A stretch of DNA of 63,438 nucleotides, from the NCBI RefSeq assembly GCF_000186865.1, contig NW_008705574.1, positions 608,737 to 672,174 on the forward strand. The letters are read 5' to 3'. Below the pieces are notes generated by a model. It did no database searches and was not told the origin of the DNA. It was given only the letters and a program-made list of their open reading frames with translations. Made by a program: the position numbers and the translations under genes. Below are positions 1 to 63,438 of the stretch, piece after piece (the stretch's first letter is position 1; each line of letters opens with the position of its first letter). This DNA comes from Aureococcus anophagefferens (Eukaryota > Sar > Pelagophyceae > Pelagomonadales > Pelagomonadaceae).

Positions 1-3000
1 GTCGCCTTGGCGCCCGGCGCGGCGAGCGCGTCCTTGAGCGCCGCGAGGGCGCCGTCGAGGACGAGGCCCGCGGCCGCCGCGAGCGGGCCGCCGGCGCCGA
101 GGCCCGAGTCGAGCACCGCGGCGGCGGCCGCGACGTGGCGCGCGAGCGCGGCGGCGTCGGCCCGCGGGTCGTCGGGCCGCGCCCGGAGCGCGACGCGCGC
201 GAAGTCGACGCAGCGCGCCCAGAGCGTCGCCGCCGCCGCGAGCTTGCGGTCGTCGAAGGCCGACCACGCGCGCGCGCCGCCGCCCGGCGCCCGCGACCGC
301 GCGTCCGCCTGGCGCCGCTCGCGCGCCGTCGCCGGCGCGACGCGGGCCCACCAGGCCGGGTCCGCCAGGTCCGGCGCCGGCGCGCGCCAGGACCGCTCGC
401 TCCGGTCCAGCGCGCGCGCGCGGCGCGCCGCCGCCGCCTCGCCCAGGCCCGGCGCGGGCGCCTCCGCCGCCGTCGCCGCGACGAGGTGCCAGCAGAGGCC
501 CGCGCAGTAGTCGTCGTCGTCGGTGCGCCGCTTGCCGGAGACGTAGTCCTCGTCGACCGTGGGCCTGGCCAGCGCGGCGAGGATGGCGACGAGCGCGGAC
601 CGCGCGCGCAGCGAACCGAGCGCGTCGGGCGGCCGCCGCGCGTCGAGATATCGCGCCGCGAGCGACGCCGTCGACGCCGCGTCGAAGGTCGCGACGGCGC
701 GGGCCTGGCCCCGGAGGGCCGCGTGCTCCGGCAATCGCGCCAGGAGCGCGCGCAGGAGCTCGAGGCTCAGCGCGGTGCCGCGCGCGCGCGCGTCGCCGGC
801 CGCGCCGGCCGCGACGCGGAACGCGCCGCAGCGCGCCAGGGCTTCTACTACACCACCATCCACCAGCCGGAGCGCGACGTCCTGGCGCGCCGCGCCTAAA
901 CGCAGCAGCGCGGCGGCGGCCGTCTCCAGCGTCGACGCGTCCAGCGCGGCGTCGCGGCCGCCGTCTTCCAACGACGCGAACGCGGACGCGACGGCGTCCG
1001 CGGAGAGCGCCGGCGGGCCGTCGGACCGCTCCGCGGCGCCGCGGGCGAACTGGGGCGCGCCCTCGGCGAGCGCCGCCGACGCGGCGAGGCGCGCCCAGGG
1101 CGTCGACGACGCCGCGGCGTCGACGCAGACGCGCGACCACGTGCCGTGGGAGACGGCGCCCGCCGCGCCGCCCCGGCGGAGCGCCGCGAGGCCGTGGGCC
1201 AGGGCGACGTAGCAGTGGCCGCGGAAGACCTCCGTGGTCGCGTCGCGGCGGCGCTCCAGCGACGCGCCGACCGCGGCGACGAGCGCGGCGAACTCGGAGA
1301 CGTGCTTCGACGCGTCGAGATCCGCGACCTCGCCCAAACTCCTCAAGTTCGCGAGGCCGTCGGCGAGGCCGCGCGCGAGGGGCTCCGCGGCGGCGCCGTC
1401 GCCCCGCGGGCACGTTTGCAGCGCACCCGCCGCCGCCTCGACGAGCGCGACGAGCGCGCGGCGCGGCGCGTCCAGGCCGGCCGGCGCCGCGTCGCCGAAG
1501 GGGTCGCCGCCGGCCGTCAGGTAGGGCACGGGGCCCAGGTCGGCGTCGCGCGTCGTCTCCACGACGGCGGCCTCGTAGGCGAAGCCCGCGGCGACGACGC
1601 CCAGACGCTGGGCCGCGTCCGCGAGGTCCAGCGCCGCGCGCTCCGCCGCCGCGGCGTCGTTCGCGTGCGCCGCCCAGGCGCCGAGCCGATCCGCGACGTC
1701 CGCGGGCAGGGCCTTGCGCGCGGCCGCGTCGAGGCCCGCGGCGTCGACGACGTCGAGCACGGCGTAGAGGCGCGACGTCGGCTTCGCCGCGTGCGCGAGC
1801 GCGAGCTTCCGCAAGGACGGATCCCGGTCGAAGACGTCGTCGAGGCGCGCCGGTTCCGGCGCGGCCACGCGGAAGGGCGCCCCGAGGATCGACGGCGCCG
1901 CGCCGAAGTAGGCGTCGACGGCGCCGCGGCAGCGGCCGCGGCTCCGCTCGGCGACGCCCTCCGGGAGCTTGGACGCGTGCGCGCACACCGCGACGACGTC
2001 CAAGAGCGCGCGCGCGAGCCGCGCGGACGCCGCGGGGACCGCGTCGCCCGCGACGGCCGCCGCGGCGCGCGCCACGAGCGTCGTCAGGGCCCGCCCGTCG
2101 TCGCCGGCGGCCACGGCGTCGACGACCGCGGACCGCGACGCCCGCCGCTTCGCGAGGACGAACAACAGCCCGAGCGCGCGCTCGCCCGTCTCGCAGGCCC
2201 TCGCCGCGAGCCGCGGGCCCTTGTCCAGCGGCGCCGTGCAGGCCAGGGCCAGGTCGACGACCGCGGACAGCGCGCCGCCGTTGAGGAGCCAGCCCGCGAG
2301 GTCGCGCGTCTCCGGCGCCGCGAGGAGCTCCAGCGCGCCGAACCGCGCGTCGGCCCAAGAGGCGGCCGCGGGCGGCGCCGGGTCCGCTAAACCGTCGGCG
2401 TCGGGCGTCGTCGCGCCCCAGGCGTCGTCGTCGTCGCCGTCGCCCTCGAGGGGCGCGGCGACGCGCGCGGCGAAGGCGTCGCGGAGCTCGCGGCCGCGCT
2501 CCGACGCCGCGAGCGCGGCCAGGAACCGCGCGCCGTCCGTCGACCTGCGCGGAACTCGAATCTTCAACCCGACTTCAATGTGCGCGTCATCGAACGGTTT
2601 GGACCAGACTCTTTCGCCGTGCTTCGAGAACTCGACGAGAAACATCGATTCGTCCAAAAATCAGCCGAATCGACTCCGATGTGGCCGAGCTCGAGCATTT
2701 CAAAGTTTCGTCGGGACGTCCCGAACCGGCGGTCGATTTCCGCGCCGTCCGTCGACGTCGCGGCGACGTGGCTCAGGAGGAACACGGCGCGGCAGGACGT
2801 CGCCTCGGCGTGGCGCGCGCCCCGGGGCGCGACGCGCGCCGCGAGCTCCGACAGCAGGCCCTGGGGCTCGCACCCAAAGTAGCGGACGGACGCCAAATCG
2901 TCGTCGCGGAACCCCCGGAGCCCGCCGGGCTTCTCGCCCGCCGTCGCGAGCGCGAAGGACGGGTGCGGGAGGCCGTCGGGGCCCGGCGACGTCTGCATGG

Positions 3001-6000
3001 CCTCGAAGGCCTTGGGCAGCTCCCGCGGCGCCGCCTGGGTCGCGCCCGCGGACGACAGGAGCAGTTCGCCGAGCGTCCGCGGCGGCGCCGCGGCCGCGTC
3101 GACGAGCGCGCGCGACGCCGGCGACCGGCCCGCCGCGGCGTCGCGGCACGCGGCCCCGAAGGCCGCCTCCCGCTCCGCGACGGCCCCTAAAAGCTCGAGC
3201 GCCGCGGCCTCGCACCGCGACCGCCACCACGCCGCGCCCGCGCCGGCGAGCGCCGCGTTCCGCGCGCGTTTCACCGCGCGGACGTCGAGCGCGTGGCGCA
3301 GCTTCGACCGGTCGTCGACGTCCGCGCGGCGCCCGCCGGGCTGCACGGCGCCCAGGGGCGGCGGCACGGCGTCGTCGCGGCACAAATCGTCGTCGTCGCC
3401 GCCGAAGTCGGCCGCGAGACCGTCGTCCGCGCCGCCCGCCTCGCGCGCGCGCGCCGCCAACCCCGCGACGGCGCGCAGCAGGCCGCAGGCCGGGCCCAGC
3501 GCGTCGTAGAGCACGGCGAAGCCGCCGCTCGGCGACGGCGACCGCGACGCGCCGTCGAAGTCGTCGGCCCAGTCCGCGGACCCCGGCGCGTAGCGGCCGA
3601 GCACGGCGCTGCAGAGCGCGAGCGCGCGCGTCGCGAGGCGCCAGCGCTCGTCGTCGAAGCGGAAGGCGAGTGGCGCTGCTTCCGCACACACAGCACACCG
3701 CAGGAGCACGTCGCGCGCCGCGAACTTGACCGCGGCGACGCGCGCGGCGCTGTCGAGATGCGGCTCCACGGCCGCCAGCAGCGCGAGCACGGCGCCCGTC
3801 GCGCCGTAGGTCCGGAGCCGCGTCTCCGCGCCGCGGAGGTCGCGGTCGGCGACGCCCTCGCCCTCGCCGCAGCACTCGTCGAGCTGCTGGACCAGCGGGT
3901 TGACCGCGCCCGGCTGCGAGAGCGCCGCGGCCGCGGACACGGGCGCCGGCGCCGCGGGCGGCGCCGCGGCGGCCGCGACCTGGCCGAAGGCGGCGCCGTA
4001 GGGGCTCGGCGGCGCGGGCGGCGGCGGCGGCGGCGGCGCCTCCTGCGCGAGCATGGCCCGCGGCAGCTTGAGGAGCCGGGGCGGCTTGGAAAACACGACG
4101 CCCTTCGACTCGACGACGCGCGCGGCCACGACGAGCTTCGCGACGACCTCGGCCGTCTTCGGGCAGGCGCAGAGCGCGACGACGGCGCGGAGTAAGGCGG
4201 CCTTGAGGTCCGGCGGCACGGCGTCGGACTCGCGCGCGTAGAGCCGTAACAAGCTCCCCGCGACGCGCGCCGCGTCGCGGTGGCCCGGCGCGTCGCCGCC
4301 GCGGGAAGATGAAGCACACGCGTCGCAGAGCCGCTCGACGTGGGCCGGCGACGGCCGCGCGCAGTTGGCGAGCACGTCGGCGACGGCGACGAGCGCGTCC
4401 GCGTCCGCCGCGGACAACCAGAGCGGCTCGCGCGGCGCGTCGAACGGACGATACAAATTCTGCATCGCGCCCGGCGGCGGCGGCGTCGCCCCGGACCGCT
4501 CGAGCTCGTTGGCCCGCAGCATCTCGCCGTAGCGGTCCACCAACGCCAGGAAGTTCTTGAGCGAGTAGCCCGGCGGCGGCGCGGACCCGTCGAAGACGCC
4601 GCTCGGCGCGACGGCCGCGAACTCGTTTTCCGGCTGGTCGCCCGCCCGTAAAAAGTCGCGGACGGCGTCGGCGGTCTCATGCGAGCCCCGCGCGACGGCG
4701 CCGAGGAGCGTGAGGTAGGGCACGCGGCCCAGGTCGTCGCGGCGCGCGCAGTCGCCGACGCGCCGGACGAGGTGGCCCAGCGCTGTGACATCACCATTCA
4801 CAGACCCGAAGAACTTCTCCGTGAACGCGGGCAGGCGCTCGCCGACGCCCACGACCAACGCCAGCACGTCCTCGAGCCCGTCCGGGACGCCCTCGACGTC
4901 GCCGCGCGGGCCCGGTAAGGCGTCGACGTCGAGCAGGGCCTCGACGAACGCGTTCGCCAATTCGCCCAACGCCACCAGGTAGACCACGGGCTCGCGGCCG
5001 CCGCCGCCGTCCCGCAACGCGCCTCTTAACAGCCCGTGGGTCCGCACGAGGAACCGGCAGACGCCCGCGTCGAGCGCGTCGCCGAGCCGCCTTCTGAGCT
5101 CCTGCTCCGACGCCGGGTCCGCGGCGTCCCACGACCGCGGCCGCTTGAGCAGCGCGACGGCCAGCGCCGCGACGCCCCGCGCGCCGCGGCCCTCGAGCCC
5201 CTCCGGCGCGGGCCAGGCGTCGACGAAGCGCTGCGCGGCGCCCGCGTCCGCGCGGAGCGCGTTCGGTTCTGTGGGTTCTTCGCCGTCGGCCGCGTCGCCG
5301 TAGAGGAAGAGCGCCGTAGAGCTCGAGGGCGCCGCGGCGCCGCGGTCCCGGAAGCGCGCGGACCCGTCCAAGGCCTGGACCGCCGCCAGGAGGAGCACGT
5401 CGCGGCAGCGGCGGAGCTTGGCCGCGTGCGGATGTAAGGAAGGGGTCCCGGCCTTCCGGCCCGCGTCGTCCAAGGCCGCGGACAGGTCGCGCGCGGCCTC
5501 GAAGAGCCGCGCGGCCTCCGTGTCGAGGATTTGTACTTCATAAAAAGCGAAGAAGCAGGTCTCGGCGACGGACGCGGCGAGCGCGCCCGCGACGGCCGCG
5601 CGCTCGGCCGGCTGCGCCCACGCGGAGCCGCTCAGCGCCTTGACGCCGGCGAGGAGCGTCGCGGGCACGTCCGCGCGGAGGCACGCGACGGCGGCGTCCC
5701 CGAGTATGCGCTTCTTCGCGCGGGGGAGGCGGCCGTCGAGCGCGCCCTTGACGAGCTCGCCCAGAGCCCGCAGACCGCAGCGAGCTTCGAAGTACCAGAG
5801 CCGCCGCGCGGCGCCCGCGACGTCGTCGTCGAGCGCGCCGCCCCGGGCCAGGCCCAGGCGCTCCGCGAGCTCGCGGCGCCGCGCGCGGTCCGTGACCTTG
5901 GCGAAGAGCTCGAGGCACGCCTCCTCGTCGAGGCGGAGCTCGTCGGATAAGGCCGCGACCAAACGCGCGGTCCGCGGCTGGAGCGCCTGCGGCCGGCCCC

Positions 6001-6187
6001 GCAGCTGGAGCGGCTGGTTCCCCGCGAGGGCCTGGCGCTTCGCCGGGGCCGGCCCGGCGACGTCGAGCACGCGCGCGAGGGCCGCGACGCGCGGGCTCGC
6101 GAGGTAGCGCTCGACGTCGCCGCCGCCGCTCTCGTCGCCGGCGATCCACGCGATGAGCGATTCGAGGATCTCGTAGTTGCTGTCCAT
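1..6187 (-). CDS. Nup205/Nup192-like nucleoporin (partial, 3' end beyond window)
   Basis: Large inner-ring scaffold nucleoporin of the nuclear pore complex. Exons read 6187-2757 and 2544-1, still open at the left edge, giving at least 1990 residues; human NUP205 is about 2010. The N-terminal 250 residues carry the family pattern: an acidic helix with DEEACLELFAKV, then LWYFEARCGLRALGELVKGA, then helical repeats with VPYLTLLGAVARG. The protein is all-alpha with no membrane segment. It starts at MDSNYEIL, 188 bp head-to-head with the J-domain gene. One introner (2545-2756) interrupts it; removing the element and one duplication copy rejoins Thr-Ser-Thr-Asp in phase 2. Family assignment rests on pattern and length, not a search. 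Confidence 0.72.
2545..2748 (-). mobile_element. Introner 1 (family B) in Nup205-like gene
   Basis: Short non-autonomous element acting as an intron. Target duplication in transcript sense is GTCGACGG (2749-2756 and 2537-2544), and the flanking direct repeat extends to 16 bp by chance overlap with the element end. Element ends are ...GCGCGGAA and TTCCGCGCAG. Intron 2756 to 2545 is GT-AG, phase 2. It contains the shared core TTCGGCTGATTTTTGGACGA in reverse complement. Confidence 0.85.
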
Positions 6188-6375
6188 GGGCTCTGTGTCT
6201 GCGCGCTAAAGCGACGCGGACTTTGGGGGGTCGTGCGAGTCGCACAGCACCTGCACTCGATCGCGGTCGCGCCAAAAGCTCGAGGCGCCTCCCGCAGCAA
6301 CGAGGCCGTTCAGGTTCAGGTTGCCCTGGGCAGCGCCTCCGCATGGGCGTCCCCCGGCGCTGAAGGCAGCCTCGC

Positions 6376-7845
6376 ATGGGCCTCCTCGAGCGGTCCCAGT
6401 CCGTGCTGGGCCTGAGCCCCCTGTCCTCCGACGGCGACGTCCGGAAGTCGTTCCGCCGCCTGAGCCTCGAGCACCACCCGGACCGGAACCCCGACGACGT
6501 CGACGGGGCGACGAAGCGGTTCCAGGCCATCAGCTCCGCCTACGCCTACCTCACGTCCGAGGCCGGCTCCGCCGAGGCGGGCCGCGCCGCCGAGGCCGCG
6601 CGGCGCGCCGCGGAGCGCTGCGACTTTTCGGAGCGGCGGCGGAAGCCCGCCGCTGGGTCGGCGCGCGCACACGCGGCCGCGTCGAAGCCGCCCGCGGCGG
6701 CGCCGACCTTCTTCTCCGCGGCGCCCAAGGCCCAGCGCAGCGGCGACGCCCTGCGCGCGCACTTCCGGCGCGCGGCCTCCGACCGAGAGGCCGAGGCGCA
6801 CGGCGTCCACAAGAAGCGGCGGCCCCTCGACCCGCTGCCCCGGCGGGAGAAGCCGCGGGACGCGGCCGCCGACGCCGCGGAGCAGGACGCGCGGGCCGCG
6901 GCCGTCCGGCGGAGCGCCTTCGAGGCCGCGCGGCTCCGCAAGGCCCGGCAGGCGCTCGACGACCGGCGGCACGCCGAGGAGCAGCGACGGCTCCGCGAGG
7001 CGGCCATGCGCGAGGCCGCGCGGGAGGCGCGGGAGGCCGAGGAGGCCGAGCGGGCCGCGCGCGAGGCCCACGAGCGCGCGGAGGCGGACGAAGCGGAGGC
7101 GCGCGACCGGCGCTTCCGCGGCGCCGCGGCGAAGGCGCGCGAGACGCGGGACGCGGCCCGGTCGGAGAAGGACCTGCGCAGGAAGGCCGAGGCCGACTTC
7201 AAGGAGACCATGCGGCGCGAGGAGGCGGAGCGCAAGCTCGCGGCGCTGGAAGCGCGGCGCGCGGAGACGCGGGCCGTCGCGGAGCGGCTGCGGCTCAAGG
7301 AGGAGGCGCGCCTCGAAGAGGAGCGCGCGCGCGACGAGGCGGCGCGCGCCGCCGCGGCGGCCTTCGTCGAGCGGGAGCGGGGGCGGGAGGCCGCCGCGAA
7401 GCGCGCGGGCCGCGACGCGGCCAAGGCGGAGCTCGAGCGTCTGAAGCGCGTCGCGCGCGCGAAGCTCGAGGCCATGGACGCGCGGCGCCGCGAGGCCGTC
7501 GCCATGGCCAACGAGGACGAGATCGCGCGGGCGTGCCGCGCGCGCGACCGCCGCGCGCGCGACGACGCGGCCGCGGCGCGCGCGCGCGACGCCGCCGCGG
7601 CGCGCGCGGCGCGGCCGCCGCTGCCGCCGGGGTCGCCGCCGCGGCTGCGGCGGGCCGTGACGAAGGCGCGCATGGAGGCCGCGGCCGCGCTCGCGGCCGC
7701 CGCGCTCGAGGACGCCGTCGACCTGAGCCTGATCCGCCACTTCGAGGCGACGCCCTGGACGTGCGCCGCGTGCACCTTCGTCAACGCGGCGCCCGAGTTC
7801 CTCTGCTGCGGGACCTGCGGGAGCGAGCGCCCCCCCGGAAGTTAA
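6376..7845 (+). CDS. J-domain protein with coiled coil and RanBP2-type zinc finger
   Basis: 489 residues. Residues 10-60 form a J domain with the HPD tripeptide at 34-36, followed by RNP, so it should stimulate an Hsp70 ATPase. Residues about 150-430 are highly charged Arg/Glu/Ala helix, probably a long single helix or coiled coil. The C-terminus (about 459-485) has WTCAACTF...LCCGTCG, the two CxxC pairs of a RanBP2 zinc finger, which binds ubiquitin or RNA in other proteins. It lies head-to-head with the nucleoporin gene; shared promoter use is possible. No leader or membrane segment is visible. The client pathway is unknown. Confidence 0.8.
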   Translation: MGLLERSQSVLGLSPLSSDGDVRKSFRRLSLEHHPDRNPDDVDGATKRFQAISSAYAYLTSEAGSAEAGRAAEAARRAAERCDFSERRRKPAAGSARAHAAASKPPAAAPTFFSAAPKAQRSGDALRAHFRRAASDREAEAHGVHKKRRPLDPLPRREKPRDAAADAAEQDARAAAVRRSAFEAARLRKARQALDDRRHAEEQRRLREAAMREAAREAREAEEAERAAREAHERAEADEAEARDRRFRGAAAKARETRDAARSEKDLRRKAEADFKETMRREEAERKLAALEARRAETRAVAERLRLKEEARLEEERARDEAARAAAAAFVERERGREAAAKRAGRDAAKAELERLKRVARAKLEAMDARRREAVAMANEDEIARACRARDRRARDDAAAARARDAAAARAARPPLPPGSPPRLRRAVTKARMEAAAALAAAALEDAVDLSLIRHFEATPWTCAACTFVNAAPEFLCCGTCGSERPPGS

Positions 7846-7858
7846 CCACTGTTCCCTG

Positions 7859-7882
7859 CCATACCCCGCCGGCGGGATATGG
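7859..7882. repeat. Imperfect palindrome with CCCGCCGGCGGG core
   Basis: A 24-bp inverted repeat with one mismatched pair lies 14 bp after the J-domain stop codon. The same core and arms occur as a perfect 30-bp palindrome at 21521-21550, also just past a stop codon. It could form a hairpin in the 3' UTR. Confidence 0.7.
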
Positions 7883-8041
7883 TACATGGCGCTTGCTTGG
7901 GCTTGAACGAGCTTCAACATGGACTTCAACAAGGCGCGACCGCTTGCAATCTCGGTTGTCACACTCTTTCATTCGCGACCTCTGGCCACGGAGATGTGCG
8001 ACGCTGCGAGGACCTAACGGGCTGCCCCCGCGCGTATCATC

Positions 8042-8701
8042 ATGTGGTCTTCGGCAGAGAAAGAGAGCGACGCGCCGAAAAAGAGGAGGCCGCTGCTCTG
8101 CGCCTGCTCCAAGCAGGATGTGGTGGACCCTAATCCGCCGCCTGCCCCGGCCGAGTCGTGGCTCACCAGTCCGAGCCAGCCGCCGGAGGCAATCGAGGAC
8201 AAGCCCGCGCGTCGGTCCTCTCTCTCCGACGCCATGGCGGTGGCCAGGGAGAACGTCCGGATGTCGCACGCGCAAGCCTCGAAGTGGGCGGGGGACGTCT
8301 CGCGGCACACGCAGTCGTTCCTCACGGCCAAAGGCTGGTGCGGCAGCCTGACGGTATGCGTCGGCCTGTTCGCCGTGAAGATCATCGTGTCGCTCCCCGT
8401 CGGCGGCAACGTGGCCATCGAGATGCATTGGGCGAACCTCGTCGGCTCGACCTTTGACGGGTGGGGGTCCGGCGACGAGGACGCGGAGGAGAAGAGCAAG
8501 GTGCCCAAGGCCCTGAAGCGTCTCGCCAGCATCCTCGTCGCGGCGCGGAAGGCGCTCCCCACGCGCCGCATCCACGGCGCGACCATCGGGGTCGCCGTCG
8601 ACCTCACGTGCTGGGGCGTCGGCATGGAGATCGAGGCGGACATCGAGGTCGCGTCCATCGACATCGAAGAGGACCAGGTCGACTGTTTCTGCGGGAAGTG
8701 A
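8042..8701 (+). CDS. Unrecognised 219-residue protein
   Basis: I do not recognise a family. The N-terminal 60 residues are polar and low complexity with a Cys pair (LLCACSK). The middle has one moderately hydrophobic stretch around LTVCVGLFAVKIIVSLPVGG, then an acidic-basic linker and a C-terminal part rich in beta-branched residues (GATIGVAVDLTCWGVGMEIE), ending VDCFCGK. No signal peptide. Codon use is like its neighbours, with strong GC3. The start is the first ATG of the frame. It is followed convergently by the GLG1-like gene. It may be a lineage-specific protein. Confidence 0.55.
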   Translation: MWSSAEKESDAPKKRRPLLCACSKQDVVDPNPPPAPAESWLTSPSQPPEAIEDKPARRSSLSDAMAVARENVRMSHAQASKWAGDVSRHTQSFLTAKGWCGSLTVCVGLFAVKIIVSLPVGGNVAIEMHWANLVGSTFDGWGSGDEDAEEKSKVPKALKRLASILVAARKALPTRRIHGATIGVAVDLTCWGVGMEIEADIEVASIDIEEDQVDCFCGK

Positions 8702-8851
8702 CGGGCGGACGACGCCGGTCGAAGCGCCGTTCGGCGGGGTACGCTAGGGACGAGCGGCGGCGCCGCCCGGACGGCGGGATGCTGGCGGTCCTCTTGAGCT
8801 CGCATCTCACCGCCGGCTTACATGTCCCAAATGTACAGTGGGTTTTTACGA

Positions 8852-9790
8852 CTAGATGCCGACCATGGCGAGCGCGTCCTTCCGCTTCCGCGGCCGCCGT
8901 CGCCGCGTCTCCGGCGGGGCCGCGAGCGGCGGCGGCGCGGCCTCCGCGAGCGGCGGCGGCGCGACGGCCTCCGGCGCGCCGCCGACGGGCGCGGGGCGCC
9001 GGCGCCGGGCCGGGCTCCGGGGCCCGGCCGAGGACGGGTTCCGCGCGCCACCGACTTTCGTCGCCTTGACGTGCGTGCCCTCGGGCAGCTGCGCGTGGCC
9101 CGCCGGGTAGCGCTCGAGGTAGGCCTGCGTGTCCCGGGCCTCCTTGTCGGCCATGTGGGCCGCGGCCACGAGGCGCGCGTGCTCGTCGGCGATGCCGCCG
9201 TTCTCCGCTTTCGGCATAGCGTCCAAGATCGCGCGGATCCGCGCGCGCCGGTCGTCGGCCTCGCGCTGCTCGAGGGTCGCGGCGCGCTTCGCCGCGCGGG
9301 ACCCCGGCTGGCGGCGCCCCGCGCGGCGGAGCTCCGCGAGGCGCGCGAGGCCGGACCCGCACGGCGTGTCGACGACGCGCGCGTGGTTCCTGTTCTTCCG
9401 GAGGCAGCTCAGCGGCGGCGCGCGCGCCGCGTCCTCGTCGCCGTTCGAGCAGAGCGCGGCGGCCTGGGGCCGGCAGGCCTCGAGCGTGGCGTGCCGGGCC
9501 GCGACGAGCCCCTCGCAGGAGGGCTCGAGCACGGCCCTGCCGACGAGGGAGCCGAGACACTGCCGAATCGACTCCAGGCCCCCGAGACCACTGCAGTACT
9601 GCTGGATGGACCGGCCACAGGGCCGCCGGCTCCCCGCGGGAGTGGCCCCGCCCGGCGCGCCGCCGCCGCGGCCGCCGCCGGCCGCGCCGCCGCCGCCGGA
9701 GGCGCCGCCCGCGGACGACTTCGACGAGACCGACGAGCCCGAGCCGCAGAGCGCCAACAAAGCGAACGCGAACAGCGCAGGGCGCGCCAT
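8852..9790 (-). CDS. Secreted Cys-rich GLG1-like repeat protein
   Basis: 312 residues from MARPALFAFALLALCG, a clear signal peptide (an in-frame ATG at 9967 would bury it, so I chose the inner start). After a Gly-rich linker come about two units of the GLG1 (Golgi apparatus protein 1, Cys-rich FGF receptor) pattern: CGRSIQQYC, a CL motif and LEPSCEGLV, then LEACRPQAAALC and SCLRK. The C-terminal half is basic and Ala/Pro-rich with no membrane span. GLG1 repeats occur in secretory-pathway proteins; the role here is unknown. The 317-bp gap to the divergent neighbour at 10108 shows no recognisable element. Confidence 0.62.
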   Translation of the reverse strand: MARPALFAFALLALCGSGSSVSSKSSAGGASGGGGAAGGGRGGGAPGGATPAGSRRPCGRSIQQYCSGLGGLESIRQCLGSLVGRAVLEPSCEGLVAARHATLEACRPQAAALCSNGDEDAARAPPLSCLRKNRNHARVVDTPCGSGLARLAELRRAGRRQPGSRAAKRAATLEQREADDRRARIRAILDAMPKAENGGIADEHARLVAAAHMADKEARDTQAYLERYPAGHAQLPEGTHVKATKVGGARNPSSAGPRSPARRRRPAPVGGAPEAVAPPPLAEAAPPPLAAPPETRRRRPRKRKDALAMVGI

Positions 9791-10107
9791 GCTGGGCGCG
9801 AATTGCGGTGCGCCCAGGCCGAGGCCGACGATGCTGCCGACTTGCCGAGGCGCCTCTCGCAGTCTCTCGCTCGGCTCGAGTAGGGCCTCGGATCGGCCTC
9901 GCCTGCCGCGCGCGCGCAACCGCTTGCGCGTCTCGTGCACGCGCGTCGCCGCCCACGACAGTTCCAAGCAGCGCTGTCATCTTCTTCGGCGGCTGCGTAC
10001 CGCCCCAAACCCGCTCAAGCCGCTTCGCTCGCGCGCCCTCGCCGCAGATACAGCGCCGGTCCCCGCGGCGCGCTGCCAGAGAAAGCAGTGCCCTGTGCGC
10101 CGCCAGC
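9791..10107. other. Intergenic gap between divergent genes
   Basis: 317 bp between two outward-facing start codons. GC-rich; I see no TATA box, repeat or RNA gene. It presumably carries both promoters. Confidence 0.4.
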
Positions 10108-10668
10108 ATGCTCCGCGCGCTCGCCGTCGCGGCCGTCGCGGCGTCTCTTAAACCCCAAAGGCATCATCGACTCGCGCCGCGCCGCGTCGCCGTCGCCGCG
10201 GAGCCCGCGCCGCCGCCGCCGCCCTTCGCCCTCGAGGATCAGCCGCCGCCGAAGAGCTGGGGCGACGAGGAGTGGAAGTGGGGCTCGGCCGACGGCCTCG
10301 CCCACGAGGCGGCGGCGGCGCTCCGGGCGCACTTCGCGAAGCGGCACCGGCGGACGTCCTTCCTCGCCTGGGCCAAGGCCGGCACCGTCGACATGTCCGA
10401 CCTCGTGCTCGCGCTGGCGCTCAAGTGCCAGCGCGCGCGGAACGAGGGCTACGACGCGCCCGACGGCCGCTGGGAGGCGCTCATGGACGGCATCGCCAAC
10501 GCCGAGTACAGCGACGGGCCCCTCATCGACCAGCCCAAGCTCGCGGCGGCGGTCAACGCGCGGCTGCCGGAGCCCGTGCCCTTCGACGGCTACGAGCTAG
10601 GCCAGTACCCCGCGGGCGTCTGCGGCCACGCGCTCGCGCACCTCGGCTTCGTCGAGAAGGGGCTGTGA
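10108..10668 (+). CDS. Leader-bearing protein of unknown function
   Basis: 186 residues starting MLRALAVAAVAASLKPQRHH, a hydrophobic leader followed by an Arg-rich stretch, which suits a signal peptide plus transit peptide for a secondary plastid, although the canonical Phe after the cleavage site is Leu here. The mature part (about 55-186) is helical with WKWGSADGLAHEAAAALRAHF and LALALKCQRARNEG. I cannot name a domain. A 49-bp tandem duplication begins in its last codons. The upstream in-frame ATG at 9808 was rejected because the preceding 100 residues look like translated promoter. Confidence 0.6.
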   Translation: MLRALAVAAVAASLKPQRHHRLAPRRVAVAAEPAPPPPPFALEDQPPPKSWGDEEWKWGSADGLAHEAAAALRAHFAKRHRRTSFLAWAKAGTVDMSDLVLALALKCQRARNEGYDAPDGRWEALMDGIANAEYSDGPLIDQPKLAAAVNARLPEPVPFDGYELGQYPAGVCGHALAHLGFVEKGL

Positions 10669-10750
10669 GACCCCCGCCCCTAACTGTGTCTGTGCCTGTG
10701 CCGAGAAGGGGCTGTGAGACCCCCGCCCCTAACTGTGTCTGTGCCTGTGC
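10653..10750. repeat. 49-bp tandem duplication across a stop codon
   Basis: Two identical 49-bp copies (10653-10701 and 10702-10750). The first includes the last codons and the TGA of the gene ending at 10668, so the 3' UTR contains a second copy of the coding end and stop. Confidence 0.9.
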
Positions 10751-10817
10751 CGAGCGCGGCCGCGGTAAGAAGACGCCCCCCTCACTCGCGCAGCAGCGGC
10801 GCGCGCTCGACCTCATG

Positions 10818-12221
10818 TCAGGCGAGGCCCTGCTGCTGGGGCGCCGGGGGCGGCGGCTCCGGCTGTCCCTCGAGGCGCGCCGTGTGGTCCTCCGCGGCGA
10901 CGTAGCCCGCGCCGAGCAGCACCGCGAAGCCGCCGAACGTCAGCGCGAGCCCGCCGAACTGCGCGACCTCCAAGCAGAGGAACGTGACCATGGACGACAC
11001 GCCCATGTGGAAGTAGACGGAGGCCATGGCGCGGTTCGTCAGCTGCGTCGCGTTGCCCTTGAACTGCTCGACGACGATCATCTTCGCCGTGCCCTCGAAC
11101 GCGGACCGCGCGACGCCCTGGAGCCCCGCGTAGACCCAGACCGTGCCCCAGGACGTGATGCCGTCGATGGACCCGCAGCCGAGCATGAGGCCGCAGAGCG
11201 CGCCGTAGCCCGCGACGGCGACGGCGACGGGCGCGCCGCGGCCGACGGACGACGCGAGGCGGCCGAGGAGCGGCGACGCCGCGCCGGCGACGAAGGACAG
11301 CGTCGCCGACGCGAAGCCGACGACGGCCTCGTCGCGCTTCTCCGAGACCTTGCCGCAGAACCAGGACGTGAAGACGGACGACGAGAAGCCGAACGCGAGC
11401 CACTGCGGCGAGAGGAGCGGGATGCGCCGGTCCGCCGCGTGCGCGCGCGCGACGGCCGTCAGCGCCTCAAAGTCCACGGCCGCGCAGGTGTGCGCGAAGT
11501 CGCGCAGCCGCCGCGGCGGCGCCGCCGCGTCGACCTCGAAGCCGCAGCGCTCCGGGAACAGGTAGAGCACCGCGTACGCCGAGAAAGACAGCAGGAAGAT
11601 CACGGAAATCGCCACCCACAGGTTGGCGTAGGCAACGAGAATGCAGGCGATGGTCAGCTTGATGACGCCCTCGAGCGTGATGTACCAGAACGCGAAGGAC
11701 GACGCGAACGCGATGGGCGCGGGTCCTCCCGCGTCGTAGGCCGTCCGCGCAAAGTGCGTCGACTGGGCGACCCAGATGAGGCCGCCGCCGGCGCCGGCGA
11801 CGACGGCGCAGGCGACGACGAAGGCCGACGTGAACCAGCCCGGGGCCGCCGCGTAGAGCGCGTAGCTGAGGCCCAGCGCGAGGTAGCTCGCCAGCCCGGC
11901 GAGCACGGACCGGAGCGGGCCCTCCTTGCGCACGAAGTCGTCGGCGAGGCAGAGGGCCGACACCGTGTAGCAGAAGTAGAGCGTCGCCAGCGAGATGTTC
12001 GCGAGGCGCGCGCCCTGGAGCGTCGACGCGTAGGAGAGCTGCGTCACCGTGCAGCCGTGGACCACGCCGAAGACGAGGGAGAAGCGGAACCAGTCGCCCC
12101 GGAGCTCCTCGTAGCGCTTCAGCTTCTCCTTCGTCAGGAGGGCCGTCTCCAGGGTCGCGCGCTCCGTGAAGAGGTCCCGCCCGCAGCAGAGGTCCATGGT
12201 GGCCAGCCCCGAATCGGACAC
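10818..12221 (-). CDS. UNC93-like major-facilitator membrane protein
   Basis: 467 residues with about 11-12 hydrophobic helices. The segment VVAGAGGGLIWVAQSTHF matches the conserved helix of the UNC93 branch of the major facilitator superfamily (glycine-rich, then W-x-AQ-x-x). A soluble loop sits between the two halves around residues 230-270. UNC93 proteins affect ion channels or receptor trafficking in animals; the substrate is unknown for algae. The C-terminal tail is Pro/Gln-rich. It is convergent with the gene ending at 10668. The protein begins MSDSGLATM; a second Met at residue 9 is an alternative start. Confidence 0.75.
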   Translation of the reverse strand: MSDSGLATMDLCCGRDLFTERATLETALLTKEKLKRYEELRGDWFRFSLVFGVVHGCTVTQLSYASTLQGARLANISLATLYFCYTVSALCLADDFVRKEGPLRSVLAGLASYLALGLSYALYAAAPGWFTSAFVVACAVVAGAGGGLIWVAQSTHFARTAYDAGGPAPIAFASSFAFWYITLEGVIKLTIACILVAYANLWVAISVIFLLSFSAYAVLYLFPERCGFEVDAAAPPRRLRDFAHTCAAVDFEALTAVARAHAADRRIPLLSPQWLAFGFSSSVFTSWFCGKVSEKRDEAVVGFASATLSFVAGAASPLLGRLASSVGRGAPVAVAVAGYGALCGLMLGCGSIDGITSWGTVWVYAGLQGVARSAFEGTAKMIVVEQFKGNATQLTNRAMASVYFHMGVSSMVTFLCLEVAQFGGLALTFGGFAVLLGAGYVAAEDHTARLEGQPEPPPPAPQQQGLA

Positions 12222-12376
12222 CAGCCCGGACGCCAGGGAGCGACGGGCTCAAGTTGCCGAATGAAGCTTTGGGTGCCTTCAACACTTACAAGGTTGAGGC
12301 CTCGCACATGGGGCCTCGAGAGTGGCAGCGTCCTCTCGCGCCGAGACCTCGAACGTGAGCCGCAATAACACACACC

Positions 12377-13464
12377 CTACGCCACAGCGCAACACCCGCC
12401 TTTTGTGGCCGCGGCGGCCTGGTGCCGCGCGCCGCCTTTTGTGGCCGCGGCGGCCTGGTGCCGCGCGTCGCGCTCGCCCATCCACGCTGGGACCGCCGTC
12501 CCGGTGTGGTAGAGGGCCGGTAGCTTCCTCGGGTAGCTCCCGTCGGCCTTCACGCCGTGCCAGCTCCCGTCGCCGGCGATGCGCGCGCGGTTCGTTCCGA
12601 GAAAGACTTCGCCGCGCGCCCAGTTCGCGTAGCCCCACGCGGCTCCGTCCGCCCAGCGCCAGTGCTTCGCGCCCGGGCCGGTGCCGGTGCCGTGTCGAAT
12701 CGCTCCGATGAACGCCGTCTGTTTGTCGAGCGGGAATCTCGCGTCCAGGTTCTCCTCGGGGGACGCGATCGTCGCCAGCACCATGCCGCGGGCTTTCGCG
12801 CGTCGCTCGTGCTCCTCGTAGGTCCTGTGTTCCGGTTCCAAGACGAACAGTTTCTTGTCGCAGGGCGGCGCGACGACGACCTTTCGATCTTGGATCTGCG
12901 CGCGCGCGGCGCGCTGGACCTTGAGGACGCGCGCCTCCTGGGCCTTGGCCCTGGCGATCCGCTGTCGCTGGAGCCCCTGGAGCTTCCGCGCGCTGTCGTC
13001 CCGGAGGACTTCGCAATGGATCGGCGCGCCGCCGCCGCGGTGGCTCGGCGGCGCGCTCGGCGCCGCGCCCGCCGCGGGCGACCCGCCGCCGACGGCCGCG
13101 CGGCAGCGCCTCGCCCGCTCCACGAGCGTGCCCGCCTCGTCGACGCCCAGCGCGCGGCAGGCACCAGCGATGACCACGGGGATCGAGCCCTCGAGACCGA
13201 GCTGCTCCTTGAGGAACGCGCACTGCTCCGTCAGCGTCGGCTCCGGCCCCCCGGGGCGACGGCGACCACGCGCGCCTCGACCACGCGCGCCTCGACCACG
13301 TGCGCCTCGATCGGCGCCGGCGCGATTCTGCCCGAGTTCGCGCGGTGCGCCTTTTGTACGACGCGCGCGGCGTCGTTCATGGACAGTTTTGGGGCGCCGT
13401 TTTCCCTGGCTCTTTCCCTGGCTCTGCGCCTTTGGGCCACGGTGTTTCTATGGCGGGCCGGCAT
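12377..13464 (-). CDS. C-type lectin-like protein with an apparent 1-base frameshift
   Basis: Frame 1 runs 13464 to about 13255 (an IQ-like helix AARVVQKAHRAN, then a triplicated VVEAR). Frame 2 continues from about 13255 to 12377. They would be one reading frame if the six-C run at 13252-13257 had seven C. The downstream frame has no ATG before its conserved part, which supports a single gene. It contains a second IQ-like helix (ARKLQGLQRQRIARAK) and a C-type lectin fold: the CDKKLFVLEPEHRTYEEHE start and a KHWRWADGAAWGYANWARGE core. It ends with two copies of a 12-residue Ala/Lys/Gly repeat (a tandem DNA repeat at about 12400-12470). Calcium-site residues are not obvious. Confidence 0.6.
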
Positions 13465-13677
13465 GACGCTGCCAGCGTCTCGTCGTCGTCCGTCGTCGCG
13501 CGTGGCGTCAGGCGAGGAGGACGAGGGCAGCGTTCCTCGCAGTGTCCAGCCTTCCTAATTACAATCCTCGCTTCAACGATGACTTCACCACGCGCCGCTC
13601 CTCGACGACTTCCTCGACGCGTACGAAGAAGTCGACGAAGCGCTACCTGAGGCGCTCGGCCTCCCCGGGGGTCGATC

Positions 13678-16600
13678 TTAGTTCATCGTGCCGCGGCAGT
13701 TGGGCGCGCCGCAGTAGCACTTGACCTTGTCGTCCTCGATGGGGAACTTGTAGTCGTACATGACCTCGTCGCCGGCCTTGAGGTCCTGGAGCGCGATGAT
13801 GACGATCTTCTTCGTGTTCGAATCGAGGGCGACGATCTTCGCGTAGGCGTTGGGCCGGCAGCAGTGGTTGATGAAGCGGCCGATGTTGCCCCGGCGCGTC
13901 GCGTCGACGATGGCGTCCTCGTCGAGGCGGAAGAGGTAGCACGAGCCGACGCCCGCGTCGTCGTAGTACTTCTCGCGCTTGTCGCCGACGGCCTGGCGCA
14001 CGACCTGGCCGACGTACTCGATGATGAAGGCGTCCTTGGGCACGTCCGTCTTGCAGTAGAGGCCCCAGCCGTGGATGTGGGACCTCCGCACGGCGAGGCG
14101 CGCCGCGAGCGGCACGGCCTTCATGCGCCGGTACTTGTCGCGCGTGACCTCGAGCGACCCCGCGGGCGCGTCCACGTAGAGCGCCTGGCGCGCCTTCTTC
14201 GGGTCCGGCCCCCGGGCCTTGGACGCCGCGGCGGCCGCCGCGGCCTCGCGGCGCGCCGCGAGGTCCGCGGCCGCGCGCGCGAGCGCGCGCGTCACGCGGT
14301 TCCGGTTCGTCGTGTCGTCGATGCCGTCGCGCGGCTCGAGCCGCGCGGCGCCGCTCGGGTTCGGCCGCACCTCGGCCTCGCGCATGGCCGCCGCGCGCTG
14401 CGCCGCAAGGATGTCGCGCTCGGGGGGCTGCACGTAGCAGAAGCGGTAGCTCGCGACCTTCTTCCGCCGCGGCGCGGGTTTTTTCTTCGGCGGCGGCGGC
14501 GCGACGACGGCGGGCGGCGGCGGCGGCGGCGCGACGGGCGGCGCGGCGGGCGGCGCGGCGGGCGGCGCGGCGGGCGGCGGCGCGGGCCTCGGCGGCGGCG
14601 GCCGCGGCGGCGGCGGCGCCGGCGGCGGCCGCGGCGGCGCCGCGGACGCGAAGGCGAGCGCGGCCGCGAGGCCCGGCGGCTCGGCGCGCGCGGGCGCCGC
14701 CGCGGCCGCGGGCGCGGCCGCGAGCAGCAGCTCCGTCGCGCCGAGCCGCTTCGACTCGGGCAGGAGCTCGGCCGACGCGACGGGCCCGCGCGGCGGCCCG
14801 GGCCGCGGCGCGGCGGCGCCGTAGGCCGGCGGGTACGCGCCCGGGCCGTAGTAGCCCAAAGCCGCCGGCGGCGGGTAGAAGTGGCCGCCCGGGTAGCCGT
14901 AGAACTGGGGCCGCTGGCCGAAGGCCTGCTGCGGAAAGCCCCGCGGCGGGCCGCCGAGGCCGCCGCCGGGCGGCGGCCGCGCGTACGACTGGCGCACGGG
15001 CGGGATGGGCTTCGCGGGCCGCGGCGCCGGCGCCGGCGGCACGGAGAGCAGCGCCGACGCCGCGGCGTCTCCGGCGGGCGGCGCNNNNNNNNNNNNNNNN
15101 NNNNNNNNNNNNNNNNNNNNNNNNNNNNNNNNNNCGCGCGCGGAGGCCCAGCCCGCGCCGGGCTCCGCCTTGACGACGCGCGGCGGCGGCGCGTCGTCCT
15201 CGAGGTCGTCGGGCGACGCGAGCTGCTCGGCGAGCGCGGCGGACACGGCGTGGGGCAGGTCCTCGATGCGGCTGCGCACGGGCGGCGCCGCGAAGCCGAA
15301 GAAGCCGCTGCCGTCGGCGCCCAGACCGTAGGACCGGACGTGCGTCCGCTGGCTGTGGCTGCCCCCCGCGGCGCGCAGCTTCCAGGGCCCCGCGCCGTTG
15401 CGGCTCCGCACGCGCCGGAGCACCTCGGCGACGCAGTCGCCGGGCGTGCCCGCCTCGATCGTCGCGTGCGGCGCGTCGAGCGCCGTCACGCGGAAGACGG
15501 CCGTGTGGACGACGGCGTCCTTGCGCGCGTGGCCCTCGGCGTCGGGCCGCCGCGGCACCTTCGTCGTCCGCTCCGCGACCTGGAGCACGTAGACCGTGCG
15601 CTGCAACACGCGCGAGAAGGACCAGAAGATGCGCGTCGCGCGGTAGCCCAAGGGATAGATGCGGTCGACCGTGTGGAAGCCGCGGTAGCCGTGGGGCGCG
15701 ACGTCCCCCAGGTCGTGGACGACCAACGCGCCGACCCTAAACCGCTTCGTCAGCGCCCGGGACCGCCGCACGCGGTCGTCGAGCCACGCCGCGTGCTCCT
15801 TCGTCATCTCCGCGAGCTGCTGCTTCTCCCGGAGCTTCTTGCGCGCCGCGCGCTCTTCTAATTTCAACTGGTGGTCCGACTTGAGGTCCGGGTCGTCCTT
15901 GGGGTCGTAGAACGCGTCGTCCGCCGGCGGGCCGTCGTCCAACACGCGCTTCTTCGCCGCGCGCTTCGGCCGGCGGCCGCCGTCCGCCGGCGGCATGGCC
16001 GCGGGCGCGGCCTTCTCGAGCGCGGCCTTCTTCTGCTTCGCCAGCGCCTCCTTCTTCTTCCGCCGCTCCGTCGCCTCCTGCTTCTTCCGCGCGTAGTCCG
16101 AGAGGACCTTGGGCGCGGCCTTTTTTTGGGCCTCGGTCACGGAGAACTCGTAGGCGTCGTGCGCGACGCCGGCCTTGGCCGCGGTGGCGTCGAGCGCGCC
16201 GAGCACGCGCACGGGGATGGCGACGTCGCCGAGGTACTTGTCGACCGTGACCTGTGCCGAAACCAACCAGTGAGCTGGGACGTCGGGGCCAAACTTCAGA
16301 AATCTCTAGCTCGGTCAAATCGAAGTCGATTTGGCTGATTTTTGGACGAATCGATTGCTCTCGTCAAGTTCTCGAAGCACAGCAGAAAACCCGCGCGGAA
16401 CACTCACGTTGAAGCGACGTTGAATCACCCTTGTCCTGCCCTGACCGTGACCTTGGCGCCCGACGCGGCGAGCGCGCGCGCCTCGTGCGCCGCGGCCTCG
16501 GCCTTGGACGCCGCGGCCTCGGCGTCGGCCTCGGCCTTCGCGAGCAGCGCGCGCTGCTCCTCGGGCGACGGCTCCGGCAAGAGCAGACCCGTCGTCGCGA

Positions 16601-19600
16601 CGTGCGTCTCGCCGTCGGCGTAGGCGATGGTCACGGCGTCGCCGTCGACGGCCGCGACCGTCGCGGCCGCGCCGACGCGCTTCGTGGCGTCGTCGCCGTC
16701 CGCGCGCGTGCCGACCTCGACGGCCGCGCCGACCCGGAACCCGCCGGCCGCGGGCATGAGGAGCGGCACGGCCGGCTTCTTCGACGCCGGCGACGCGCAC
16801 TGGTGGCAGAAGACGCGCGCGCCGCCGACGCAGACCGCGCCCGCGTAGGCCCCGCAGCGGAAGTGGAAGTTGCGCTTGCACGTGTCGCCGCAGCAGCCCA
16901 TGGTCGCGCCGTTCGTGCCGCAGTAGGTGCACTTCAGCGTCTTCGCGCGCGAGATGGCCGCGCGGACGTGGACGAGGCGCCGGTCCAGCTCGTAGACCTC
17001 GGACGACCACATGGCGCAGTTCGCGTGGATCCAGTGGTGCTGCTTGTCGTGGACGAAGACGAGGCGGCCGCTGTCGGGGCAGTCGCCGGCCTTGCGGCAG
17101 ACCGCGCAGACCCGCGGGTCGCGCCAGTCGCCCAAATTCAAGGCCTTCTTGAACGCGTCGCGCAAAGCCGCGTCGCCCGCCCAGTGGTCGAGGGCGTCGT
17201 AGCCGTCCAGCGGCCGCGTCCGCGGCGGCGCGGCGACCAGGGCCGTGGACGGCGACGGCGGCGCGCGGGCCCGCGCGCGCGCGTCGAAGCGCCGCCGCTG
17301 CACCGCGACGGCCGCGAGCGCGACGCGCCACGACGTCTCGTCCGCGCCCAGGTGCGTCGGCACGCCGCCCTGGGACGAGTCCGCGCGGCAGCGGCCGCAG
17401 CCATGGGGCAGGCCCGGCGGCGCGTCGTCCATGGGCGCCAGGCACACCTTGGCGCAGGCCTGTGTGGAAATCAACCAGTGAGCTGGGACGTCCCGACCAA
17501 ACTTTGAAATTCTCTAGCTCGGTCACATCGAAGTCGATTCGGCTGATTTTTGGACGAATCGATTGCTCTCACCGAGTTCTCGAAGCACAGACGAAGATTC
17601 TGGTCCGAACCGTTCGATTACGCGCACATTGAAGTCGGGTTGAAGATTTGAGTTCCACACAGGCGCAGGCCTCGTGGAAGTACGCGGCGCAGTAGGGGCA
17701 CCGCTTCATCTGCGTCGACGGGAACGCCACACTGACGCGCGCGGAGATGGCGTCCCGCGACGCGTGGAAGCAGGCCGCGCCCGCGGCGCAGTTGCCCTTG
17801 CGCGGCGCCGCGGAAGGCTTCACCGTGCAGTCCAGGCAGCAGTCCAACCTCGAGCTCCAGCCGCCCGCGGCGTGCTTGTGCTTGCCGCAGTGGCGGCACG
17901 TGACGCACAGCCCGCAGATCCAGCGGCCCGGCGGCGCGACGTCGAGCTTCGGCGTCACGCAGTCGAGGTGGTAGGCCTTGTCGCACAGATCGCAGTAGAG
18001 GAGGCGCGACTCGTCGTCGACTTTACTCTCGCCGCAGAGCTCGCAGACCTTGCAGTTCGGGCAGCGCCACGTCGCGCGCGCCGCGTCGGACATGGAGTCG
18101 ATGGGCGTCGAGGCGCACATGGCGTGGCACGCCTCGCCGCAGTCGACGCAGAAGAGGAGCTCGCCGCCGCGCTTCGGCGCCTTTTTGACGAAAGCGAGGC
18201 CGTCCGCGGGCAGCGGCGGCTCGCCCGGCGACGAGTCGAGGCAGTCCTTCGTCTCGCCCGACCCGCAGACCACGCAGAGGTCCTGCCAGGCCGACGCGCG
18301 CGCGAGCTCGAGCGTCGGCAGCGACAGCTCGCAGACGGGCAGACACGACGCCGGGTCGCCGCAGGGCATGCGCTTGATGTTGACGACCTTCTTCACCGCC
18401 GTGCCCGCGACGCGGTCCTTGAGCACCGCCGTCGACTTGTGCTCCTTTTCGGCTTTCGCCTTGGCCTTGACGACGTCGCGGAGCTCCCGGGCCTTGAGCC
18501 CGTCCTTGGAAACGACGGACTTGGCGGGCTTGGGCGCGGGCGGGTCGAGCTCGTCGAAGACGTCGGCCGTCGCCGCGTCGAGGAAGCGGCAGGCCTCCTT
18601 CCAGTACTTGTCGCCGTCGCGGTTGAACTTTAAAGCGTTCAACACCATGAGCTCGCAGTCCGCGCGCACCAGCTGCGCGGACCGGTACTCGCCGCGCTCG
18701 GCCTTGCCGCGCATGGTCGCCAGGTCCATGGGGTGGCGCACGACCTCGAGGTAGCGCGCGTGGCCCCCGGGCCCGAGCACGGCCTCGGTGACGGGCTCCG
18801 CGAACAGCTTCCACTCGTCGATGGCCGCCAATTTCGCGACCAATTTCGCGCCGACCTTGACGGAGCAGCCGCCGCCGCACAGGAACTGGCGCCCGAAGGC
18901 CTCGTGGCTGCCGTCGGCCATGGCGGCCAGATCCGCCGCGTCGAAGCCCTCGCAGGCCGCGTGCGACCAGAGCCGGCAGCCCGGGCCGTCGCATTTCACG
19001 AGCTGGTCGTCGTCGTCCCAGGCCCGGCAGCACTTGGGGCAGAACTTGCCGTGGCGGTAGACGCCGACGCAGTCGCGGCAGAGGGGCTGGGGCTTGGGCA
19101 GCTCGTTGACCTTGGTTTTGGTGATCTTGCACTTGGGGCCGACGGCGCGCTGCGACCGGCCGCAGCCGAAGCACTCGAGGCAGTCCGCGCAGAGCCACGC
19201 GGGCCCGCGCTTCGTCAGCGCCGGCGGCTTCAGTAATTCGGGCCCGCCCCAGCAGGCGAGGTGGTAGACCTTGGCGCACTGGCCGCACTGCGCGGCGTTC
19301 GTGAGCGCGTCGCAGTTCCGGTGGTTGCACTCGACGCAGGCGCCGAGCTTCGTCGACGCCGACGGCTTGGGCGCCGGCGCCGCCGCCTTCTTCGCCGCGG
19401 GCCGCGCCGGCTCGTCCGCGGCGTCGTCGTCCGCGGCGGCCGCGGCCGCGACGTACGACACCTGCGGCGCGGCGGCGACCGCGGCGACGTCGACGGCGCC
19501 GCCGGCCTCGCCGGACGTGCGGTGGATCATGACGTCGGCGGGCAGGGCCCGGTCGCGGCGCCAGAGCGCGCGCTGCTTCTCGTACTCGGCGACCTCGAAG

Positions 19601-20391
19601 TCCGCCTCGCGCAGAGCCGCGAGGAGCTCGTTCGCCTTCTTGCCGCGCGTGCCCAGCACGGTCTGGATGCCGGCGTGGTTCGCGCCGCCGACCTCGTAGC
19701 GCGCGACGGACGGCGCGGACCGGTGGTCGCGCTTCTTGCCCTTTTTTTTCGCGGGCGGCGCGGCCCAGCCGCACTCGGAGCCGGCCTCGGAGCTGTCGTC
19801 GGGCCGCGGCACGACGGCCTGCTCCTCCGTGCCGAAGAAGATGATCATCATCTTCGAGTCGGGCTTGCCGTTCCACATCTTCATCGTGCCCGCGCGCTCC
19901 AGCGCCTCGCAGCAGACCCACTCCATCGCCGGCCACGCCGCGTGGCCGCTGAGCTTGACGACGTAGCAGTCGTAGGCGATCATGAGCAGCTCGTGGCCGC
20001 TCAGCATGTCGACCTCGTGGATCTCACCGTCGTCGTAGAGCACGGCGTGGAGCTGCGTCGCCTCGTCGAACCTGCGCGCGGCCGGCGTCTCTCGCGCGCG
20101 GAGGGCGGCCGGCTCCGGCGCGGCGGCGCGCGAGAGCACGCGCCCGAGGTACCAGGCGTTGTCGCCGGCCCAGTAGTGCTGCGGCGGGGGGCGCGGGTGC
20201 GCGCGCGGCCGCGCGGGAGCGGCGGGGCGGCGCCGCGGGGGCGCGCGGCGGCGGCGACCCGAACGCACCCGCAATCGCGAGCCGATGTAGCTCAGCGGAC
20301 CAGCCTCCGGAATGTCGCGACAGACGGGCACGTCCAAGCGTTCGTCGACGGGCGGCGCCGCCGCGGCGGCGCGGCCCCGCTTCGGCGCCAT
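13678..20391 (-). CDS. MLL/trithorax-type histone lysine methyltransferase
   Basis: About 2070 residues plus an assembly gap. Exons: 20391-20269, 20178-17671, 17459-16452, 16251-13678; all phases are 0. Domains: Tudor-like (GSRLR joined to HYWAGDNAWYLGRV), PWWP-like (residues about 100-170), PHD-type Cys/His clusters (about 310-475), bromodomain (about 500-590, YLEVVRHPMDLATM), MLL-style PHDs (about 670-875), extended PHD (about 990-1100), FYRN/FYRC (about 1380-1550), Pro-rich linker, SET (about 1925-2045; HGWGLYC, FINHCCRPN, YDYKF) and post-SET CYCGAPNCRGTMN. It should methylate histone H3, probably Lys4, as in the MLL/SET1 family. Two introners and one ordinary intron interrupt it. Confidence 0.85.
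15085..15134. other. Assembly gap of 50 N
   Basis: Fifty N in the Pro/Ala-rich linker of the methyltransferase. The flanks are extreme GC low-complexity sequence. The frame happens to stay open, but the true gap size is unknown. Confidence 0.99.
16252..16443 (-). mobile_element. Introner 2 (hybrid of family A and B ends) in methyltransferase
   Basis: Target duplication GTCACGGT in transcript sense (16444-16451 and 16244-16251). The 5' end is family A (CAGGGCAGGA, with the GTTGAATC/GCTTCAACG block) and the 3' end is family B (TTTCGGCACAG). Intron 16451 to 16252 is GT-AG, 200 nt, phase 0, rejoining GAK with VTVDKYLG. Confidence 0.92.
17460..17662 (-). mobile_element. Introner 3 (family B) in methyltransferase
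   Basis: 203-bp element with perfect 10-bp ends CTGTGTGGAA and TTCCACACAG. Duplication GCCTGCGC (17663-17670 and 17452-17459). Intron 17670 to 17460 is GC-AG, phase 0, inside a Cys/His cluster, rejoining FHE with ACAKVC. An unspliced copy would break zinc-binding residues. Confidence 0.93.
20179..20268 (-). other. Probable ordinary GT-AG intron (90 nt)
   Basis: Donor GTGCGT and acceptor CCGCCGCAG on the minus strand. Removing it deletes an Arg/Pro-rich stretch and joins GSRLR to HYWAGDNAWY in phase 0, which restores a Tudor-like pattern. There is no flanking duplication, so it is unlike the introners. Confidence 0.65.
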
Positions 20392-20548
20392 GGCAGGCGC
20401 GAGAAGGGGGTCGCGGAGCACTCCAGCCGAGCCCGATTGCTCGAGCCTCGCTTCAAATGCTTGCGGTTTGCGTGGATGGCACATTCGGCTCCTTGAGCGG
20501 GCAGGCAGGGCAGCGGTCGGGGTTCAACCGAACGGGGGCAGCACAACG

Positions 20549-21475
20549 ATGGTTGTAAGATTCTCGTGCGCCGTGCTCCTTTGCGCCGCCGCCGCCGCCG
20601 CGACGGACGCCGAGGACGCGCTGGCGAGCATCACGGCGCTGGTCACCCACGACGTCGCCGCGGCCGTCGCCGCGGCCCGAGCCGCGACGTCGTCCTTCGA
20701 GTCGGCCTACCCATCCGCGGACGCGGCCCGCCGGCTGTCGTCGTCCTTCGGGGGCTACATCGGCGAGGAGCACTGGACGTCGAAGGAGAACTGCGACGGC
20801 GACCCCTACCGCATCGACTACACGCAGCCCTTCTTCGACGCGTCCGGCGATTGCGACGGCCCCTACGCCGTCGACGGCCAGACCTTCTCCGCGGCGGGCA
20901 CGTGCACGAGCGAGAGCGAATTCGAGGGCAAGACCTACCTCGGGGCGGGCTGCGAGGGCTACGTCGTCGACCAGTGGTCCGGCGACTACACGGGCATGTG
21001 CGCGCCGAACGTGGACGGCGACTTCAGCTATTCCTACAGCTTTTCCTACAACGACGTCGACGGCATGTTTCGCCGCAGCTGCGCGGCGCCGGACCCGGCC
21101 GACTACCTGGAGCTGACGATGTATCCCTTCGACGGCGGCGGCTGCGGCGACGAGTTTTCTTATCCTACGAAGCAGCTCTGGAACACGGCCCTCTGCCAGG
21201 ACCAGGGCGGCACCGCGGTCCAGTACAGGTGCGACGACGACGACGGATTTCACATCGCCATCTTCGTCGGCAGCTCCTGCGACGGCGAGCCCTTCATGAC
21301 CTACGGCGAGGGCGCCTTCCCCTACTCGGGACCGACGGGCGAGTGCCTCAGCTCCGGCGGAATGGGCTTCAAGGTCTCTTGTACGCCCTGGTTCGGCCTC
21401 CTCGACGGCGCGGCTTCGGCCGCGCCCGCCGCGCTCGCGCTGGCCCTCGCGTCCCTGGTCGCGACGCAGCTTTGA
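20549..21475 (+). CDS. Secreted Cys-rich surface protein, possibly GPI-anchored
   Basis: 308 residues. MVVRFSCAVLLCAAAAAATDA is a signal peptide; the last 20 residues (AAPAALALALASLVATQL) are hydrophobic with no charged tail, as in GPI-attachment signals. Between them is an acidic, Tyr/Gly/Cys-rich region with about 16 Cys, suggesting disulfide-rich repeats (motifs such as CDGDPYRIDY and CDGPYAVDG). No family recognised. It is head-to-head with the methyltransferase (157 bp) and convergent with the esterase. Confidence 0.65.
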   Translation: MVVRFSCAVLLCAAAAAATDAEDALASITALVTHDVAAAVAAARAATSSFESAYPSADAARRLSSSFGGYIGEEHWTSKENCDGDPYRIDYTQPFFDASGDCDGPYAVDGQTFSAAGTCTSESEFEGKTYLGAGCEGYVVDQWSGDYTGMCAPNVDGDFSYSYSFSYNDVDGMFRRSCAAPDPADYLELTMYPFDGGGCGDEFSYPTKQLWNTALCQDQGGTAVQYRCDDDDGFHIAIFVGSSCDGEPFMTYGEGAFPYSGPTGECLSSGGMGFKVSCTPWFGLLDGAASAAPAALALALASLVATQL

Positions 21476-21487
21476 GTACCATCACCC

Positions 21488-21550
21488 GTAACATATCCCG
21501 CCCGGCCGGCGAAATTACTAGTAACATATCCCGCCGGCGGGATATGTTAC
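21488..21550. repeat. Perfect 30-bp palindrome plus a half copy
   Basis: 21521-21550 is a perfect 30-bp palindrome (arm GTAACATATCCCGCC). A 15-bp half copy lies at 21488-21502. It sits between convergent genes, so both transcripts could form the hairpin. Related sequence lies at 7859-7882. Confidence 0.9.
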
Positions 21551-21554
21551 CCGC

Positions 21555-21740
21555 CTAGAGCACGTCCGCGCCCGTCGCCTCGAGCTCGGCCTGGGGGCCG
21601 GTCCGGGCGACGCGGCGGGGCTTCTTGGAGACGTAGAGCCACGCCGCCGCTACGCAGAGGACGACGGCGACGACGGCGGCGGCGACGTAAAAAAAACGAT
21701 ATCCGCGGTCGTCGTCGACTTCCTCCTCGGCGCCCGGTAG
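21555..21740 (-). other. In-frame 61-codon membrane-anchor extension after the esterase TGA
   Basis: Directly after TGA comes CTA and 60 more sense codons to a TAG (21557-21555). They encode an acidic linker (GAEEEVDDD), a hydrophobic span of about 20 residues (YVAAAVVAVVLCVAAAWLYV) and a basic KKPRR stop-transfer, that is, a type I membrane anchor. It could be reached by readthrough of UGA-CUA, or by removing a 78-nt in-frame GT-AG intron (21803-21726). Confidence 0.6.
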
Positions 21741-22499
21741 TCAATGCGCGTAGTGCCAGGCGAGGAACTCGTCGCCGATCGTCGCGCGGATGTACTGGGG
21801 CACGCCGCCGTGGCGCGGCGCGTCGTCGCCGTCGAAGAGCGTCCACTTGAGATCCGCGTCCGACGTATCGTCGGGCGAGCCCGGCAGCCCCTTCGCGGCC
21901 CAGAGCTCCGTCACGGGCTCGAGCGTCTTCGCCGTCGGCACCGTCGTGTCCGCGCTCGAGGACAGGACCCACTGGGGCGTCTTCGCCACGAGCGACGCGT
22001 CGAAGGACCAGGGATCGAAGAAGTCGGAGATGCTCACGGCCGCGAAGAGCTGCGCGTCGTCGTCCAGGAGCTTCCACGTGCCGCCCGCTCCGTTCGAGTG
22101 GCCCGTGACGAAGGCGCGCGACGAATTGACGGCGAGCCCGACGGATCGCGTGCCGTTGAGGTAGGCCTTTGCGAGCTCTCGAACCGCACTGGCCGCCGGA
22201 TCCTCGAACCACGCGCCGCTGGCGAGCTGCGGGGCGACGAGGATCGTCGCTTCTCGTTGTGCTTTCCAGTCCGCCCATATATAGCAGGGCTCGCCGCTGC
22301 CCAGCTGCTTCGCGTTGTCCGTCCCGAGGCTGCCCGAGGAGTGCAAGCAGAGCGTCATCGGGTAGGAAGCTTGGGACGTGCCGTCCGGGATATAGGTCTG
22401 GACTTTGAACGTGACGCCGTTCGACGTGAAGTCGTCGGCCGCGAGCCAGCCTCCGGCCCGGCTGGTAGCAACGCTTACGGCTGCGAGAATGGCGCGCAT
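21741..22499 (-). CDS. Secreted alpha/beta-hydrolase (PHB depolymerase/feruloyl-esterase-like)
   Basis: 252 residues to the TGA at 21743-21741. It begins MRAILAAVSVATSRAGG, a signal peptide. The nucleophile elbow GHSNGAGG places the catalytic Ser at 135; SSADTTVP supplies the likely Asp and RHGGVPQY the likely His, in the order of the esterase-PHB family. It should hydrolyse an extracellular ester. Other starts upstream (22703) overlap the promoter of the divergent gene at 22637. The stop is followed in frame by 61 sense codons encoding a membrane anchor (see the next entry). The substrate is unknown; a chitin or lignocellulose ester is equally possible. Confidence 0.72.
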   Translation of the reverse strand: MRAILAAVSVATSRAGGWLAADDFTSNGVTFKVQTYIPDGTSQASYPMTLCLHSSGSLGTDNAKQLGSGEPCYIWADWKAQREATILVAPQLASGAWFEDPAASAVRELAKAYLNGTRSVGLAVNSSRAFVTGHSNGAGGTWKLLDDDAQLFAAVSISDFFDPWSFDASLVAKTPQWVLSSSADTTVPTAKTLEPVTELWAAKGLPGSPDDTSDADLKWTLFDGDDAPRHGGVPQYIRATIGDEFLAWHYAH

Positions 22500-22636
22500 C
22501 GTGAGGAGTTTCGTCTTCGATACCGTCGAACATGTCAAAGTTTTCCTCCTCTCGCGCGCGGCATGCGCGCCCGTCTCGAGCCTCTGCCACTGCTGAGACA
22601 CCCTCTGCGCATCACTGCTGCAGCAGCAAGGCAGCC

Positions 22637-23146
22637 ATGCGACGCGTCGTAATCCTTGCCGCCTGCGCCAGCGCTTTCCGACCATACTCAGCGCTGCGAC
22701 CACACAGAGCGCCGCTGCGCGCCGGCGACGACGGCTGCGCCGAGGCCGTCGAGGGCGACGTCGTGGCCTTCGTCTTCCCGGAGACCGGCGACCGGCCGGA
22801 CCTCGCGGGCGCGCGGCGACTCGGCGTCGTGAAAGCGGAGATGAGCTGCACCGCCTGGGTCCAGCCGCTCGTCGACGAAACTCCCGACCAGGACGACTGC
22901 GTGCTCGTCGAGGACGAGAGCTTCGAGGAGCCGGTCCAGGTGCAGGGCGGCATCGAGGCCGTGCTCGACGACGCCGCCTACGGCCAGTTCGCCGTGCCGT
23001 CCTTCGACGGCTGCGAGGCGTACGGCGCGGCGGCCGTCGAGTGCTGGACCGTGTGCCGCGACGCCGTGCCCGCGGGCGTCGACGTGCCCGCGGGCGCGGA
23101 CGGCGCCCCGGACCCGCCGTGCCACGCGGACGAGCTGCGAATTTAA
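22637..23146 (+). CDS. Plastid-targeted protein of unknown function
   Basis: 169 residues. The leader MRRVVILAACASAFRPYSA contains an ASAF motif at the predicted signal-peptide cleavage site followed by an Arg-rich transit peptide, the standard address for the secondary plastid of heterokont algae. The mature part is acidic, with paired Cys (EMSCTAW, QDDCVLV, FDGCEAY, ECWTVC). I cannot identify a fold. It is 137 bp head-to-head with the esterase and its stop lies 19 bp from the convergent LRR gene stop. Confidence 0.65.
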   Translation: MRRVVILAACASAFRPYSALRPHRAPLRAGDDGCAEAVEGDVVAFVFPETGDRPDLAGARRLGVVKAEMSCTAWVQPLVDETPDQDDCVLVEDESFEEPVQVQGGIEAVLDDAAYGQFAVPSFDGCEAYGAAAVECWTVCRDAVPAGVDVPAGADGAPDPPCHADELRI

Positions 23147-23165
23147 GAAACGAATTGTGCCGCCG

Positions 23166-24828
23166 TCACATGCCGCCCCAGTGCGCGTCGTCCCCCCGCT
23201 CCGCGCGCGGGTAGATGGCGTGGCCCGTGAGCTTGCTGCAGCCCAGCAGGTTCAGGCTTTTGAGCTTCGCGAGGCCGTTGACGTGGTTCCGGGGCCCGCG
23301 GAGGAGGTAGCAGCAGTGGAGGTTCAACACCTCGAGGTTCGCGAGCTTCGAGACGGGCGCGAGCGTCCCGGAGATCTCGTAGCAGCAGGAGAGGTCGAGG
23401 TGCCGCAGCCTCGCGAGGCGCTCCAGGGGCTCGAGCGTGCCGCCGAGCGCGTGGCACTCGCGGAGCTTGAGCGTCTCCAGCTTCGCGAGCGCGCCGACGT
23501 GCTCGAGCGTGCCCGTCACGTGGCGGCACGAGTACAAATCGACGTGGACGAGGTTTTTCGACGCGTGGAGCGGGTAGAGGGACCCGTCGAGCTCCCAGCA
23601 CGAGAGGAGCGACAGCGACTTGAGCAATGGCAGCCCCGCGAGGGGCCACAGGCTGCCCGTGACGGCCGCGCGCCGCAGGTCGACCTCCCGCAGTTCCTTG
23701 CACCCCAGCAGCGGCTCCAGCGTCCCCTGGAGCTTGCGGCAGGCCTCGACGCGCACGGTGCGCAGGCGCGGCAGCGCGGCCAGCGGCTTGAGGTCGGAGA
23801 GTAGAGACCGCGACACGTGGAGCGTCTCGAGGTACGGCGCGACGGCCGCCTGGGCAGCAAAGAGTGATTCAACGTCGCTTCAACGTGAGTGTTCCGCGCG
23901 CGCGCGTTCCAAAGAAAGCATCCATGCTTCGAGGCCGTTCCGAGAGATGATCGCTCGTCCAAAAATCAGCCGAAACGAGTGGAAAACGGCCGAGACAGGA
24001 GCCTTTGAAGTTGGGAATGTCGCTCTCTTTTCCTGCCCCGACGGCCGCGAGGCGGTCCACGTCCCGCGCCCGCAGCGCGAGGGCCGCGCCCGTGATCCGG
24101 AACTTGCGCCCGACGCGCTCGAGGCCCTCGAAGTCGAGCACGAGGCCGGGGACGTAGGACAGGTCCGCGGCGACGCGGCACCGGCGCCCCAAATCCCGGA
24201 AGCGCCGCGCGGCGGCCTCCACGCGGCACGCGGCCACCGCGCCGGCGAACTCGACGGCGAGCGCCAGCAGGGGCGGCGGAACGGCGTCGAGCAGGCCCTG
24301 CGGCGGCGCGCCGTCGTCGCCGCCGTCGCCGGCTTCCGAGTCGCCCTCCCAGTCGCCGAGGCCTTCCGGCGGCGCGACGCGCCGGACGCCGTCGTCGCCG
24401 CGGCGATGGTCGTAGGGGGCGGCGCCGGAGGCCGCGGGCGGCGCGTAGGCCTCGAGGTCGACGCCGCCGACCGCGGGCGGCGGCGGCCGCGCGCGCGGCC
24501 GCGGCGGCGGCGACGCCGCGAGCCACTCGGCCATGGTGCGCCCGCGCGGCTCCCGGGGGAACGTCCGCCGCGCGAAGAGGCGCAGCAGCTCCGCCTCGGC
24601 GCGCTCGCCCAGCGTCCGCCGCGCGTCGGGCGGCGACGAGCCCGCGGGGGACGAGGAGGAGGCCTGGTCCTCCTCGTCGTCGTCGACGCCCCGGGGCCGC
24701 CGGATCGCCGCGGCCGCCGCCTGGCGCGCGCCGGCGACGAAGGAGTCCTGGGCGAGGAACCTGCGCCCGAGCCCCACGAGCTTGAGCCAGGGGACCTCGC
24801 GACCTCCCGGGGCGCAGCTCTGCTCCAT
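23166..24828 (-). CDS. Leucine-rich repeat protein
   Basis: Two exons, 24828-24049 and 23849-23166 (487 residues). The N-terminal 150 residues are basic and Pro/Ala-rich; residues about 190-487 hold about 11 leucine-rich repeats of roughly 24 residues (L-x-x-LxL-x-x-C-x-x-L-x-G-x-L), a Cys-containing form. It is probably a cytosolic scaffold; no signal peptide or membrane span. The start METGlu-Gln at 24828 leaves 97 bp to the divergent ankyrin-FN3 start. An in-frame upstream Met (24984) would overlap that gene. Confidence 0.75.
23850..24040 (-). mobile_element. Introner 4 (family A) in LRR gene
   Basis: 191-bp element. Duplication GCGGCCGT in transcript sense (24041-24048 and 23842-23849). 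Ends CGGGGCAGGA and TGCTGCCCAG. Intron is GC-AG, phase 0, rejoining RL with AAVAPYL. Internal orientation is sense. Confidence 0.93.
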
Positions 24829-24925
24829 AGCTGCCCCGAAAAGTGCAACGTTGATGGGAAAACAAGAGTGTTGACCCGGGGCCGCGCGCAGTCTGGGCAG
24901 CGCCGCGCCCGGCGCCGCCGGCGCC

Positions 24926-27900
24926 ATGGCGCCCAAGGCCGGCGCCCGCTCGCTGCTGGGCGTGGGCGCGACGCACAAGGTCATCGACCACTACGCCGGC
25001 ATCGCGCCGGAGGAGGCCGGCGTCAGCGAGTCCGACGACGAGAAGAAGGAAAAGCAGCTCACGTCGCTCCAGCTCATGTTCGAGGACGACCCCGAGGAGG
25101 CCGCGGGCGTCGTCGACGACGGCGTCGCGGCGCGGCCCGCCGACGTGCGGCCCGTGTTCCTGCGCGTCACCGTCGTCGACGGCGTGCTCGCGCGGACGAA
25201 GCCCGGCGATTGCGAGGGCGCCGTCGCGTATCCGATAGCGCGGCACCGCGTCGTCATGGCCGTGAGCCGCACGTCGATCCGCGACAAGGACCTGCGCATG
25301 CCCGTGCGCTGGTACCGCGTCAACCCGGCGAAGAAGGACGCCGACTCCGTCTACAAGCGCGGCGCGGGCGGCGGCGACGCGCGGCGCGGCGGCTGGATCC
25401 GGTCCATGCGGCGCACCGTGGGCATGACGGAGGTGCCGGCCGCGCGTACGCCGCGTGGCGACTTTTTTTTTCTGTGGCCGGGGAACCAACATCGCTAGGT
25501 CGTCGAGGCGACGCGCGTGGAGTACATGGAGCAGGTGCGGCGCGAGTTGGACGAGCTCGAGGCCGTCGTCGACGAGGCGTCCCACGCGCTCATCGAGGCG
25601 GACACGCGGCACGCCGTCGCCTACGTGTCGCGGGCCGCGCGGCTCCTGGAGCGGCGCGGCAGCCTCATCGAGGCGTTCGGCGCGATCACGGCCAAGGTCG
25701 AGGTGTCGATGGAGGCGCGGAAGGCGACCGTGGAGGCTTTGAAGCTCGAGCTCCAGCTCAAGGCCGAGGGTTTAGGCAGCGCGCACGCGGACACGACGGC
25801 CATGAACAGCGCCCAGGCCGTCTTCGTCGCGGGCAACCGGGAGGCCATGGACAAGGCGTCCAAGGGCGACCTCCGCTACAAGCCCATGCTCGTGCTCAAG
25901 TTCCTCGCGTCCTTCGCGGCGACGACCCACGACCCGCGGGGGACGCTCTGGACGACGCTGTTGGGCGTGCTGGGCAAGGTGAACATCTTCCTCCTGAAGT
26001 CGAACCATCGAAGGTTGAACGCGTACCACGCGAAGAACGGGGCAGCAAAAGAGAGCGAACTTCCCAACTTCAAAGGCTCATATCTCGGCCGGTTTCCACT
26101 CGTTTCGGCTGATTTTTGGACGAGCGATCATCTCTCGGAACGGCCTCGAAGCGTGGATGTCTTTCTTTGGAACGCGCGCGCGCGGAACACTCACGTTGAA
26201 GCGACGTTGAATCACTCTTGTGCTGCCCAGGCGAAGAAGATCGCCGCGTCGAAGCACAGCTCGCTCCGCGACGACATCCTGGTGGGCCTCGCGGCGGCGG
26301 GCGACGTCTCGGCGGTGCGCGACCTGCTGGACCGCGACTTCTGCGCCGCGGGCGGCGGCGCGAACGCGCACCACTCCGCGGCGCACACGCCGGCGCTCAT
26401 CGCGGCCGTCAAAAGGGGCGCCGTCGACACGGTCCGCGCGCTCCTCGAGGAGGGCGCGGACGTCGACGCCACGGACGAGCTCACGCACGAGCGGCCGTTG
26501 CACGTCGCGGCGGCGCGGGGCGACCTGCCCGTGGTGAAGTGCCTGCTGAAGTTCGGCGCGGACCGCTACGCGACCGTCGACGACGGCTTCGACGAGTTAA
26601 GGCCCGGCCCGACGGCGAACCGCCTCGCGACGGAGCACGGGACCATCGCGAAGAACTGCGGGAAGGACGACTCCGGCCACGTCGCCTGCGCCAAGGTGTT
26701 AAGGTTGGAGCCGCCGACGGTGGAGCGCGTCCGCGTCTTCTCGTGCGACGACCGCTCCGTGACGATCGCGTGGCCCATCCCGGGCCGCCACAAGTCGGCC
26801 GTGGCGTCCTACGCCGATGAATTGGTCGAGGCCTACCGGGTCACGGCGGTGCAGATCGGCCTCGCGGGCCACCTCGCGACGCGCGTCGTGGAAGAGCGTC
26901 GGCAGAAGTGCGTCCGCGAAGCCTCGCCGCACGACTACATGATCACGATCCACGACCTGCCGTCGCTGCAGGCGCTGGACTGCACCGTCGCCGCGCGGAC
27001 GGCGGGCCTCTACGGCCGCGAGTCGGCGCGCGTCCTGGGCTTCACGCAGGGCCGGCGGCCGCGGCCCACGGGCGCGCCCCGGCTGACGCGGATCGCGCGC
27101 GACTCCGTCAGCGTCGAGTTCACGCCCATCCCGTTGACGGGCACGGACGCCATCTCCAAGGGCGAGCGGAAGAAGATGGGCGCGGCCTTCGCGCGCATGG
27201 CGCCCAACGACGCCTACGAGTGCCAGCTCTGCGTGTCGCACCCGTTCCGCGCGGGGCAGGAAAAGAGAGCGACATTCCCAACTTCAAAGGCTCCGATCTC
27301 GGCCATTTTCCCCTCGTTTTGGCTGACCTTTGGACGAGCGATCATCTCTCGGACCGGTCTCGAAGCGTGGATGTATTTTCCGTAACGCGCGCGCGCGGAA
27401 CACTTACGTTGAAGCGACGTTGAATCACTCTTGTGCTGCCCAGGTTCCGCGCGGGCCACGACGACCCCCCGAACTACCGGCGCGACATGCTCGTCCTCGA
27501 CGCCGGCGACGACGACGACGACGACGCCTGGGTCGCCTACGACTCCGCCGACGACTCCGACGACGAGGAGAACGCCAAGGATCCGGCCTGGAAGTTCAAG
27601 CACATGACGTGGGTGCTCCACTGCGTCGCGTCCAAGGTCGTCGACGCGGACTCGTGCGACGCCGGCGGCGTCGAGCCGCCCCTCGTGAAGATGGACGGCG
27701 TCCGATCCGCCGTGAAGAAGTTCCTGCTGAGCTGGCGCGCGCGGCCCCGCGACGACGGGTCCCGCGGCGGCTCCGACGGCTCCGACGACGACGACGACGA
27801 CGACGCCGCGGCGCCGCTGGAGATGCCCAAGCTCTGGCTGCGCGCGCGGGGCCGCAACCGCTACGGCTGGGGCGAGTTCTCGAAGCCGACCTGCGTCGGG

Positions 27901-29943
27901 CGCCCCCGGGAGCCGCTGGTCAAGGTGCTGGACAAGACCACGGACTCGGTGACGATCGCCTGGGACGCGCTGGATCGCTCTTCCTGCGGCTACGAGGTCA
28001 TCTACAAGACCGTGTCCGTGACCGGCGGCTGGTCCATGCACGGCTCGGCGCACCGCATGGGCAGCCTCCACGGCGTCTCCCGGGACGAGATGGAGGCGGG
28101 CAACCTGTTCAACCCGCGGCTCCGGGCCGAGACGGACAACTCCGGGAACCTCGTCGAGGCCACCCTCAACCTCATGAAGCTCGACGGCTTCGACGACGAC
28201 GACGCGGCGCTCAACGCCGCGGGGGGCAAGGCCGTGACCTTCGCGGAGAACGTCGCCGGCGGCGAGGTCAAGTCCAAGGTCGCGAAGCGCCGGTCGGGCT
28301 TCTTCGCCGTGAAGACGCGCGAGGACCGCGACCGCCAGGGCAGGAAAAGAGAGATTCAACGTCGCTTCAACGTGAGTGTTCCGCGCGCGCGCGTTCCGGA
28401 AAAAAGCACCCACGTTTCAAGAGCGCTCCGAGAGATGATCGCTCGTCCAAAAATCAGCCGAAACGAGCGGAAAACGACCGAGATAGGAGCCTTTGAAGTT
28501 GGGAATTTCGCACCCTTTTCCTGCCCAGGCGACCGCGCGCGCGGCCGCGACTACGACGACTGGACGCTCGTGGCCCGGGACCTCACGAAGCAGACCTACA
28601 CGATCAAGCGGCTCCGGGCGGGCAAGTTCTACGACTTCCGGGTCCGCGCGTGCCCCTTGATCGGCGAGCCCCACAAGTGGGTCCACGGCGCGTCGCTGCG
28701 GCGGCCGGTCGCGACCGAGCCCATCCGGCCGGAGCCGCCGCCGAAGCCGACGCTGCCGCGGCGCCTCGACGAGGACGAGCGCACCGTGCTGAGCGGCGAC
28801 GACGTCGCGCCGCCGCTCACCGCGCGGGGCCGGCCGCCGATGCTCGGCGCGGCGGCGGGCCGGGCCGCGGAGCGAAATAAGGCCGCGGAAGTCGCCGTGG
28901 AGAAGCAAAAACAGAAGAAGCGCAAGGAGGAGGCGCGCCTCGCGGGCCGGGACGTGGAGATCGACGCGGGCAAGAAGCGGCGCGGCGCCGAGGTCGGGAG
29001 GACCTACGAGGACGAGGGCGGGCTGCTGGGCAAGTGCACGACGAGCCTCGCGCTGCCCTCGGAGACGAACGGCGCGGACGTCGTACACATGGAGCTCCAG
29101 GTCGACAGCGAGCTCGTCCGCGACCTCGGGGCGCACGAGGCCGACGTCGCGGACGACGGCGAGGACACGACGAGCCACCTCGTCAAGGACGTCGACGTGC
29201 TCACGCGCGACGCCGTGCCGCTCCTCATCTTCCCGGGGCGGCGCTACACGCTGCGGAGCCGCGCGAAAAACGTCGCCGGCTGGTCCGCCTGGGGCTTCCC
29301 CATCACCTTCGACACGCCGCCGGGCCTCCCGCCGCCGCCGCTCGTCGTCCTCGAGCGCAAGCAGCAGCTCGTGCGCATCCGCATCGACCGGCCCGCGCCG
29401 CTGGACTTCCGCATCTTCCAGCGGCGGGAGCTCGTGCGCGCGGGCGGCGCGCTGGACCTCTTCGCGGGCGACGCGGGCCACAAGGGCTCCGGCGAGCGCC
29501 TCGAGAAGCTTGTCGCCGCCGGGGCAGGAAAAGAGAGCGACATTCCCAACTTCAAAGGCTCATATCTCGGCCGTTTTCCACTCGTTTCGGCTGATTTTTG
29601 GACAAGCGATCATCTCTCGTAACGGTCTCGAAGCGTGGGTGTTTTTTCCGGAACGCGCGCGCGGAACACTCACGTTTAAGCGACGTTGAATCACCATTGT
29701 GCTGCCCAGGTCGCCGCGGAGCCCACGGGGCTCTACGAGGTCGAGTACCGCGACGTCGCCAAGGCCCGCGAGGACCCCAAGGTCAAGTGGCAGCTCAAGA
29801 GCACGACGTCGAAGCACAAGAAGCTCCGCCTGCTCCTGGACCACCTCACGCGCGGCCGCGAGTACGAGATCCGCTCGCGCGCGCGCTACGCCCACGGCTG
29901 GTCGCGCTGGGGCGACCGCCTCTTCACGACGACGGTCACGTAA
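24926..29943 (+). CDS. Ankyrin-repeat and fibronectin type III multidomain protein
   Basis: Six exons: 24926-25432, 25499-26029, 26231-27243, 27444-28327, 28529-29511, 29710-29943 (4152 nt, 1383 residues; all phases close). Residues about 180-330 are helical. Ankyrin repeats at about 355-500 (TPALIAAVKRGAVDTVRALL, PLHVAAARGDLPVVKCLL). From about 500 to the end come several fibronectin III-like modules with tails such as VTIAW, YEIRSRARYAHGWSRWGD and YTLRSRAKNVAGWSAWG, plus a Lys/Glu-rich linker near 1060. It is probably an intracellular scaffold, having no leader. Four introners and one ordinary intron interrupt it. Its stop is 7 bp from the next gene's stop. Confidence 0.82.
25433..25498 (+). 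other. Ordinary GT-AG intron (66 nt)
   Basis: Donor GTGCCG, a run of nine T after position 25462, acceptor TAG. Joins GMTE to VVEATRV in phase 0. No flanking duplication. The in-frame TAG at its end confirms that it must be removed. Confidence 0.85.
26038..26230 (+). mobile_element. Introner 5 (family A) in ankyrin-FN3 gene
   Basis: 193 bp. Duplication GCGAAGAA (26030-26037 and 26231-26238). Ends CGGGGCAGCA and TGCTGCCCAG. Intron 26030-26230 is GC-AG, phase 0, rejoining NAYH with AKKIAAS. Sense orientation. Confidence 0.94.
27252..27443 (+). mobile_element. Introner 6 (family A) in ankyrin-FN3 gene
   Basis: 192 bp. Duplication GTTCCGCG (27244-27251 and 27444-27451). Intron 27244-27443 is GT-AG, phase 2, rejoining SHP with FRAGHDD. 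Sense orientation. Confidence 0.94.
28336..28528 (+). mobile_element. Introner 7 (family A, antisense) in ankyrin-FN3 gene
   Basis: 193 bp, internal sequence inverted relative to the transcript. Duplication GCGACCGC (28328-28335 and 28529-28536). Intron 28328-28528 is GC-AG, phase 1, rejoining REDRD with RARGRD. It still ends in CCCAG. Confidence 0.94.
29520..29709 (+). mobile_element. Introner 8 (family A) in ankyrin-FN3 gene
   Basis: 190 bp. Duplication GTCGCCGC (29512-29519 and 29710-29717). Intron 29512-29709 is GT-AG, phase 0, rejoining LEKL with VAAEPTG. Sense orientation. Confidence 0.94.
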
Positions 29944-29950
29944 GTTGACA

Positions 29951-31810
29951 TCAGGCATGCTTATGCGACGTCGCCGGGAACACCTTATTTGCTTCACTTG
30001 CAAAAACATGCATGAGCCAGTCCTTGGGCTTTGGCGCGACGCGCATGAAACGTCGAACCATGTCCAAATACCATGAGATGACGCCCGCTTTGTCGTGCAA
30101 AAAGTCCTCGAACGGGTGCATCATAACAGCCCGACTGTTGGAGACCCAGCACTGTTCCCAAACATCCCACTCGTCCCAATCCTCCTTGGTGCCCCAATTC
30201 AGTTTCTTGTAGGACCGTACGCGGTCGTACGCGCTACGATTGACCATAAACGTAACTTGCTGGTGGCACTGTCGCGTCAGGTTATGCACAAATTCGTGGC
30301 TCTTCGTCAGTATGATGTCGACATGTTTGTCCGTGTGCGAGCAGTTCCCAGAGGCAACGTTGTGTCTGCATGCGTTCCAATAGCCCAAGCTTGTGAACGA
30401 CATCTTATTCTCTGCGGCAGTGAGCTTGAGCATATTTCGCAGTATTTTGGTTTGCAGTGTGCTCCCGCTTCGTGGGCTTGACGCCATGACCACCATGAGT
30501 CGGCAGGTTTGCACATACGATGGACTTTCCCATTGCTTCGCGATGGGAGCGTATTTGTAAATCGGTTCTCGGAGGCACTTTCCATTCGTTTCCAAGTGGC
30601 CATTCGGCATGTGTTCTTCCATGGTCGGTGCACGGCGGTGTGTCATGGCTTGTTTGGCACGCGACGAATGTCTTCTCCCATGCCGGTGTTTGCCACCGTT
30701 CGGCCCCGCGGCGACGAATCGTCGACCCCAGCCCCGGTCGGGCCGGTCGTCCCAGTCGGCGTCGGCGCCGGCGTCCAGGGCGGCGTCGCAGACGAGGCGG
30801 ACGCCCGTCGCCGCCTCGACGACGCCGACGCGCGCGAGGAAGACGTCGAGCGCGCGAGCGTAGAGCGCCTCGTGCGTCGTCATGGCCCGCGCGATCGCGG
30901 CCGCGGACTCGACGCGGAGCGAGAGCGCGTCGTCGGCCTTGGCGCACGCGAGGTGGTCGCCGCGCTGGCAGGCCTGGGCGTTCCGCGCCGCCGCGCGCGC
31001 GCCGGCGTCGTCGCCGCCGCGGCTCGCGTTGCGGCAGTCGCAGCCGCGTGCGAGGCCTCCGCCGAACTGGAAGCGGATGAGGCAGAGGCTCGCCGCGTAG
31101 TGCTCCGTGACGCCGAAGACCGTGGACTCGAGCCGCGCGCGCGCGACGGCGAGCTCCGGCGGGCAGTTCCTGTCGCCGTCGAGGCGCCGCGGCACGAAGT
31201 CGCGGAGGGGCTGGAAGAGGCCGCAGGCCGCGCGCGCGGCGCCCGGCGCGAAGCAGCCGTTTCCGACGACGGCGTCGACGGCCGGCCCGCGCGCGTGCTG
31301 CCGCGAGTGCTCCATGGCGCTCAGGGCCCAGGGCACGGCGCCGCGCAGCATCGTGACGACGACCGGCGCGGCCGCCGCCTTGTCGAGCGCGCGGTCCCAG
31401 CGACTCTCGGTGCTCACGAAGCACGGGCGGTCGGCGCTCGGGCCCGCGACGCGGGAGGCGCCGGGGGCCGCCGCGGCGACGCGGGAGGCGCCGGAGGCCG
31501 CCGCGGCGACGCGGGAGGCGCCGGAGGCCGCCGCGGCGAGGAGCACTCCGCCGCGGCAGGATCCGCGCCCGAGCACGTCGACGAGGTCCTGCTTGAGCGC
31601 CCGGCCGCCGGTCTTTGGAACGTGCACGTGGACGATGGGCAGATTTGTGGCGTTCGGGCACGGCATGGAGACGACGCCGCGCGCCGCCGGGCACTGGAGC
31701 GCGGCGGCGATCTTCGCGACCTCGGCGGTGCGCAGCGCCGACGCGGCGGGCGTCGCGCAGGGCGTGGACCCGACGAGCGCCAGCAGGAGCGCGGCGAGCA
31801 TGGCCTTCAT
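29951..31810 (-). CDS. Two-domain sulfotransferase-like protein
   Basis: 619 residues. MKAMLAALLLALVGSTPCA is a signal peptide or membrane anchor. Domain 1 (about 55-390) has a PAPS 5'-phosphosulfate loop VHVPKTGGRALKQDL and a 3'-phosphate motif VTMLRGAVPWALSAMEHSR. Domain 2 (about 425-619) has a second loop MVVMASSPRSGSTLQTK and FMVNRSAYDRVRSYKK. Both should use PAPS to sulfate glycans in the Golgi. Three 10-residue repeats (AAAASGASRV) sit near residue 95. Domain 2 (about 29951-30660) is clearly poorer in GC than domain 1, so the gene may be a fusion of different origins. Alternatively two genes could be joined by a missed boundary. Confidence 0.7.
   Translation of the reverse strand: MKAMLAALLLALVGSTPCATPAASALRTAEVAKIAAALQCPAARGVVSMPCPNATNLPIVHVHVPKTGGRALKQDLVDVLGRGSCRGGVLLAAAASGASRVAAAASGASRVAAAAPGASRVAGPSADRPCFVSTESRWDRALDKAAAAPVVVTMLRGAVPWALSAMEHSRQHARGPAVDAVVGNGCFAPGAARAACGLFQPLRDFVPRRLDGDRNCPPELAVARARLESTVFGVTEHYAASLCLIRFQFGGGLARGCDCRNASRGGDDAGARAAARNAQACQRGDHLACAKADDALSLRVESAAAIARAMTTHEALYARALDVFLARVGVVEAATGVRLVCDAALDAGADADWDDRPDRGWGRRFVAAGPNGGKHRHGRRHSSRAKQAMTHRRAPTMEEHMPNGHLETNGKCLREPIYKYAPIAKQWESPSYVQTCRLMVVMASSPRSGSTLQTKILRNMLKLTAAENKMSFTSLGYWNACRHNVASGNCSHTDKHVDIILTKSHEFVHNLTRQCHQQVTFMVNRSAYDRVRSYKKLNWGTKEDWDEWDVWEQCWVSNSRAVMMHPFEDFLHDKAGVISWYLDMVRRFMRVAPKPKDWLMHVFASEANKVFPATSHKHA
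31440..31545 (-). repeat. Three 30-bp tandem repeats inside the sulfotransferase gene
   Basis: Near-identical 30-bp units encoding AAAASGASRV, AAAASGASRV and AAAAPGASRV. In frame and compositionally extreme, likely from replication slippage. Confidence 0.85.
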
Positions 31811-31926
31811 TCGGGCTCGTCCAGCGCGCGCATGCAGCCGGCAGCGTAGCAGACGATGGGGCTGCTCGGCTGCTAATCCACTTCATCGAGGCTGCATCAT
31901 GTTTCTTGAAGACCATAATTGGCATT

Positions 31927-32898
31927 ATGTGGCTGCCCCATCCTTCGATGTGGTCGCGATTCGCAATCCTCATCGCCGTCGCCATCGCCGCCTCGGACTC
32001 AAACTCCCGCGTCGCCGTCGGCATGTCCCGCGCGCGGGCCTTCCGGAGCCCGTCCTGCGCCGCGAAGCGCGAGCGCCAGGGCGCCTACTTTGAGCGGTGG
32101 GTCGCGCCGGGCGCCCACGCGACGACGGTCGTGCTGTCGGCGCGCGTGCCGCTCCGGGCCGTCGCCGAGCCCCTGCGGCGGCGCGGCCGCAACGGCACGA
32201 TCGACGTGATCTACGTCGGGAACCAGAAGGCGGGGTCGACGACGTTCACGCGCGAGCTCGGCGCCGTGCTCCGCGCGGCCGTCGACGCGCGGTGCGCGTG
32301 CCTGGGCGAGCAGTGCGTGCGCTGGGACCGGAACTGCGCCCGGGACCGCGCGACGCTGCCGCTGTCGCCCGTGGGCCGCGACGACGCCGTGGCCTTCACG
32401 TTCGTGCACGACCCCGTCCACGTCTTCTGGGCCGGCGTCCGCCAGGCCCTGTGCCACCGGCGGGAGCGCGAGGAGCACGACCACCCCCACAACTCGTCGT
32501 TCCTGCGGCTGCCGCCGGAGGAGTGGCCGTCGGTGGCGGGGCTCGAGGCGCTCCTCGACGACATGCGGAACGCGCGCTACGTCGGCGAGCCCTTCTTCCA
32601 CGCGTGGCCCCAGGCCGTCAAGGTCGACGCGCGGCTCCCCGCCGCCGGCGACGCGGGCCCGCTCCCGCTCGCCTTCGTCGGGGAATTATCGCACCTCGAC
32701 GAGGACCTCGCGGCCGCGTTCGGCGGCTCCGCGCCGCCGAACGACAACGCGCCCCACGGGACGCGGTGCGAGGCCGAGCTGGAGGCGGCCGTCGCGAACC
32801 TGCCGAGGGCGGCGAACCGCACGGTCTGCGACCTCGTCGCCGTCGACTTCGAGTGCTTCGACCTCCCCCGGAGCCCGTCCTGCGCCGTCGACGACTAA
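31927..32898 (+). CDS. Golgi-type sulfotransferase
   Basis: 323 residues. N-terminal WSRFAILIAVAIAASDS is a signal anchor; the start may be 31927 or 31948. The PAPS-binding loop is VIYVGNQKAGSTTFTREL, and FTFVHDPVHVFWAG fits the 3'-phosphate site. Cys pairs and Asn-Gly/Asn-Ser-Ser sites suit a lumenal enzyme. It lies 116 bp head-to-head with the two-domain sulfotransferase, so the pair may be co-expressed in glycan sulfation. It stops 6 bp before the convergent tyrosinase stop. Confidence 0.75.
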   Translation: MWLPHPSMWSRFAILIAVAIAASDSNSRVAVGMSRARAFRSPSCAAKRERQGAYFERWVAPGAHATTVVLSARVPLRAVAEPLRRRGRNGTIDVIYVGNQKAGSTTFTRELGAVLRAAVDARCACLGEQCVRWDRNCARDRATLPLSPVGRDDAVAFTFVHDPVHVFWAGVRQALCHRREREEHDHPHNSSFLRLPPEEWPSVAGLEALLDDMRNARYVGEPFFHAWPQAVKVDARLPAAGDAGPLPLAFVGELSHLDEDLAAAFGGSAPPNDNAPHGTRCEAELEAAVANLPRAANRTVCDLVAVDFECFDLPRSPSCAVDD

Positions 32899-32904
32899 GG
32901 GCCT

Positions 32905-34848
32905 CTAGTTCTTCCAGCGCCGGAACCATTCGCAGTGGTCCCAGCGCAGGTGGTGGTAGACCGGCGCGCCGCGGTCCACGAAGGGCCCGCGCGTCCGCAC
33001 GTCGAGCAGGCCGAGCATCTCCTGGTTTTCGATGCCGCCCGTCTTGTGCGGGAACGCCTCGTACCAGCCGTCGCGCTCGCGGTGGCCGTAGCAGCAGCCG
33101 TCGCCGACCCACTCGTCCGGCGGGGCGCTCGCGTTCTTGCGGTCCGGCCGGTAGCACGCGTCGGCCGCGTCCCCCGGGTGCGCGCGCATGGGCCCGCCCT
33201 TGGAGCACGGCGCGTCGTCCGTCGCGGTCCACGACTCGTTGGAGAAGCCGCCGTGGAGGAGCCGGAACATGTAGACGCGCTCCACGGCCGGGTGGATGGG
33301 CCAGAACGAGGGGTCCAGCGCGAGGGACGCGTGGTCGCCGGAGAGGAAGCCGACCATGTGGTCGCGGAACGCCCGGCCGACCTTGCCGAAGCCCCTGGGC
33401 GTCGCGAGCTCGTCGACGCGCGACGCGACGGCGTTCTTCATGTCCGCGGAGAGCTGCGCTCGCACGATCTCGCGCCCCAGGGCCTCGTCGGTGACGCCCG
33501 GCGCGACGGACGCGACGCAGGACGTCGCCGGCCCGGCGCACGCGTCCGGAAAGTCGATGAAGTGGTGCCGCCACAGCGCGCGGTGCGACGCGAAGGGCTG
33601 GATCTGCGCAAAGGTCCGCGCGACGCTGGGCTGGGCCGCGAGCTCGCCGACGCGCTTCGCCAGGCCCGAGCGCCGCAGCGCGGTCTCTGTCGCCTGCGTG
33701 TTCCACTTCATGCCGCCGCCGATGCCCGCGTGCGCGGGCCCGTGCGGTAGGAATTCGACGTTCCGGATCCACCACGCGGCCGTGCGGAGCGCCGGCGCCT
33801 GCTGCGGCGGCGGCTTGACGACCGCGAAGACCATCATGCAGTTCGGGAAGCGGCGGTTCGTCGCGAAGCGCGTCACGTACGGGCTCGGGTTCTGGTTCCA
33901 CGGGGTCCGTAGCAGACCGTAGGCGTTCGCGGGCGACCCCGGCGGTGCGTCCGCGACCGTGCCGACGCGCTCGAAGGCCCAGCGGCCGTCCTGGATGGCG
34001 AACTTGGCGTACATGGGCTCGCGCCAGTCGCTCGCGTCGAGGTCGACCCAGGAATGGTTAATCGTGCCGAACATGCGCGGCGAGAAGATGTCCGTGTGGT
34101 ACTCGTCGTCGAGCTCGCCGCGCCAGAGCTGCGCGTTCTCGATGGTCTGGTCCCAGTAGGGCAGCGTCAGGGCTTTGTCGACGGCCTGGAGGCCCTTCTC
34201 GAAGACGAAGGACATCTTCGCGTGCTGCGAGAGGAACCCAAATCCCTCGTGGAAGTGGTCCGCGTCGCGCTGCCCCGCGTTCTGCAGGTGGATGTTCGCG
34301 AGCTCGTGCACGCTCGTGTAGTTGGGGCCGTATTTTTTGCGTCCCGCGGGCCCGTCGACGCGCCAGAGCACCTCCATGGCGTCGAGCGTCGCGTCTAAAT
34401 CGTCCCGCGACAGCTCCCGGAGCTCCCGGCGCACGTGGAGCGCGAAGAGTTCGCCGTCGACGCGCCGCGCCTCGCCGCCCGCGCAGGCCGCCTCCTCGAG
34501 GACGAGCGCGTAGGCGCCGGCGGCGTCGAGCGTGACGGGCTCGGGCTTCGCGCCGTCGAGGCGTACCGCGCGGCCGCCCGCGTCCGTCAGCGTCCAGGTC
34601 GTCGCCTCGCAGGCGGACCGCGCGCCCTTGGCGCGGAGCGTGAAGGGCCGCGCGACGTCGACGACGACGTGCGTCGCGTCGACCCAGGGCAGCTGGCCGG
34701 CGATGGGGTGGCCGATGCGCGTCGTGTAATCATTCGACGCCTCGAAGCGCAGGCGCGAGGCGGACCCGACGACGCGCGGCGCGACGACGAGCGCGAGCGC
34801 GAGCGCGCGCAGCATCGCGCCGCGGGGACGTAAGCCGGCTTTGTTCAT
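32905..34848 (-). CDS. Secreted tyrosinase-like type-3 copper protein
   Basis: 647 residues with a leader (MLRALALALVVAPRVVGS; Met at 34848 or 34815). The CuA-like region has HELANIHL, DHFHEGFGFLSQHAKMSFVFEKGL and LPYWDQT, the tyrosinase/hemocyanin pattern. The CuB-like region has FWPIHPAVERVYMFRLLHGG. Several Cys (GPATSC, DAPCSK, GCCYGH) suggest disulfides. It would oxidise phenols or catechols outside the cell or in a vacuole. The central domain is longer than in typical tyrosinases. Confidence 0.75.
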   Translation of the reverse strand: MNKAGLRPRGAMLRALALALVVAPRVVGSASRLRFEASNDYTTRIGHPIAGQLPWVDATHVVVDVARPFTLRAKGARSACEATTWTLTDAGGRAVRLDGAKPEPVTLDAAGAYALVLEEAACAGGEARRVDGELFALHVRRELRELSRDDLDATLDAMEVLWRVDGPAGRKKYGPNYTSVHELANIHLQNAGQRDADHFHEGFGFLSQHAKMSFVFEKGLQAVDKALTLPYWDQTIENAQLWRGELDDEYHTDIFSPRMFGTINHSWVDLDASDWREPMYAKFAIQDGRWAFERVGTVADAPPGSPANAYGLLRTPWNQNPSPYVTRFATNRRFPNCMMVFAVVKPPPQQAPALRTAAWWIRNVEFLPHGPAHAGIGGGMKWNTQATETALRRSGLAKRVGELAAQPSVARTFAQIQPFASHRALWRHHFIDFPDACAGPATSCVASVAPGVTDEALGREIVRAQLSADMKNAVASRVDELATPRGFGKVGRAFRDHMVGFLSGDHASLALDPSFWPIHPAVERVYMFRLLHGGFSNESWTATDDAPCSKGGPMRAHPGDAADACYRPDRKNASAPPDEWVGDGCCYGHRERDGWYEAFPHKTGGIENQEMLGLLDVRTRGPFVDRGAPVYHHLRWDHCEWFRRWKN

Positions 34849-35024
34849 TCAGCCTTGGTAGACTCGCATTCCGGCGAGGCGGCGGCCCATGCTGATGGAA
34901 CAATTATTGAGGAGCATGGTGTCGTCATCATTCCCACGAGCAGCAGGCCCTCGCCGCCCAGCAAACGACGACCGACGCCCTCGCGACGCGCCGCGGCCAC
35001 ACCCGAGGTCCTAAAAAGCGATGG

Positions 35025-38000
35025 TTAGATGGCGACGTCGCCGTCCTTCTGCGCGACGAGCTCCAGCGCGGACCGCGGCGGCGGCGCGGGCGCCTCCGCG
35101 GTCGCCGCCGCCTCCTCGAGCCGCTCCGCGACGGCCGCGGCCGTGACGTTGCCCGCCAGGTGGCCCGCGACCATGTGGAACAGGCACGCCAGCGTCAACA
35201 GGAAGCAGCCGTCGAGCACCTCGAGCGCGAGCGTGAAGCACGACGCGTCGTCGCCGAGCGTCGAATCGAAGAACGTCGCGAGGAGGCCGTCGACGTCCTT
35301 GCACTCGTCCTTCGCCAACGACGTCGCGACGTCGCCGAACTGCGTCGCCGCCGCGACGACGGAAACCACAAAAACGTCGAGGCTGCTCCAGCCGTAGAGC
35401 ACGTCCGCCGCCGCGAGCAGCTTCGACTGCGCCGACGGCGGCAGCGGGACGCCGTAGAGCAACACCAAGACGACGCAGTGGGCCAGCGGGATCAGGAACG
35501 CGAAGATGGCCGACACCCAGGTCAGGAACCGCACGAGGGGCCGCCAGCCGTCCTCCGGCGTGCAGCCCCGCAGCGCGAAGATCGCGCCCGCCGCCGAGTA
35601 GTCGCGCGTCGCTTCGCCCGTCCGCGTCTCGTCGATGAGGAACCCCGCGGCGCCGCCGACCTCGAAGCGGATCACGTCGACGGTGAAAGCGTAGGCGAGC
35701 ATGGCGAAGACGCCCGCGAAGAGCGGCGCGACCGCCGCCTGCCACCAGCGCGGCCGCCGCCCCTTGTACCGGTGCGACCGGAGCGGCGCGCACCGCGCCG
35801 CGGCCGCGACGGGCTCCATGCGCGGGAAGATGTCGTCGTCGTCGACGCTCCGGTCCTCGGGCGTGAGCATCTCGACGATGGACGTCTTCAGGGACGCCAG
35901 CTCCTCGTCCGCGCGGTCGCCGCCGTCGCTCGAGCCGTCGCTCGCGGCGTCGTCGTCGCCGTCCGCGGCCGCGGGCGCGCCCTCGGGCAGGGACCGCGCG
36001 TCGTGGACGCCGTCGTCGCCGTCCGCGGCCGCGGGCGCGCCCTTTGGCAGGGACCGCGCGTCGTGGACGCGGTCGCTCTCGTCGCCGAAGCGCCGGCCGT
36101 AGTGGTGCACCTCGCGGTGGAGGTAGAGCACGACCTGGCCGAGGGCCATGGACGTCAGGGTCGCGACGCAGAACGCGTAGAACCCCGTCCGCATCTCCAC
36201 GAACGTCTCGAAGTCGAAGGACGCGCCCGGCGCGTCGATGGGCGCGTGGACGTAGAAGGCCACGACGAGAAAGACGACCGTGAACACGTCGATGAACGAC
36301 CACTTCGAGAGCATCTCCACCGTGCGCCAGACCTTCTCGCGCGTCCGCGGGTCGAGGCCGGACCGCGTGTAGCCCCAGATCAGCAGGAAGATCTCGAGGT
36401 AGGGCCAGGCGCCGCTGAGCAGCGCGATGAGGAGCGCGAGGAGGTAGCTCCCCGAGTGCCAGAGCTCCTCGACGGACTCCGCGAGCGAGAATTTCGAGCC
36501 CGTGTCGACCCAGATGGTCTTCTCGCCCGCGCCCTCGAGGTAGAACTTGAGCCGCAGCCGCACCTCCGCGGCGACGGACACGTTCGACGCGACTAACAAA
36601 CCCGTGTTGCAGACCATGACCAGGAGCAGCAGCGCCTTGAGCGGCCGCGGCAGGGGCGCCTCGGCGATGAGCGACGGCCGCCGCGGCCTCCGGTAGCCCC
36701 CGAGCTCGTCGTTCGCCGTCGCGTCGCCGACGGCCTCCTCGACGACGAAGCTCCCGTCGCGGTCCGCCAAAACGTCGTCGTCGCTCGCGGCCTTGGCCTC
36801 GTCGTCGAACGCGGCGTCGCGGAGCCCCGGGACCGCGAGGCCGTCCGCCGACGGCTTCGGGTCGCGCGCGCGTTTCCGCAGCGCGCGCCGCACCGCGGGC
36901 CGCGCGCGGCGCTTCGCCCAGATGAGCCCGAAGCTCAGGAACATGGACGCGAGGAGCCCGACGACCGTGAGCATCTCGTAGGTCAGCTTCAGGCCGCCGT
37001 GGAACCCCTCGGCGTCGCGCCGCGCCTTCGCCGTGGGCCGCTCCCCCCGGACGTCGCGCCGGTCCGCCACGGGCGCGCCCGGGCGCTGCGCCACGCAGGC
37101 GTCCTTGACGTCGGCGAGGCGCGCGTCCAGCACGTCGTTGAAGAGCCAGACGAGCTCCGTCCGCATGTCGGCCGCGTCCGCGTATTCTCCGATAAGAAAC
37201 GCCGCGGACTGCACCGCGGACTCGACGACGCCGTCGATGTTCTCGCGGTCGCTCCAGGCCCGGGCCCGGACGGACCCGACGTGGAGCTTCGGCGCGTCGA
37301 CGACGCGGACGCCCTCCAGCGACGCCGCGAGGCACTCGAGGCTCAACGAGCCCGCCGACGAGAAGACCTCGCCGAGCCCCAGGTCGTCGCCGCTCAGCGC
37401 GTTCAGCGACGACCCGTCCACCCACGCCTCGACCTCGAAGTCGTCGAGGCGCACGCGCTCGAAGGTCACGTTGAACGCGATGGACGCGTCGCCGAGCGGC
37501 GATTCGACGTCGACCGACAGCCCCGCCGACAGGCCCGCGGTCGAGTCCGGCGGCGCGTCGTAGCCCACGCGGGCCTCGGCGAGGTTGAAGCGCTGATGGG
37601 TCTCGAGGGCGCTCGCGCCGCCGGGGAAGAGCGTGAGATTCGCCAGGGAACGATCCGCGTCCGCGATAAAAACGTCGTAGAACCGCAGCGTCGTCGCCAT
37701 GACGCTGATGCGCACGGCCTCGGCCTCCTTGGCGACGACGATGAGGTGGTCGTCGTCGCGGGCGACGCGCTGGCGGAAGCGGTCCCGCGCGGTGCCGGAC
37801 ACCGCGTCGGGCTCGTCGTCGTAGGACGCGACGGACGAGCCCGCCGCGTACCTGGGCGGGAAAAGGGTGCGAAATTCCCAACTTCGAAGGCTCCTATCTC
37901 GGTCGTTTTCCGCTCGTTTCGGCTGATCTTTGGACGAGCGATCATCTCTCGGAACGGTCTCGAAGCGTGGGTGCTTTTTCCGGAACGCGCACGCGCGGAA

Positions 38001-41000
38001 CACTCACGTTGAAGCGACGTTGAATCACCCTTTTCCTGCCCTGCCGCGTACGTCGCCAGGGACCGCGCGGTCTCCGCGACGTCGAAGCCGTTGGCGTAGC
38101 GCGCGACGCGCCGCGCGAGCGAGCTTTCGTTGAGCGCCACGAGGGCCCCGTCGTCCTCCGCGGCCGCCCAGTCCGGCCGGGCCGCGCAGTCGGCCGCGCA
38201 CGTCGCCGCGACGCGCGGCGCCGTCGCCGTCGCGGCGACGGCCCGCCGCGCCGCCGCCGTGGCCCCGGACCGCCCGTCCGTGCGCACGAACTCGTCGACG
38301 GCGCAGTGGCTAAAGTCCCAGAAGCCGTGCTCGATGAGGTCGACGGTCGCGGGAATGATCGTCGCGGCGACGTCGTCCTCGAGGTCGTAGTTGAGGTCGC
38401 CGCCCCGCCGCGCGGCGAAGGTCGAGGCCACGACGTCGACGGGCGTGCGCGTGTAGTTGACGTAGATCCAGTCGAAGCGCGCGTCCTGGATCCGGAGCGC
38501 CGTCCGCAGGCAGTCGAGCGAGAACGCGTCGCCGACTTCCCACCTGGGCAGGACAAGAGAGATTCAACGTCGCTTCAACGTGAGTGTTCCGCGCGCGCGC
38601 GTTCCGGGAAAAGCATCCACGCGTGGAGACCGTTCCAAGAGATGATCGCTCGTCCAAAAGTCAGCCAAAACGAGTGGAAAACGGCCGAGATAGGAGCCTT
38701 TGAAGTTGGGAATTTCGCTCTCTTGTCCTGCCCTGCTTCCCACGCGCCGACGCCGGCCTTCGTCGCGTTCGCGTCGACGCCCAGCGCGAGGATCACGTCC
38801 ACGGCCAGGGCCCAGACGTCCAGGGCCAGGTCCAGCCGAAAGTCCAGCAGCGGGCTCCCCGACCGCTGGACGATCCACTCGCCCAAATCGCCGAACGCGA
38901 ACCGCACCGACATCGTCGTCTCCGCGTGGAACGCCGCGTCCGCGGGCAGCCCCAGGCCCAGCGCCGCGGCGTCGTCCGTGGCCCCGTCCGTGCGCGCGTA
39001 GGCGCGCAGCCGGTCCCGCGGGATGGCCGCGAGCGGGCCGAGCGCGGACGTCACGACGGTTTCGCCGACCAGTAGACTCGCGTTCGCGAACATGTCGGGC
39101 CCGGAGACGCCCAGCCGCTTGTCCACCTTTTCGAAGTATTCGACGACGCTAAAGGTCTGCGCCGTGCCGCCGTTGCAGTCGTAGAGCTGGAGCGTCGCGC
39201 CGGGCGCCGTCGACCCGGATTGGACGTCGACGCAGAGCCCCGACGCGGCGTGCTCGACGGCCTCCCAGCGCCAGTCCCAGTCGTCGTCGCCGGCGGCGTG
39301 CGTCTCGTAGTAGTCCGCCGGCGTCTCGAGGCGCCAGACGGCCGTGGGCGCGTCGCAGGGCGGCGGCCGCGCGACGACGCGCGCGTTCCGCGCCGTCGCG
39401 GAGCCGCGCGTGTCCAAACAGTAGCCCGTCGCGTCGTGGGTCACGGCGCCGCCCAGCGCCGCGAAGGACCAGAGCAGGTCCGTCGCGTTCGCGCGGCTCG
39501 CGTTGCCCAGGTCGTCGAAGAACGCGTCGCAGACGGCCGTCGTGACGTAGAGCGCGCCGCCGTCGTCGGCGGCGGCCGCGGAGCCGCGGTCCACCGTCCA
39601 GCAGAGGCGGCCCGTCGTCTCGTCCGTCAGATCCTCGAGGAAGAACTCGACGAGGGCCGACTCCATGCCCGCCGCGTAGCTCAGCGCGTCCTCCGCGCCC
39701 GCGGCGTCGAGCGACCCGGCGGTCTCGCAGTCCGCGACGACGTAGGCGGCGCCGCTCAGCGACAGGCAGCGCAGGGCCGCGCCGGGCGTGACGGCGTCGG
39801 CGTAGCTCGCGAGGACCGGGAGGTCGTCCACGCGGCCGCGGACGAAGACCTGGTCCTCGGACGACGAGTCGCACGTTCGCAGCTCCGGTTCTTCGCCGAG
39901 CGCGACGCAGGAGTTGTTCGCGGACGCGAGGAGGAAGGGGGCGACCTCGTCGGCCAGGGCGACGTGCAAACTCGCCCGCGTCGCGTTGGGGCGGAAGGCG
40001 GTCAACGAACCGGCGGAGACCGTCGCGGCCGCGCCCCAGTCCGTCCGCGCGGCGGCCCGCGCGCGCGCGCGCCGAACGACGAGGCGCTGGGGCGCGGACC
40101 CGACGCAGAGCGCGGAACCGAAGGCGTCCACCTCGAGGCACTCGTCGGTGCGCTGGGTCGAGCTGCGCACGTAGACGTAGGTCGCCTCCGTCGCGTTCCA
40201 CGCGTTGTCGTCGGACGCGGCGGCGCCGTCGTCGTCGTCGCCGCGCGACGGCGCGTCCCGCTCCGCGAGGAGGTCGAAGCTGCCGTTCACGACGAGGGGG
40301 TCCGGCCCCGCGAGGGCCGCGCCCGCGTCCGCCGCGGCGTCGAGCAAAATGCCGAAGACGTCGCCCGTGGACGTGCCGGACGACTTCCGCGCGGCGTTCA
40401 CGTCGCGCGCCGCGCGCGCGCCCGGGCCCGAGGCGTTGGCGAAGAAGCCGTGCCAGTCGACCCAGGCGTCGCGCGGCGCCGCGTCCATGGCGTCGTCGTC
40501 GAAGGGCGCGACGCCGTCGTCGCGGTCGCAGCACTCGCAGTTCTGCAGGCCCGCGTCCTTCAACAGGGACCCGACGTTCGCGTAGACGTACTCCTCCAGA
40601 CTGTCGCAGACGAAGCCCTCGATGTCCTCGAGGAACCAGTCCGTGAACGAGTCCACGAAGAGGTTCGCCGCGTCGCCGACCGGGTCGCCGCGGACGTCGA
40701 CGTCGTCGACGGCCAAATCCATGGCGCAGTCCGCCGTCACGAGCTCCGTCGGCGCGCCCCAGTCGTCGGCGTTGATCGTCACGGTGAACGCCGCCGACGT
40801 GCGGTGGATCGACGCGCGCAGCTTGCCGTCGCCCTTGATGTTGCCGACCCAGCTCTCGTACTTCCAGTCGTAGTCGCCCTCGCAGCTCGCCTCGATGCCG
40901 TCGAAGCGGAACGCGAGCGACCGCGGCGCCTCGTACGCCGCGGCCATGGCGCCGACGACCAAATCCTCGCACTGCATGTCCGACACCTTGATCTTGACGC

Positions 41001-41130
41001 CGCTGAAGGTGTCCTCGTAGCGGCTCGGGACATTAATCTTCATGGCGCCGATCCACTCCCGAAGCGTCTCAGCGGTCGGGTCCGCGGCGGTTAGCGCGGC
41101 GACGATGAGGGCGCGGCCGGCGAGGCCCAT
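35025..41130 (-). CDS. BPI-like, ricin-B-lectin, PqiA-like giant membrane protein
   Basis: Exons 41130-38744, 38543-38052, 37851-35025 (5706 nt, 1901 residues; phases 2 and 2). A signal peptide (MGLAGRALIVAALTAADPTAE) is followed by a BPI/LBP-like lipid-binding region (residues about 20-250, with DMQCEDLVVGAM). Residues about 320-670 hold ricin-B (QxW) repeats, clearest in SGLCVDVQSGSTAPGATLQL. A second BPI-like region (about 800-1180) precedes a membrane span. Then come two four-helix blocks (about 1375-1540 and 1670-1860) with WSFIDVFTVVFLV and WSSLDVFVVSVVAAATQFGD, the PqiA signature. In bacteria PqiA works with MCE proteins in lipid transport. A role in lipid handling is inferred. Confidence 0.7.
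35950..36072 (-). repeat. Tandem duplication encoding VHDARSLP(K/E)GAPAAADGDD
   Basis: Two near-identical copies of about 60 bp in the cytosolic loop between the two PqiA-like blocks. In frame. Confidence 0.85.
37852..38043 (-). mobile_element. Introner 9 (family A, antisense) in PqiA-like gene
   Basis: 192 bp, inverted relative to the transcript. Duplication GTACGCGG in transcript sense (38044-38051 and 37844-37851). Intron is GT-AG, phase 2, rejoining LATYA with AGSSVA. Transcript 3' end is CCGCCCAG. Confidence 0.94.
38544..38735 (-). mobile_element. Introner 10 (family A) in PqiA-like gene
   Basis: 192 bp. Duplication GTGGGAAG in transcript sense (38736-38743 and 38536-38543). Intron is GT-AG, phase 2, rejoining GVGAWE with VGDAFS. 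Sense orientation. Confidence 0.94.
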
Positions 41131-41278
41131 GGGGGACCGCGACCGGCCGCTGCCCCGGGCACCGACAACTTTCCTGGCGTGGGCGTCGGGCTGCGGACAA
41201 TGTCATACACTTTATGTTCTTCAACGAATTTTTGTTAGCCTGCAACGTCGACAAAGTGCCCCACTCGGGGCCCCCACG

Positions 41279-42727
41279 ATGGCGGATCTAGAAACGATGG
41301 ACCTCGCGGCCCGCGTGGGCCAGAGCGATGCCTTTTCGCACGGCGTCGGCGCGCTCCGGGACCTGCTCGCGCACATCGAGAAGCTGCAAACGGACCACCA
41401 CGCCGCCGACGAGCAATGGCGAACCGCACACGGGGCGTTGGAGGCAGCCCACGCCTCGCAGACCGAGGAGCTCGAACGATGGAAGGCGGCGCACGCGAAG
41501 CTGGAAGCGGACCACCACGCCGCCGACGAGCACTGGCGCGCCGCGCACGGGGAGCTGGAGGCGGCCCGCGCGTCGCAGGCCGACGAGCTCGAGCGACGGA
41601 AGGTTGCCAACGAGCAGCTGGAAGCCGACCGCGCGTCGCAGCACGACGAGCTCGAGCGGTGGAAGGCCGCGCACGCGAAGCTCGAAGCGGACCACCACGC
41701 CGCCGACGAGCACTGGCGGAGCGCGCATGGTGCATCGGAAGCAGCCCGCGCCTCGCAAACCGAGGAGACCGAGCGCTGGAAGGCCGCGCACGCGAAGCTC
41801 GAAGCGGACCACCACGCCGCCGACGAGCACTGGCGCGCCGCGCACGGGGAGCTCGAGGCGGCCCACGCGTCGCAGCTCGAGGAGCTCGAGAAGTGGAAGG
41901 CCGCGCACGACCACCTCGACGCGGAGGGCGCCGAGTTCAAAAGAAGCCTCGAGGAGTGGCAGCGGGCGCACTCCGACACGGAGAAGACGCTCGACGAGTG
42001 GCGCCACGCCCACGAGGCCCTCGAGCAAGAGAAGGCGGACCTCGCCGCGGCCCGCGACGCGCTCGAGCGCGAGCGCGACGACGCGCGGCGCGAGCTCGAG
42101 GCCGCGCGCGAGGCGGGCCGCGTCGCGCGGGACGGCCTCGCCGCCGCCGTCCGCGACGCGGGCGACGCCAAGGCCGAGGCAAAGCTCGCGTCGCGGCGCG
42201 TCCTCGAGCTCGAGTCGAAGCTCAAGCAGGCCGAGGGCCAAATCGCGTCGCTCGAGGAGGAGCGCGCGGTCCTGTCGACCGTCAAGGCGTCGGAGAACGA
42301 CGAGACGATGGCGCGGCTCAAGGGCGAGGTCGTGAGCCTCCGGGCCGGGGGCCACGTCGCGACCCTCACGAAGCTCATCCAGCAGTGCCACGACGTCGAC
42401 TCGTCGAACCTGTTCAAGAAGTCGCACGTCGCCGTGAAAAAGGCCGTGCTCAAGGTCGTTGCCAAAAGCGATTGGGACGGGTCGGAGAAGGAGGAGTGGG
42501 GCTGCGACGACGAGGTGATGGCGCGCATCCACACGTCCTGGTCGAAGGACCAGTGCAAGCTCTTCCTCAAGGACATGGAGGTCCTCGTCGTCGCCTTCGA
42601 GAACATGACCGACGGCGAGCGCGACAACGTCCCGCGGACCCTCGCGGAGATCACGCACAACGTCGGGCCCCTCGTGCAGATCTCGCGCATCTGCCGCGAG
42701 AAGCTCGGCGCGGCGCCGCCGCGCTAA
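41279..42727 (+). CDS. Repeat-built coiled-coil protein
   Basis: 482 residues from MADLETMDLAARVG. Residues about 38-220 are near-identical 39-residue units (117 bp; unit starts at about 41393, 41510, 41690, 41807) with WKAAHAKLEADHHAADEHW, followed by a long Glu/Arg/Ala coiled coil to about 350. The C-terminal 120 residues look globular and acidic (CHDVDSSNLFKKSHVAVKK) and are not recognised. Recent duplication is implied by the high DNA identity. It is probably a cytosolic structural or scaffold protein. Confidence 0.7.
   Translation: MADLETMDLAARVGQSDAFSHGVGALRDLLAHIEKLQTDHHAADEQWRTAHGALEAAHASQTEELERWKAAHAKLEADHHAADEHWRAAHGELEAARASQADELERRKVANEQLEADRASQHDELERWKAAHAKLEADHHAADEHWRSAHGASEAARASQTEETERWKAAHAKLEADHHAADEHWRAAHGELEAAHASQLEELEKWKAAHDHLDAEGAEFKRSLEEWQRAHSDTEKTLDEWRHAHEALEQEKADLAAARDALERERDDARRELEAAREAGRVARDGLAAAVRDAGDAKAEAKLASRRVLELESKLKQAEGQIASLEEERAVLSTVKASENDETMARLKGEVVSLRAGGHVATLTKLIQQCHDVDSSNLFKKSHVAVKKAVLKVVAKSDWDGSEKEEWGCDDEVMARIHTSWSKDQCKLFLKDMEVLVVAFENMTDGERDNVPRTLAEITHNVGPLVQISRICREKLGAAPPR
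41393..41900 (+). repeat. 117-bp coding tandem repeats
   Basis: Unit starts are separated by 117, 180 and 117 bp, so the second unit carries a 63-bp insertion that is itself part of the same repeat type. All spacings are multiples of three, keeping the coiled-coil frame. Confidence 0.85.
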
Positions 42728-42795
42728 CTTGAAGCGCTCCTTGAAGCTCTGCGAGATGGCAGCAAGCATGGCAGCCCATCGATGCGTGAGATGAG

Positions 42796-44076
42796 ATGCC
42801 ACCGCCGACCGAGCAGCTCGAGATGGCGGCGCTGAACCCGATCCACGCCGGCCGCGACCAGGTCCTCGACGTCTTCGAGGTGGAGCTCGGCCGGCGCGGG
42901 CCGCGGCAGTCCGAAGACGACGCCGCGGAACCGCACAAGCCCTGGCCCGACCCAGCGGAACCACACAAGCCCTGGGCCTGGCTCGCCTACGAGCCGGCGG
43001 CGCCGCGCGAGCTGCCCTTCGAGGCGTCGCTCGGCGACATTGTTCGCCACGCGGCGCGGCACCCGGGCGCGCACGGCCGCGCGCTCGCGTCGATCCACGT
43101 CTCCATCGTCGCGTGGTGCGGCCTCTGGGACCTCTGCACCTACTGCGGCCTCGCGCGGCTCTGGACCGACGACGCCGCGCGCAACGGCGGCCTCGTCGCC
43201 GCGGGCGCCGCGCTCCTCGTCGTTTTGGACGTGTTCCACGGCAACGGTCTGGCGCCCGGCGACGTCGGCGGCCGCGTGTCCGCGTTCTGGGACGCGCGGG
43301 CCGGCGACGTGCGCTGGCGCTGGCCCCGGGCGCTCTCGTCCTTCGCGGGCCAGGTGCTCTTCACCTGCGGCATGTACAACGTCCTCGACGGCGACGGCGT
43401 CGTCCGTCGGACGTTTTCGCGCGACGTCGCCTACGCGGTCCTGGGCCTCGCGTTGACCGCGGCCGTCGACGGCGTGCTGGCCTTCTCCGAGGCCGCGGCG
43501 CGCCAGCGGCGCCGGCCGCCGGCGCCGGGCCGCTGGGACCTCTCCTTCGGCGGCGAAACGCAGAAGCCGCGCCTCGCGCTCGCGCTCGCGTCGCTGTCCT
43601 ACTGCGGCCAGGTGCTCGTCTGGGTCGGCTTCGACAACTGCATCTGCGCCTGGCCCTACGGCGACGTCGGCCCCTGCCCCGGGCCCTGCGTCTTCGCGTC
43701 GCGGCGCTGGTACCACGAGCTCGGGCCGATGGCGGTCGGCGCGTGCGCGATGGCCGCGACGGGGTCGCTGCTCCACTTCGGCTTCGTCGTCGACCGCCTC
43801 GACAAGGCCCAGTTCCCCCACGTCTTCGCCTGGCTCCCCGCGCCCGCGGGGCCGCCGCGCTGGCGGAGCGCCGCGGCCGCGTTCTTTCGCTCGTTCTTCG
43901 CGCAGGCGGGCTACTACGCGCACCTCTCCGCGTTCTGGTACCTCGTCGACGAGGACCTCGCGACGGCCGGGGTCACCCCGGCGCCGGCCTCGGAGGCGCG
44001 CAACGCCGCCTACGTCGTCGTCGGCCTCGCGGGCCTCTACGCGACGGGATGCTTCTGGAGCGATACGGGGGGCTAA
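42796..44076 (+). CDS. Multi-pass membrane protein of unknown family
   Basis: 426 residues. About 8-9 hydrophobic helices from residue 100 on (IHVSIVAWCGLWDLCTYCGL, GGLVAAGAALLVVLDVF, SSFAGQVLFTCGMYNVL, AYAVLGLALTAAVDGVLAF and others), with Cys-rich luminal segments (NCICAWPYGDVGPCPGPC). The N-terminus is soluble and contains a duplicated AEPHKPW(P/A) motif. Not recognised. It lies 68 bp after the coiled-coil gene on the same strand and converges with the glycosyltransferase. Confidence 0.6.
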   Translation: MPPPTEQLEMAALNPIHAGRDQVLDVFEVELGRRGPRQSEDDAAEPHKPWPDPAEPHKPWAWLAYEPAAPRELPFEASLGDIVRHAARHPGAHGRALASIHVSIVAWCGLWDLCTYCGLARLWTDDAARNGGLVAAGAALLVVLDVFHGNGLAPGDVGGRVSAFWDARAGDVRWRWPRALSSFAGQVLFTCGMYNVLDGDGVVRRTFSRDVAYAVLGLALTAAVDGVLAFSEAAARQRRRPPAPGRWDLSFGGETQKPRLALALASLSYCGQVLVWVGFDNCICAWPYGDVGPCPGPCVFASRRWYHELGPMAVGACAMAATGSLLHFGFVVDRLDKAQFPHVFAWLPAPAGPPRWRSAAAAFFRSFFAQAGYYAHLSAFWYLVDEDLATAGVTPAPASEARNAAYVVVGLAGLYATGCFWSDTGG

Positions 44077-44144
44077 TGGCAACTTATCCGCGGGATTCTA
44101 CATGCCATTCTTCTGCGTGAATGAAGATTCTTCGAGGAAGCTAC

Positions 44145-45188
44145 TTAGTCTGGCGATCTGTGCCGCCTAGACGCAAAAGCCCCGAGCCCGCGGAGGTGCG
44201 CGCGGTAGCTCCTTGATAGGATGTAGGCCGCGTAGTTCTGGTTGCTGCCCCCCTTGACAAAGGGGCAGTTTTTCTCCGCGTAGTTCGGGTCGCAGTCCTT
44301 GTTTTGCTCGAATCGGCACACGCAAACTCGCGGTCTGTCGTACTTCGTGTTTCGGATGCGGCGCCACCGCTCGTCCATCGAAGCGTTGCGGAGTCGCACG
44401 AGGGTCAGCGAGCAGTGGGCGAGAAAGTACGGGTACCTTTTCTTGGGAGTCGCCAGGACCTCCAGGAGGCGCGGGTACAGGGCGTCGATCCACGCGTCGA
44501 TCATGGCGTCGCGGGGCTCGGCGGCGGCCAGGAAAAAGGTCCCGAGGGGCCGCGAATCCTCGGCGTTGTGCGAGGCGTACTGGCAATTTTCGAACCGTCT
44601 GGGCGCCGAGCGCTGCATGCGCGCCGCGGCATAATCTTTCTTGACGGTTCCGTCGAACGCGAACGGGAAGAAGAGGCCCTCGCGCGCGTCGAGAGCCTCC
44701 GGCACCCACGACTCCAGCCTTTGGAAGGGACACACCGACGTGTCTGCCCACACCCCTCCGTAGCGGCTGAGCAGGTCCAGCCGTAGCGCATCCGAAGCAA
44801 GGGGGAGACCAACGCGCCCGGAGTAGGGGTGGTCGCGGATCCCCGCGTACCGCGGCGACAGCAACTTCGCGTCGTCGTCGTCGAGCAGGCGGACCTCCCA
44901 GCCGCTCTCCGGGCCCGGGTAGAGCCGCATCCACGCCCAGACGCACGCGCGGTCCGCGGCGTGCTTCCCCTTCTGCGACTTGAGGTCACTCCATCCCTGC
45001 GCCCAGAACAGCCAGATGGTCTTCGAGCTGGAGGGCCAGCCCCCGCGGGGTGCGGCAGCGGAAGCAGATCGGACGTGGGCGGCGCCGCGCGAGGTGGCCA
45101 TCGGCGCTGCTCCCGCCAACGCCCTTCTTTCATCGTCCGAGGCCACGCGCGCCACGAATAAAATCAGGAGTTTGTGGAAGGTCGGCAT
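44145..45188 (-). CDS. Capsular-polysaccharide-type glycosyltransferase (DXD)
   Basis: 347 residues from MPTFHKLLILFVARVAS, a short signal anchor. It contains KTIWLFWAQGW, the block ASDALRLDLLSRYGGVWADTSV and LDDDDAKLL, matching the DXD glycosyltransferases of the Caps_synth/Gly_transf_sug group. A type II Golgi enzyme is likely. The C-terminus is Cys-rich (RVCVCRFEQNKDCDPNYAEKNC is a broken-up motif region with five Cys). An upstream in-frame Met at 45326 was rejected because that stretch resembles 5' UTR. Composition is somewhat less GC-rich than neighbouring genes. Confidence 0.72.
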   Translation of the reverse strand: MPTFHKLLILFVARVASDDERRALAGAAPMATSRGAAHVRSASAAAPRGGWPSSSKTIWLFWAQGWSDLKSQKGKHAADRACVWAWMRLYPGPESGWEVRLLDDDDAKLLSPRYAGIRDHPYSGRVGLPLASDALRLDLLSRYGGVWADTSVCPFQRLESWVPEALDAREGLFFPFAFDGTVKKDYAAARMQRSAPRRFENCQYASHNAEDSRPLGTFFLAAAEPRDAMIDAWIDALYPRLLEVLATPKKRYPYFLAHCSLTLVRLRNASMDERWRRIRNTKYDRPRVCVCRFEQNKDCDPNYAEKNCPFVKGGSNQNYAAYILSRSYRAHLRGLGAFASRRHRSPD

Positions 45189-45567
45189 CGCTTGGATTCG
45201 ACGAGCCTCTATCGACGCTAGCGTCGCGACTGGCGCGGCTCGTTCATAGACACTGCGAGGCGAGAGCGTAGCGACTGGCGCGCGTCGGAGAGGTTTGAGC
45301 TCGCTTGACGTCACGTGGTGGGCCACTCCCTCAACTGGCGGCAGCTGGTGCGGTCGTGGCGGTCCCAGCGGACGGAGCGTGGGATTTTAGACGCCTTCAC
45401 ACTCGCCTCGCCAAGGTCCTCGACTGCAGACTTCGACCATCCTTGGGAGCATCATCGTCCAGCGGATGAGCAGCGGATGGGCAGCGGTGAGCCTTCTTGA
45501 ACTTCAGTTTCCCACGGCTTGCACTTTCAACACGCAGCCCCGGCATGGCGTAGCCCTCGAGGAAGGA
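45189..45567. other. Intergenic gap between divergent genes
   Basis: 379 bp. The 12-mer GCGACTGGCGCG occurs twice (45226-45237 and 45271-45282) and may be a shared regulatory site. Nothing else seen. Confidence 0.35.
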
Positions 45568-46944
45568 ATGGACGTCGTCCTAAAATACGTGCCGCGCGAT
45601 GCGGCGCTGCCGCCTATGGAGCTCCGGATCACGCTCCCCGAGAAGACGCAGAAGCGGACGCTCGAAAACCTCCTCAAAGTCGTCGCGAAGACCTACAAGT
45701 CGCGTCACGACACCCCCTTCGACGACGGCGTCCAGTTCTATCACAACAACACGAAGCTCGACGGCGACGCCGTCGTCGGCGAGGTCCTGACGTCAGGCGT
45801 GGAGCTCGTCCTGCGGTCGCGGACGGCGGCGCCGGCCGCGGCGCTCGCGGTCGCGGCGCCGCCGGCCCTCGCGGCCCTCGGCAAGGAGAACGCGCCCCGG
45901 AAGGCGAGGCGCCTCGTGCGCGTCAACGTCATCGCGGACCCGAACTGACCCCACTCCTGGCCGGCGCACCGCATGCTGCGCGCCGCCGTCGCGACCATGG
46001 ACGCGTCGCTGCGCGTGAGCGTCGAGCGGACCGCGTTCTTCCTGAACCCGCAGCTCGGCGCGGCGACGGGCGAGACCATGGCGTCGCTCTTCAAGCGCTA
46101 CTACGGCGACAAGAAGGCGCCGGCGTCCTGCTCCGCGGCGTCGTCGTCGTGCTCCGCGGTCGCGGCGTCGTCGTGCTCCGCGGAGCCGCCGCGATCGTCG
46201 GACAAATTGAAGGTGCACGCGGCCAAGGCCGACGCCGACGCGCAGGCGCTGCGGACCCGCCACGGGCTCGCGGCCCTCGAGGACGGCGTGGCGCCCATGC
46301 ACTACGATTACGACGTGGTCATGTCGTCGAGCCTCGACGCGCAAAGACTCCTCTTGTGGATCGGCTCCGACGAGGCGCGGCGCTCCGCGAACGGCGGGCC
46401 GGCGGCGCGCGAGCGCTACTTCGAGGAGCTCGTCTCCGAGCACTTCGCGCGCAAGGGCGTCTACAGCGACCGAGCCATGCTCGTGCGCTGCGCGGAGCGC
46501 GCGGGCGTCGACGCGAAACGGTGCGAAAAGTACCTGGCCTCGGGCCGCGACGAGGACGCGATCCGGCAGCAGTTCCTGCGCGTGTTTTACGGCTACGGCG
46601 AGGGCTTCTCGAGCATACCGATCACCATGTTCGCCTCAGCGTCCTTCGGCCGGGACGGTTTTCGAGAGCTTTGGGTGGGAAAACGATGAAACAAAGTTAC
46701 CGGCGCACTCGGTAGGTTCGCCTGCGAGGGGCAGGACTACGTCATCCGCGGGAGCTCGCACCTTGAGGACTACGTGGAGGTGCTGCGCCTGTGCGCGGCG
46801 CAGCCGCCGAGCCAGTCCACCAAGAAACCGGCCTGGGAGGACTTGGACGCCAAGGCGAAGCTCGCCGGCGGCTGGGACCGCATGGAGCAGCGCGTCTTCG
46901 GGCAGGCCGACGCCGAGCTCTACAAGCAGCCCGCGGATCGATGA
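45568..46944 (+). CDS. Selenoprotein: ubiquitin-like domain fused to DsbA/FrnE-like thioredoxin domain
   Basis: Exons 45568-46628 and 46716-46944 (1290 nt, 429 residues if the TGA at 45946-45948 is read as selenocysteine, residue 127). Residues 1-90 look like a beta-grasp ubiquitin fold (MELRITLPEKTQKRTLENLL). The thioredoxin domain starts at strand RLVRVNVIADPN, then Sec-Pro-His-Ser where DsbA/FrnE proteins have Cys-Pro-x-Cys, then AFFLNPQLG, the SSLDAQRLL helix and the cis-Pro loop SIPITMFA, in family order. Homology continues across the TGA with no shift. A SECIS lies in the 3' UTR. The terminal TGA could extend by two codons to a TAG at 46951-46953. It is probably a thiol-disulfide or selenol redox enzyme; the substrate is unknown. 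Confidence 0.82.
45946..45948 (+). other. UGA selenocysteine codon at the redox active site
   Basis: TGA in frame between ADPN and PHSWPAHRML. It aligns with the first Cys of the CPxC motif of DsbA/FrnE-type thioredoxins; the resolving Cys is Ser. Confidence 0.82.
46629..46715 (+). other. 87-nt GT-AG intron bounded by 8-bp direct repeats
   Basis: GTTCGCCT occurs at 46629-46636 and 46716-46723, exactly at donor and after acceptor, so removal of one repeat plus 79 bp rejoins TMFAC in phase 2. The repeat geometry is that of an introner, but the 79-bp interior lacks the family ends and core. Confidence 0.8.
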
Positions 46945-46992
46945 TCCGCGTAGCGCGCCGACACTCCCCCCCGCGCGCTCGACGACGACCCA

Positions 46993-47053
46993 CCCCCCGC
47001 GACCCATGACGCGCGGCCCCCAAGACGAGGGGCCGCGCCGATACCGCGGCGGG
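46993..47053 (+). promoter_or_regulatory. SECIS element in the selenoprotein 3' UTR
   Basis: ATGA at 47006-47009 and the opposing CGAT at 47039-47042 form the non-Watson-Crick quartet. Helix II is a perfect 10-bp stem (47011-47020 with 47029-47038). The 8-nt apical loop 47021-47028 has AA at 47022-47023, 12 nt after ATGA. Helix I pairs 46993-47001 with 47045-47053 (eight pairs, one C-C mismatch). This fits the eukaryotic SECIS consensus that recruits SBP2 and eEFSec. Confidence 0.88.
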
Positions 47054-47076
47054 CGATCGTGCGTTTAACAGCGCGC

Positions 47077-50000
47077 CTAGATCAGGTCGACGCGGTGGTG
47101 CCGCGGCGTCGCGGCGCCGGCCGCGCGCGCGTCGCCCTCGTCGCCCAGCTTCGCGAGGTAGACGTCGAGCGACAGGAACATGTGCGCGGGCGCGGCGTCG
47201 CCCGCGCCGCCGAAGGGCGGCAGGAAGAACTCGAGCGAGTCCCGCGACGACTCGAACAATTTCGCGTTGAGGTCCAGCCGCGCCCACGCCACCAGAACGT
47301 CGTCGAACGACCCCGCCTTCTTCGCCGACGGCGCGCGGTCGAAGAGCTCCACGAGCACGAAGCAGCCAAAGTCCAGATCCTCGACGGCGGACTGGAGGCA
47401 CCAGGTCTTGCCGAAGAGGAGGTAGCCCGACCGCGTGAGCGGCGGCGCCGTCGCGTGCTGGACGCGCTCGACGTCCCGACCCTTGGCGTCGCGCACGGAG
47501 ATCGCGAGGAACGGGTGGTGGAGCTTGTCGGCCCCGTCGAGGCTCAGCTTGTCGAAGATCGCGCGGCAGTAGGTGCATTTGTGCCGCAGGGGCGGCGGGC
47601 CGAGCAGCGGCGCGTGCGTCGATTTTTCCACGGAGCCGCCCTTGCGCGCGAGCGCCGCCGCGAAGGACGCGGAGCAGCGGTCCAGGGGCGATCGCCCGTC
47701 GCGAGCCTTGACGCCGGCGTCGGCGCCGACGACGACCAGCGCGCCCGCGAGGTCGTCGTGGCCGTGGTCGACGGCGACGGCCAGCGGCGTGAGGCCCGCG
47801 CCGTCCGGAGCGTCCAGCGCCGCGCCGAACTGCAGCAGGTGCAGCGCGAGCTGCACGGCCCGCGCCGACGGCGCCGTCGCGTCCACGGTCTCGCAGGCGC
47901 AGTGGAGCGCCGCCTCGCCCCGCCTGTTCTTCGCCGCGCACGCCGCGGCCCGCAGCTCCAGGTTCGCGAACGTCGCGTCGCCCGCGCCGACCTGGGCAGG
48001 AAACGAGTGATTCAATTTCGCTTCAACATGAGTGTTCTGCGCGCGCGTGTTCCGGAAAAAGCATCCATGCTTCGAGACCGTTCCGAGCGATGATCGCTCG
48101 TCCAAAGGTCAGCCGAAACGAGTGGAAAACAGCCGAGAGAGGAGCCTTTGAAGTTGGGAATTTCGCTCTCTTTTCCTGCCCTGGCGCCGACGGTGTAGGC
48201 GTGGCAGAGCGCGACGGTCTCCCGGAAGGCGCCGAGCCACTCGAACAGATCCTCGGGCGCCTCGCAGGCGAAGTACATGCGGCCCGCCTTGTTGCCCAGC
48301 TGGAGCATCTGCGCAGAGTGGACCTCGAACGCGTAGGGCTTGACGTCGGAGCGCTTCACGGACGCGTTGCGCAGGCTCAGGGACTTGATGGGCTTCGCGT
48401 CGCTCTTCTTGCCGTAGTAGCTCAGGGACGTGTCGCTGAGGACGCACCACCGCTCCTTCCACGCGTCGCCCTCCTTCCGCTTCCGCATGCGGCCGCAGTG
48501 GACGACGCCCGGCTGCCGCGCGGACGCGGGCGCGGACTCGGCGCGGCTCCGGCCGCCGAAGAAGCGGCCGAAGCGGCTCGTCGTCCCGACCTTCGCCGCG
48601 GCTTTCGCCGCGTCCTCGCCGGACCGGCGGAAGTCGCCGAAGAGCGACGCGCGGCGGAGCTTCGACGGCGCGACGGCGGCCGTCGTCGACGACCGGTCGA
48701 GGCCGCCGAGGATGGCCCGGGCGAGGTCCAGGCGCGTCGCGCGCGCCGCGCAGTGCAGCGGCGTGTCGCCTCGCCGGTCCCGCGCGAGGAGCGCGGCGCC
48801 GTCGAGCCGCGGCAGCAGGAGCTCGAAGAGCGACGCGTTGCCCCCAAAGGCCGCGGCGTGGGCCAGGGTCTGGAGCCCCCGCCGCGGGTGGCGGCAGGTC
48901 GTGAGCAGCGCCCAGGGGTCGTCGCCGGCGAACAGGGGGCTCGACGCGTCCACGGGCACGCCGGCCTCGGCCGCGAGGTCGAAGGCCGCGTCGAGGTCTG
49001 CGAGGAGGTGCGCGGTCCGCAAGATCGACCGGACGAAGCGGCCGAGCGTCGTCGCCGCGCGCCGGCGCGCCTCGGCGCGGCGGAAGGCGCCGCGGCGCCG
49101 CGCGGCCGCCGCGGCCGCGAGCGCGCCGCGCTTGAGGCTCCGGAACGCGACGTACTCGTGGTCGCCGCGCGCCTTGGCCTGGACCATGAGGACGCGGCGC
49201 GGCGTCACGAGGAAGAGCACGCGCCGCGCGAAGGCGGCGAGCGCGCGGAGGCCGCGGCGCCGCGCGGCGACGGCGCGCCTCGCCGCGGCGGCCCGGCGCC
49301 GCGCCTGGCTCCGCGTCGCCAGCCGTTCGCGCTCCGCGAGGTAGGCGACGGCGGCCTCCGCGGCGTCCGCCGCCGCGGCGGCGTCGGCGTCGCGCGCCGC
49401 GCGGCGGGCCGCGGCCTCCTTTTTCGCAAAGCGCGCGCGGCCGAGGCGGTTCTGGAGCGCCGTCGCCGCGGCGCGTCGCCGCGCGACCTCGTCGCGCGCG
49501 AGCCGCCCCCGCGCGGCCGTCTCGAAGAGCACGGCGCCGTAGCGCCGCCGCAGGTGCCGCTCGCGGCCGACGACGGCGCGCGCGGCGGCCTCGATGGCCG
49601 TCGCCGCCCACCGCGCGCGCAGGAGGCCGGTCACGAGGGGCGCCATGCGCGCGACGCTCTCGATCTTCACGGCCGCGGGCACGCGCGCGTCGACGGACCG
49701 CGCCACCTCCGCCTCGAGCGCCGCCGTCGCGTCCGCGGCGGCGTGCAGCGCGTCCTTGGCCGCTTGCGACGCGGCGGCGCCGCCGGCCGTGCCCGCGGCG
49801 GCGTCCGCGGCGGCCGCCGCGTCGCCGCAGGCCGCGAAGGCCTGCTCCGCGTCGAGGGCGAGGCCGACGAGCTCCGCGTCGCTGGCCCGGACGCCGTCGT
49901 CGACGTCGCCGTCCAAAGCGAAGTCGACGCCGAGCTCCGCGTCGGCTTTGGCCTTGGCGGCCGCGAGGCGCTCCGCGAGCTTCATGAGGTCCGCGTGGCC

Positions 50001-53000
50001 CGCGGCGACGAGGGCGTGCTCCTTGGCCTCCTTGTCCTGCACGGCCCTGCGCGCCGCGTCGCCGGCGGCGGCCACGAGCCGCGCGGCCTCGGCGGCCGCC
50101 GCGCGCGCGGCCGCGGCCGTCGGCGTCAGCGCGACGCGCGTGCCGACGTCGGGGTCTTTGGCCAATCGATCGTAGGCGTCGCAGGCCGCGCGCGCGGCGA
50201 CGACGGCGTCGGCGGCCTCCACGGATTTCTTCGACGCCGCGCCCGCGCGCGCGAGCCGCGCGGCGACGGTTTCGGCGGCCTTCGCGGACTCCTCGAGCGA
50301 CTTGCGCGCGGCGTCGACGACCTTGCGCTCCTCGGCGCGGCGCGCGGCTGTCGCCTCGCCGCAGGCCTTCTCCGCGGCCTCGACGCCGGTCGTCGTCCGC
50401 TCGAGCGACGACGAGTCGAGCGTCGTGCCGTCTCCGAGCGCGCGCTCCGCGGCGTCGACGGCCGCGAGCGCCGCCGCGTCCAAATTCCGCACGCGCCCGC
50501 CGAGCTCGGGCCCGCCGAGGCCGTCGCGGCCCGCGCGGCGGCGGCAGGCCTGGAGCCGCGCGACGACGGCCGCGCTGAGCGCCGCGGACGCCGTCGCGGC
50601 GTAGGCCTTGGCCGCGTCGCGCGCGGACGCGACGCCGATGTCGTCGCCGCCCGCGGCGAGGCCCAGGCGCCGGCGGAACGCCGCCCGGGCGTCCGCCGCC
50701 ATGCGCAGCGTCTCCGCGAGGTGCCGGTCGAGCGGCGGGCCCGCCGCCGGCGGCACGTCGCCGCCGGCCGCGTGCTCCGCGAGCTCCGCGGCCGCGGCGT
50801 GGCGCTCCGCCTGGGCCGCCGTCTCGTCGGCCGACGCGCCCTCGCGCTCCAGGGCGATGACCAGCGCCGCGCGCGACGCCTTGGCGTCCGTGTCCTTGGT
50901 CATCTTCACGAGCTGGCCAGCGACGAAGCGCTCCGCGGCCTTGGCCGCGTCGATGACGGACTCGGACCCCACGTCGCCGTCCTCCGCGACGGTCACGAGG
51001 CGCCGCGCCTCCGCGAGCGTCGCCGCGAGGGCCTCGGAGCTCGACGCCCACGCGTCGACGGCCGCGACCGCGGCCTCGCCCGACGCCTCGTGCGACACGG
51101 CCTCCAAACGGACGGAGCTCCGGTCGCGCGACCGCTCCGCGGACGCCAACGCCGCGTGGAGCTTGTCGATGCGCTCCGCCGCCTCCTTGGCCGTCTTCGC
51201 GGCGCGCCGCGCCGTCGACACCGCGGCGTCCGCGTCGTCGTTGGCCCGCGCGACGGCGGCGGCGGCCGCGGCGAAGCGCGCCGCGTCGTCGCCGCCGTCG
51301 TCGACGAGCGCGGCGACGGCCGCGCGCGCGGCGGCGACGCCGTCGCGGGCCGCCGAGACCTGGGCCGCCATGGCTTTGTTGCGCACGACGCCGTCGACGC
51401 GGAACGGCGCGGCGTCCGTCGTCGCGGCCGCGGCGGACACCGCGGCCGCGGCGGTCTCGACGCCGCGCTTCAATGCCTCGACGCGCTTCCGCCGCGCGGC
51501 CGCCGCGGCCTTGGCGCGCGCGGCGTCGAGGTTCGCGAGCGTCGCCTCGCAGGCCTCCGCGGCGGCCGCGGCCTCGGCGACGGCGCCGGGCGCGCCGTCG
51601 CCGCCGTCGCCGACGGCCTTCGCGGCGCGCTTCGACGACTTCTCGAGGCGGTCCACGGCGGCCTCGGCGTCGGCGAGGCTCCCGTCCAGGGCCGTCGAGT
51701 CCAGGGCGGCGACCGCGGTTCGCAGCCGTTCGAGCTCGTCGCGCGCGGACCGCTCGCGCGCCTCGACGCCCGCGAGCGCGTCCTCGCAGGCGCCCTGGCG
51801 CGTCTCCCGGAGCGCGGCCAGGGCGGCTTCCGCCGCCGCCGCCCGGGCGTCGACGGCCGCGGCGGCGTCGTCCGCGGCCCCGGCGGCCGCCGCGGCGTCC
51901 TCGGGCGCGGTGGCCTTGGCGAGCGCGTCGTCCGCGGCCCGCGCCGCGGCCTCGGCCGTCTTCCTCGCCGCCGCGCCCGCGGCCAGGGCGTCGTCGAGCG
52001 CCTTCCGCGCGGCGTGGACGTCCGCGCGGGGCTGGTCGCCCTGCTTCTCGAGCGCCGCCGCGGCCTCGGCGACCCGCGCGAGGCGCGCGGACGCGGCCTC
52101 GAGCGAGCTCGCCCGCGTCGCCGCGGCGCCCTTGAGCGCCGCCACGGCCTCGAGGTCGCGCGCCGCCTTGGCCTCGGCCGCGGCGCGCGTCGCGCCTCGG
52201 AGCGCGGCGACGGCGTCCGCGGCGGCGTCGAGCGCGGCCTTGGCCGCTCCGTACTTCTCGCCCATGGCCGCGTCGCCGCCGCGCTTCTGCCAGGACCGCT
52301 CGCGGGCCTCGCGCGTCCGCGCGGCGTCGTCGAGAGACGTCGCCGCGGCCGCGACGGCGGCGTCGCACGCGGCGGAGTCCGGCGCCGCGCCGGCGTTCTT
52401 CGCGACGGCGACGGCGTCGTCGCGGTCCTTCCTTAAAGCCGCGAGCCGCCGCCGCAGCGCCGCCTCGTCCTTGAGCCGCTTCTTCCGCCGCCCGGCTTCC
52501 CCGCGCGCGCGCGAGCCGCGGATCAGGCTCTGGAGCGCCGAGAAGCCGCGCTTCGCGGCTCGGAACCGCGTCCGCGCGTACTTGCCCGCGCACTTTGCGT
52601 TGATCTTCGTCGCGAAGGCGCCGTAGAGGGCGTCGACGGCGGCCTGGAGGTCCGCCTCGCCCGCCGGCGAGAGGAAGACCTTCGTGTTGCCGATCTGCCC
52701 CCGCGACGGGTCCAAGTGCTTGGCGACGATGGTCTCGCACGCGCGCCGGAGCGTCGCGGCGTCGCAGGCGTCGGGCTCGGGGAAGCCGAGGAAGGCCGTG
52801 GACCCGGCCCGGCCGACGCCGTTGCGGCCCAGCGCCTCGTACTTGGTGAAGAACGCGAGGAACTCGACGCGCGTCGGCAGGCCCTCGCGGCGGATGCGCA
52901 CGACCTCGAGCGCCCCCGAGCAGCGGAGCTGCTTGACGACGAGCTGTTCGCTGTAGGCGCCGGGCTGCTTGCTCGAGTTGGGCTTGATGCACTTGATGTA

Positions 53001-55567
53001 GTGGGGCGACGTCGTCGCCAGGATCGCGACGAGCTCCTCGAGCTGCGTTCTAAATTTCTTCGACACGGTCTGCCCCGCGGCCATCTTCTTCTTGTCCCGG
53101 GGCCCGGCGTCGCGCGCGATGGGTTCGCCGTCGATGCGCCCCGCGCCGGCCTCCGGCGCGCCGGGGAGCCGCAGGCAATGTCTCAAAAACCCGTCGTCGG
53201 ACGCCTCGACGGCGTCCCGGAGGTCGTGCGCGAGCGCGTCGTTGTTCTTGACGATCCAGCCGGAGACGTCGTAGTCGACGGCGCCCGCGTAGTGGCGCAG
53301 CTGGAAGTGGAGGCCGTCGTCGAAGCGCGGCTTCGCGTACGCGCGCGGCTTGCCGCCCCTGGGCTCGGGCGTCGCCGCGTGCGCGTCGTGGTAGGCCCGG
53401 AGCAGCGCTTTGTCGTCGGGTTTGCGATGGAGCAGGCCGTGCTCCTCGAGGATGGGGAAGAGGCCCGCGGGCTTCGCGCCCGTGACGACGTCCACGAGGT
53501 CCCGGTTGTCGTCGAAGGCCACGTAGCCGGGGTCGAGCCCCTCGGACCTGTGTGGAATTCAACCACTGGTTTGGGTGGTCCTGACCAAACTTCAGAATTC
53601 TCTAGCTCGATCAAATCGAAGTCGATTCGGCTGATTTTTGGACGAATCGATTGCTCTCGTCGAGTTCTCGAAGCACAGCTGAAGAGCTTGCGTCGAAACT
53701 GTCGCATATGCGCACATTGAAGTCGGGTTGAAGATTTGAATTCCACACAGCCTCGGACTCGTAGACGGCGCGCTCGCGCTCGAAGACCGTCGCGTTGAAC
53801 TGGCGCTGGAGCATCTCGTTGGCGAAGTTGATGCAGAGCTGCTCGAAGGAGTTCGTCGGCAGAATCTCGAAGCCGAAGATGTCCAGGATGCCCACGAAGG
53901 GCTCGAAGGTTTTGGAAGCGACGTTGCGCCCGTGCTCCGCGTTGAGCTTCCGCAGCAGCCAATCGAACAATGCGCCGTAGAGGAACTTCACGAGGGCGTC
54001 GGCGTTCTCCTTGGCCTCGCGGTCGCCGTAGGGGATCATGACCACGGACCCGCGCGCGGACGACTTCGAGTGGCTCCGGAGCTTCGCCATAAAAACGGCG
54101 CCGTCGAGGCCCAGCGCGCGCGCGACGGCGTCGACGTCGCCGCCGACGGCTACGAGGCCCGTGTCGTCGGCGCAGGCGTCGAAGGTCAGCGCGCCGAGCC
54201 GCAGCAGCCCGCCGACGAGGTCCGCGACGCGCGCCCGCTCCTCCTGTGAGCAGCCGCAGCTCGCCTGGGCGGGAACAGAGTGATTCAACGTCGCTTCAAC
54301 GTGAGTGTTCCGCGCGCGCGCGTTTTCAAAAAAAGCATCCACGCTTCGAGACCGTTCCGAGAGATGATCGCTCGTCCAAAGATCAGCCGAGACGAGTAGA
54401 AAACAGCCGAGATAGGAGCCTTTGAAGTTTGGAACGTCGCGCTCTTTTCCCGCCCCGCAGCTCGCGAGGCCCCCGTCCGTGACGTCGAACTCCTTGGCGT
54501 CGTCGACGGTGTGGTGGTCGTCGATCTCCGTGACGCCGCCGGCGACCAAGAGCGGGAAGTCGTCGAGGGAGTTGTCGGGCAGCGCCTTCGCCTTCACCTG
54601 TGCGGGAAACAACCAGTGGAACGCCCTGTCCGGCAAAAACTTCAAACCTCTCGAGCTCGGTCACATCAAAGTCGATTCGGCTGATTTTTGGACGGATCGT
54701 TTTCTCTCGGAAAGTTCTCTCGCGTCGAAACTGTTCGCTTTCGAGCATGTCGAATTCGTGTTGCATATTTTTGTTTCCCGCCCTGGCCTTCACGAGCTGG
54801 TAGAAGTAGTGGTAGGACCGCTCGCCGGCGTCGACGGACGCCAGGCGGCTCTTCTCCAACAGGAAGTGGTCCGTCCGCGCGCCGGCGATGCGCCAGTCGT
54901 CGTCGTAGACGAGGCGGATGTACTTGCCGAAGCGGCTCGAGTTGTCGTTGCGTATCGTTTTGGCGTTGCCGAACGCTTCCAAAATCACGTTCGACACCAT
55001 GAGCACGGCGTCGACGTCCACGGCGGCCTCCGCGTAGGCGTCCTTGCGCGCCGCGGACAGCGCCAGGAGGAACGCCATGACCTTCTTCGACGCCTCGGTC
55101 TTGCCCGCGCCGGACTCCCCCGAAACCACCACGGACTGGTTCACGCGCGTCGCCCGCACGGCCGCCTGGGCCCTGCGCGCGATGCCGTAGACGTGGGGCC
55201 GCGACGCGTCCATGGCCTCGAAGGCCTCCTCGTCGTCGACCGCGGGCAGGTCGTAGAGCAGCGGGATCGACTTGTACGGATTCACGGACACGAGCACGTC
55301 GCCCGTGTAGGTGTAGATGGCGTCGCGCTTGTAGCGCCGGCCCAGGGCCGTCAGGAGCGGCGCCTCGTGGAGCTGGTTCATTTTTGCGAGGTCGTCGATG
55401 TCGCCGTCGTGGGACGGGTCCCAGCGGGCGGCTTTGGCCTGGTCCAGCGTCTCGTGCTGGCCCTCGGCCGTGGTCACCTCGACCGTGCTCTGCTTCCAGG
55501 CGTCGACGGTGGCGAGCTGCCAGACCTTGGTCTTCGACGGCACCCAGACCTTGTCCGCGTCGGCCAT
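47077..55567 (-). CDS. Giant myosin with PH, ankyrin and C2-like tail domains
   Basis: Exons 55567-54794, 54597-54466, 54264-53759, 53547-48192, 47991-47077 (7683 nt, 2560 residues; phases 0,0,2,0). The motor has the P-loop GESGAGKT (150-157), switch I NDNSSRFGK, switch II DIFGFE and the actin-binding region near KKFRTQLEELVAILATTSPHYIKCIKPN (broken here as motif LEELVAILATTSPHYIKC). After IQ motifs comes a very Ala/Arg/Asp-rich helical rod of about 900 residues, more IQs, ankyrin repeats (about 2010-2090), a PH domain (about 2150-2250), further ankyrins and a C2-like domain (about 2395-2555). PH and C2 suggest membrane cargo. Four introners interrupt it, three of them in the motor. Confidence 0.87.
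47992..48183 (-). mobile_element. Introner 11 (family A) in myosin gene
   Basis: 192 bp. Duplication GTCGGCGC in transcript sense (48184-48191 and 47984-47991). Intron is GT-AG, phase 0, rejoining CHAYT with VGAGDATF, between the PH domain and the ankyrins. Sense orientation. Confidence 0.94.
53548..53750 (-). mobile_element. Introner 12 (family B) in myosin gene
   Basis: 203 bp with perfect ends CTGTGTGGAA and TTCCACACAG. Duplication GTCCGAGG in transcript sense (53751-53758 and 53540-53547). Intron is GT-AG, phase 2, rejoining VYESE with GLDPGYV in the motor. Confidence 0.94.
54265..54457 (-). mobile_element. Introner 13 (family A) in myosin gene
   Basis: 193 bp. Duplication GCGAGCTG in transcript sense (54458-54465 and 54257-54264). 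Ends CGGGGCGGGA and TCCCGCCCAG. Intron is GC-AG, phase 0, rejoining GGL with ASCGCSQ. Only a 132-nt exon separates it from introner 14. Confidence 0.93.
54598..54785 (-). mobile_element. Introner 14 (divergent family C) in myosin gene
   Basis: 188 bp. Duplication GTGAAGGC in transcript sense (54786-54793 and 54590-54597). Ends CAGGGCGGGAAA and TTTCCCGCACAG, mixing family A-like and B-like termini. Core shared, rest divergent. Intron is GT-AG, phase 0, rejoining YQL with VKAKALPD. Confidence 0.92.
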
Positions 55568-56097
55568 GGTGGGCTGCGCGCGCCCCGCGAGCTGCGAGCT
55601 AAGCCTGTTCCACTCGAGGCTGCCCCCGGAGTTTCACAGGTTTGCATTACCCGGCTGGCCGCCGGCTGGCCGGGGGTCAACAGGTTCCTGTCCCCTGCCC
55701 AGGGGGGCCGCCGCGCTGGCATCGACGGCGCCACGACGAGAGCCAAGCCTTGAGGTTTAGAGTCAGTGCCCACCGCCGTGCGACGCGGCGTCCGTTCGCC
55801 CACGCACGCGCGTCCGAGAGACCGGCGGCCGCTCACCGGCCGCCGCGACACGCCTCTGAAGAGCTGCGCCGACGTTCCCGCGATTTTCGTGCTTCGCCGA
55901 AACGTCGCCGGCTGCTCTCACGGATCCAGCTCCACGTGAGCGCTCCGAGAGCCCGGGACGCGGTCGCGGCGCGGCGCGGCGCGTCTCCGCGGCTCGGCGG
56001 GCCGTCGCCGCGCGGCCGGGAGGCAGCGAACCGCCGGGGCGCCCCGCGCGCGCGCGCGTTCCGGCCGAGTCCGAGCCGCCCGCCTCTCAGGTCCGCC
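55568..56097. other. Intergenic gap between myosin and psb27
   Basis: 530 bp between divergent start codons. It holds a short GC-rich duplication (GGCTGGCCGCCGGCTGGCC near 55653) and no gene I can support; the open frames here are compositional. Confidence 0.4.
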
Positions 56098-56634
56098 ATG
56101 GTCCGCCTCCTCGTCGCCCTCGTCGCGTCCGCGGCGGCCCTCGCCCCCAAGGCGCCGCAGACCCACGCCCCGAAGCTCTCCCGCGGCGAGGTCCTGAAGA
56201 CCGTCTTCGGCTCCGCGGCGGCCGCGGCCGCGGCCGGCGCGCTCCCGTCCTTCGCCGTCGACGACATGTCCGCGGTGCCCGAGCCCGAGCCCTACAAGTT
56301 CCCGACGGACTGGGGCATCACGTCGGACTACTACACGGACGCCCAGAAGGTCGTCGCCCACATGCGCCTCGCGACGAGCCTCGACAAGGGCGCGCCGGAC
56401 ATGGAAAAGATCGCCTTGAACACGAAGAAGGAGATGATCGACTTCGTCGCCTTCTACCGCCGCTTCACCAACGTCTCGGGCAAGCAGTCCTTCTCCACGC
56501 TCTACACGGCCATCAACGTCCTCGCGGGCCACTACACGTCCTACGGGCCCAAGTTCCCCGTGCCCGAGAAGCGCCGCAAGCGCCTCTACCAGGAGTACGC
56601 CGAGATCGAGAAGAACATCAAGAAGCGCCGGTAG
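56098..56634 (+). CDS. psb27: Photosystem II assembly/repair protein Psb27
   Basis: 178 residues. The N-terminus MVRLLVALVASAAALAPKAPQ is a signal peptide, then a transit region, then a thylakoid-transfer segment [17 protein letters not shown]. The mature part matches Psb27: DYYTDAQKVVAHMRLATSLDKG, IDFVAFYRRFTNVSGKQSFSTL, INVLAGHYTSYGPKFPVPEK and a basic C-terminus. Psb27 is a lumenal four-helix protein that binds CP43 during photosystem II assembly and repair. Its nuclear location with a three-part leader shows a secondary-plastid alga. It converges with Obg, 92 bp between stops. Confidence 0.92.
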   Translation: MVRLLVALVASAAALAPKAPQTHAPKLSRGEVLKTVFGSAAAAAAAGALPSFAVDDMSAVPEPEPYKFPTDWGITSDYYTDAQKVVAHMRLATSLDKGAPDMEKIALNTKKEMIDFVAFYRRFTNVSGKQSFSTLYTAINVLAGHYTSYGPKFPVPEKRRKRLYQEYAEIEKNIKKRR

Positions 56635-56726
56635 ATTCGCAAAAACCCGCCGCGTCCGCCTCGTAACCTCGGTGCGATCGTGGGCGCGAGGACGGGGCAT
56701 AGGAGCAGCCTCGATGCGATCGTAAT

Positions 56727-58993
56727 TTATTCGTCCTCGTCGAGGAGCGCGAAGCCCGGCGCGTCGTCCTCGTCGAGGAGCGCGAAGCCCGGCGCGTCCA
56801 TACGGAACGCCTCGTAGTCCGCGGCCTCGTCCTCCAACAGGAAGTCGTAGATCTCGTCCTCGCCGACGAAGCCGTAGCTCTCGTCGTCGTCGACGTCGTC
56901 GGACGCGTCGGCGGCCTCGGCGGCCTGCTTGAGCTCGACGTACGTCGTCCAGCCCACGGGGTCGTACTCGAGGTCGACGTCGTCGCCGACCATGACGAGG
57001 TCGCCCTTCTCCGCGCCCGCGTCCACGAGGGCCTGGGCCACGCCCAGCGCCTCGAGCATGCGCCCGAAGCGCGCCACGGCGTCGGGCTGCTCGAACTTGG
57101 TCATCGCCGCGACTTTTTCCAGCCGCTTCGAGTCGATGCGCCACTGGCCCGGGAAGCCCCTCGCCGCGCCGTCCTCGAGCGTCCAGGCGCGGTCCGGGTT
57201 CTCCCGCGAGTTCACGAAGGGCGGGTCCAGGTCCACGCGCGCCTCGCCCGCGACCGTGGATTCCACACCCTTGCCGCCCTCGGCGTCGCAGAACTTCCGG
57301 AGCTTCGCCATCAACTGCTCGACGCCCGCGCCCGTCGCCGCCGACGCCGTCGCGACGCGCGCGTGGCCGCAGGCGGCCCGGAGCGCCGCCACGAGCCGCG
57401 CCTCCGTCTCTTCGTCGAGCGCGTCGACCTTGTTCAGAAGCACGACGCGCGGCTTCTCCGCGAGGATCCGCGAGTACGCCCGCAGTTCCCGGTCGATGAC
57501 GCCGTAGTCCGCGACGGGGTCCTCGGCCGTCGCGTCCACGACGTGGACGAGCGCCGCGCAGCGCTCGACGTGGCGGAGGAACGCGTCGCCCATGCCCGCG
57601 CCGTCCGACGCGTTCTCGATGAGGCCCGGCACGTCCGCGAGCACCTGGGCAGCAAAAGAGAGATTCAACGCCGCTTCAACGTGAGTGTTCCGCGCGCGCG
57701 CGTTCCAAAACAAGCATCAACGCTTCGAGACCGTTCCGAGCGATGATCGCTCGTCCAAGAATTAGCCGAAACGAGTGGAAAATGGCCGAGATCGGAGCCT
57801 TTGAAGTTGGGAATTTCGCTCTCTTTTGCTGCCCTGGCGAGCACCAAGCCCCGCTCCTCGCCCAGCGGCTTTTTCGCCGGCGGCAGGGGCGCCTCCGCGG
57901 GCGTGGCACCAGCCCCCCCGAGGATCGCGTCGAGCTGCCGCTCCGCGAAGGCGTCGACGGCCTTGCCGTCGACGCGCGCCTCGACGGCGCCGTACGCGTC
58001 GTAGTCGGGCGTCGTCGCCGCGTCCCAGGACCGCACGGGCGCGCGGTCGCCCTTGCGCGACGTCGCCCGCGTGCGCAGCCGCTCCTGCTTGAGCCGCGCC
58101 TTCTTGCCCAGGCCGCCGACGGTGGACCGGCGCGCGCGCGTCGCGAGGCGCTGCGCCTTGGGTTTGTCTTCGCCCCCGCGGTCGCGCGACCGCTTGAAGC
58201 CCCGGGGCTCCCAGACGCCCAGATTCGGCACGAGCGTCGTGAAGGCGTAGTCGGCGATCTTCGGCCGCGCCGCCGTCGCCGCCGCGAGCAGCGTCGACTT
58301 GCCCGCGTTCGGCAGGCCCACCAAGCCGCAGTCCGCGACGAGCTGCAGCGACAGCGACAGCACGTGGCGCGCGCCCTGCTCCCCCCGCTCGGCGATGCGC
58401 GGCGCCGTCATGCGCGGCGTCTTGAAGGCCGCGTTGCCCCGGCCGCCGCGGCCGCCGCGCGCGACGAGCAGCGCGTCGCCGGGCTCCCGGAGCTCGCCCG
58501 CGACGCGGTAGGGCGGCGCGTGCTCGCGGACGACGGTGCCCGGCGGCACGCGCACGTAGACGTCGGGCCTCGCCTGGGCGTGCTTCGTGGACCCCTGGCC
58601 CTTGGCGCCGCTCTTGGCGCGCCGCAGCGAGTGGCGCCGCGCGACGCCGAGCGTGTTGAGGCCGCCGTCGCAGACGAGGATCACGCTCCCGCCGCGGCCG
58701 CCGTTGCCGCCGCTCGGGCCCCCGAAGGGGATGTACTTCTCCCGGCGGAAGCTCAGGCACCCGTCGCCGCCGTCGCCGCCCCAGACCTCGAGGCGCGCCT
58801 CGTCCCAGAAGCCGCCGCCGCTCGACGCGCCCGGCGCGTTGTGGACCTCGCCCGCCAAGGGCGGGTACTGCTCCACGGACTCGTCCGCGAGGACGCGGTG
58901 TGCGTAGGGGGTCGCGCGGGGGTGCGGGAGGACGAAGGCGCTGCCGAGGGTCGAGAAACAGCTCAGAAGAACTGGAAAGCAGCGGCCCATCAT
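56727..58993 (-). CDS. Obg/CgtA-type GTPase, plastid-targeted
   Basis: Exons 58993-57845 and 57644-56727 (688 residues). The leader [20 protein letters not shown] with SAFVLP at the cleavage site suggests plastid import. The glycine-rich Obg fold spans about 60-215. GTPase motifs: G1 GLPNAGKST (226-234), G2 [10 protein letters not shown]3 DVPG (about 387), G4 NKVD, G5 SAATG. About 110 extra basic residues separate G2 from G3, which is unusual. An OCT-like domain ([20 protein letters not shown]) follows, then an acidic tail ending in two copies of [11 protein letters not shown]. Obg proteins act in large ribosomal subunit maturation. One introner lies immediately before G3. Confidence 0.88.
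56730..56800 (-). repeat. Duplicated 30-bp unit at the Obg C-terminus
   Basis: Two copies of a 30-bp unit encoding [10 protein letters not shown] form the last residues of the Obg protein. Confidence 0.9.
57645..57836 (-). mobile_element. Introner 15 (family A) in Obg gene
   Basis: 192 bp. Duplication GTGCTCGC in transcript sense (57837-57844 and 57637-57644). Intron is GT-AG, phase 0, rejoining RGL with VLADVPG, three codons before the G3 motif. Sense orientation. Confidence 0.94.
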
Positions 58994-59142
58994 CGCTTCG
59001 CGGGTGCAACGTCAAGGACCTGGTCGTCGATGCCGAGATGATGCCGTCGGTTGGCCTCGAGCAAAAGTCGAAGTCGTTGGCCTCGTCCACAAAACTTGGC
59101 GCAAAACGATGTCCGCAACAAGCATGAGCACCGCAGGCGCGC

Positions 59143-60168
59143 ATGACCGAGGTGCGCATCGCGTCCTCCTTCCCCTACGCGCGCGCGTCGCTGCCCGCGC
59201 AACGCGCGCGTCGCAACGACCTTGAGCGGGTGTCGCTGCGCACGACGATGGCACGCGCGCCGACGCCTTCACGCCTCGTAGGCTTCATCGGCTTCGAGGA
59301 CGACCGATCGCGCGCGCGGTGGTGGAGCCACATGTGCGACCGCGAGCGCGAGGACCCCAAGTTCAGCTTGGACGCGCCGTACGTGAAATGCCGGCGATTG
59401 TACGTCGACAGCGTCTGGAGTCTGTGCGAGGACCACCGGCTCGCGGAGACGACGGCGCACGTCGCGACGCGCTACTACGACCTCGCGATGCAGCGGGAGC
59501 CCGCGGGCGGCGTGCTGCTCGAGGACTTCACGCTCGACGAGGTGCGCATCGCCGCGGTGCTCATCGCCGCGAAGTTCGAGGAGCACGAGGCGCCGACGCT
59601 CAAGGCCATCCGGGGCCCGAGCCGCGCGGCGAGCATCGAGGCGCGCCGCATGCGCGACGCCGAGGCGGCCGTCGCCGCGCGGCTCAACTGGCGGCTGAGC
59701 GTCGTGACCGCGCTCCAGTGCTTCGAGCATTTGCACACGTCGAACCTCATCATGCACCCGTCGGACCTCGTCCGCGGCGCGCCGCTGAGCCGGTCGCCGA
59801 AGGCGCGCAAGTTCGTCGTGACCTACGCGCGCTTCTTCTGCAACATGACGCTCCAGTCGTCGACGTTCCAGCTGCCGCCGCCGTCGAAGCTCGCGGCGGC
59901 CATCGTCCACGCGACGCGCCAGCTCCTGAACATCGCGCCCGCGTGGCCCGACCGCCTCGCGCGGTTCACGGGCTACGCCGACGTCGCGCCACTGGCCGAC
60001 GACGTGCTCGCGTACTACCAGTCCGAGTTCCCGGACCACCACCAGAGCGTCCAGACCTTCGCGAGCTCGCCCAAGTCCGTCGCCGACGCGAGCCGCCTCT
60101 TCCCCGAGGACGCGCCGCCGGACGCCGCCGCGGGCTACGAGGACGCGACGCGGTCCTTCTTCAACTAG
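59143..60168 (+). CDS. Cyclin-fold protein
   Basis: 341 residues (or 306 from Met at 59248, which is as plausible). Residues about 70-185 form a cyclin box: LYVDSVWSLCEDHRLAETTAHVATRYYDLAM, VRIAAVLIAAKFEE and a LNWRLSVVTALQCFEHL turn. A second helical half continues to about 300 (YARFFCNMTLQSSTFQLPPPSKLAAAIVHATRQLL). It should activate a cyclin-dependent kinase; the A/B versus D subtype cannot be told from this. No destruction box is seen near the N-terminus. It lies 149 bp head-to-head with Obg. Confidence 0.8.
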   Translation: MTEVRIASSFPYARASLPAQRARRNDLERVSLRTTMARAPTPSRLVGFIGFEDDRSRARWWSHMCDREREDPKFSLDAPYVKCRRLYVDSVWSLCEDHRLAETTAHVATRYYDLAMQREPAGGVLLEDFTLDEVRIAAVLIAAKFEEHEAPTLKAIRGPSRAASIEARRMRDAEAAVAARLNWRLSVVTALQCFEHLHTSNLIMHPSDLVRGAPLSRSPKARKFVVTYARFFCNMTLQSSTFQLPPPSKLAAAIVHATRQLLNIAPAWPDRLARFTGYADVAPLADDVLAYYQSEFPDHHQSVQTFASSPKSVADASRLFPEDAPPDAAAGYEDATRSFFN

Positions 60169-60274
60169 CTATCGTCCGCCGCCCCTCGTCGACATCGCAT
60201 TCGCGTCCCGAACCCGCCGCGCGAGCGAGGCCTCCCCTCGCGCGACGTCAGACCTCACACGTCTGCTCTCTTAG

Positions 60275-62533
60275 CTACGCCTCCGGCGCCTTGAGCGTCG
60301 CGAGCCGCATGCGCAGGCCACAATAGGTGAAGCTGTGGCCGTAGTCCGTGAGCCGCCCGCAGGCGACGACGTGGAGCCGCGACGCGCCGCGGGGCACGAC
60401 AGTCTTGTCCGAGAAGCCCGAGAAGTTGTAGCCCGTCTCGTCGACGAGGTAGATGCCCGGCTGGCCCTCGTCGCGGAGCTGGCGCTCCTTGCGGTTGTAG
60501 CCCCGCGACGCGAGGCAGACGAGGTAGGGCCCGAGCTCGACGACGAGCGCGACGAGCAGGCCCTCGCCGCCCCAGCCCTGGTCCTGGACGTCGACGAAGA
60601 GGCTCTCGACGTTCTGCACGGCGTCCGGGTCGACGTCGCCGCTCCACAAAATCTGGTTCATGGGCTCGCACCAGGCCTTGAAGTTCGCGTCGTTGATGAT
60701 GACGCCGGAGATCTTGCGGTCGCCCGTCCACGACACGGGCGCGACGCGGTCCTCGACGACCTCCACGCCGCCGCGGTCGACGCGGGGGAACGCGCGCTGG
60801 AAGAGCGCCGCGGAGAGCTCGCCGTAGGCCGCGTCCGGGCTCGCCCCCGCGCCGCAGCGGCCGTCGTTGTACGCGCCGAGCAGCGGGAGCGCGTCGAGGA
60901 TGCGCTGGCGCTCGTAGGGCGTGTGGTTCTGCCGCAGGCCCGCCACCGTCGACGCGACGCCGATCTGGACCTCGCAGGCGCACAAATAGGCGGACGCGAG
61001 CCCGGCCTGGTAGTAGTTCGGGTGGTCCAGGAAGAAGTTCATGTTGTAGAGCTCGCACCGGTCCCGGCCCGCCTGCGACGAGTTGGCCTTGAAGCGGTAG
61101 ATCGTCACGTCCGCTGTCGTGAGCTCGAGCGGCTTCATCGCCGCGATGGCCGCCAGCTGGGAGCTCACGGTCCCTTTCCACTTGTCGACCTTTTGCGCGT
61201 AGTTCTCCGGGAACGCGCCCTCGAGCATCGTCTTCAGCCGCTCCAGCTCCTCGACCGTCTCCACGGTGAAGGTGCAGCGCCGGATGTCGCCGGCGATCTG
61301 CGCGGACGACATCTGGCCGCGGCGGACGTAGGCCTTGTTGAACAGGGACTGGAGGGGCTTGTAGTTGACGACGCGCTCCGACGAGCAGCCGAGCGCGTCC
61401 TCCGCGAGGCCCGCGCGCGCCTCCATCCAGGCCTTCAACTCTAGAAAGATCTGCTTGTCGCGGTCGTGGACCGTGACGACGGAGTCGGGGTCGCCGCTCT
61501 GGAGCGCGGCGCGGCAGTGGCGCGCGTGTTTGAGCGACGACGGCAGGAAGGGGTCCGCGTCGCCCCAGCCGCCGACGCGCTTCGTGTCGGCCCACATCTG
61601 GACCACGAGGTTCGCGGCTTCCCGCTCGAACTCGCGCTGGTCCGGGATCCGCTCCAGGTCCACCGCGTCCAGCCCGCGGAACTCGCCGTCCTTCAGCTGG
61701 TCCAACGCGACGACCTTGCGGATGACCTCCGGCGAGTCGCAGTCGACCAGCTTCCCGAACTCGTCCACGAGCAGGCCGATGATGATCTCCGTCGTCGTCG
61801 ACGTCTCCTCGCACACCTTGTCGTAGTCCGCTTCAAAAAAAGGGCGGTCGCCGTAGTTCGTCATGACCCAGCGGTAGAACTTGCGCATCCGCAGGAACGC
61901 GTCGGCGACGTGGGCCTTGGCGAAGGACTCCTTCGCGGCCTCCTGCGTCGACACGCGACCCGTCATCAGGTCCAGCAGCTCGGGGCCGAAGGCCTCGACG
62001 ACGGCCGACGACGCGAGCCGCGCGGGCAGGTCGCCGCCGAGCGACGCGTCGCCGCTCTCGGCCCAGGCCCTGGCGATGCGCGCGACGTCCGCGGGCGCCG
62101 CGGGCGCGGCGTCGGCCGCGGCGTCGACCTCGAGCGCCGCGGACGTCTGGTGGAGCGTGAGCTCGTGGCCGCCGCCGCCGCCGACGACGACCTGCACCGC
62201 GACGGCGTCGGCGGCGCCCCGCACGTGCTGCGCGCCGGCGACGGCGGCCGCGTCGAGCTCGAGGCTGAACGCCGCGGCCTCGTGGGGCGCGACGCCCTCG
62301 AGCGCCTGCGACGCGAGCTCCTCGCCGCCCTTGAGCAGCGCGAGGCGCACGCGGCCCTTCTGGTTGCCCCAGCCCTGGTCCTGCCAGTGGCCCGCGACCA
62401 CGGCGCGGTGCGCCGTGTGCCCGGCGGGCACGGTCAGCAGGGCCACCGTCACGAAGGCGTCGCTGGGCTCCGCGAAGCACTCGTCGATGGTCGCCGTGAG
62501 GCCGCTGCCGCCCGCCGACGCGCCGGCGCCCAT
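60275..62533 (-). CDS. Unrecognised 752-residue protein with repeated beta-domain and N-myristoylation-type start
   Basis: The start MGAGASAGGSGL fits N-myristoylation. The N-terminal module (about 20-100) has TVPAGHTAHRAVVAGHWQDQGWGN followed by RVRLALL. A matching pair of modules lies at the C-terminus (VDVQDQGWGGEGLLVALV, and VVPRGASRLHVVACG with GLRMRLATL). The middle 400 residues are helical and acidic with no motif I know (LKAWMEARAGLAEDALGC, YKPLQSLFNKAYVRRGQMS). It is probably a membrane-associated protein with carbohydrate- or ligand-binding beta-sandwiches; function unassigned. It converges with the cyclin gene. Confidence 0.6.
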   Translation of the reverse strand: MGAGASAGGSGLTATIDECFAEPSDAFVTVALLTVPAGHTAHRAVVAGHWQDQGWGNQKGRVRLALLKGGEELASQALEGVAPHEAAAFSLELDAAAVAGAQHVRGAADAVAVQVVVGGGGGHELTLHQTSAALEVDAAADAAPAAPADVARIARAWAESGDASLGGDLPARLASSAVVEAFGPELLDLMTGRVSTQEAAKESFAKAHVADAFLRMRKFYRWVMTNYGDRPFFEADYDKVCEETSTTTEIIIGLLVDEFGKLVDCDSPEVIRKVVALDQLKDGEFRGLDAVDLERIPDQREFEREAANLVVQMWADTKRVGGWGDADPFLPSSLKHARHCRAALQSGDPDSVVTVHDRDKQIFLELKAWMEARAGLAEDALGCSSERVVNYKPLQSLFNKAYVRRGQMSSAQIAGDIRRCTFTVETVEELERLKTMLEGAFPENYAQKVDKWKGTVSSQLAAIAAMKPLELTTADVTIYRFKANSSQAGRDRCELYNMNFFLDHPNYYQAGLASAYLCACEVQIGVASTVAGLRQNHTPYERQRILDALPLLGAYNDGRCGAGASPDAAYGELSAALFQRAFPRVDRGGVEVVEDRVAPVSWTGDRKISGVIINDANFKAWCEPMNQILWSGDVDPDAVQNVESLFVDVQDQGWGGEGLLVALVVELGPYLVCLASRGYNRKERQLRDEGQPGIYLVDETGYNFSGFSDKTVVPRGASRLHVVACGRLTDYGHSFTYCGLRMRLATLKAPEA

Positions 62534-62560
62534 GGTGCGTTTCCTCAAGCCTTTGGTGAG

Positions 62561-62638
62561 GCTGCTCCGTTCACCGGAGCACCTAGAAGAGCGGGAGGGC
62601 TGCTCCGTTCACCGGAGCGCACCTAGAAGAGCGGAAGG
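62561..62638. repeat. Tandem hairpin repeat upstream of the 62533 start
   Basis: Two units (62561-62598 and 62599-62638) of 38-40 bp, each containing the hairpin GCTCCG-TTCAC-CGGAGC. They begin 28 bp upstream of the start codon, so they would be in the 5' UTR or promoter. Confidence 0.85.
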
Positions 62639-63438
62639 GCTGCCGTTCTGATGGACATGCGCCGCGAATCGACCCACACTGGTTGCGAGTTGCAGTCGAT
62701 ACTCTGCCATGTTGACGCTCGGCGTGACATCACTTGGTTGACTCCGAGCTGCCTCGCCCAGGTTGGGCACGCGATGCAGCGGTTCCAGGACTTGGCGCGG
62801 CGCTCGGTCTGTGGACCATGTCGCGCCTTGGGCCCGGCTGCGAGTCGCTCGGGAAAGACCATCGGTCGATGGGGAGCAACTTAGTTCGCGTCGGGGCAGC
62901 CCGTGGACGACGAGAACGGCGGTTATCGGTGGGGGGCGACCGACGAGGGGCTCGCATTAGTGCTGAGGTCCCGTATGTGCGACCAACTTCGAAGAAACAC
63001 CCCCTGGAATGTCCCTCCCGAGGGGGCTGTCCGGGCTTGGTCGCACATACGGCCTCGTGCATTGCGCGGTGAGCACCGTGTCGCCCGCGGCGCCGCGCGC
63101 CTCTCGGAGCCGGTGAGGTGATCTCGATCAAATCGGCTCGAGTCGAAGAGCTGCCGCGAGGGCATCTGGTCGCTCCCATGACGAACGATTCCCGACGCTC
63201 TGTGACTCGAAGGGGACCGAAAATCGGGTCGGGGGAAGCTGCCGCGCCTCATTCCACCCCCTGAGGCTGCCCGTTTGCGTCGCCTCGCAATCGTCCGGAT
63301 GTCGCGTCTTTTCATGTGCCTCACCCACATGTTTGCGGACCTCAAAGCCACTGGGATCGTTGCACGTCGCTGCATATTCGAGGAGCGCGGGCCCCTCTAA
63401 GGTGGAGATTCCATCATCGGCCGCTGAATACTCCAGCG
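62639..63438. other. Gene-poor right end
   Basis: About 800 bp with lower GC than the rest and no supported gene. Open frames are short, lack codon bias and match nothing I know. It contains the inverted repeat 62971-63052. Confidence 0.4.
62971..63052. repeat. Inverted repeat with 16-bp arms
   Basis: CCGTATGTGCGACCAA (62971-62986) pairs perfectly with 63037-63052 around a 50-bp spacer. It could be a hairpin or the remnant of a transposable element. Confidence 0.8.

Follow-up and report, generated by a model that had tools for sequence, protein, structure and literature searches.

The window, by which we mean the whole stretch of DNA analysed here from the brown-tide alga Aureococcus anophagefferens, comprises 63,438 nt (G000:C14:608737-672174), and the genome searched throughout consists of 49.05 Mb in 86 contigs. 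GC content of the window, taken by 2-kb blocks, amounts to 66–81%, and since long ORFs are frequently produced by chance at such values, the evidence presented below is that of homology, not of ORF length. The gene in question, which codes for a DsbA/FrnE-type protein and includes an in-frame TGA, is made up of the following features:

45568..46640, + strand: exon 1 of the coding sequence, with ATG at 45568 (start aligned with the Met of the paralog and with the environmental ORF P0010)
45568..45822, + strand: N-terminal module, residues 1-85, possibly ubiquitin-like (identity to the paralog, Pfam, model)
45904..46941, + strand: DsbA/FrnE-type domain and C-terminal tail, intron included
45946..45948, + strand: in-frame TGA, predicted selenocysteine 127 (aligned with the catalytic Cys of FrnE-type proteins; P0010, P0011, P0012 and P0014 end one residue earlier)
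45955..45957, + strand: Ser130 (TCC), where CXXC proteins have their resolving Cys (P0052, with CPWC, as the aligned reference)
46618..46620, + strand: presumed cis-Pro of the thioredoxin fold (SSIPIT; Pro invariant in alignment A5, with a strand next to it in the predicted model)
46629..46636, + strand: target-site duplication, first copy, GTTCGCCT
46637..46715, + strand: introner element of 79 bp, supplying the intron (8-bp duplication on both sides; genome copies)
46641..46715, + strand: predicted GT...AG intron of 75 nt (P0002 reads MFASAFACEG; published introner pattern)
46716..46723, + strand: target-site duplication, second copy, GTTCGCCT
46716..46944, + strand: exon 2 and the stop codon TGA (46942-46944)
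47006..47041, + strand: SECIS element (ATGA 47006-47009; stem 47011-47020/47029-47038; AA 47022-47023; GA 47040-47041)

Translation with the first TGA taken as a residue reads MDVVLKYV...VNVIADPN-U-PHSWPAHRM..., and with one intron taken out the frame stays open from the ATG to the stop at 46942-46944, giving 433 codons open except for TGA 45946-45948 (intron 46641-46715 removed); another TGA, 46687-46689, likewise in frame, lies within the predicted intron. The genome search with the full protein returned six matches, one of which spans residues 1-357 of the query with a single TGA inside, in agreement with the initial annotation, which had described homology on both sides of the TGA in one frame. 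The remaining ones are exon 2 separately, a paralog on contig C12 in two frames, a relative with the motif UPNG (30%) and one match of chance level. On the opposite strand, an adjoining long ORF (48012-53522) appears by eye to be of myosin type with ankyrin- and PH-like parts.

The introner-derived intron had no place in the initial description of the gene. The element has at least 40 matches elsewhere in the genome, the best by E-value being 85% identical and the top identity reaching 93% over a shorter stretch, while among seven other copies an exact 8-bp duplication at the ends of the element was found in L004 only, the others having shorter, shifted or no exact repeats. According to the available part of PMC9860276, introners of Aureococcus sp. 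carry both splice sites, with the transcript gaining 12 bp (4 bp of the element and 8 bp of the duplication). The 8-bp duplication, the many copies and the donor 4 bp inside the element are shared with the window copy and no difference was noted, and the latter is, as far as its sequence tells, an ordinary copy. An alternative donor at 46629 would give an 87-nt intron (46629-46715) and 429 residues, the frame being preserved with either donor. The donor at 46641 is favoured because the published introner pattern, as available, and the NCBI model P0002 agree; hence the previously proposed length of 429 residues, although it fits the outer donor, gives way to 433.

The SECIS element and the selenocysteine machinery

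All parts of the SECIS that the initial annotation had placed in the 3' UTR were found at 47006-47041. The stem consists of 10 perfect base pairs, the AA stands exactly 12 nt past ATGA, and the element starts 61 nt past the stop codon (+64 relative to the first base of that codon; that of the paralog lies at +63), with a z of -2.94 for the fold of 46985-47065. Since a loose SECIS scan yields 39 + 35 matches in the window, counts were drawn from stricter forms only. The strict motif (RTGAC, eight or more contiguous pairs, CGA) has a single match when both strands of the 63-kb window are scanned, namely at this very site, compared with a mean of 0.045 expected by chance (0.015 at 10 or more pairs), as estimated from 200 first-order Markov re-samplings of blocks of 1 kb; the window motif is not a chance occurrence. 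Among 46 genome loci the strict motif was confined to places with TGA-bearing genes (L013/L020 counted, where the TGA was found afterwards), and just six of the 11 other loci labelled selenoprotein genes at that stage carry it.

Under a laxer criterion (RTGAC, one hairpin of nine or more pairs, CGA, -16 kcal/mol or better, at most 300 nt from the stop), 15 of 17 TGA-bearing genes score, the window gene among them, and five matches, the true element included, are seen over both strands of the window (0.012 per 300 nt). The 17 genes are TGA-bearing members of known selenoprotein families together with eight DsbA-superfamily genes, window included. An in-frame TGA was present in 3/8 genome matches of GPx, 3/5 of Rdx and 4/15 of MsrA (three of these four entered the set, C38 being left out). 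The two genes without a match are L010, the stop of which was wrongly placed in that scan and where a hairpin is seen at 2126, and L014, where the variant ATGAT...GGA lies at 2515, at a distance of 24 nt from the stop codon's first base.

The Rfam scan of the whole window and of 46900-47150 gave no SECIS match. The SECIS_1 model, however, has zero matches in the whole genome and misses five of five control loci with TGA-bearing selenoprotein-family genes, indicating that it is blind here. Elements of a very GC-rich ATGAC/GTGAC...CGA form, undetected by SECIS_1, were also observed in the 3' UTRs at L033:1834, L034:1312(-) and L042:1949.

The search for selenocysteine machinery was directed at tRNA-Sec and SepSecS, and both were found in the genome. 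The Aureococcus selenoproteome of Gobler et al. (2013) reportedly comprises 59 published selenoproteins. The frame crosses the TGA at the catalytic Cys of FrnE/DsbA proteins, and the ATGAC-hairpin-CGA form recurs behind further TGA-bearing members of selenoprotein families. Both observations lead us to predict that this TGA encodes Sec, and from the sequence, Sec insertion at residue 127 is strongly predicted.

Active site, N-terminal module and relatives

The active site reads Sec-Pro-His-Ser (U127-P-H-S130), without the CXXC or UXXC of the FrnE subfamily. The TGA aligns with the Cys of CPWC in P0052 and, by fold offset in the predicted model, with Cys22 of FrnE, and both assignments made initially, a TGA at the first catalytic Cys and a Ser replacing the resolving one, were borne out. 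PF01323 (DSBA) is matched with 26.6 bits, a narrow margin over the Pfam cut-off of 25.6, and the FrnE fold is matched by the predicted structure model (the AF2 model of the window protein includes the intron translated as protein). An AF2 model of the full-length protein built on a bad alignment had a pLDDT of 45 and matched nothing in the PDB at an E-value of 0.001 or lower. In contrast to FrnE of Deinococcus radiodurans (DR_0659), which has Cys22-X-X-Cys25 and a C-terminal CXXXXC, the window gene has Sec-X-X-Ser and no tail Cys: the CXXXXC present in many FrnE members is missing from its tail (QADAELYKQPADR), as is the C-terminal (D/N)CGGLLK cysteine that its relatives retain.

DsbA/FrnE selenoproteins with Sec at the first catalytic position are described in algae, marine invertebrates and bacteria in the available parts of PMC7539508, PMC2874816 and PMC6627142. 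The published motif is UxxC (PMC2874816, PMC1088965), with UxxV (PMC2398784) and DxxUP (PMC13188914) as further forms, again as far as the accessible portions of these papers go. The window gene shares the Sec site and differs from the proteins covered there by UxxS, by the fused N-terminal module and by the missing tail Cys. On these partial sources, Sec-DsbA proteins are already known, mostly as UxxC, and the window gene is a variant. A literature search for UPHS with selenoprotein found no report; neither did titles and abstract beginnings of the matches listed contain a report of a ubiquitin-like/DsbA selenoprotein fusion or of a split Sec codon.

The N-terminal module shares 70% identity with that of the paralog over 82 aligned residues, compared with 48% for the less conserved part after the TGA. 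Its ubiquitin-like nature is plausible but unproven. Pfam Rad60-SLD is matched at E 0.18, below the cut-off, and the model shows a beta-alpha-beta-beta-beta order at low confidence (block pLDDT 37-58). Shuffle tests gave z of 1.6 (window) and 3.3 (paralog) against ubiquitin and 1.0 and 2.0 against NEDD8. No significant match to ubiquitin-like proteins was obtained with hhalign, and the PDB profile search with the module gave none. Of the fused ubiquitin-like N-terminus proposed in the initial annotation, the fusion stood, since the paralog also carries the module, conserved and in fused form, whereas the likeness to ubiquitin comes down to the Rad60-SLD match and the low-confidence model. A docking role is probable for the module, which terminates without Gly-Gly and would not be conjugated.

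Eight DsbA-superfamily genes, window included, were found in this genome, and all eight have a TGA at the first catalytic position, three of them (L009, L010 and L023) on the basis of our own intron models. The motifs are UPHS (window), UAHF (L023, the paralog), UYWA (L011), ULWA (L012), UPHG (L014), UPNG (L020), UPWC (L009) and UPxC (L010), the resolving Cys thus missing in six of eight. The pairing of Sec with Ser, considered unusual at first, is present as described, but Sec without a resolving Cys is no one-off, most of the DsbA-superfamily genes found in this genome being built in that way. The genome search with PF01323 gave seven matches, the window gene not among them, so that further members may be missing from this count. 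In L014 (1400-2493), a Cys stands three residues ahead of Sec (CTSU) and the C-terminal stretch appears SH3-like by eye.

The C12 paralog (L023) was matched in two frames, by residues 1-138 of the window protein at 62% and by residues 128-419 at 49% identity, and has the same plan, a fused N-terminal module with a predicted Sec motif UAHF. Within 12 positions on either side of the TGA, 18 of 25 residues are identical if our splice model of the paralog is used. At the genomic level the paralog has DPN-TGT..., and a 55-nt intron at L023:1178-1232 (G000:C12:368077-368131), with the donor one base into the codon, would join T|GA into UGA and give DPN-U-AHFWP. A second donor at 1190, 12 nt further in and in keeping with the published introner placement, would yield an in-frame DPN-CRAQR-AHFWP, that is, a Cys (TGT) and four residues more. 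Thus the UGA of the paralog may be formed only through splicing, and a splice choice between Sec and Cys is possible. P0014, a near-identical N-terminal ORF, ends at DPN, which implies that in its source a stop directly follows DPN; this would be expected from the first splice or from an allele free of the intron. The start of the paralog intron is not clearly repeated (64 genome matches with at most two mismatches vs 56 for a reversed control pattern), its likeness to the introner is seen by eye at the ends only, and no target-site duplication was seen around it.

The NG86 dN/dS of the window gene against the paralog amounts to 0.47 before and 0.90 after the TGA, with dS being unreliable in codons this GC-rich; the value of 0.90 means that the paralog pair alone shows no strong constraint there. 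Third codon positions are alike at 0.73 between window 45568-45945 and L023:820-1177 and at 0.58 after the TGA, a difference for which gene conversion could be the cause.

Proposed catalysis and alternative readings

With one frame across the TGA and a SECIS behind it, we consider it probable (roughly 0.6) that the TGA is read as Sec in an enzyme likely working with a single selenol. The tRNA-Sec would insert Sec at the UGA, directed by the SECIS, and the introner-derived intron would be removed by splicing. The enzyme would be cytosolic, and no signal peptide was seen by eye at the conserved start. Sec127 would attack a disulfide, a glutathione mixed disulfide or a sulfenate; as Ser130, which could hydrogen-bond the selenolate, stands where the resolving Cys would be, resolution of the selenenyl-sulfide would fall to an external thiol, glutathione being the likeliest candidate. 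Such a step would resemble catalysis of the monothiol-glutaredoxin type. The (D/N)CGGLLK cysteine of the relatives could act like the C-terminal cysteines of FrnE, and its absence from the window copy is a further indication of an external thiol. The lack of both the second and the tail cysteine, together with the catalysis by the first Cys alone that the available part of PMC2874816 gives for DsbA, argues for one-selenol, thiol-resolved chemistry. The product would most likely be a disulfide reductase/isomerase of the cytosol that works with one selenol and depends on an external thiol, such as glutathione, for resolution.

The main rival is a glutathione-transferase-like role, in which the selenoprotein would be a transferase/isomerase of the kappa/HCCA type with Sec replacing the catalytic Ser, not a disulfide reductase. 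Glutathione transferase kappa does have its catalytic Ser where the window protein has Sec; the predicted window model scores lower against its fold than against FrnE. Such a role seems unlikely. Less probable still is a decaying selenoprotein copy, its Sec kept and its function fading after tail Cys loss and introner gain. The missing conserved cysteine and the downstream dN/dS would suit decay, but the frame is open save for the TGA, the SECIS is intact and near-identical environmental pieces (P0004, P0010) retain the gene.

The two readings without Sec come from the public gene models. The downstream part of the gene is 99% identical to A. anophagefferens SO694_000056115 (P0002), and the protein search with the domain gave eight proteins, every one starting downstream of the TGA (P0003 being the window's own ORF). 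The search with the N-terminal piece gave five, of which P0010, P0011, P0012 and P0014 end at ...NVIADPN, and P0013 (NCBI JL721_2801) has the region around the TGA spliced out. Environmental and public ORF sets thus break the gene at the same residue. Among viral contigs, 31 matches by protein pattern included no relative, and three contigs matched by DNA pattern are presumed to be chance. Models of DsbA-type TGA genes (P0002, P0013/P0019 (JL721_2801/2800), P0015, P0018) either start downstream of the TGA or remove it by splicing, and the mis-annotation anticipated in the initial annotation is seen in SO694_000056115 and JL721_2801, respectively.

Taken literally, SO694_000056115 would make TGA 45946 a true stop, with a short N-terminal protein followed by an independent gene from Met 45973, where P0002 begins; six of the seven other domain matches begin at the same or the aligned Met. 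We regard this as very improbable: the downstream product would, judging from the model, have neither the active site nor the initial strand of the fold to which it belongs, the paralog conserves sequence across the TGA under our splice model, the SECIS lies downstream of the 46942-46944 stop, and standard ORF callers are unable to read TGA as Sec. Removal of the TGA by an intron, as in JL721_2801, where P0013 joins residue ~80 to LGAATGETM, is the least credible of all, because the linker and the catalytic motif are deleted in that model along with the first strand, the other four N-terminal ORFs continue to the TGA, and the genome search with 45760-46110 revealed no introner-like repeat across it (nine matches: self, the paralog and seven short ones within query 3-158, before the TGA).

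If the reading of the TGA as Sec is right, the public Aureococcus models show a conserved redox enzyme without its catalytic residue, which has been either lost or deleted, and the paralog is a natural case of an intron inside a predicted Sec codon. The wider picture, in which the whole DsbA/FrnE family is Sec-based with the resolving Cys mostly dropped, two members carry a ubiquitin-like docking domain and one paralog combines a splice-only Sec codon (T|GA) with a Sec/Cys splice switch, is as yet a speculative one. Aureococcus is likely to run much of its DsbA enzyme family on a single selenium atom, and the TGA in eight of eight genes, with the partner Cys mostly absent, suggests that with selenium an enzyme of the two-cysteine type can do with one reactive atom.
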